A DNA stretch of 35,988 bases from Candidatus Gottesmanbacteria bacterium RIFCSPLOWO2_01_FULL_42_22 (GTDB taxonomy: Bacteria; Patescibacteriota; Microgenomatia; 2-02-FULL-39-11), in assembly GCA_001779315.1 (NCBI GenBank), contig MFJU01000041.1, positions 1 through 35,988 on the forward strand. The letters run 5' to 3'. The translations under genes and the position numbers were made by a program. Below, piece after piece: positions 1 through 35,988 of this stretch. Positions within the stretch are counted from its first letter, which is position 1. The number at the start of each line of letters is the position of its first letter. A model generated the notes under the pieces. The model ran no database searches. It was not told the DNA's origin and was given only the letters and a program-made list of their open reading frames with translations.

Positions 1-270
1 ATGGCTACCGGAGGCACAGCTTCTCCCTTTTTCTTCCTGAACCATTTCCTGCTCTTTGAAATATCCTTCCTGCTTGAGCCATCAGTCTCAATCAGCTTAT
101 CCTTAGGACTGATGGTATTTTACCTTTTCTCCAAACAGGTAAACCCGACTCCTGCCTCACTGATTGCCCTGTTATCCTTTGTCTTTATGACCCCGTTGGC
201 CTTTTTATCCGGCATTCTTTACCAGCGGTTTAAAAAAAGACTGAAGAAAACCTCACCATTTCCCCTATAG
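1..270 (+). CDS. small hydrophobic protein, probably the C-terminal part of a membrane protein cut by the window edge
   Basis: ORF open from base 1; two hydrophobic segments and a basic C-terminus (RFKKRLKK). The true start may lie upstream. Confidence 0.45.
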   Translation: MATGGTASPFFFLNHFLLFEISFLLEPSVSISLSLGLMVFYLFSKQVNPTPASLIALLSFVFMTPLAFLSGILYQRFKKRLKKTSPFPL

Positions 271-390
271 TCTCAAATATAATCTTTTGTTTATTTTTAT
301 AAATTTCGGGATTGCCAAGCCGTAATGCAGCTATCTAAAGCAATCTGGACCCTGTCTTTTTCCGTTTTTTTTAGCAGTCTCACCGGATAT

Positions 391-419
391 TTGCTAAAAT
401 TGTTTCAGATGAGTATAAC
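391..419 (+). promoter_or_regulatory. sigma70-like promoter upstream of the 518 gene
   Basis: TTGCTA (391-396), 17-nt spacer, TATAAC (414-419). Confidence 0.45.
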
Positions 420-517
420 AACAAGCTTATCCCTCGATAAAGCCTAAAAAATATTTAATACATCTTATAGTCTCTCTTCATCTGGCAAATCCTTCAGAAA
501 TTTAATAGACTGGAGGT

Positions 518-1252
518 ATGTTTAGAACCATCACTTATTCAGTCCTTTTAATTCCCTTCTACCTTATTTTCTATCAGGCAGGGATCCTGGCCCAGGAAAT
601 GAAATCGGAAAAATATACCATAGAGGGGAGCAATTTCAATATCTCTTCCGGTATTTCCGTCTCTGACAACTTCCGGCTTACTGATCTGGTCGGCAATGCC
701 CAGGCGCAAATTTTTACGGCCAAAGGTTTCTACCGGCAATCGGGCTTCAAAAATTCAGCCGCAGTATCAGCTTTTACATTTTCCATTTCTCCCCTTTCAC
801 TTAATTTTGATAAACCGACCCCGGGTAAACCGCAGGAAAAAACATTGCAATTTAATATATCAAACAGTAATTTAATAGGATTTAATATAACAGCTGAACA
901 GAACCAGCCGCTGATCACCTCGGGAGGCACCGAGATTCCTGATACTCTCTGCAATGGCGCATTCAATAAAATCTGCACCTCAAACCAAGCCTCTGCCTGG
1001 ACTATAAACCGCGCCTATGGTTTCGGCTATCGCATTAGCGGAGATTCAAAACCGGCTGATTTTAAGAAGTCCACCTATTACCGCCCACTGCCTTCCAGGT
1101 CAAAGAAAGAATCTCCTCAAATTGTGCTTTCCTCGGTTGATAGAAACGCTTCGGAGGGAGCGGAAATGATCTTTAAACTCAATTTCTCTCCGAAACAGCC
1201 TGCAGGCATCTATAACAATGTAGTACATTTCACGGCTATCCCGGGAATATAA
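518..1252 (+). CDS. secreted beta-rich surface protein of unknown family
   Basis: N-terminal signal-peptide-like stretch (SVLLIPFYLIFYQAGILAQ), then a beta-sandwich-like composition. Confidence 0.7.
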   Translation: MFRTITYSVLLIPFYLIFYQAGILAQEMKSEKYTIEGSNFNISSGISVSDNFRLTDLVGNAQAQIFTAKGFYRQSGFKNSAAVSAFTFSISPLSLNFDKPTPGKPQEKTLQFNISNSNLIGFNITAEQNQPLITSGGTEIPDTLCNGAFNKICTSNQASAWTINRAYGFGYRISGDSKPADFKKSTYYRPLPSRSKKESPQIVLSSVDRNASEGAEMIFKLNFSPKQPAGIYNNVVHFTAIPGI

Positions 1253-1254
1253 AC

Positions 1255-2148
1255 ATGGTAAAAATAAAGAACTATATACTTCTAATCGCCTTAGCATCAT
1301 TGTTCCAGCCGAAATTAGTTTCTGCTCAATCGCTGGCGCTTTCCGTATCCCCGCCGCTGGTTGAAATCATGATCCAACCGGGAAAAGAAACCAATCAAAC
1401 CGTAAGACTGACCAATTTGGGTGATGATACGTATCTTAAGGTTAACATCGCTGTTTATGAAAACGGACGGATAAGGGACGTTTCAGACAGTGACAGATTA
1501 CCCTGGTTGGAGTTTACTTCCGAAAAAATCGGGGACAAACCGTTTCTGGTCAGAAAGAATGAGGAAATCCCGGTCAATCTCCGCCTCCATCCCTCCTTAA
1601 ATTCGGAAACGAAGGACTATTACCGTGCTTTGACTTTTTCTACCATTGCCTATCCCCATGATCCGCAAACCCAAGTTAAAGTCAGCCAGACTATAGCTTC
1701 GATATTGCTCATCAGCGTCACTTCTTCCGGTCTTCCCAAAAAAGCGGAAATTGTTTCACGCCCTCCCCGCTTCATTGACTCGTTTGACAAACTGCCCTTA
1801 AACATCAAAGTCCGCAATACCGGCAGTACCTATTTCAGGCCAAACGGCACCGTCACTTTAAAGGGGTTCATCGGAAAAGCAGGATATCCTATCCTGCCTG
1901 CCGCCATATTAATTAATGAGCAAAAAGAGCTTCTGATCGAAAAAAATAGCCGTCAGGCTAGCTATTTGCGGGGATTTTTTATTGGACGATATCAGCTTGA
2001 GACCAGCTTTGTCATGGATGAAGGCTCCTTGAGAGTTTCCGGAAGTTCAACCTTCTATGCTTTTCCCTGGAAAATCAGCCTATTTCTGATAGCCTCCTTT
2101 TTGACATATCGCTTCCTTAGAGCCTATCGACAAAAGCGGGTTATGTGA
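1255..2148 (+). CDS. membrane-anchored surface protein, DUF916/Fn3-like
   Basis: Signal peptide, 'LSVSPPLVEIMIQPGKETNQTVRLTNLGD' motif, C-terminal TM and basic tail (LFLIASFLTYRFLRAYRQKR); 2 nt after the preceding CDS. Confidence 0.75.
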   Translation: MVKIKNYILLIALASLFQPKLVSAQSLALSVSPPLVEIMIQPGKETNQTVRLTNLGDDTYLKVNIAVYENGRIRDVSDSDRLPWLEFTSEKIGDKPFLVRKNEEIPVNLRLHPSLNSETKDYYRALTFSTIAYPHDPQTQVKVSQTIASILLISVTSSGLPKKAEIVSRPPRFIDSFDKLPLNIKVRNTGSTYFRPNGTVTLKGFIGKAGYPILPAAILINEQKELLIEKNSRQASYLRGFFIGRYQLETSFVMDEGSLRVSGSSTFYAFPWKISLFLIASFLTYRFLRAYRQKRVM

Positions 2149-2388
2149 TATAATCGGCCTTAAACTACATAAGGTGATGCTTTTATTAGAGATAAAGTTT
2201 TAGAAGATTAATAACCTATAATTATTAGATCAAGAGACTATATAAAAGGACAACGTAGTTAAAAATTAAACGTTAGATCCGGAAGACATTCAAAAGTCAA
2301 GCAGCCACATCTACAAAAGAATAGAAAACAGTCTATTTGATTCCTTTTTTATCCTATTCTGACGATCCAAACGTAAAATAACCTCGCA

Positions 2389-2416
2389 TTAGCAGTTACA
2401 TATATGTAAGTGCTAA
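2389..2416. repeat. 28-nt inverted repeat in a non-coding region
   Basis: TTAGCA g TTACATATATGTAA g TGCTAA; symmetric except for the two G positions. Confidence 0.7.
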
Positions 2417-2853
2417 GACTGACTCTCGATAAAAATTTTAAAAACGTATGGTTCTACTATCAGAGATAAGTAATAAAAATCTGATAATACATAATAGACT
2501 TATAGTATTGATATAAAGGACGCCAAAAAGGCTATTAAAATCATTTTAATAACAGAATATTAAAATTGCCTATAGTAATATTTAATTCTATCGAATATAT
2601 TCCCTGTTTAAAAGAACTTTTCTGAAAATCCGCTAAAAAAAATAATTTATGCCATTCTGCAGAAAATTTAAAACAAAGACTATATCTAAAGACATCATTA
2701 AGCGGTATAATTGATAAGCTATCAATTGATATATTTAGATATATTAAATGTAGCTAAAAAAGTATGCGGGAAATCGTGAAAATCAATCAGCAGATTCTTT
2801 AAGCGTAACTTGAAATACCTTCCTGAATACCCCTTTACTAGATCATTACTCTC

Positions 2854-2882
2854 TTGACAAGCTTATTAAGATAATGTTTACT
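2854..2882 (+). promoter_or_regulatory. sigma70-like promoter for the 1376-aa gene
   Basis: TTGACA (2854-2859), 17-nt spacer, TTTACT (2877-2882), 27 nt before the ATG. Confidence 0.5.
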
Positions 2883-2909
2883 GGAATCAGAGGATTAAAA
2901 GTGTAAAAT

Positions 2910-5900
2910 ATGTCTAAAATCGAAGCTGAATTTAAAAAATACCTTAATTCCCTAGTTATTTCCCGCAAGATCAGAAGCCAGAACTTGCGTTTATTTCTCA
3001 ATTACCTCAGCTACCTAAAACTCTCAGGTATCGTCCATCCCGGAAAAGCAAAAACAGTGAATTTTCACAGGATCGATGAGTTTAAAAAGCTAATTGGCCG
3101 TAAGATTGTTAAGGAAGATGAGTATAACCAGTTCATCACCTATCTCACCGCTTTTATAGACAAATTTAATACTAATCATACCAATATAACAGATAGTAAG
3201 TCCCTCAAACAATATCAGGAATTGCTGGATGCTTATTTGCATTACCTCGAAAAGAAAAATTTTTCTCCGGCCACGGTCAAAAACTACAAGTCAGATTTAC
3301 AGCAGTTTTTAAAATATGCCGGAAATAAACTAACCGACCTTAATATATCAAAAGATATAATTGATGGCTTTATTAACTATCAGCAGGAGCTTGACAGCAG
3401 AAAAAGTACTTTGAGAAGGAAACTTTCGTCAATCAATTCATTTCGCAACTGGCTTCTGAAGAAGTCACCGATAAAAAAACTAACTCATAGGGCAGACGAA
3501 ATAAAACCTAAAGTAGATGCTCATGATACTTTAATTGAGTCATCCGGACAATCTTATTCAAATAATCAAAATCCTCCGGCTGTCCGTTTCCCGCAGAGTA
3601 TATCATGGTTTTTCACGCTCGCTCTAACCTCACTGTTATCACTATCAATAGGCATCGGAATATATCAGCAATTTTTTCTCCAGCCTCTAACTTCTTTAGC
3701 CTTACCGGGTCCGACAACCAAACCGTCCAGGATTATCAATTTTCAGGGAAGGTTAACAGATAATTCGGGAAATCCTATAGTAGAAAAGACGCAAACACGC
3801 TTCAGGATATGGAACCAGATTGCCGGAGGCAATACCTTATACGATTCAGGTTATTGTCAAGTGTCACCGGATCAAAACGGTATTTTTTATACACTCATTG
3901 GATCAACCTGCGGAATTGAAATCTCTTCATCCGTCTTTTCCGAAAATATTTCCGCTTATTTGGGAGTTTCAGCAGGCAGCGATGCGGAAATGGAACCGCG
4001 GCAACAAATAGCCTCCGTCGGCTACGCTTTAAATAGCGAGACACTCCAAGGACTCTCTCCTTTATCTCCGGCTTCAGGAAACTCCATCCCTTTTATCGAT
4101 CGCGACGGACAGCTCTTAATCAGTGCCTCCTCGCCGGTCGTTAAATCGGATTCAGGTTTATTTACCCTCGAGGGTACCAATCTGCTCTTATCGACCGGTA
4201 TTGGTTCAAATGGTTCTATTTCCCTCAAACCGGATCAGAATGGTACAGTCAATCTTGATTTTTCAGGTTTTATTCCGGCTTCAAGTTCAGCCTTTTTGAA
4301 TATTAAAGCACCCAATCTGATTTCAGGCTCACTCATTTCCGCTATCGGTTCCTCTTTGACAGCCGGTTACCGTCTTTTGGAATTGTCGTCCGGAAATCCT
4401 CTTCAAGTTAAATTTTCCGTAGATGCCCAAGGCAATACCAATATTTCAGGAGACTTAAAGGTGTCAGATGTTTTCGAAGCCAGCTCTTCCGCTGTCCTTA
4501 TCAATTCCCCTCTTACTGTAACAAATCTAATCAGTGACGGCGGCTTGGGGATTTTCGGCAGCAACGGCAATACCTTACCGGTTTCCTTTGATTTCACCAA
4601 AGACACGACTGTCGAATTTGATTTTAAAACCGGCACTTCCAAAATTGAAATAGCCGCCAATATTGACAGCAACAGCACGAAATACTACCGTTTTTCCTGG
4701 AATACGGACAAACAGATGGAAGTGGCCAAATGCATAAACGGAACCTGCACCTCCCTAGCTACCTCAACTTTAAACTGGACGAATGATACCTGGCATCACG
4801 GCTATATCAGATTCATCTCGGATTCCATCCGTTTTGACCTGGATAACAACAGCGGGCGGGTGAACACCAATACAACTTCCGACGTGCCGAAACTAACTTC
4901 TGCCTATATCCGCTTTGTCTCAGGCTTGACAGCCATCTCCAATCTGCGGATTTCACCAAACAGTAAAATTATTCTGACTGCCGGAGATACGGCTGTCGGA
5001 GGTAAAATTGAGGCCGCCGATAATATCATTTCATCCGGACAGCTGAAAACAGGCAGTTTTTCCTCCGCCCCTTCAAATGCCGGCAACGGCTCCCTCTATT
5101 TCAACTCTTCTGACAACAAACTCTATTACTGGAACGGCTCATCCTGGGTTTCTGTTTACGGCTCAGGCGATCTGATGGTTTCAGGAGATGTTTTTCTGAA
5201 TTCCGGCGTCTTTTATCCCTCTACCAATTCAACTCATGAAGACCAATCTACCTATTTTATCGTGGCAGATACGGCCGGAACAGGTTCAATTATGACTAAT
5301 GCCGGCAATTTTGCTTCAGGAGGTACGGATTTCGCCGAAGTCTTTGACAGCGATGGGGATTTAACGGTCGGTGATCTAGTCGAAATTGCCCAAGGATCAG
5401 ACTTGGAAAGCAATTTGCCTAAAGTTAAGCAATCCTCCTCATATCAAAGCCAGAAAATGATAGGTTTTGTTACAGATAGAGCTGGTTTCGTAGGAGGCAT
5501 GCAGACTGATATGGATAAAATTTCCGTGAAAACAATCGGCTTGGTTGGCCGTGTCCCGGCCAAAGTATCCTCAATCAACGGCCCGATTGCTGTTGGCGAT
5601 CCTTTGACTTCTTCCGCTATTCCGGGAAGAGCGGTCAAAGCTATAACAGCCGGCCCTGTGATTGCCCGCTCTTTAGAAAATTTTTCCCAGGGAGAAGGAA
5701 CAATCTTAGTCTTCGTCCAATACGGCTGGTTTGATCCTGGGAAGATAACGGAAGAGACAGATAGTAATAGTTTGATAGCACAATTCCTGGCACCTTTAAT
5801 TCAGGCTCTGTCAAAAGCCAAGTTGAATATTGAATATTTAATTGCCGGCAATATTGAAGCTGAAAGCCTGACTTCGCCGGTCATTATCGCTGAAGAAATT

Positions 5901-7040
5901 AAAGCCGGGGAAATAATAGCCGAAGAAGTAACAGCTGAAATCATAATCGCCGGGGATGTGGCAATCGCAGGCGATTCAACTGTTTCCGGCACCCTCTATG
6001 CTGACCGGATCAAGTCGCAAGACCTTGACAACTTAAGCAGTACTTTCGGAAAGTTGACCGATCGCCTTTCGGAAATGGAAAAAGTCCCGCCGGAAGCAAC
6101 GGCAGGAGCTGCCCCCGTTAATCAATTTGCCGATGAATTTGACTCGATTTTAAGCGAAACCGAGCAAAATACCTCAAAACTTTTATCCCTTTATGAAAAA
6201 GTCTCGGCCTTTATCGCCAGTTCCTCTGCCGAAATTGCCCAAGTCTCGATGCCCTCCGACAGACTTATCGGTATTAACGAAGAAATCCCGCTCTCCCAAC
6301 AGGCATTAACATCACTCAAGGTGACCGGTCCGGTTTCCCTGGCTGATACGGTTGTCGCAGGACAGTTGGTGGTTGACGGAAATTTATCCCTGTCTCACAG
6401 CCAGCTTGCTTCAATCGGCGATTACCTTTATCTGACATCCCAAAAAGCCATCGATCTGATGGGCGGCAAGCTAATTGTCGATAATGAGGGCAATTTGACA
6501 GTCCACGGCCAAATTTATGCGGAAAAAGGCATTATTACACCGCAGATAACCGCACAAACAGATAATCTCTCAATCAAATTAGGTCAAAATCCACTTTCAA
6601 GCGACAGTGCACGCATTGGAGGAGCAGGTACTTTGACTGTTTTGGGCAATGCTTCAATTTCGGGGAGGCTCTCCGCAGCCAAAATTGAATTAGACTCATC
6701 TGACAAGGATACTCCGGACCGCTTAAGCGCATCGGAAAATTTTGTGCAAAACGGCATTAATGCCCCGGCCTTATTTTCAAAAGGGTCAGTCGGTCGAGCC
6801 TTGATTATTGCCAATTACAGGGAAATGATTATCTTTAATGAGAACATTAATGAAAATACCCTTGTTTACCTGACACCTACCTCCTCGGCAAACGGACGCA
6901 GCCTTTATGTTTCCGGCCGTGAAATTTGTCCCCCGACCAGTAGCGATCCGAATTCGGCCAAATGCAAAAAATATTTCAAAGTTGCCCTGGACCAGGCAAT
7001 AGCGGAAGACCTTTCTTTCAATTGGTGGCTGGTTAATTAA
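2910..7040 (+). CDS. chimeric surface protein: N-terminal tyrosine-recombinase SAM-like (core-binding) domain, TM helix, long adhesin/tail-fibre-like ectodomain
   Basis: 'YLHYLEKKNFSPATVKNYKSDLQQFLKYAG...STLRRKLSSINSFRNWLLKK' is XerC/D N-domain-like. TM 'SWFFTLALTSLLSLSIGIGIY'. 'INFQGRLTDNSGNPI', a LamG-like stretch, and 'GGTDFAEVFDSDGDLTVGDLVEIAQGS' (tail-fibre/peptidase-G2-like). No recombinase catalytic domain. Confidence 0.85.
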   Translation: MSKIEAEFKKYLNSLVISRKIRSQNLRLFLNYLSYLKLSGIVHPGKAKTVNFHRIDEFKKLIGRKIVKEDEYNQFITYLTAFIDKFNTNHTNITDSKSLKQYQELLDAYLHYLEKKNFSPATVKNYKSDLQQFLKYAGNKLTDLNISKDIIDGFINYQQELDSRKSTLRRKLSSINSFRNWLLKKSPIKKLTHRADEIKPKVDAHDTLIESSGQSYSNNQNPPAVRFPQSISWFFTLALTSLLSLSIGIGIYQQFFLQPLTSLALPGPTTKPSRIINFQGRLTDNSGNPIVEKTQTRFRIWNQIAGGNTLYDSGYCQVSPDQNGIFYTLIGSTCGIEISSSVFSENISAYLGVSAGSDAEMEPRQQIASVGYALNSETLQGLSPLSPASGNSIPFIDRDGQLLISASSPVVKSDSGLFTLEGTNLLLSTGIGSNGSISLKPDQNGTVNLDFSGFIPASSSAFLNIKAPNLISGSLISAIGSSLTAGYRLLELSSGNPLQVKFSVDAQGNTNISGDLKVSDVFEASSSAVLINSPLTVTNLISDGGLGIFGSNGNTLPVSFDFTKDTTVEFDFKTGTSKIEIAANIDSNSTKYYRFSWNTDKQMEVAKCINGTCTSLATSTLNWTNDTWHHGYIRFISDSIRFDLDNNSGRVNTNTTSDVPKLTSAYIRFVSGLTAISNLRISPNSKIILTAGDTAVGGKIEAADNIISSGQLKTGSFSSAPSNAGNGSLYFNSSDNKLYYWNGSSWVSVYGSGDLMVSGDVFLNSGVFYPSTNSTHEDQSTYFIVADTAGTGSIMTNAGNFASGGTDFAEVFDSDGDLTVGDLVEIAQGSDLESNLPKVKQSSSYQSQKMIGFVTDRAGFVGGMQTDMDKISVKTIGLVGRVPAKVSSINGPIAVGDPLTSSAIPGRAVKAITAGPVIARSLENFSQGEGTILVFVQYGWFDPGKITEETDSNSLIAQFLAPLIQALSKAKLNIEYLIAGNIEAESLTSPVIIAEEIKAGEIIAEEVTAEIIIAGDVAIAGDSTVSGTLYADRIKSQDLDNLSSTFGKLTDRLSEMEKVPPEATAGAAPVNQFADEFDSILSETEQNTSKLLSLYEKVSAFIASSSAEIAQVSMPSDRLIGINEEIPLSQQALTSLKVTGPVSLADTVVAGQLVVDGNLSLSHSQLASIGDYLYLTSQKAIDLMGGKLIVDNEGNLTVHGQIYAEKGIITPQITAQTDNLSIKLGQNPLSSDSARIGGAGTLTVLGNASISGRLSAAKIELDSSDKDTPDRLSASENFVQNGINAPALFSKGSVGRALIIANYREMIIFNENINENTLVYLTPTSSANGRSLYVSGREICPPTSSDPNSAKCKKYFKVALDQAIAEDLSFNWWLVN

Positions 7041-7050
7041 GTACTATAAT
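7022..7050 (+). promoter_or_regulatory. possible promoter overlapping the 3' end of the 1376-aa gene
   Basis: TTGGTG (7022-7027), 17-nt spacer, perfect TATAAT (7045-7050), 16 nt before the ATG at 7067. Confidence 0.4.
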
Positions 7051-7066
7051 AAAGATTGATTTATTC

Positions 7067-7378
7067 ATGAAAAATAACAGATATTCCACTCCGCTTGAAC
7101 TTCTTACTTTATCAGCTGTTTTCTTGTCTATTACCTTTGCTCTTTACTATTCGTTTTCATGGCAAAGAAAACACTGGACGCAGCAGGAGACAACCCAAAC
7201 TCAAAATGTGCTGGGAGAAACGGCCATAGCACAAAAAGACTCCTCAATTTGCGAAAAAAACAGGTGCGGTTTTTGCCGGGAATGCGGCGAAACTGCAGGT
7301 TTAACCTGCGGTTATCTGTCCCGCTGCCGACTAATTGAAAAAAAATGGCAGTGCCGCTTTGATCTTTCCTGTTTATGA
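7067..7378 (+). CDS. small membrane-anchored Cys-rich protein
   Basis: N-terminal TM, then 8 Cys in the C-terminal ~43 aa (CEKNRCGFCRECGETAGLTCGYLSRCRLIEKKWQCRFDLSC); overlaps the next start by 4 nt. Confidence 0.7.
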   Translation: MKNNRYSTPLELLTLSAVFLSITFALYYSFSWQRKHWTQQETTQTQNVLGETAIAQKDSSICEKNRCGFCRECGETAGLTCGYLSRCRLIEKKWQCRFDLSCL

Positions 7379-9102
7379 CTGATTTGATAATTTTGATATT
7401 TGCTTTTATCTATCCCCTTTTCCATTCTTTTTTTACTTATGACCCGACTGAAGTGGCCAAAATGACCTTGCTGGGAATAATTGTCCCCTTATTGTTATTT
7501 TTATCCTCAATCCGTTTATGGCGAAAAAGGGAATTGCCCATACCGCGAAATCCATATCTTCCGGTTTTGCTTTTACTGATAGGCGCATTTACCGTCTCCG
7601 GACTGACATCCGCCGCCAATATAGTCATCCCTTTAACCACTCCGTCATCTCTGGGCAGTCTCTGGCTTCTTTTTGGCCTTTTTCTTCTTCTTTCTTGCCT
7701 GGATGGACGGATGAAGCGGATTTATCTTGATTTAACCATAGCCGGATCAGCTTTAATCAGTCTTGCCGTTATTTTTATATATTTGGGGATTTTACCCCAA
7801 ACGGTGATTTTACCCTCCGGCAGTCTTTTAACAACATGTCTTTACTTAACAGTCATATCTGCCTACCTCCTGGCTAAATTCATTACTGATATTAAATATG
7901 GCAAAAACCCTCTTTATATTATGGCACTATTACTCACTCTCTCTGCAGGGATAACACTGGCTTATCATTTAAACACAGACAAAAAAGCTTTGCTTCTGCC
8001 TCACTCTCAAGCTGTTTGGGTCTTTTCAAAAATCGCCGGCAATCCCAAAGATCTTCTCTTGGGAGTAGGGCCGACACAATTTATCAGCGCTTTCAGCAAA
8101 TTTAAAGAGGCTTCTATCAACAAGACTCCTCTTTGGAATATCACCTTCAGCACTTCCTCCTCTTTTTTCCTGAATCTTCTAACCGAGGGAGGCATTTTTA
8201 GCGGTTTGTTATATTTATGGCTATTTTTTATCACTCTTAAATACTTACGCCGTAATCTGCCTATTCTCTTTTCCCTGGCGGTTATCTTTATCCTGCAAAT
8301 GATTTTTCCCTCCAATATGGCACTTCTTTACCTTATGTTTTTACTGATGGCTTTTAGCGTGTCCCCCGATTCCCGCAACAATTGGCGTCTTCCCCGTTTT
8401 TATACTTTTAGCCTGACGATGATTTCTTTTGTGTTCTTTTTAGGAATCGGTTACCTGTCAATCAGGAATTTTCTGGCTGAATCGTTTTATAAAAGTTCCT
8501 ATGATTCCCTCTCGGAAAAAAACGGCAACGAAGTTTATAACATGCAAAGAAGCGCGGTGATTTTAAACCCTCATTCGGATAAATACCATCTTGCCCTTTC
8601 CCAAACTTCCCTGGCTTTGGCTGATTCCTTCGCTAGAATAGAAAACCCCTCAAATGAGGAAAAACAGAAAGTGACTAAACTGGCCCAGCAATCGATAGAA
8701 GAAGCTCAAAGGGCAGTTTCAGCAAACAAACAGAATTCTTTAGTTTGGGATAACTTAAGTAAAATCTATGGGGCATTGCAGAAATTTGCTATAGGATCTG
8801 ACAATTGGGCAATTGAGGCAGCCCGCCAAAAAATCATGCTGGACCCGGCTAATCCCAACAGTTACTTAAGTTTGGGCACCTTGTATTTTTCCCAGGAAAA
8901 ATTTGCGGAAGCGGAAAATAATTTCCGTGAGGCTATCAACCTAAAAGAAGACCTTCTTTCCGCCCACTTCAATTTAGCCTTATCTTTGAAATCCCAGGGA
9001 AGGTCGCAAGAAGCCAAAAAGGAATTTGAAACAACTCTCAATCAGCTTCCGGCCGCCTCCCCCGATCTTCCCCGCCTGCACCAGGAACTGGAAAGTCTTT
9101 GA
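7375..9102 (+). CDS. O-antigen ligase/polymerase-like polytopic membrane protein with C-terminal TPR repeats
   Basis: About 10 hydrophobic segments, then TPR-like 'PNSYLSLGTLYFSQEKFAEAENNFREAINLKEDLLSAHFNLALSLKSQGRSQEA'. Confidence 0.75.
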   Translation: MTDLIILIFAFIYPLFHSFFTYDPTEVAKMTLLGIIVPLLLFLSSIRLWRKRELPIPRNPYLPVLLLLIGAFTVSGLTSAANIVIPLTTPSSLGSLWLLFGLFLLLSCLDGRMKRIYLDLTIAGSALISLAVIFIYLGILPQTVILPSGSLLTTCLYLTVISAYLLAKFITDIKYGKNPLYIMALLLTLSAGITLAYHLNTDKKALLLPHSQAVWVFSKIAGNPKDLLLGVGPTQFISAFSKFKEASINKTPLWNITFSTSSSFFLNLLTEGGIFSGLLYLWLFFITLKYLRRNLPILFSLAVIFILQMIFPSNMALLYLMFLLMAFSVSPDSRNNWRLPRFYTFSLTMISFVFFLGIGYLSIRNFLAESFYKSSYDSLSEKNGNEVYNMQRSAVILNPHSDKYHLALSQTSLALADSFARIENPSNEEKQKVTKLAQQSIEEAQRAVSANKQNSLVWDNLSKIYGALQKFAIGSDNWAIEAARQKIMLDPANPNSYLSLGTLYFSQEKFAEAENNFREAINLKEDLLSAHFNLALSLKSQGRSQEAKKEFETTLNQLPAASPDLPRLHQELESL

Positions 9103-9126
9103 TTCGTTCTTATACCCCATAGTAAT

Positions 9127-9155
9127 TTGACTTAGTACCCTCTTTCTGCTATTCT
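9127..9155 (+). promoter_or_regulatory. sigma70-like promoter
   Basis: TTGACT (9127-9132), 17-nt spacer, TATTCT (9150-9155). Confidence 0.55.
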
Positions 9156-9192
9156 ACACCCCTCAATAAGTTAATATGGAAAGACTTATAGA

Positions 9193-9239
9193 AAAAGGAG
9201 CAGAGTAACTTCCTTAGGTTACCCAACCTCCTTTTTTTA
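9193..9239 (+). terminator. intrinsic terminator or attenuator hairpin
   Basis: AAAAAGGAG...GTAAC ttccttag GTTAC...CTCCTTTTTTT: nested stem followed by a T-run. Confidence 0.6.
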
Positions 9240-9611
9240 GTGGCAAAAATCTGGTCTGGAGACTTTAGTTAAGTCTTTCCACTCCAGGCCGGATTCTTGC
9301 TGCTAAAACAGCGAGTGGTTTTGGAGGCAAAACAATTCATTTTTTTCGGATTGTCATTGCCCAAAAAACCAAATTTTATTCTTGCACTTTAACAATCTGC
9401 GGAAAAATTCATCTCCTCTGGTAATTCAGCCAGGAAGCGGGTTGAGATCTACCCATCTCTATCGGCCTTCTGGCTGATTAGACACCAAAAAGGAGGTGAA
9501 AATAAAACCATAAAAAAACTCAGCCATAAGGGAGCTTCAATAGCTTCCTGCATCGTAATTGCGATGCGAACGTAAACAACCGATTTTCATATATCTAATT
9601 CGGAGGAAAAA
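9240..9611 (+). ncRNA. structured 5' leader upstream of the lipoprotein gene
   Basis: Successive stems: 9251-9261/9282-9292 (11 bp with 2 G-U), 9296-9302/9309-9315, 9318-9323/9328-9333 (GAGG tetraloop), 9426-9433/9470-9477 (extended), 9550-9555/9562-9567. Confidence 0.55.
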
Positions 9612-11390
9612 ATGTCTCACCGAAAGGCTTGGAGCGCAATCGCGTTCCTCGTATTGTTCAGTATGTTACTCAGCGCGTGCGGCGGTTCCGCTTTACCTCT
9701 TAGGAGCGACATGCCGCTTGATAGCTTGACCGAAGCAGTTACCTATACCAGAACAGGCCCAGCAAATGATCCCATGGAAGTCAATGAATCACTATATCGG
9801 GGACTGAATGAGGGTTCACCGTTGATCGGTCAATATACCAGATTCGGCAGAATGTCCGGGGTGGACACCGAAGATGTGTATATCAACGATGTCCCTGTGC
9901 TGGGAATGATCCGCGTCAAACGCGAATATGGTTACAGTAATAACTTCGAAGTCCGGCCGACGTTTTTCGAGGCGCATGACGCCAAAGGAAATGTCGTCTG
10001 CTGGATTAAAATCCGTCATCAGTTCAACCGAAATATCGAGCAATACCTCAAGACCGGCTACCGGGACTTTGATAGTCTGTGGTTCTACCAAGTACCCTGC
10101 AGCCGAAATAACAACGGGCGGTATAACCTCGACCTTGAAAAGGCAACCTTTTACGCCCTCGTCGTCAATGAGGTCTGGCAAGCCAGGATTTACTGGGGCT
10201 CCGTCTTCGCTAACTGGGGACATTCTGTCACCTTAGTTGGGGGTTATCTCAATGCTTGGCCTAACAACTGGTGGCTCAACGGGGACATTCCGAATACGCA
10301 GTTTGATTCTGTCGGCACAACCAACCTAATGTTACAATTGGTGCGTGAGCTGTCAACCTCTGCCCAACCATGGGTGGCCTTCAACAAAGACAGCCTATTC
10401 GCCAAGACTAAGGCGATCTACTCTGCCGGTGATGCCGATCAGTATTGGACGGTCGATCGTCTGATGTTGAATCGCCAGCGTGAATACGGTATCCTTATGC
10501 GTTCAGATACAGAGTCGCCCTGGACTATCGTCACGGTACAGCCTGTCTACAATTTTGAAGAAAACGATATAGGGCAGGTTATCACTAATGCCTATAATCT
10601 GGGAAACCAACCATTCGAAGGGAGACTCAATGAACAGGGATTACCAAAAAATCCCAATGATACGGTAATCACCGAACTCGAGAAATGGGGTTGCCAAAAC
10701 TGCCCGAACGCCACCCTCGAACAACTGATCTTCAAAGACGTCAACAACAATACTTTGTACACGATCACTTTCCGAGGCTTTTACGGCGCCAATGACACAC
10801 TCGTTATCTACAGCGGCCGCCGGCCTGATTTTAACAGGCTCCTTTCAGAAGTCCCTCAGGAAGAAGTCATGCCTGAAAGGTCACTTGTTTACGACGAGAA
10901 AGGCAACCCAAAGCCCCTGGATGAGCAAACTTTTAAGGACGACGAACAGTGGGAGAGTTTCCTGCGCGAGGGTACAGTCTGGAACTGGCTCAAAGATAAT
11001 CCTGGCTCTCTGGATACGGACTTGTTTGTTCAGTTTCGCGTCAATGACGCGACTGAATGGGCACCCATCCCATGCTCAGATGGCGGGACATGCGGCTATA
11101 GGGCTGTCGAATGGAACCTGAACGCCAGCTACTTCTTTGATGGCGATGTTCGCAAAGCCTGGCTTATCTCCAATTTACTTGGAGAAGTTGGTGTTCGGAC
11201 GCTCGGCTTTTCTTATGCGAGTAATCGCTTTGAGGGATCTGGACTGCTCTTCGCGCAAGCCCAGTCGGTTTACAACAGTGAATTTTACAAAGGATTCACG
11301 ACGCCGGAATCGGCGCTCATCATGGATGCGAGAGCAATGCAACTACCAGATCACATCAAAGAGGCTATGGCCGAGTTGTTCAGTAAGTAA
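9612..11390 (+). CDS. lipoprotein of unknown function, probable horizontal acquisition
   Basis: Signal peptide with lipobox LLSAC|GG; strong SD CGGAGGAAAAA-ATG; more GC-rich codons than neighbours. Confidence 0.85.
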   Translation: MSHRKAWSAIAFLVLFSMLLSACGGSALPLRSDMPLDSLTEAVTYTRTGPANDPMEVNESLYRGLNEGSPLIGQYTRFGRMSGVDTEDVYINDVPVLGMIRVKREYGYSNNFEVRPTFFEAHDAKGNVVCWIKIRHQFNRNIEQYLKTGYRDFDSLWFYQVPCSRNNNGRYNLDLEKATFYALVVNEVWQARIYWGSVFANWGHSVTLVGGYLNAWPNNWWLNGDIPNTQFDSVGTTNLMLQLVRELSTSAQPWVAFNKDSLFAKTKAIYSAGDADQYWTVDRLMLNRQREYGILMRSDTESPWTIVTVQPVYNFEENDIGQVITNAYNLGNQPFEGRLNEQGLPKNPNDTVITELEKWGCQNCPNATLEQLIFKDVNNNTLYTITFRGFYGANDTLVIYSGRRPDFNRLLSEVPQEEVMPERSLVYDEKGNPKPLDEQTFKDDEQWESFLREGTVWNWLKDNPGSLDTDLFVQFRVNDATEWAPIPCSDGGTCGYRAVEWNLNASYFFDGDVRKAWLISNLLGEVGVRTLGFSYASNRFEGSGLLFAQAQSVYNSEFYKGFTTPESALIMDARAMQLPDHIKEAMAELFSK

Positions 11391-11409
11391 CTTCCGCAGA
11401 TAGTTTAGC

Positions 11410-11478
11410 AAGAACCCCACCGTAACGGTGGTTTGACCGATAAGGTCTTATCATTTGTTTCGCGTGGGGTTCTTTTTT
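11410..11478 (+). terminator. branched intrinsic terminator
   Basis: AAGAACCCCAC (11410-11420) / GTGGGGTTCTT (11464-11474) then T-run; internal CCACCGtaaCGGTGG and GACCgataaGGTC. Confidence 0.8.
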
Positions 11479-11488
11479 GGGAAAAATA

Positions 11489-12514
11489 TTATCTTTTAAC
11501 CATTGAATAGGCGGCGCCGGCGAGGATGATAAGATAAAGGACAATCCCTACGAAAAAGGATTTGACGGCAAAGACCGGGCCTTCTTCCCGTAAGACAAAA
11601 GACAAAAACTTCCTCACCCCCCAGAAATGGACCAAAAATGTTAAGCCTGAGGCTGCCAGTGTGGCATAAATAAGATAATTCGCTGCGGCTATGATGAGAG
11701 AGAGCGCTGAAAGAATCAGACAAAAAACAACAGCCGCGGCGGAGACGGTCGTCAGGGCTTCCTTCATGGTGGTCGCCACCGGATCGAATTTTTTGCGCTC
11801 CCGGTAAATGCGGCTCCAGAAATATGAGCGCCAGAAGTATTTTTTGGCAATCGGCAGGAAATCCTCAAACTCATGCCTGACCATGATTTTCGGGTTGAAA
11901 ACTACCGCGTAGCGTCGGGCAATACGGTATGTCAGTTCTATATCCTCCACCAAAGCGGCTTTGTAGGTGGTATCAAATCCTCCCAGGCGCAAAAACAAAG
12001 CACGGTTGATGGCCGCTATCCTGGTGGAGAAAAGATAGTAATAGTTTTTCGGATCGCGCTCATTGATCCAATAGCTCCAATCCCTTAACGCCTTGAATTT
12101 GGGGAAAAACCTGCGGCTTCTCTGGTTTTTCGACCAGACGCCGGTCAGGGCAAACATATCTTTATCCCGGCTAAAATTACTGATAAGTTCGGAAAGTGAA
12201 TGCGGATAAAGCTCGACATCAGAATCCAAAAACAGGACTACCTTGCCGCGGGCAAATTTGACGCCGGTATTGCGGGCCGAAGCCGGCCCGACATTTTTTT
12301 TAAGCTTTATAATTCTGAAGACAGCTGGCGCTGTTTTCTTCCGCTTGAAGTATAGGGCTATTTCATCGACTGTCGCATCAACTGAATGATCATCAACTAT
12401 AATTATTTCAATCCGGGAAAAATCAACCGATTTGGAAGCAAAAATCGATTTTAACAGGGCAACTATCGTTCCCCGGCTGTTATAGGCAGGAATGACAATC
12501 GTCAGAAAGATCAT
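11489..12514 (-). CDS. family 2 glycosyltransferase with C-terminal TM region
   Basis: 'LTIVIPAYNSRGTIVALLKSIF', 'IIIVDDHSVDATVDE', 'GPASARNTGVKFARGKVVLFLDSDVELYP'. Confidence 0.9.
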   Translation of the reverse strand: MIFLTIVIPAYNSRGTIVALLKSIFASKSVDFSRIEIIIVDDHSVDATVDEIALYFKRKKTAPAVFRIIKLKKNVGPASARNTGVKFARGKVVLFLDSDVELYPHSLSELISNFSRDKDMFALTGVWSKNQRSRRFFPKFKALRDWSYWINERDPKNYYYLFSTRIAAINRALFLRLGGFDTTYKAALVEDIELTYRIARRYAVVFNPKIMVRHEFEDFLPIAKKYFWRSYFWSRIYRERKKFDPVATTMKEALTTVSAAAVVFCLILSALSLIIAAANYLIYATLAASGLTFLVHFWGVRKFLSFVLREEGPVFAVKSFFVGIVLYLIILAGAAYSMVKR

Positions 12515-12553
12515 GAAGCGAAGTTATTTACGTTATAATAAATAATTGAGTCG

Positions 12554-14182
12554 ATGGTCAAGTACAAAACCGCTATTTTTGCCATCCTGATAATCTTTTT
12601 CCTCGGTTTTTCCTACTATCCGACACTTTTTGAGCTTTCCCAAAAAGGCAAATTGGCAGGCAAAGGCCGGGATTTCATCCTGGAACATAACTATTATTGG
12701 CCTGATTTCAATCTCTACCTGTCTAAAATAAAACAGGGTTATGAAGGCCGTTTACTGGTAGTTGAGAAATATACCTCAGAGCCGCACCGGGGTTCCCTGA
12801 TCCAGATTTTTTATCTGGGCTTAGGGGCAATCGGACAGCTTTTAAATATTTCTCCGAATTACGCCTACCAGCTGGGCAGGTTTATCCTCTCATTCCTCTT
12901 AATTCTGATGATCATCCTCCTGGCCCGTAAATTATTCGGAAATTCCGCCTTTATGATTTTAGCTTTTGTGACAACCGTCGTTTCCGGCAGTTTTCCCCGG
13001 CTGGTAAATACCGCAGACGGCTTGAAAATCGTCAGGTTTATGGAATGGTGGTCCAATATTGACAGCCTCCAGCGCCTGACTTTTATTCCCCATATTATTT
13101 TCGGGCAGGTAATCTCTTTTTTTCTTCTTTACCATCTGGCGATGACCGGGAAACGGTTGTCCGGGAAACAACTTCTGTTTTACGCGCTGTTAGGCAACCT
13201 GGCCGGTCTTGTTTTTCCGCCGAGTTTAATCACATTAAACGGCATCATCCTCTGTCTGATGTTATTTAAACTTTTAAAAAAGAAGCCGGTCGCCACCTAT
13301 TGGCATATTTTTGTTATTTCTTCTTCCTTTTCCCTGGTTTATCTATTCCTGACGACAAACGTAATGCCCTGGTCCGCTTTGGTCGAATTCCACCGGACCC
13401 ATCCGATGATGATTCCGTTTAAAGACTATGTTTTAGGCACCGGTCCGGTCATTTTCCTGGGTTTCTTCGGATCTTTGGCTGCTGTAATATACAGAGACCG
13501 CCGTTTTTACCCTTTGATTTTATGGGTGGCAGTTACCTTTCTCTTTGCCGCTTTATTTTCGCTCGTAAGGGAGCAAAGCCCTTTGCGCTTTACCCAGACA
13601 GGTTTGTTTATTCCGCTTGGCCTTTTGACAAGCTATTTTTTCCACAGGCTTTGGCAGTTCTTCAGGACAAATAACAGCCGCTCCTTGCTTATCGCCGGCC
13701 TTACCCTTTACCTTCTGGCTAATCTTTACATTATGTACAACAGCCTCAAATGGCAGATTTCATTCATCACTCAAAGGGTTAATGCCGATTATCCGGCCGT
13801 TCCCTATCCGCCCCAGACTATGTATCCTCTTTCTTCCTGGATGGAAGCCATCAGCTGGCTGGAAAAAAATACAGACCATAATTCCGTTGTCCTGGCGGGC
13901 GCGACCGCCGCTAATTTCATCCCGGCTTATGCCGGCAATTTTGTCTATTTCGGCCAAAGCAATACGGTTGACTACAACTTCAAACAGAAGCAGATGGAAA
14001 AATTCTTCAAAGGTAATATGTCTGCTTCCGAAGCTCAAATATTCCTGCGTAACGGCCGGATAAAATACGTCTTTTTCGGCATCCAGGAAAAGGAATTGCT
14101 GGGAGAGCGGCAACTTGAGGAAATATATCCCTTTCTTATAACTGTCTTTAAAAACTCAACGGTCACGATTTACCGCTTTTGA
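12554..14182 (+). CDS. GT-C-like polytopic membrane protein
   Basis: Many TM segments; C-terminal 'NGRIKYVFFG...FKNSTVTIYRF' shared with 14858-16402 and 16406-18001. Confidence 0.65.
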   Translation: MVKYKTAIFAILIIFFLGFSYYPTLFELSQKGKLAGKGRDFILEHNYYWPDFNLYLSKIKQGYEGRLLVVEKYTSEPHRGSLIQIFYLGLGAIGQLLNISPNYAYQLGRFILSFLLILMIILLARKLFGNSAFMILAFVTTVVSGSFPRLVNTADGLKIVRFMEWWSNIDSLQRLTFIPHIIFGQVISFFLLYHLAMTGKRLSGKQLLFYALLGNLAGLVFPPSLITLNGIILCLMLFKLLKKKPVATYWHIFVISSSFSLVYLFLTTNVMPWSALVEFHRTHPMMIPFKDYVLGTGPVIFLGFFGSLAAVIYRDRRFYPLILWVAVTFLFAALFSLVREQSPLRFTQTGLFIPLGLLTSYFFHRLWQFFRTNNSRSLLIAGLTLYLLANLYIMYNSLKWQISFITQRVNADYPAVPYPPQTMYPLSSWMEAISWLEKNTDHNSVVLAGATAANFIPAYAGNFVYFGQSNTVDYNFKQKQMEKFFKGNMSASEAQIFLRNGRIKYVFFGIQEKELLGERQLEEIYPFLITVFKNSTVTIYRF

Positions 14183-14861
14183 GAAAAATAAGTGATCCTA
14201 TTCTGATCATATCAGAGCCTTCTTCGATGGCGATCTGCCAGTCTGAGCTCATGCCCATGGAGGTTTTGAGCTGATAACGATCTGCCAGCTGTCTCAACTT
14301 GCGGAAAGTTTGCCGGATGAGATCTTTATCTTCCGTATAAGGAGCCATTGTCATTAATCCTGCCAGCTGAATATTGGGCATTATTTTTACTCTTTCAATA
14401 GTTTCTGAAGCGTTATTATCATCTATTCCGTGTTTTGTTTTTTCTCCGGATATATTAATCTCCAAAAATGCCGGCATTTTTGCCCCGCTGACACGGCTGT
14501 TGATTGCTTCTGCCAATTCAAGACTGTCAATAGAGTGAATTTCCCGGAAAAGTGATAAGGCCTTATTGATCTTATTTTTCTGCAAATTGCCGATCAGGAC
14601 TGGATAGATATAATCAATCAGATCGGGATGAGACTTTTTGATAAAAGAGAACTTCTCCTGGGCATCCTGCACCCGGTTTTCGCCTATCATCATTTTTTCC
14701 TGTTTTAGCTGCCGGAAGAGGCGGATGAAGTCAGCCAGCTCTCCCTCCGACAGATATTTCGTGGCAAACAGAACGGAAATATCTTCAGCTTTACGCCCGC
14801 ACTTGTACCTGACAGCCTCAAATATCTCAAAGAAATCTGTTAATTTTTCCCGATAATTCAT
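14163..14861 (-). CDS. YggS/PROSC-family PLP-binding protein
   Basis: 'FATKYL', 'IGENRVQDAQEKF', 'MGMSSDWQIAIEEGSDMIRIGSLIF'; ATGA overlap with the upstream gene. Confidence 0.88.
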   Translation of the reverse strand: MNYREKLTDFFEIFEAVRYKCGRKAEDISVLFATKYLSEGELADFIRLFRQLKQEKMMIGENRVQDAQEKFSFIKKSHPDLIDYIYPVLIGNLQKNKINKALSLFREIHSIDSLELAEAINSRVSGAKMPAFLEINISGEKTKHGIDDNNASETIERVKIMPNIQLAGLMTMAPYTEDKDLIRQTFRKLRQLADRYQLKTSMGMSSDWQIAIEEGSDMIRIGSLIFLKSGKS

Positions 14862-16402
14862 ATCTTTTTTGTATCAAAACGGTATAATGTGACTGTCGGA
14901 TTTTTATAAACTTCTTTTAAAAAAGGAAACTTCCGGAAATATTGACTTGAGCTGTACATCAGTAAATAATTAATTTTATAAACGGAAAGCGTTCTTTTAA
15001 GTTCGTCCTCCCCCATCTTGCCGTCGATGACAGCAAAAGCCCTGGTCATTTTTTCCTGATAGTTAATGGTAAAAAGTTCATAACCGAAGAGGGTCTTTCT
15101 GCCGGTGAGGCCGGGAAATGCTTCATTGAACGGCCAGACAACCAGAAAGATATCTCTTTTGCCGGATATTTTTTTAGCTTCCCTGAAAGCCCGATAAACA
15201 TCCATCGGGATAAAATAGTAACCATTGTTTATTTTCGGTGTCAGGATCTCCCGGTAGGACAGATAAAGGGTCGGGGTAATCGAGGCAAAATAGATAACTA
15301 AAAGCATCACCAGGACACTTTTTTGAAATTTCCGGAAGATTTTGGAGAGAAGCAAAATACCTTCTGCCGCTAATATTCCCAAAATAAGGTAAACTTGGGA
15401 AGGCCAAAAGCGGGCATTGGATATTTTGAATTTTTCCGATATATCAGTCAGATAAAAAAAGACAGCCAGGGTAAGAAATACCAGGCTGAAAATACGCCCC
15501 TTGCCTGCTTTTCCCGGAAAGTTTTTCAGGCCGAAAAGGGCCAAGATAATGACTAAACCTGTACCCATAAAAAGTTGGGCCGGAACCAGTTTTAAATGCT
15601 GTGTTGACTCCCAGGCGGATGACAGACTGTAAGGTAACTGCGAAAAAACTGCTTTGGCATATAACGCCGGTAAAATCCCTGCCAGAAAAAGAATTCCGGC
15701 CGCTATTAAACTTCTGATTTTAACTTTCGGGATGAAAGCGGTAATGAATAAAACCATGACGTTCAAACCCCAGGTAACCGGGTTGATGGATGCATGCAGA
15801 AAACCGCTCAATGCCAATAAGAACATCCTGTTTCGAAGATAAAAGAGCCAGCCGGCTACTCCCAAGGCATAAGCTAAGAGATGGTGTGGAGTCGGTCCGA
15901 AACGGGCCAGAGGAATACCCAGGTTATACCAGTGGTTAAAATAGTTCCATTCAAAGCCGTGAGCGCCTAATTTTAGGTAAAAAAGCGAGGTGGACGTCAG
16001 GAAAAAAAGCAGGCTTAAAACGCGCTTCGTCGGGTTTTTGGGGAATATTTCCCTGATGAAGAGCCAGGAGATTACCAGATAGAGTGTTAAATAAATTCCT
16101 ACAGCCGTTTGGTATGCTGATATTACGTCCAAACCTGTCATCATTAAAAGTCTTCCGGACAGAACATTCTGCCAACCGATAAGGACCGGCTTCAATTTTT
16201 CCGGGGTAAAAAGCATGGTTGAAGCGAACCAATGCTCCCTGCCTTGGGCAAATTGGGACAGATAGTAGAAATAGTCCGAAGGCCAATGGACGGTACCCAG
16301 GTAGAAAAAACCTTTCGGCGTCAATAATTTATTGACGATATATTGCAGTTCGATTCCCAAAACTGTCAAAATTATCAGAAAGCCAACCAGTATTTTTTCC
16401 AT
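14858..16402 (-). CDS. GT-C-like polytopic membrane protein
   Basis: Multiple TM segments; C-terminal 'YKINYLLMYSSSQYFRKFPFLKEVYKNPTVTLYRF'. Confidence 0.65.
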   Translation of the reverse strand: MEKILVGFLIILTVLGIELQYIVNKLLTPKGFFYLGTVHWPSDYFYYLSQFAQGREHWFASTMLFTPEKLKPVLIGWQNVLSGRLLMMTGLDVISAYQTAVGIYLTLYLVISWLFIREIFPKNPTKRVLSLLFFLTSTSLFYLKLGAHGFEWNYFNHWYNLGIPLARFGPTPHHLLAYALGVAGWLFYLRNRMFLLALSGFLHASINPVTWGLNVMVLFITAFIPKVKIRSLIAAGILFLAGILPALYAKAVFSQLPYSLSSAWESTQHLKLVPAQLFMGTGLVIILALFGLKNFPGKAGKGRIFSLVFLTLAVFFYLTDISEKFKISNARFWPSQVYLILGILAAEGILLLSKIFRKFQKSVLVMLLVIYFASITPTLYLSYREILTPKINNGYYFIPMDVYRAFREAKKISGKRDIFLVVWPFNEAFPGLTGRKTLFGYELFTINYQEKMTRAFAVIDGKMGEDELKRTLSVYKINYLLMYSSSQYFRKFPFLKEVYKNPTVTLYRFDTKKI

Positions 16403-16405
16403 TAA

Positions 16406-18001
16406 TTAAAGTGTGGTCTTATAAATGGTCACGTATTCATGTTTATATAAAGGTTGCATTAATTCAGCATATGCCGGTGGTAAATTTCCCTGATCCCAAA
16501 AAACATAAAGTATCCGGTTTTCAGAAAGAATCCTCCTGGCTTCATCCTGCGAAAATTGACCCGACATAAAATTTTCCGCTGTCCACCAAACAGTCGGAAA
16601 ATCGGCAGGTACAGCTTCATGACCGATATAAACTTTATTATAGGTAAAGGCGGGAATAAACATCCCCGTATAAAAAGTGCTCATGACATTTGAATATTGC
16701 TTTGTATTTAACTTTAAATAATCCATAGCCTGAAGATACGGTTTCGGAATATAGGTATTGATAAAAATCTCCTTTTTAAACAGTTCCGGCCACCAATAGC
16801 TTTGCAAACCGAAGAAAGCATTGGTTATTAATAAAATAGTTATACCTGACAAAGCAGCCCGTTTCCATGCCGTGCTGTTTATTTTCTCTGTTACATATAT
16901 CAATCCCATTGTTGCCAATAAACCGCCAAAGACATATGGGGCATAATAAACCAACCTGATCATCGGCAGAGGTACAATCCCTTTGGCAGACAGGATAAAT
17001 AATAAATAAGCAATAGCCACAATCAACATCGGGAATATATATTTCGGTTTCCGTTTTTCGCGGATGTAAAATACAGCCGGAATGAAAAAGACTGGCAAAA
17101 TACCCAACGGCAGGAAAAACCGGTAAGTCAACTTTAACAGTGAGTCTTGCGGACTATTCAATCTGACGCTTTCCCAAGTTACCAGATTTATCTTTTTAGC
17201 TTCCCAATTAACGAAAATTAAAGATGCAATTGAGCTTAAAAAGATAATAATTATGACCAGGCTTTCCCTGATTTTTGGTTTCCGGGTAACCAGGTAAAAA
17301 CCTAATACCGCTGATAAGGCGCAAAACAGAATAAATGCCGGCATGGCAAAGAAAATCATCGCCGGCAGCATTAAAAATCCCGTATAAATCAGATCGCGTA
17401 AATTCCGGCCTTTTAGATATTTTAAAAAATAGAAGGTCGAGGCCAACATCAGAGAGGTGGACATAAAATGATGGGGTTTCATGGTCAGCCTGCTATAAGC
17501 ATCAAGACCGGTCCACCATTCCGCTTTGAAATTAAAATCCCTGCCCAAAATTGTCACCATTTTGTCCGGAAACGGGCTGGCAAAAAAAATAATAAATAAA
17601 GCCGGCCATTTATATTTGGAAGGTATTAAAAATGACACCAGACAATAACTGTAAAGACAATATAACAACAGAGGAAAATAGAGCCCGATCCTGTACATAT
17701 AAATATCGGAAAGGCTGAATATTTTCCCTAGCCTGCCCAAAAACAGATAATAATTGTGAAGATATGATGGCGGCAAATCAGCGGTTGTGTACTGGTTAAT
17801 GATGTAGTTCTGGCTTCTGCCCTGTTTGATATATGACAGATATCCATAGTAATCCTCATGGATTTTGTGTATTAAAGGATAGAAAGAATCACCTGGGGTA
17901 TAAGAAATGCGCCTCAAATCAGGAAGAATTATGACAATTAAGACCACCGGCCAAAAAAAAGAATGAATAAGCAAATTCTTCGGCCAATTTTTATATTTCA
18001 T
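16406..18001 (-). CDS. GT-C-like polytopic membrane protein
   Basis: Start moved to MKYKNWPKN, just after the upstream stop; C-terminal 'ENRILYVFWDQGN...YKHEYVTIYKTTL'. Confidence 0.65.
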   Translation of the reverse strand: MKYKNWPKNLLIHSFFWPVVLIVIILPDLRRISYTPGDSFYPLIHKIHEDYYGYLSYIKQGRSQNYIINQYTTADLPPSYLHNYYLFLGRLGKIFSLSDIYMYRIGLYFPLLLYCLYSYCLVSFLIPSKYKWPALFIIFFASPFPDKMVTILGRDFNFKAEWWTGLDAYSRLTMKPHHFMSTSLMLASTFYFLKYLKGRNLRDLIYTGFLMLPAMIFFAMPAFILFCALSAVLGFYLVTRKPKIRESLVIIIIFLSSIASLIFVNWEAKKINLVTWESVRLNSPQDSLLKLTYRFFLPLGILPVFFIPAVFYIREKRKPKYIFPMLIVAIAYLLFILSAKGIVPLPMIRLVYYAPYVFGGLLATMGLIYVTEKINSTAWKRAALSGITILLITNAFFGLQSYWWPELFKKEIFINTYIPKPYLQAMDYLKLNTKQYSNVMSTFYTGMFIPAFTYNKVYIGHEAVPADFPTVWWTAENFMSGQFSQDEARRILSENRILYVFWDQGNLPPAYAELMQPLYKHEYVTIYKTTL

Positions 18002-18003
18002 GA

Positions 18004-19209
18004 CTAAAATCTCAAATAATAAGCACCCCAGGTATTGATAATTACTGACCAAAACAGGAGAGAAATACTGAATTTGGAAATATCCTTAAATCCAAAAGCG
18101 AGCGGAATCATCAGGAACGGGATAAAATCAAGCACATATCGGTAGCCAAACTGCACCCAGCCTTGGCCAAACCATAAAAAATCCACTATGGCAACCAGTA
18201 GAACCGCCAGCCAGGAGACTTTGATCAGAAAGTTTCTTTTTGCCAAAAAGGCGTAAATAAAAAACGGACTGGTAATGATCACGCTTAATCCGTATGGCGA
18301 GGGGGCAACATAGGGGAAACGCGCTGAAATTTCAGGCGGCATGAAGAGAAAGGTATAGAGGTTGAGAGGAATATTTCTAAAGTCAATCATGCCCGTAGTA
18401 AACCCGGGGTTAGTGATCCGGGCATAGGTAAACTGAGCGGTGGACCGGATATATTGCCGGTAGATAAAATTCCGGCCGTCATCAAAAATATTGCCGAAAC
18501 GGGCAAAGTTGTAGTAGGCGCTGAAAAGAAAAAGAGGCAGGGCGCCTAAAATAAAAAGCAGCAATTTACGAAAAAATGGGCGGTAGGAAACGTCTTTTTT
18601 AAAGAAAAGCAGGATAAAGGGAAAAGATAAAAAAGTCGGCTGGCGGCTGAAGACAGCCAAACTGAAATATAATCCCATTAAAAAGGGCCTTTTCCTCCCG
18701 AAATTTTCTATTAAGCCTAAAAGAAGAAAAAAGACAGCAATAATATGGGCAAAAAACCAGGTCGTGCCGGTCACGGCTGCGGAAAAATGAACTGTTCCCA
18801 AAGCAAAAAAAACTGTTAGCAGAAGCTTTCTGATGAGTCCTGAAATTTTAAGGCGCCCTAATAAAATAAAAACCAAAACCGCATTGAAGGCGCCGAAAAC
18901 CATGGAAACATAAGTCTGGCTGACATTTGTTTTCCAGACATAAACCAGGGGTAGAAGAATCAAAGCGGGTACGGGTCCGAACTGGAAGTAAATCTTATTG
19001 TCGACGATCACCCTATCGCCTAAATCAAAAGAAGGATTGAGAATATCAAAACGCCCATGGAGGAAAGCGTCTGCGATAAAGACAAAATGCCGGAATAAAT
19101 TTGCAGTCTGGGCATTGGTAAAATAATATACCGTCAGGACAACAATAAATATTATGACCGGGAGATAAAATTGACTTTGCCTCTTTGGAAGCGGGTGTTT
19201 CAAAAGCAT
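18004..19209 (-). CDS. polytopic membrane protein, probable GT-C glycosyltransferase
   Basis: About 9-10 TM segments; reads like a dolichyl-phosphate-mannose-mannosyltransferase-type protein. Confidence 0.6.
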   Translation of the reverse strand: MLLKHPLPKRQSQFYLPVIIFIVVLTVYYFTNAQTANLFRHFVFIADAFLHGRFDILNPSFDLGDRVIVDNKIYFQFGPVPALILLPLVYVWKTNVSQTYVSMVFGAFNAVLVFILLGRLKISGLIRKLLLTVFFALGTVHFSAAVTGTTWFFAHIIAVFFLLLGLIENFGRKRPFLMGLYFSLAVFSRQPTFLSFPFILLFFKKDVSYRPFFRKLLLFILGALPLFLFSAYYNFARFGNIFDDGRNFIYRQYIRSTAQFTYARITNPGFTTGMIDFRNIPLNLYTFLFMPPEISARFPYVAPSPYGLSVIITSPFFIYAFLAKRNFLIKVSWLAVLLVAIVDFLWFGQGWVQFGYRYVLDFIPFLMIPLAFGFKDISKFSISLLFWSVIINTWGAYYLRF

Positions 19210-19215
19210 AATTTA

Positions 19216-20706
19216 TTATTTTCTGACCATTAAGCCAAAGTCAGACCATGAAAAATTGTCTTCCAGATATTTCCGCTGGATATCCGGCAGGACATTGAGG
19301 CGTTCCGGGGTTCCGGCATGGACATAACGCGTATTTTTTTTATCCATATAACTTTCAATTGAAGGATAGTCAAAAAGCAGCGTCTCCTGGTATTGCCCGT
19401 AAGGCAGACAGCAGAAATAATAACCGTCAGGGAAAAAAACCGTCTCGCCGGTAAGATCAAAAACAGGAGTCTTTGAGGGTATTCTTCCCAATATTGATTC
19501 GAGTTTGTTCAAAGAGCTTCCGTTCGTCCAATTCTTCTTTATACGGTACATTGAAAAACCCAAAAAACAGATGTAAATTAATCCTGCCAGAACGGCTATT
19601 CCCGCCAGTCTTTTACTGACCTTTCTCCATATGTCAAACCACAGTTTCGTAAAAAACAGGGCAGCAAATGGTGCTGACGGGATCAGATATTGGGCATGTT
19701 TGAGGGGGAAAAAATTGACAAAAGCGAAAAGATTGGCCAGAAATACCCCTGAAAGCAGAAAACTCCTGACCGCCTGCTTTTCTTCCCTTTGGGAAAAAGA
19801 TGACATAAACTGCCAAACACTGTAAACAGCTCCCCCTATCCAAATAATAAGATTTGTCAAATAAACGGCATGGTAACCGCTGAAACCGTAATAGGTATCA
19901 TTGGGATAGAAAAAAAGATCCGGCCGCATATAAAATTGTTTGGATAACGATTTGGCACCTGCGGCCGATAACTTTGTCATTGAATAGAAAGCTAAAAGCA
20001 CTTTACCTGTTGATAACGCAATCAACCCCAACACAACAGCCGGCAGCAACAGACCACCGGAAAAAGAGAGATAATTTCTACAGACCATTTTCTTGCTGTC
20101 ATCTTTCGAACTGAAAAAATCCTTCAAAAGGATAACCACAGGGGGTAAGAGCATAAACAAAGATTTCGGTACCAAGGCCAGACTGCTGGCAAATGACAGG
20201 CCGGCAAGAAAGAAGAGCGGTGGATTGCGCTTTTCCCTCCCCCTGATGAAAAAATACAGACCCGCCATACTCATCAGCAGCGACGGCAAATCAGGCCTGA
20301 TTTCCAGCATTTTATCGTAAGGCATCGGCAGAAAGGCAAAGACAGCCACTACCGCCAGGGCGAAATAGCGGCCGCTTAGAAGTGAAGATAAAAGGTATAA
20401 GAAAAGGCATATTCCGGCAAAAACCGTAAAAATGAATATTCTGGCGGCGATCAGGGTAACGGCTGACCGGCCGAAAATTGACATTATAAAGGCCACCGGA
20501 TACAGGAAAAACGGCGGGAATAGGTAAAAGAAGTCGGCATATGGCTTTTGGCCCAGAAAAAGATTATAACCCCAATGCAGATGGGCAAACTCGTCAATGT
20601 CAAAATAGCGCCTGATGCCCAAATCCAAACGGAAATATAGCAGTAACGCCAGAATAAAAAGAGCAATCAGCCAGGAAATAATTTTCCATGTTTTATTCTT
20701 GGGCAT
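19216..20706 (-). CDS. GT-C (ArnT/PMT-like, GT39/GT83) membrane glycosyltransferase
   Basis: First-loop acidic motif 'RYFDIDEFAHLHWGYNLFLGQKPYADFFYLFPP'; multiple TM segments. Confidence 0.75.
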   Translation of the reverse strand: MPKNKTWKIISWLIALFILALLLYFRLDLGIRRYFDIDEFAHLHWGYNLFLGQKPYADFFYLFPPFFLYPVAFIMSIFGRSAVTLIAARIFIFTVFAGICLFLYLLSSLLSGRYFALAVVAVFAFLPMPYDKMLEIRPDLPSLLMSMAGLYFFIRGREKRNPPLFFLAGLSFASSLALVPKSLFMLLPPVVILLKDFFSSKDDSKKMVCRNYLSFSGGLLLPAVVLGLIALSTGKVLLAFYSMTKLSAAGAKSLSKQFYMRPDLFFYPNDTYYGFSGYHAVYLTNLIIWIGGAVYSVWQFMSSFSQREEKQAVRSFLLSGVFLANLFAFVNFFPLKHAQYLIPSAPFAALFFTKLWFDIWRKVSKRLAGIAVLAGLIYICFLGFSMYRIKKNWTNGSSLNKLESILGRIPSKTPVFDLTGETVFFPDGYYFCCLPYGQYQETLLFDYPSIESYMDKKNTRYVHAGTPERLNVLPDIQRKYLEDNFSWSDFGLMVRK

Positions 20707-20738
20707 ATCTATAATTCAGTTTATCACCTAAAAAGGGT

Positions 20739-22106
20739 TTATTCGAAATAGAGTTTCAGGTCTTGAAGATGGATCAGGCTGAAGCCTTTTTTCAAAAAGA
20801 CATTGACATCTTCGGGGCCTGGCCAGGAATAATATAAGCCTTCTTTTTGCCTCTCAACCGGGATTTTTTCACCCCTCGCTATTTTATTCAGTACCTGAAC
20901 CAGCAATTCTCCCCCGCAGAGAGTACAGAGGTAATTATGTTCATGGAGGGATATCCCCGGTTTTATGCTGATTTTGGCTTTGCTGATAATATCCCCCTCA
21001 TCCAGTTTTTCTTTCATATAGTGCAAAGTTACTCCTCCGTAAGGATGGTTATTTTTCATTGCCCAAAAAGACGAAGCCACACCGCGGTACTGCGGCAAAA
21101 AGCCAGGATGGATATTGATTGAGCCTAAAACCGGCACTGAAAGGACATCTTTTTTCAGGATTTGGTTGAAATAGGAAATCAAAAGGTCGGGTTTCATCAG
21201 CCTGAGAAGCCTCACGTTCCCGGGAGAATTTATATCCTTTATTTTGATTACCGGAATGCCTTTTTTTTTGACGGATTTGCTAAATCTGGATTCGGAGATG
21301 GCTAAAAATCCTGTCAAAATATAGAGTAACTGATCGAGTCCTTTAAACAGAAAATATTTCCAGCCGTGCCTTTTAAAGAGAAATTTGAGGCTTTCCCCCC
21401 TGCTTTTTCCGTAAAGAATGCAATCCGAATCTACCAGCGCCGCAATTTCAAATTCCTCCTGATTAAGAAGCGGAGAAAAAACAGGGTTGGCGTAAAGGCT
21501 GTCATAACTTAAAAGTATCAATTTTAACTTGTGATTATTCTGCTCTTTCCGGTAATAATTCATTCTTTCACCTAAAAAATAAAAAGCGTCAGTCATCCGG
21601 CAACCCATTTTTTCGTAAAAAACATTGGCCGGCAATTTGTCGTAGACACTCACGCGGAATTGCTTAATTTTTCTCTCTCTGAACTCTTTTACCAGTCTTT
21701 TAAATAATCTGCTGCCGATCCCCTGCCTTTGGAATTTACCCTCAACCGCCAACGACAATAGTTCCGGGCCATGCTCTGAAAAGCCAGGATAGGCTAAAAG
21801 TTTAAGCAGTTTGATAATTCTTGAAGGGTTCAAAATTATAGGCGGCAACAGGCTTAAAACAAAAGGCCCAGGATCTGCCGCCAGCGTTTTCCTGGTTAAA
21901 TCCTTAACTTCTTCTATTCCGCTGATAAATCCGTTCAGACGGCCTTTTTCTTCGGAAACAAAGGCTAATATTTTGGGAATTTTGAGAAAATTAAGGTAAA
22001 ACTGTTTCAAAAAGTCAGTACCAAGTTCAGGCAGGAAACCGGGGAGTTCAGCTGCATGTAATTTGGCTGCTTGTTCCGCATCTTCAGCTTTCATTAACCT
22101 GATCAT
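20739..22106 (-). CDS. fusion of N-terminal GNAT acetyltransferase and C-terminal formyltransferase
   Basis: GNAT 'GKFQRQGIGSRLFKRLVKEFRERKIKQFRVSVYDKLPANVFYEKMGCR'; formyltransferase 'GSINIHPGFLPQYRGVASSFWAM...LDEGDII' (N/H/D catalytic residues). Confidence 0.85.
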   Translation of the reverse strand: MIRLMKAEDAEQAAKLHAAELPGFLPELGTDFLKQFYLNFLKIPKILAFVSEEKGRLNGFISGIEEVKDLTRKTLAADPGPFVLSLLPPIILNPSRIIKLLKLLAYPGFSEHGPELLSLAVEGKFQRQGIGSRLFKRLVKEFRERKIKQFRVSVYDKLPANVFYEKMGCRMTDAFYFLGERMNYYRKEQNNHKLKLILLSYDSLYANPVFSPLLNQEEFEIAALVDSDCILYGKSRGESLKFLFKRHGWKYFLFKGLDQLLYILTGFLAISESRFSKSVKKKGIPVIKIKDINSPGNVRLLRLMKPDLLISYFNQILKKDVLSVPVLGSINIHPGFLPQYRGVASSFWAMKNNHPYGGVTLHYMKEKLDEGDIISKAKISIKPGISLHEHNYLCTLCGGELLVQVLNKIARGEKIPVERQKEGLYYSWPGPEDVNVFLKKGFSLIHLQDLKLYFE

Positions 22107-23236
22107 TTTTTTTCCAAAAAACTGTTGATTTCTTGTGCGACTTTGACAATTTCAGAGTCTTTAAGTTCCGGAAACATCGGCAGCGACAGGATTTCTTTAG
22201 CCGCTTTTTCGCTTTCTGGAAAATCACCCTCTTTATAACCTAAACTTTTGAACGAGGGCACCAGATGAATAGGCACCGGATAATGAATACCGGTGGCGAT
22301 TCCTTTTTTTTCCAGATAATTTTTAAGCAAATCCCGCTTTTTAGTCCTGATTACAAATAGGTGATAAACATGTTTGGTAAATGGCAGAGCTGGCGGCAGG
22401 CGGCAGGGACTATTCTCAAGATGTGAGCGGTATTTTCCGGCTATTTCCCTTCTTCTCTCGTTCCATTTATCCAAATATTGCAGTTTAACGGAAAGGATAG
22501 CCGCCTGGATTTCATCCAACCGGCTGATTCTGCCCTGCAAAACACTCTTATACCTTTCTTCTTCCCCGTACATCCGCAATAATTTTATTTTTTTGAATAA
22601 TTCTTCATCATTAGTGACAATCATGCCGCCGTCGCCGAACGCCCCCAAATTCTTGGTCGGATAAAAGGAATAACAGCCGATTTTTCCAATACTACCTACT
22701 TTTTTACTTGCCCCTCGTAGCCCGGAGGGCAAAGTGGGGTTTTTATAGACTGCTCCGTGTGCTTGGGCACAGTCTTCTATGAGGGGCAGGTTATATTTAT
22801 TGGCCGTCTGCATAATCTTTTGCAAATCGGCAGGCTGTCCGAACAGATGAACGGCAATAATCGCCCGGGTTTTGGCAGTAATTGCCTTTTCAATTTTTAA
22901 AGGGTCAATATTAAAGCTTCCGTCAATATCAACCAGCCTCGGCCTGGCACCGGTAGAAACCACGGCAAAGGCTGTCGGGTAGCTGTTGGCCGGCATGATT
23001 ACTTCCTCACCCGGGTTGTTTATTCCCAAAGCCTGCATTGACAGCATTAGCGCATCTGTACCGGAGGCCACTCCGACGGCAAACTTAACACCTGTATAAG
23101 CAGCAAATTCCTTTTCAAATTGGGCCACTTTTGACCCCAGAATAAAATTGCCTTTGGACATGACCTCATCTATCGTCTTAATAAACTGCCGCCTGTATTT
23201 TTTTATTTGCCTGGTAGTATCGAAAACGGGTATCAT
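22103..23236 (-). CDS. DegT/DnrJ/EryC1/StrS-family PLP-dependent sugar aminotransferase
   Basis: 'VASGTDALMLSMQALG', 'IEDCAQAHGA', 'CYSFYPTKNLGAFGDGGMIVTND'; ATGA overlap with the downstream fusion gene. Confidence 0.93.
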   Translation of the reverse strand: MIPVFDTTRQIKKYRRQFIKTIDEVMSKGNFILGSKVAQFEKEFAAYTGVKFAVGVASGTDALMLSMQALGINNPGEEVIMPANSYPTAFAVVSTGARPRLVDIDGSFNIDPLKIEKAITAKTRAIIAVHLFGQPADLQKIMQTANKYNLPLIEDCAQAHGAVYKNPTLPSGLRGASKKVGSIGKIGCYSFYPTKNLGAFGDGGMIVTNDEELFKKIKLLRMYGEEERYKSVLQGRISRLDEIQAAILSVKLQYLDKWNERRREIAGKYRSHLENSPCRLPPALPFTKHVYHLFVIRTKKRDLLKNYLEKKGIATGIHYPVPIHLVPSFKSLGYKEGDFPESEKAAKEILSLPMFPELKDSEIVKVAQEINSFLEKK

Positions 23237-23263
23237 TTATCGTAATATTCTAATATAACTCTC

Positions 23264-24562
23264 ATGAAGAATCATCTTTATCCGATTATAATCCTTCTTT
23301 TCATAGCCGGTCTGGCGAGGTATTTCTACTTCGTAAACGGACCTGATCTTTTTATCTCTGCGGATACTTACGGTTATTATGAAACAGGCCAAAAACTGGC
23401 AAATGAAGGCATCCCCGTCAACGATTCCCGTCCGCCTCTTTATTCATTTATCTTAATCCTGCCTGCTCTTTTAAACGGACGTCCGGATACGGCTGTTCTC
23501 TCTGGCCTGTTTTTCCGCGATATGAAATGGATCGTTATATTTCAATCGCTTTTAGGTCTTACCTCCCTTATTTTTATCTACAAAATTGCCCTGTTTCTGA
23601 AACTTCCGCTAAAGGCAGCTTTTCTCATCACTTCATTTTCCGCATTCAATATTATGGTTTTCGGCATGGAAAGGATATTAATGACGGAGACTTTAACCGT
23701 ATTTCTGCTGCTTCTTTTGGCCTATACCGTGTTAGCTCTATTTAGAGAATATTCTTTAGGCCGCTCTTTACTGATTTGGTTAATTCTGTCTTTGCTTTTC
23801 CTGACCAAACCGCTCTATTTTCTGCTGCCTCTACCTGTTTTTGCCCTTATTTTATACCGCTATAAAAATAAGCAGGTGTTTTATCATTCACTGATCCTGC
23901 TGTTGCTTTTCGGCATGACTGTTTTCGCTTACAGTTTATTAAACTTTAAATACAATCAATATCGGGGCTTTTCCCGAGTGGGCGATCTGGCACTTTTGGG
24001 TAAAATCCTAGTCCAAAAATTGGATATAAGCTCTGCCAAAAATAATTATTACTATCCTTTTTTAAAAAAATACCTGGATGAAAACCGGGAACCCCAGCCG
24101 TTCCGCTTCATGGAAACCATCGCACCCCTCTATTGGCAGGACAGGGAAAAAATGAACTCGCTTACCCCTTTGGTAAGAACGGTTATTCTGGCCAATTTCC
24201 CTCATTACTTACTGAAATCGCTTGCTGAAATACCGTTAGCCTTAGTAGAGGCAAACGGTCTGGTTATTCATAATTTCCCTTTTAATTATCTTTTTCGTTT
24301 TTACAGAGCTTCACAATACTTATCGTTTCTGATTTTTCCGGCCGCTTTTCTGATTCTGAAAAAATTCCTGGAAAAAAACTCAAAGGAAAACTGCGCCTGG
24401 TTTTTGATTTTACTGTTGCCTTTCTACCAGATTATGTTAACGGTCTTTATTGATTACGGTGAATACGGCCGGATCATAAGCGTCACCCAGCCGTTCAGTT
24501 ATTTATTGGTCATATATTTTCTGATAGGGCTAAAGGGGAAATTCAGGAAGATTTACCAGTAA
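23264..24562 (+). CDS. ArnT/PMT-like polytopic membrane glycosyltransferase
   Basis: 'GPDLFISADTYGYYETGQKLANEGIPVNDSRPPLY' first-loop acidic motif; many TM segments. Confidence 0.65.
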   Translation: MKNHLYPIIILLFIAGLARYFYFVNGPDLFISADTYGYYETGQKLANEGIPVNDSRPPLYSFILILPALLNGRPDTAVLSGLFFRDMKWIVIFQSLLGLTSLIFIYKIALFLKLPLKAAFLITSFSAFNIMVFGMERILMTETLTVFLLLLLAYTVLALFREYSLGRSLLIWLILSLLFLTKPLYFLLPLPVFALILYRYKNKQVFYHSLILLLLFGMTVFAYSLLNFKYNQYRGFSRVGDLALLGKILVQKLDISSAKNNYYYPFLKKYLDENREPQPFRFMETIAPLYWQDREKMNSLTPLVRTVILANFPHYLLKSLAEIPLALVEANGLVIHNFPFNYLFRFYRASQYLSFLIFPAAFLILKKFLEKNSKENCAWFLILLLPFYQIMLTVFIDYGEYGRIISVTQPFSYLLVIYFLIGLKGKFRKIYQ

Positions 24563-25584
24563 TATTTTTTGTAGTTGGAATAGAAATCGATTGTTTTTTT
24601 GATGCCCTCTTCCAGGGAAACTACCGGCTTCCAGCCGTATGTTTTATGCATTTTTTTCCAAGATGCAAGGTAATCCCCTATTTCTATCATTTTCCGGTCC
24701 TGAGGAAAGGGGACAATTTTCAGCCTGCCGCTGCCGAAAATTTTAATGGCCAGACTGACAAAATCCTTCAGGGAAACAGGGATCCCTCCCAAATTATAAG
24801 CCTCCCCCCAGCCGGTATTACTTTTCCCTGCCAAATAAAGAGCTTCGCAAACGTCATCGATATAATTGATATCGCGTATTTGTTTTCCGTTTCCGAAAAG
24901 CTCCACAGTCTGCCCGTCCATGATCTGCCTGATAAAATAGTTTAATATACCCTGCCTGGGATGCCTCATCTGGTGCCTGGGGCCATAAGTATTGGTCATA
25001 CGCAGGGAAATGGCTTTAATTCCGTAAACCTTAAAATACATCAGGTGGTATTTTTCCGCGGCAATTGAATTGATGCCGTTTATATCGGTCGGTTCTTGAG
25101 GATGGTTCTCGTCAACCGGCAAATATTGCGCCTTACCGTACTGGTTTCTGGTGCCGGCATAAATTATTCTCGCTTGAGGATTATATTTTCTGACCGATTC
25201 CAGTAAAGAGAGTTGAGCCCGGCAATTGATTTCCAGATCAGTCATGGGATCACTCATGCTGTCCACATGCGACAAAGTGCCGGCCAGGTTAAAAATTATT
25301 TTGTGGCCCGAAACCAGCTTATCCATTTGTTTTTCTGATCGAATATCAGCAATGACAACTTTAATACGGGAAGCACGGGGATGGATATTAAAACGGTTGC
25401 CGCCATATCCCGGGATAAGCGCATCAACCACAACTACTTCAGCCCCTTGTTTGATAAGTCTAAGTGCCAGTGTTGAACCGATAAAACCTAAACCACCGGT
25501 AATCAGCACCTTTTTCCCGGCATAAAATTTATCTTTATCCCGATTTAATCGGGATTTCGCTTTCGCTTCACTTTTTTTTAGCAT
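24553..25584 (-). CDS. extended SDR NDP-sugar epimerase/dehydratase
   Basis: 'KVLITGGLGFIGSTLALRL', 'NTYGPRHQMRHP', 'FGNGKQIRDINYIDDVCEAL'. Confidence 0.9.
   Translation of the reverse strand: MLKKSEAKAKSRLNRDKDKFYAGKKVLITGGLGFIGSTLALRLIKQGAEVVVVDALIPGYGGNRFNIHPRASRIKVVIADIRSEKQMDKLVSGHKIIFNLAGTLSHVDSMSDPMTDLEINCRAQLSLLESVRKYNPQARIIYAGTRNQYGKAQYLPVDENHPQEPTDINGINSIAAEKYHLMYFKVYGIKAISLRMTNTYGPRHQMRHPRQGILNYFIRQIMDGQTVELFGNGKQIRDINYIDDVCEALYLAGKSNTGWGEAYNLGGIPVSLKDFVSLAIKIFGSGRLKIVPFPQDRKMIEIGDYLASWKKMHKTYGWKPVVSLEEGIKKTIDFYSNYKKYYW
25537..25555. repeat. 19-nt palindrome inside the N-terminal extension of the SDR gene
   Basis: ATCCCGATT-t-AATCGGGAT, 9-bp perfect arms. Confidence 0.8.
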
Positions 25585-26185
25585 GACTATTTTTCATCTT
25601 TGATAAACATGTTGTCAGAATATGATCAAGGACCAGCTGGATATCTTCACACGGACCGTATTTGTGACTGTCAGTTAATATGGCGCAATCTACCAAATGC
25701 CCTAAAGATCCTCCTTTTTTAAAACCGAGGATACCGATCACTTTTGCCCTGCGCTTTTTGGCATAATTTACGGCCTTTATCAGATTTTGGCTGTTGCCGC
25801 TTCCGGAGAGCACAATTAAAATATCGTTGATCTCAATCAGATTCCGCAGCTGCTGCAGAAAAACCTCCTCAAATGACAAATCGTTGGCTAAAGCCGTCAT
25901 CAAAGCCGTATTATCAGTCAGAGAATATGCTTTGAAGCGCTTTTCCCGGCTGTCATAGACTCTCTCCAGGGTGTTTTTGGACAGGTCACAGGCAAAATGC
26001 GAAGCGTTAGCCGAGCTTCCGCCGTTGCCGATGATAAAGACTTTACGGTTGTTTTTATAAGCAGCCAAAATCAGGCTGGCGGCCTGCCTGATTTTGTTCC
26101 GGTCGAGGCTGTCAATGGCTTTTTTAAGCTCGGTAATATATTCCTCTATGATTAAGGCTATTGAATCGTGGGTTAAATCTGCCAT
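25568..26185 (-). CDS. gmhA: SIS-domain sedoheptulose-7-phosphate isomerase, GmhA-like
   Basis: 'VFIIGNGGSSANASHFACDLSKNT', 'DILIVLSGSGNSQNLIKAV', 'CEDIQLVLDHIL'. Confidence 0.85.
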   Translation of the reverse strand: MADLTHDSIALIIEEYITELKKAIDSLDRNKIRQAASLILAAYKNNRKVFIIGNGGSSANASHFACDLSKNTLERVYDSREKRFKAYSLTDNTALMTALANDLSFEEVFLQQLRNLIEINDILIVLSGSGNSQNLIKAVNYAKKRRAKVIGILGFKKGGSLGHLVDCAILTDSHKYGPCEDIQLVLDHILTTCLSKMKNSHAKKK

Positions 26186-27183
26186 TATTTCAATTTAATT
26201 TTTTTCATCAGTTTAAGATTATAATACAACCCGTTCTCCAGAGGCTTGATAAATAAACCCTTCTCATAAGCTTTTTTAATATCCAGGATGGCTTCCTCAA
26301 CCGTATGTTTCGGGGAAAACCCAAGCTCCCGGGCCGCTTTTTGTGAACTGATATGATAGGAGCGCATATCATCAGTTGGCGAAACAGCAATTTCTATCTG
26401 AGGATCATTCAGGACTTTTTTAACCAAACGGGCCACCTCTCCAACAGGCAGATTTTCATAGCCGGCATTAAAAATCTTACCGCCAATTGCCTCATCAGGA
26501 TATTCAAGCGAGTTGACATACAGGTCAGTAATATCTTCGATATGGATATTCGGCCGTAATTGTTTTCCTCCGAAAACTGATATTTTTTTGTTTACCAAAG
26601 CCTGGATAGTCAGCAGGTTAACCGTTAAATCAAATCTCATTCTGGGACTGTAACCGCAGACTGTCGCCGGCCTCAAAATCAAAACAGTGAATCCCGGCCT
26701 GTTTTTGGCATGGACATACTTTTCCGAAAGGACTTTGTATTTGGAATAATCCGTCAGGGGCCTAAGCGGCAGATTTTCGCTGACATTTTTTTCTTTTTTA
26801 ATGCCGTAAACACTTGAGGTGGAAATAAAAATAAACCTTTTGACTGCCGATTTTAAGGAAAGGTCGGCCAGCAGCTTGCTCGCCTCAAAATTTACTGATT
26901 TACCCAAATGCGGATTGAGGTCAAAAGTGGGGTCATTGGAGATCGCCGCCAAATGGATGACGCTATCCGCCCCTTTCAATTCCCGGGTAAGCAGCTGCCT
27001 GTCCCTGATATCCCCCTCTATCTGTAATAACTTTTTGTTTTTGGCAAGGACATCCTTGCCGTAAATAAACAAATCAATCACTTTTACCCGGTAATTGGCT
27101 TTCAACAATTTAGGGACCAGGACGCTGCCTACATAACCCCCTCCGCCGGTAACCAGTACATTTTTAATTTGATTATTAATCAT
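26185..27183 (-). CDS. NAD-dependent sugar epimerase/dehydratase (SDR)
   Basis: 'NVLVTGGGGYVGSVLVPKLL', 'STSSVYG...YSKYKVLSEKYV'. Confidence 0.9.
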   Translation of the reverse strand: MINNQIKNVLVTGGGGYVGSVLVPKLLKANYRVKVIDLFIYGKDVLAKNKKLLQIEGDIRDRQLLTRELKGADSVIHLAAISNDPTFDLNPHLGKSVNFEASKLLADLSLKSAVKRFIFISTSSVYGIKKEKNVSENLPLRPLTDYSKYKVLSEKYVHAKNRPGFTVLILRPATVCGYSPRMRFDLTVNLLTIQALVNKKISVFGGKQLRPNIHIEDITDLYVNSLEYPDEAIGGKIFNAGYENLPVGEVARLVKKVLNDPQIEIAVSPTDDMRSYHISSQKAARELGFSPKHTVEEAILDIKKAYEKGLFIKPLENGLYYNLKLMKKIKLK

Positions 27184-28718
27184 TTCAATAGCCGGTTGAT
27201 GAACTTTACCATTTCCGGAAACTCGACCGGTTTCCTATTACCGACTGTCTGTATCTGCAGGGCTCCGGCCACATTACCTACAAAAGCCGTCAGATCGTTC
27301 TCAAGTCCCCCGGCCATACAGGGCGCGGTGATGGCAAAAAGGGCATCGCCGGCGCCCACCCGGTCAACAATCTTATCCGTCAGGGCAGGGCTGTTTAAAA
27401 ATCCCTGGCTCTTAAAATAGCCGTCGCTTCCGTACGGGCCGCGTGTCACAATCATCCGGCTGCATTTCATTTTCTTATAAATTTTTCTGATTAATTTTCT
27501 TAAATCTTCATGCTTTTTATGGGTGGCCAGGCGTATCTCCTGTTCATCAATGCAGACGTAATCAGCACGGGAATACTTGGTAATGATGTTAAAACCGTAA
27601 TTGGCGCTGTTTGCCTGGACGTTTAAGGCCAAAAAAGGGGCTTTGGCGCAAAGATACTTGACGATTTTCGGTGTAAACAGGCCATGGCCGAAATCATAAA
27701 CCACCACAAAATCATAATTGCTTATATTCTTCTTCAAAAAGCTCAGAATTTTCTCTTCGATGGCGGCGGGAATATCCTCGTCTCCCAAATAGGAAATCTG
27801 GAAAAGTTTTTGCTTGGTAAAAGCATCCAGATAACGCCTTTTGACGATAGTTTCGCGCTCTTCCCAGAAGTAGAATTGGCTTTTGACCTCTTTTTTCAGA
27901 TTTTTGGCAATAAAATTTTCATATGAATTCTTGCTTCCCAAAACAGAGAGAATTTCCACTTCTGAGACCAGAGCGGACAGGTGGTTGGCAGCCGCCAGTG
28001 CGCCTCCCAAAAATGATTCTTCTGCCGTATGGCGGTGTACCATTATCGGCTCTTTGGAAGATTTGCCCAAAGGCAGGCAATAAACATACTGGTCGATAAT
28101 TGCATCTCCGATAACTAAAACCTTTAAGCGTTTGAGTGTCAGCAGTTTTTCCATAATTGCATCAGGTGGATACTTACGGCCTAAAGTCTCCAGATAATGC
28201 TTTGTTTTGGCAGGATATACATCGAGGTACTGGTTGATCAGACGGGAGGAACTGAAAATAATATCATCTACAGAAAAGATCAGTTTCCCCCCAACTGCTT
28301 TGACGGCCTTTTCCTCATCTGCCAGTTTCCGGGGCAATGCCTCTATTTTTTTTCTGTGGCGGTAGTCAGGACCTTTGACATAGAAATCAGGCTTTATTTT
28401 CCTTATGGCCGGGACTGCCGATTCGGAATCGATAATTGCCACATAATCGATTTGTTCCAGGGAGGACAGGACTTCTGTTCTCAGATTCTGGTTAAAAATA
28501 GGCCTGCCCGGGCCTTTTTTTACATACCTATCGGCGGTGACTGTCACGACCAGAATATCCCCGTTCTTTTTTGCACTCGCCAGGTGTCTGATGTGTCCGG
28601 GATGGATGAGATCGAAGACGCCGTGGCAGTGGACGATTTTCTTTCCTTCTTTTTTCAGCTGAAGTACCAGCTTGCCCAATTCGTTGATTCTTTTGATTTT
28701 CCCTCCAACCCTGCTCAT
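27180..28718 (-). CDS. bifunctional HldE-like protein, domain order reversed: nucleotidyltransferase then PfkB kinase
   Basis: N-term 'HCHGVFDLIHPGHIRHLASAKK...FYVKGPDYR'; C-term 'VLVIGDAIIDQYVY...VDRVGAGDALFAI'. Start moved to MSRVGG. Confidence 0.85.
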   Translation of the reverse strand: MSRVGGKIKRINELGKLVLQLKKEGKKIVHCHGVFDLIHPGHIRHLASAKKNGDILVVTVTADRYVKKGPGRPIFNQNLRTEVLSSLEQIDYVAIIDSESAVPAIRKIKPDFYVKGPDYRHRKKIEALPRKLADEEKAVKAVGGKLIFSVDDIIFSSSRLINQYLDVYPAKTKHYLETLGRKYPPDAIMEKLLTLKRLKVLVIGDAIIDQYVYCLPLGKSSKEPIMVHRHTAEESFLGGALAAANHLSALVSEVEILSVLGSKNSYENFIAKNLKKEVKSQFYFWEERETIVKRRYLDAFTKQKLFQISYLGDEDIPAAIEEKILSFLKKNISNYDFVVVYDFGHGLFTPKIVKYLCAKAPFLALNVQANSANYGFNIITKYSRADYVCIDEQEIRLATHKKHEDLRKLIRKIYKKMKCSRMIVTRGPYGSDGYFKSQGFLNSPALTDKIVDRVGAGDALFAITAPCMAGGLENDLTAFVGNVAGALQIQTVGNRKPVEFPEMVKFINRLLK

Positions 28719-28725
28719 GCCCCCA

Positions 28726-28754
28726 ATAATAACCACTTCAGGAAAAGCGTTCAA
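28726..28754 (-). promoter_or_regulatory. sigma70-like promoter, leaderless configuration
   Basis: Minus strand TTGAAC, 17-nt spacer, TATTAT, then 7 nt to the ATG at 28718. Confidence 0.5.
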
Positions 28755-28841
28755 GTATATAATAAGATAATTATGGCTGAAAAAACATTTGGGCAATCTG
28801 GCCGAGGAAGATTTCGCGCGATGAGACCGCATTATTAAAAC

Positions 28842-29606
28842 CTACTTAACTGCCACCGCTAAAATAGTAGTTCCCCAGGGTGTAAACCGGAACAGATGGT
28901 CAAACTTCAGCAACAGGCTGCCGGTGATAGAGTAAAATTTAACAAACCAGCGGTTTTTACGAAACAGTGAAGCATTATGGCCTCCGCTTCTTGATTTAAG
29001 ATAAAGATTGTACATATAAAGGCCGAGGCGGTGGAAGGGAAAACCAACTGTATATATCTTTATCCGGGAAAACTTATAGAGGGCCAGCCTGATTTCATCT
29101 GTAGTAAAACGTCTGACATGACCGGCATAATCATCTAAAAGATTCCATTGGCCCGGATCATTGGGAGTCGTAATTATTAATATTCCGCCTTTTTTTAATT
29201 CTTTATAGGCCAGATCAAACGCTTTTTGATAGTTTGCCAAATGTTCAATAACTTCCTGTAAAATACAATAATCATAACTCCCCCTGCTTTTCCCTTTAAA
29301 TTTGGTCAGATCCCTCTTGATGATGGTTACTCTCCCGGACAACCCTTCTTGTGAAACCCATTTTCTGGCAATTGCCAGAGCTTTGGAATTTATATCGATT
29401 CCTGTTACTTTATATCCCTTTCGGGCACTGGCCAGCAAATTCCGTCCTGCTCCACAGCCTAAATCCAGCACTTTGGCTTTTTTCAGTTTAAAATAAGGAA
29501 TTACTAAACTGTAAGTCAGGTAGTTAAAAAACGGATCCTGGTTTTGTGCCTGATTGATCACCTTTTCGCTTAAACGGTACAATTTCATTTTGCCTAAGGT
29601 TTTCAT
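28842..29606 (-). CDS. class I SAM-dependent methyltransferase
   Basis: '[29 protein letters not shown]', '[11 protein letters not shown]'; start moved to [10 protein letters not shown] to follow the upstream stop. Confidence 0.85.
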
Positions 29607-29613
29607 ATTTTCA

Positions 29614-30603
29614 TTAATTACCGAGATAGCGAAACCAGTTTTTAGTAGCGGAATGGATTGTTTTTGGTGTCCAGACGGGGGCATTTTTCCAATAATCAAT
29701 TTCCGGTAGGATCCTTTTCATCCCGTCCCTGAATGACACTTTCGGCTGCCAGCCCAGGATTTTCCTGATTTTGGTAATGTCAGCGTAAGTACAATCGGGT
29801 TCTCCCGGTCTTTTAGGAATACGGGTTGTCCTGCCGCCGATAATTTTTACCATTTCATTAATGGAATATGTTCCCCCGCTGCCGACATTAAAAAAGTTGT
29901 TGGTAACCTTTGATTTAGCGGCCGTTATAAAAGCCTCAACCACATCCGAAACATAAGTAAAATCCCGCCTTTGCCTGCCCGTTCCCACAACTGTTAACGC
30001 TGCACCTTTTAATTTTTGGGCCATAAAAATGGAAATCACCGGCCCGTAGGTACCGTAGCTGCGGACACGGGGGCCGAAAACATTAAATAAACGTAAAGAG
30101 ATGACTGGCAGTTTATAAACTTGGGCATAGTGGAGTGCATACAGTTCGCCTAAATATTTGGTCAGCGCGTAAGGATATTGCGGACGGATTGGAGCTGTCT
30201 CCGGTGTCGGGTAAGTTTCAGGAATTCCGTAACAGGAAGATGATGCTGTGTAAAGGAATTTTTTTATTCCTGCTTTCCGGCAGGCTTCCAAAATATAAAC
30301 AGTCCCTGAAACGTTCACCCTATGGTAAGTTTCCGGTTCTTCAATTGAAGGCACAATATTTGATTTGCCGGCCAGGTGGAATACCCAATCGATATTTTTA
30401 AAAAAGGACTGTTTTATTTGTTTTTTATCGGCAATATCGCACTTGGCGAACCGATAATTTTTCCCGAATTTCTTAAACAAATCATAGTCATCCCGATTCG
30501 GGTTATGACTGTCCAAGAGCCTGACTTCATACCTCTCCTCGAGAAGTCTCCTTACCAGGTGGCTGCCGATAAATCCTGTCCCGCCGGTTACTAAGCATTT
30601 CAT
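29614..30603 (-). CDS. UDP-glucose 4-epimerase-like SDR
   Basis: '[21 protein letters not shown]', 'SSSCYG...[12 protein letters not shown]', '[14 protein letters not shown]'. Confidence 0.92.
30486..30510. repeat. palindrome inside the SDR coding sequence
   Basis: AGTCAT CCCGA t TCGGG tt ATGACT. Confidence 0.65.
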
Positions 30604-31625
30604 AAGCGGATAGCGACTCTGATGACATCGCCTGTTCTGACTTCCTTGATGGCCTCATTTATTTTTAACAAAGGATAAGTCTTGGTAATCATTTTTTCCG
30701 GACGCAGAATCCCCTGCTCTTCTAATTTAATTAATCTCGGAATTACCAGGCTCGGATTGACATCTCCTCCAAATGAACCGGTCAGAGCCTTATCGAAATG
30801 CAGCGGAAAAGAATCGATGGCCATTTTCTCCCCTTTTTTCGGTACTCCCACCAAAATAGTTCTGCCTGCGGTCGAGGCGGTTTCATAAGCCAGTTCCCGG
30901 ACCGCGTTTATGCCGGTGGTGTCAATTGTCACGTCCGCACCTTGAAGTCCGAGGATTTTTTCCAGGTCCTGTCTTATTTTTGGCGAATTTAATAGAGAAT
31001 GGCTGGCACCCATTTTTAAGGCTTCATTTAATTTAAATTTATTGATATCGACTGCCACTAGAGGATAAGCATTGATGAGCTTGGCCATCATGATGATGCC
31101 GGAACCGGCCCCGCCTGCTCCGAAAACCACCAGCGATTCTCCGCTTTTCAGATGTGAATCATGATGGACAACACCGTAACCGGTTGTCAAAGCACAGCCG
31201 TAAAGAGTGGCTGTTTTCAAATCAGTTTGACCGGTAATGGGAGTCAGCCGGTTTTCTGAAGAAACGGCGTATTCATTGAAAGTAGTCACCCAACCGGCAT
31301 TTACCGTCTTGCCTCCCCATAAATATTTTGGCGTTGGCCCTTGCAGGCCGTCCCCGCGCCTCCAATGCATGACCACCCGGTCTCCTTTTTTTACTTTAGT
31401 GACTCCCGGGCCTGTTTCCTCAACCAAGCCGCTGCCTTCGTGTCCCAGAAGATGCGGCAGGAATTTATCCTCTCCTTTGACTCCGTCGATTTCATTGAGT
31501 TGGGCGCCGCAAATGGAACTGAAAAGGACCCGGACCAATACCTGTCCGTATTCCATTTTTTGAGGAAGTTCAATTTCGGCAATTTCCAAAGGAGCTTTCT
31601 GTTTAACCAATATGGCTGCTTTCAT
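30600..31625 (-). CDS. zinc-type medium-chain alcohol dehydrogenase
   Basis: 'SSICGAQLNEIDG...LPHLLGHEGSGLVEETGPGVTKVKKGDRV', 'VVFGAGGAGSGIIMMAKL'; start moved to MKAAI. Confidence 0.9.
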   Translation of the reverse strand: MKAAILVKQKAPLEIAEIELPQKMEYGQVLVRVLFSSICGAQLNEIDGVKGEDKFLPHLLGHEGSGLVEETGPGVTKVKKGDRVVMHWRRGDGLQGPTPKYLWGGKTVNAGWVTTFNEYAVSSENRLTPITGQTDLKTATLYGCALTTGYGVVHHDSHLKSGESLVVFGAGGAGSGIIMMAKLINAYPLVAVDINKFKLNEALKMGASHSLLNSPKIRQDLEKILGLQGADVTIDTTGINAVRELAYETASTAGRTILVGVPKKGEKMAIDSFPLHFDKALTGSFGGDVNPSLVIPRLIKLEEQGILRPEKMITKTYPLLKINEAIKEVRTGDVIRVAIRL

Positions 31626-31634
31626 TGTATAAAA

Positions 31635-31704
31635 GGTTGAACCCAAATTTTTCGCGCGCAGGATCTCGGATGAGGAGCGAGCACGTAAAATTTCGGGTGA
31701 AACC
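31635..31704. repeat. 70-nt imperfect inverted repeat between the MDR and methyltransferase genes
   Basis: GGTT..ACCC AAATTTT .. / .. AAAATTT c GGGT..AACC. Confidence 0.65.
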
Positions 31705-31726
31705 TGAATTGGTAATATTTCATATG

Positions 31727-32389
31727 CTATTCAAAATAAATAAATTCATAATCCCCGGAGTAACCGAAATGTTTGAAAAGCCAAATCCAGCTTTCGCGAT
31801 CGAAAAAAGACTCGCAGGTTAAAGCCCAACATTCCAGGTTAAAGAGCTCTTTTTCATTGCGGTAGCTTTCCACAGCCAGATATTTCTGCCTGCCGACCCT
31901 TTCGATTTGGGCGAGTGCCTGTGACAATTCCGGCAGGCTTAAATTATGCAATGTGGTGATAGAAATTACCAGATCGAACTCCCTGTCCTGATAAGGATAT
32001 TTGTCTTCCGCCCGGCCCCAGTGCAAAAACTGTCTGATCTCTGCTTTGGCGTGTGCCAGTCCGTAATGGGAGATATCAAAACCGGCAATGGTTACCTCGG
32101 GCAGCAGTTTTTTTATTTCATATAAAAGAAATCCTTTGCCGCAGCCGACATCCAGCACTTTGGATTTATTGTTAAGTTTATATCTGGCAATCAGCATCCG
32201 CGCCACTCCCTCCCAGCGGCCATCGTATTTATAGCCGCCATAGCCGTAGCGTCTGTCGCCGTCCCAATAATCCCGTCCGTACTTTTTAGCGACTCCCATG
32301 CAATGGACTTTATCATCCGTCATCCTGCCCAGGTAATCGCGTTTGGTCTTTTTATGCAAAGGAGTTATTAAATTAACTAAAGTTCCCAT
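31727..32389 (-). CDS. class I SAM-dependent methyltransferase
   Basis: 'KVLDVGCGKGFLLYEIKKLLPEVTIAGFDIS', 'EFDLVISITTLHNL'. Confidence 0.85.
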   Translation of the reverse strand: MGTLVNLITPLHKKTKRDYLGRMTDDKVHCMGVAKKYGRDYWDGDRRYGYGGYKYDGRWEGVARMLIARYKLNNKSKVLDVGCGKGFLLYEIKKLLPEVTIAGFDISHYGLAHAKAEIRQFLHWGRAEDKYPYQDREFDLVISITTLHNLSLPELSQALAQIERVGRQKYLAVESYRNEKELFNLECWALTCESFFDRESWIWLFKHFGYSGDYEFIYFE

Positions 32390-32930
32390 TTTTCTTTATT
32401 CTTTTCAATAATTTTTGATAATATATTCTGTTTTCTTGCCTATCGTCTCCCTTTGGCGCCCACAAAGGATAGATGGAATCTAGACGACGGTTGAATCTAC
32501 CTGACTTGACTTCATGAAAGATTACATAGGGTGTTACAGGAATAGTCACATGCCACAAACCACGTCTTATTCTGCAAATGAACAAGTCGTATTTGTCTAA
32601 AATTTTAGCATTTATTACCTCTCCTTTGGTACCAAAGATGAATAAGGCCATTTTCCCCTTAATCATCTGGTATGTCTCATCCCTCCTAATATGTTTTTGC
32701 GGCCGACGGTAGATTCCCCGATGGTGCAGAATTACCATTTGATGCAGCCTTTCATTCATATTTTTATGGAGGCAAATTCGTAAATCGCAATTATTCCTTT
32801 TACGGGAAAGTTCTTCCATCTCGTTAACGGTAACTAAAGACAATGAGGGTATATCTGATTTAGTTGTAAACGAAAGACTCCGGCCCTTTTTGTCTTCTAT
32901 TGCTTCAAAACTTTTAATAATACTGCTCAT
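32373..32930 (-). CDS. WbuC-like cupin protein
   Basis: 'RKRNNCDLRICLHKNMNERLHQMVILHHRGIYRRPQKHIRRDETYQMIKGKMALFIF...RRGLWHVTIP'. Confidence 0.75.
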   Translation of the reverse strand: MSSIIKSFEAIEDKKGRSLSFTTKSDIPSLSLVTVNEMEELSRKRNNCDLRICLHKNMNERLHQMVILHHRGIYRRPQKHIRRDETYQMIKGKMALFIFGTKGEVINAKILDKYDLFICRIRRGLWHVTIPVTPYVIFHEVKSGRFNRRLDSIYPLWAPKGDDRQENRIYYQKLLKRIKKNGNFS

Positions 32931-33790
32931 GGCTGTTTTTTAATGATTAAATCCAAAACCTCTCCAATCGGACGGATGTGAATTCCTTTAACTTTGCGGA
33001 TTTTAGCAGTATTCATGGAAACATTTTTAGGACGTTTTTCAATGAGCGGAAAATCATCGATACTGCAGCCGGTAATCTTTATCTTTTTACCCATTTTTTG
33101 CATCAAAAGTTCAAGCAGTTGCCGCCGGCTGAACCCCCTGTCATTACCAAGATGATATAATCCCCAGGCCTTTTTTTCCAATAAGACTAAAACGGCCGAG
33201 ATGACATCGTCTACAAAAACAGGGCTGAAAACCTGGTCGGCAGCCACTGTAATGTTCTTTTCCGTTCTTATTTGTTTCAGCCAGTTGGTAAAAATTGTAC
33301 CGTCCCCTTCATCTGAACCGTAGACTTTGCCCAATCTGACAATTATGTATGAATGGCAGTTTTCTTGTATGAATTTTTCAACTTCAAGTTTCTGCCTGCC
33401 GTAAGTCAGGATGGGATTGGGATTTACCCTTTCTGAATAATTACCCTTCAATCCGTCAAAAACGAATTCAGTCGAAGTGAATATAAGCGGCAATTGCCAT
33501 TTCTTTAGAACTTTGATTATTCTTATAATGCTTTCAACGTTCAGTTTTCTCGAGCGTATTTTATCTTTAGCGCATGAATCCGGATGGGTATCTCCCAAAA
33601 GGATAATTGCCGCTTCGAAAATTTCCGGAGATTTAATAACATCAGCCAAATTCTGCTTGACCGCGTCAAATTTCAAACCTCCGGGAATTTTTCTGGAATT
33701 ATAGGTAGGGACTACCCGCTTCCCCAAAATCACCCGGAAATGGGAACCGATAAAGCTTGATCCTCCCAATATCAGAATTTTTTTAGTCAT
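32927..33790 (-). CDS. RmlD-like dTDP-4-dehydrorhamnose reductase family SDR
   Basis: 'KILILGGSSFIGSHF', 'FTSTEFVFDGLKGNYSERVNPNPILTYGRQKLEVEKFI'. Confidence 0.85.
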   Translation of the reverse strand: MTKKILILGGSSFIGSHFRVILGKRVVPTYNSRKIPGGLKFDAVKQNLADVIKSPEIFEAAIILLGDTHPDSCAKDKIRSRKLNVESIIRIIKVLKKWQLPLIFTSTEFVFDGLKGNYSERVNPNPILTYGRQKLEVEKFIQENCHSYIIVRLGKVYGSDEGDGTIFTNWLKQIRTEKNITVAADQVFSPVFVDDVISAVLVLLEKKAWGLYHLGNDRGFSRRQLLELLMQKMGKKIKITGCSIDDFPLIEKRPKNVSMNTAKIRKVKGIHIRPIGEVLDLIIKKQP

Positions 33791-34704
33791 TTGACTAGTT
33801 TTACGGCAGTTTGAACGATATCGCCCGCCGTAATGTTATTTTTAACCAATTGCTCCTTTTGTGAGCCGTAACCGGCCGGAAATTCATCAGGCAGTGCAAG
33901 TCGGCGGAAAAATTTCCTGTCGGCAAAATCAGCTTCGCTGATGATTTCCGCCATACTTGAGCCTAAACCGCCGGTCAAAGAATGCTCTTCAATGGAAATA
34001 ATCGCACGATAAGACTTAAAGATTTTGAGGATTGTTTTTTTATCAAGGGGTTTAAGAGTCGGCACATGCAGAATGCCAACCGAAATCTTTTTTCTCTCCA
34101 GTTTTTTCCGGGCTTCCATGGCTAATTGCAGAGTGATGCCTGTCGTCACCAGCAATACATCCTTACCTTGTGCATACTGATAAACCTTGCCTATACGGAA
34201 ACTGCCGCGGCTGACGATTTGATCATTGCCTTTGGCCAATCTGATATATATTGGCCCCGGCCAATCAACCGTTTGAGGCATCATTTTTTCCATTTCCTTA
34301 GCGTCCGCACAGGCAATAACTGTCATATTGGGAATTGCCCGCATGATGGCGATATCTTCTATAGCCAGATGAGTCGGGCCCAAAGGTGCATAAACCAGCC
34401 CGCCGCCGCTGCCGATTAAGCGGACTTTTGCCTTATGGAGCGCCAGATCAATAACAATCTGCTCAAAACAACGCCGGGTCAGAAAAGTGGCGATGGTATT
34501 GATATAGACAATTTTTCCCTCCAGGGCAAGACCGGCCGCCATTGCGATGATATAAGCCTCACTTACTCCCTCTTTCAAAAACCGCTCCGGCATCTCTTTT
34601 TCAAACCGGGAAAGAGTTCCGTAGCCCAAATCGGAACCGATAAAATAGATGCGCTTATCCTTTTTGGCCAGGCGGTAAACCATTTCCAAACTCATTTTTC
34701 TCAT
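33787..34704 (-). CDS. transketolase, C-terminal subunit
   Basis: 'FKEGVSEAYIIAMAAGLALEGKIVYINTIATFLTRRCFEQI' style (sequence reads FLKEGVSEAYI), 'SIEEHSLTGGLGSSMAEI'; start moved to MRKMSLEM, ATGA overlap with the N-subunit gene. Confidence 0.92.
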   Translation of the reverse strand: MRKMSLEMVYRLAKKDKRIYFIGSDLGYGTLSRFEKEMPERFLKEGVSEAYIIAMAAGLALEGKIVYINTIATFLTRRCFEQIVIDLALHKAKVRLIGSGGGLVYAPLGPTHLAIEDIAIMRAIPNMTVIACADAKEMEKMMPQTVDWPGPIYIRLAKGNDQIVSRGSFRIGKVYQYAQGKDVLLVTTGITLQLAMEARKKLERKKISVGILHVPTLKPLDKKTILKIFKSYRAIISIEEHSLTGGLGSSMAEIISEADFADRKFFRRLALPDEFPAGYGSQKEQLVKNNITAGDIVQTAVKLVK

Positions 34705-35519
34705 CGGTAATCCTCCAAACCCTGATACAGATTCTGCATTATTTCCCCCTTCAAGTCCCGGCGGTGATGCCATTCCGGATTGTTTTCCGTCATCTTAATG
34801 CCTTTTCCTTTAACGGTATGGCAAATTAAAAGTCCGGGTTTATTCTTTTTGAATGGAAGCCGTTTCAGTTGACTGTAAATTTGCCTTTTATCATGTCCGT
34901 CCGTCTCCCTCACGGCAAAACCGAAACTAAGCCATTTATCGGCAAAAGGCTCCAAGTCAACTATTTCCTTTGTGGCTCCCCAGGACTGCATTTTGTTGTA
35001 ATCGACTAAAACGATAAGATTATCAAGGCGGTGTTTGGCAGCGTAGAGGGCAGCCTCCCAGACAGAACCTTCATTCGATTCCCCGTCGCCGATAAGGACA
35101 AATACCCTGTGGTGCTTTTTGTCCCGTTTGGCGGCTAAAGCCATGCCAATCCCAACCGCCAGACCGTGACCCAGGCTGCCTGTTGAAATCTCCACCCCGG
35201 GAATGGCATGTTCCGGATGTCCGCCTAAAAAAGTCTCTGCTTGGCAAAAAGAAGTTAATTTTTCTTTGGGGAAAAAACCTTTTTCGGCAAGAATTGCATA
35301 ATAAGAAAGACATCCCTGTCCTTTACTGAGTATAAAACGGTCTCGGTTAGGCCATTCCGGATTATTTGGACGGTATTTAAGAATGTGATTATATAGAACA
35401 AGCAGTATTTCAGTTATGGAAAAAGCGGAAGCAAGATGACCCCGTCCGGCCTGGGCTAGCATGTCCAAAACCACTTTTCTGATATATTTTGATTGTTTAT
35501 CCAAATCCTTATTTTTCAT
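34701..35519 (-). CDS. transketolase, N-terminal subunit
   Basis: 'GHLASAFSITEILLVLYNHIL', 'GSLGHGLAVGIGMALAAK', 'VLIGDGESNEGSVWEAALYAAKHRLDNLIVLVDYNKMQSWG'. Confidence 0.95.
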   Translation of the reverse strand: MKNKDLDKQSKYIRKVVLDMLAQAGRGHLASAFSITEILLVLYNHILKYRPNNPEWPNRDRFILSKGQGCLSYYAILAEKGFFPKEKLTSFCQAETFLGGHPEHAIPGVEISTGSLGHGLAVGIGMALAAKRDKKHHRVFVLIGDGESNEGSVWEAALYAAKHRLDNLIVLVDYNKMQSWGATKEIVDLEPFADKWLSFGFAVRETDGHDKRQIYSQLKRLPFKKNKPGLLICHTVKGKGIKMTENNPEWHHRRDLKGEIMQNLYQGLEDYR

Positions 35520-35988
35520 AAGCTTCCCTAGCTATACTGACCATCCCGGCGGCCTTTTTAAGCTGCCGACTTAAGATTGATTCGGGAATATCTTTGGTTT
35601 TTCCTGAAAATTGGCGCCGTTGCCAACCTCTACCGGTAAATTCATTGAGCATTATAAGCGACCATTTGAGAGCATACAACGGATAAACTGTCTTAAGCCT
35701 TATACCTAATTCTTTATCAAACAGGGAAATAATTTTTCCTGAAAATAAACCTTTTTGTTCGTCCGTCAGTCTCATTTGCGGATGAAGCAGAAAATCAGAA
35801 ATCATTTTTACTGGATCATCCCAGCCTGCATGCTCCATATCGGTAAAATAAAGCCTGCCATCCTCTCCCCTTATGGCATTATGAAAACCGAAGTCAGAAG
35901 GGCTTAAAAACCGCTTTTCTTTTACCAATATTTCTGCTGCTTTTACCCCCTGTATTTTCACTTTTATTTCTTCGAAGGTGGGATCAAA
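35509..35988 (-). CDS. aminoglycoside-phosphotransferase-like kinase, truncated at the window edge
   Basis: 'LSPSDFGFHNAIRGEDGRLYFTDMEHAGWDDPVKMISDFLLHP'; frame stays open to the edge (FDPTFEEIKVKIQG), so the listed GTG is probably not the start. Confidence 0.75.
   Translation of the reverse strand, partial: FDPTFEEIKVKIQGVKAAEILVKEKRFLSPSDFGFHNAIRGEDGRLYFTDMEHAGWDDPVKMISDFLLHPQMRLTDEQKGLFSGKIISLFDKELGIRLKTVYPLYALKWSLIMLNEFTGRGWQRRQFSGKTKDIPESILSRQLKKAAGMVSIAREAYEK

Follow-up and report, generated by a model that had tools for sequence, protein, structure and literature searches.

A recombinase core-binding domain joined by one transmembrane helix to a surface fibre in Microgenomates: a candidate membrane-tethered DNA-binding protein

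Why would a DNA-binding module of the Xer recombinases form one end of a giant surface protein? This question is raised by an open reading frame of 1376 codons in the window analyzed here, a 35,988-nucleotide stretch of a Candidatus Gottesmanbacteria contig (MFJU01000041.1). The original prediction, made from the sequence alone, described its product as a XerC/XerD-type SAM-like core-binding (CB) domain at residues ~100-190, with a possible degenerate copy before it and no catalytic domain, followed by a transmembrane (TM) helix near residue 232 and beta-rich surface sequence. On the basis of sequence, a structural model and homologues, we conclude that the protein combines a recombinase core-binding domain, present in two copies of which one is degenerate, with a surface ectodomain, the two being connected by a single TM helix (Table 1). 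We further propose, with a probability of about one half, that it is a membrane-tethered DNA-binding fibre that regulates its own surface locus via upstream iterons, both the DNA binding and the regulation being putative.

Table 1. Features of the fibre gene, its upstream region and its neighbours, in window coordinates.
Feature	Position	Strand	Basis
CB-CB-TM-fibre protein, 1376 aa, ATG start	2910..7040	+	ORF and family members
First core-binding (SAM-like) bundle, residues 3-90, degenerate	2916..3179	+	AlphaFold2 helices
Second core-binding bundle, residues 96-185, canonical	3195..3464	+	Pfam PF02899 at 106-184; AlphaFold2
Helix 2/helix 3 loop of second bundle, residues 141-147	3330..3350	+	Half-domain profile boundary mapped on AlphaFold2 helices
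Cytoplasmic linker, residues 189-226, probably disordered	3474..3587	+	pLDDT <50 for most
Single TM helix, residues 229-257	3594..3680	+	AlphaFold2 helix; hydrophobic segment conserved in family
Membrane-proximal beta-sandwich (INFQGRLTD...ETLQG), residues 270-381	3717..4052	+	Column identity, AlphaFold2 strands, Foldseek
Possible concanavalin-A/laminin-G-like domain, weak	4581..4880	+	Pfam PF13385, E=0.019, below cut-off
PamT/Pam-pilin-like exported protein, conserved neighbour	518..1252	+	NCBIfam NF058579, E=2.3e-7, below curated cut-off
Exported protein, signal-like N-terminus, C-terminal TM, beta-rich; conserved neighbour	1255..2148	+	Gene cluster in 68 loci
Multi-TM protein with C-terminal TPR repeats; conserved downstream neighbour	7375..9102	+	Pfam TPR; cluster 'TPRlig'
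Degenerate 10-bp direct repeat ATATATCTAAATATATCA, 166-183 nt before start codon	2727..2744	-	Found in window; class-wide ATCA-N6-ATCA peak
CTAGATCATTACTCTCTTGACA, ATCA box adjoining conserved -35 element	2838..2859	+	CTCTTGACA context in relatives

The identity of the N-terminal part was supported by profiles and by fold. Pfam Phage_int_SAM_1 (PF02899; 48.1 bits against a gathering cut-off of 22.3) matched residues 106-184 with E=1.1e-10 in the whole protein and 1.4e-12 in residues 1-230, and the NCBIfam XerC/XerD models matched residues 108-190, no NCBIfam Xer model reaching beyond residues 93-200. AlphaFold2, with 27 natural homologues, gave a model (pLDDT 80.5) with two four-helix bundles, with helices at 3-14, 19-38, 55-62 and 69-90 and at 96-115, 120-140, 148-160 and 165-185, followed by a disordered linker and one long helix; residues 1-95 are thus the degenerate copy that had been suspected. 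The profile match and the four-helix fold together place the domain in the Pfam family. Foldseek against the PDB gave VchIntIA (2a3v) and XerA (5hxy) as top matches (probability 0.99-1.00; most chains superposed at ~2 Å rmsd over 81-83 columns), followed by Cre and lambda Int; the E-values were weak (0.05-3), which is usual for so small a helical bundle, and a profile built from alignment A2 matched the PDB sequences of XerA (5hxy, 3e-5), the XerC-like protein 4a8e (2e-5) and XerD (1a0p, 2e-3). No Phage_integrase catalytic domain was found by Pfam anywhere in the 1376 residues, and since nothing integrase-like follows the core-binding domain, we conclude that the catalytic domain is absent, as anticipated, and that the protein is not a tyrosine recombinase, a class defined by a catalytic domain with Arg...His-x-x-Arg...Tyr.

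The residues expected to face DNA are retained in the second copy. It carries the canonical signature TVKNYKSD and R170, and T122, Y126, D129 and R170 are invariant in alignment A2; the T-x-K/R-N-Y-x-x-D signature is lost from the first bundle, as it is from the first copy of the f1 homologues. In Cre, DNA-facing positions include Lys43, Met44 and Gln90 (PMC6486577, PMC7438526). Nearly all fibre CB domains have K/R, N and R at the equivalent positions, which rank among the best-conserved residues, and the signature [TS]x[KR]N[YF]xxD was found in 69 of 80 class-wide loci. A tree of CB domains placed the window's second copy nearest other second copies and was otherwise uninformative about origin, the sequences being short (85 residues) and the clades mixed. 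We also set aside RaiA (9i5v) as an example of the domain used outside recombinases: its 401-residue chain matches CB at residues 6-114 and is uninformative because it is probably a XerC-RaiA fusion.

Behind the TM helix, which lies where it had been placed and whose hydrophobic segment is conserved in the family, the ectodomain is large and beta-rich. Its membrane-proximal sandwich has a mean column identity of 43% over 64 loci, and the Foldseek search of the ectodomain returned generic Ig/transthyretin-like matches alone, all weak and none with E <1e-3. The proposed likeness to tail fibres held only loosely, in that the window protein has no match to Peptidase_S74 or a tail-fibre profile, and its only PHROG matches, at residues 707-750, are weak and of unknown function. 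In locus L115, Peptidase_S74 is carried by a related fibre-like ORF, and the collagen-like stalk of a paralogue in the window's own genome (L009, 2-2602) matches phage tail fibres.

One explanation for such an architecture is that the N-terminal part is a functionless, degenerate recombinase remnant fused by accident, or an assembly artefact; the degenerate first copy and missing catalytic domain would fit. However, the architecture recurs in 8 of 15 genomes of the same family, including that of the window, and the other seven members are 38-44% identical to the window protein over residues 2-381. Across the Microgenomates, a large assemblage of ultra-small bacteria, we fetched 80 named loci using the TM helix and ectodomain alone, and 78 of these fibres bear whole or half CB domains, while the remaining two have a CB gene just upstream; a further 20 loci, of which 4-5 were already in the first set, all have CB domains. 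Chance fusion and misassembly are thus ruled out, and together with the invariant residues and the complementary halves kept by both genes of the split loci described below, this conservation has already refuted the remnant reading, to which we give virtually no credence. In other Patescibacteria, the homologous fibres begin with a short signal-like N-terminus and lack the CB domain; one of them is an exception and does carry CB. Because homologous ectodomains in these other classes sit behind ordinary signal-like N-termini, we infer that the N-terminus lies in the cytoplasm; the positive-inside bias across the TM helix is weak (48 of 80 loci). A conserved Ala following the TM helix is suggestive of a signal-peptidase site.

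A different kind of conservation came from loci in which the second CB domain is split. In 30 of 80 loci it is divided between helices 2 and 3, such that the fibre begins with helices 3-4 and an upstream gene (gene A) encodes a whole CB domain plus helices 1-2. The complementary gene lies immediately upstream of 27 of 30 half-CB fibres and of 0 of 47 whole-CB fibres (Fisher p=9e-18). Pfam itself covers only positions 36-83 in the half-domains, and the half-domain profile boundary (45-47) maps to the loop at residues 141-147 of the window protein, which represents the fused form of the split pair. The two ORFs abut or overlap in several loci (-53 to +19 nt), as they might if recoding or intron removal yielded a single polypeptide and no split domain existed. 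We reject this explanation as highly improbable, because in most of the half-domain ORFs a separate ATG precedes the half-domain by a few codons, gaps reach 697 nt, and in two loci (L082, L085) another large gene separates the pair, which lies ~6.7 kb apart. With the second domain divided between two genes, the small protein would therefore have to dock to complete the fold, and we predict that the halves reassemble into a complete domain.

If the CB module binds DNA, a site might be expected, and a candidate was found in the ~500-bp region upstream of fibre loci, where ATCA or CCGCA occurs as direct repeats at exactly 10-bp spacing. ATCA-N6-ATCA was observed 38 times compared with 3.5 in shuffles (33 of 78 loci), other spacings were near background, and ATCA at 10 bp ranked first among all 4-mer/distance pairs; the second locus set gave 12 occurrences against about 1 expected. 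The 10-bp peak was found neither in 400 kb of genome background nor upstream of CB-less fibres. Counting against the proposal, contig C3, which bears the second paralogue, has no ATCA-N6-ATCA, the window's own pair is degenerate, its protein's first CB domain has lost the signature, and fibres with a single CB domain have paired boxes too. A conserved sigma-70-type promoter lies next to the boxes, as does a divergent gene in many loci. Box and protein also covary: where the (first) CB domain has Phe/Tyr at the Cre-44 position, CCGC at 10 bp occurs in 7 of 7 loci and ATCA at 10 bp in none of the 7, compared with 6 of 70 and 33 of 70, respectively, in the remaining loci. However, this link may reflect one historical event because the change is restricted to one Woesebacteria-like clade, and six other loci combine CCGC boxes with the usual Asn. 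We consider the 10-bp repeats candidate binding sites of the CB module.

Of the three functions originally suggested, linking DNA to the membrane thus appears better supported, by the conserved DNA-facing residues and the upstream iterons, and so does a role as a protein-interaction module, by the split second domain; DNA sensing gained no specific support. The split form, the iterons and the Pam-pilus/ComEC neighbourhood lay outside the original prediction. Two readings compete with regulation by a DNA-binding fibre. The CB domains may no longer bind DNA and instead act as a docking module in the cytoplasm, holding the fibre in place or connecting it to a cytosolic partner, with the iterons belonging to an unrelated regulator. 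A split domain does imply two docking chains with the second domain as interface, the first copy in the window's family lacks the signature, and many Roizmanbacteria have a degenerate half-domain in gene A; moreover, a PaaX-like wHTH regulator encoded near 33 loci could be the true binder of the boxes. We nevertheless consider this reading unlikely, given that the K/R-N and R positions are so well conserved, that iterons occur without an adjacent PaaX-like gene (e.g., L075, L076, L117, L130, L136 and L142) and are absent before CB-less fibres, and that box and residue change together in one clade.

Alternatively, the module could tether DNA without regulating genes, either as a chromosome anchor at the envelope or in handling DNA that enters via the competence channel ComEC. 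In 37 of the 40 genomes that have ComEC and the fibre on a single contig, the two lie no more than 25 kb apart (median 10.8 kb); ComEA/ComEC/metallo-beta-lactamase genes occur, in more than one arrangement, in about 20 fetched loci. However, ComEC takes in DNA as single strands and CB domains bind to duplex DNA, small genomes can inherit synteny that has no function, and conserved boxes at the locus's own promoter region suggest a specific site rather than general DNA handling, so that we find this reading more doubtful still.

The fibre shares with Xer recombinases (XerC/XerD/XerA) the four-helix CB fold, the TxxxY..D of helix B, the RRLS of helix D and the DNA-facing positions, but it has a TM helix and giant ectodomain in place of a catalytic domain and Arg/Tyr active site, and its CB is often tandem or split over two genes. 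RitA recombinases have two sequential CB domains (PMC8138268). That tandem arrangement is common to both, but RitA retains the catalytic domain, is soluble and resides in transposable elements, whereas the two CB bundles here precede none. The membrane one-component regulators ToxR and CadC have an N-terminal cytoplasmic DNA-binding domain of the winged-helix type, one TM helix and a small extracytoplasmic sensor. The fibre would resemble them in domain order, given the predicted topology with its weak charge bias, and in a proposed operator near its own locus, but its domain is an integrase CB bundle and not an OmpR-type winged helix, its outer part extends for several hundred to several thousand residues, and regulation is putative. 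Signal-peptide fibres of other Patescibacteria share the INYQGKL membrane-proximal ectodomain and a very long repetitive fibre, but have neither the CB module nor upstream 10-bp iterons. PamT/Pam-pilin-like proteins recur as neighbours of the fibre gene and may belong to a CPR-type Pam pilus. PamT model NF058579 scores 30.5 bits on window positions 518-1249 (curated cut-off 240); homologues of that protein give full-length PamT matches of 1e-10 to 1e-11, also below cut-off, and match the Pam pilin model NF058581 as well, and in 26 of the 31 genomes that carry both on one contig, a PamT match and the fibre are no more than 15 kb apart. The second upstream neighbour matched no Pfam family, and the CB-fibre itself is covered by no Pam model. 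We found no prior description of such a system in the open-licence papers searched.

In the mechanism that we favor, the N-terminus would stay in the cytoplasm as one or two Xer-type CB domains without a catalytic domain, one TM helix would span the membrane and the large fibre would project outside; at split loci, the small cytoplasmic protein would dock on the fibre's helices 3-4. The CB module would bind tandem ATCA or CCGCA boxes, one helical turn apart, before its own gene, and the most likely consequence is that the fibre, its assembly or surface engagement controls transcription of its Pam-pilus-like surface locus, much as membrane one-component regulators of the ToxR/CadC kind do; the same contact would also tether the chromosomal locus to the envelope. 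Because the fibre has a DNA-grasping domain and putative binding sites upstream, it may report from surface to chromosome. Attachment to other microbes is the presumed lifestyle of Patescibacteria, and a speculative extension is a switch in Microgenomates whose fold is completed only by a partner protein and in which fibre assembly or host contact is read as operator occupancy. If these readings are correct, the recombinase core-binding domain has been reused without catalysis in a class-wide fibre family whose members end in a DNA-binding module and have a defined candidate operator, the split loci supply a naturally divided domain whose fused ('Rosetta') counterparts include the window protein, and surface-to-gene signalling in uncultured Patescibacteria would become testable in vitro.

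By Pfam, the window fibre, a surface protein whose transmembrane (TM) helix joins N-terminal helical bundles to a long ectodomain, contains a single integrase SAM-like core-binding (CB) domain (residues 106–184) and no catalytic domain anywhere along its length. An AlphaFold2 model, computed from an alignment of 27 natural homologues, showed two consecutive four-helix bundles (residues 3–90 and 96–185), then a disordered linker and, at 229–257, one long hydrophobic helix. The nearest solved structures to the CB model were VchIntIA, XerA, Cre and lambda Int, the best matches agreeing to ∼2 Å over ∼83 columns; the Foldseek E-values were weak because the bundle is small. At the sequence level, the family profile finds both XerA and XerD. 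The original prediction of a XerC/XerD-type CB domain lacking its catalytic domain was borne out, as was the suspicion that a degenerate second copy, here the first bundle, precedes it. A conserved beta-sandwich (270–381), only loosely like Ig and transthyretin folds, opens the ectodomain. The same genome encodes a second protein with two CB domains, whose two ends are probably carried by contigs C3 and C38 with the break at a repeat. Elsewhere, one CB-fibre open frame was reported as 24,949 residues (locus L052, G246:C14 near 669268) and, if real, would be among the largest bacterial proteins. PDB 9i5v chain 14 (401 residues, named RaiA) has an N-terminus that matches the integrase CB domain; this is probably either a XerC-RaiA fusion or a naming slip.

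Coordinates of features in the window and in related loci (L-numbers; L009 and L010 are from the window's own genome)
Feature	Position	Strand	Basis
CB-CB-TM-fibre protein, 1376 residues, single ORF	window 2910-7040	+	ORF call
Degenerate 10-bp repeat pair	window 2727-2744		
ATCA box adjoining CTCTTGACA element	window 2838-2859		
Short exported protein	window 518-1252		
Second own-genome protein: two CB, TM helix, long collagen-like GSTG stalk	L009 2-2602 (contig C3)	-	
Probable other end of own-genome paralogue	L010 1-2802 (contig C38)	+	
Large secreted CB-less proteins, second family	L082 666-7397; L085 1664-7417; L142 1-5031; L153 1868-5989		
Open frame, S23/Avd-like and pseudopilin-like parts	L113 12108-13298		
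Loci with comEA, comEC and/or metallo-beta-lactamase gene	L087, L090-L092, L095, L096, L098, L106, L107, L110, L116, L125, L126, L128, L132, L150		

When looked for in other CPR genomes, as had been proposed, the architecture was present in 8 of 15 genomes of the same family, the window genome included. Named genomes were then searched across the class (Microgenomates) with a query comprising the TM and membrane-proximal ectodomain and leaving out the CB region, which retrieved 80 loci labeled mostly Gottesmanbacteria, Roizmanbacteria, Woesebacteria, Collierbacteria and Shapirobacteria. CB domains, whole or half, were found on 78 of these fibres, and the remaining two had a CB gene just upstream; a second locus set, sharing 4–5 loci with the first, had CB in 20 of 20. 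Outside the class, homologous ectodomains stood behind short signal-like N-termini without CB, with one exception that carried it. Because of this distribution, we conclude from sequence comparison that the CB module was added to a surface fibre specifically in this class. The homologous secreted fibres of other classes also offer the best argument for a topology in which the CB module would be inside the cell and the ectodomain outside; charge is weakly biased across the TM. Soon after the TM, an alanine (window residue 264; column of residue 48 in alignment A1) was conserved in all 30 of the 30 fibres, mostly with Tyr/Phe-Pro behind it; it may mark a signal-peptidase site, at which cleavage would free the fibre from the CB module.

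At 30 of the 80 loci the CB domain that opens the fibre is reduced to its second half (profile positions 45–89, helices 3 and 4). At 27 of these 30, the adjacent upstream gene codes for one whole CB, in most cases with a first half still recognisable behind it (positions 2 to ∼40). No complementary upstream gene was found among the 47 whole-CB fibres (0/47; Fisher p = 9e-18). Pfam independently covers only positions 36–83 in the half-domains, and on the AlphaFold2 model the domain is cut in the loop that joins helix 2 to helix 3. In most half-domain ORFs an ATG of their own lies a short way ahead of the half-domain. Between the two split genes the distance ranges from an overlap to a gap of 697 nt, and in two loci it is 6.7 kb. 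The natural reading is that two polypeptides would jointly form one fold, a reassembly that we infer, and that the window protein is, by its sequence, the fused form of the split pair. A second family, of large secreted CB-less proteins, is also encoded at fibre loci (L082, L085, L142 and L153); two of these proteins have their gene between the split genes.

In Cre, bases are contacted by Lys43 and Met44 (helix B) and Gln90 (helix D) (PMC6486577, PMC7438526). When we aligned the helix B and D motifs ourselves to transfer the Cre numbering, the equivalents were K/R, N and R in almost every fibre CB domain (K124, N125 and R170 in the second CB of the window), and these DNA-facing positions often varied less than in Xer proteins from the same genomes. 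The intergenic stretch preceding the fibre or partner gene (median 523 bp, long for such compact genomes) contains a conserved promoter, CCTCTTGACA, and abounds in direct repeats with a spacing of exactly 10 bp. ATCA pairs occurred 38 times at 10 bp, compared with 3.5 in shuffles and 1–8 at each other spacing, the strongest signal among all four-letter words and distances tested (CCGC at 10 bp was second), and the second locus set gave 12 pairs versus about one at other spacings. There was no 10-bp peak in 400 kb of genome background and there were no 10-bp iterons upstream of CB-less fibres; exact iterons were present in fewer than half of the loci. At seven loci (L081, L086, L099, L101, L108, L109 and L129), the helix B residue of the (first) CB that corresponds to Cre Met44 is Phe or Tyr rather than the usual Asn; all seven had CCGC pairs and none ATCA pairs, the 10-bp repeat being CCGCA; among the other 70 loci, CCGC pairs were found in 6 and ATCA pairs in 33. 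This apparent change of box together with residue is only suggestive, because the seven loci are probably one clade.

Exported proteins are conserved as a set upstream of the fibre. The short exported protein of the window has a match to PamT, a CPR-type pilus protein in NCBIfam, and among its homologues there are matches to the Pam pilin domain as well, in each case below curated cut-offs. Of 31 genomes in which a PamT-like gene and the fibre share a contig, 26 have the two within 15 kb of each other. For comEC, the competence channel gene, the corresponding figure is 37 of 40 genomes within 25 kb, and comEA, comEC and/or a metallo-beta-lactamase gene adjoin the fibre locus in several arrangements, the class-wide linkage being strong. 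In one open frame (L113), a four-helix-bundle (S23/Avd-like) part is fused to one resembling type IV pseudopilins, and further S23-like ORFs lie close to the fibre in L083, L090, L094 and L141.

It is possible that the CB module has a pure docking role and that a different regulator, for instance the PaaX-like protein that some loci encode, reads the boxes. The sequence data fit a protein that is tethered to the membrane and binds DNA, recognising boxes one turn apart in its own control region: the CB module on the fibre would bind the 10-bp-spaced boxes of its own locus. The outcome of such binding could be either gene regulation or simple tethering. The layout is comparable to that of ToxR and CadC, but here the building parts are a giant fibre and the CB domain of a recombinase.
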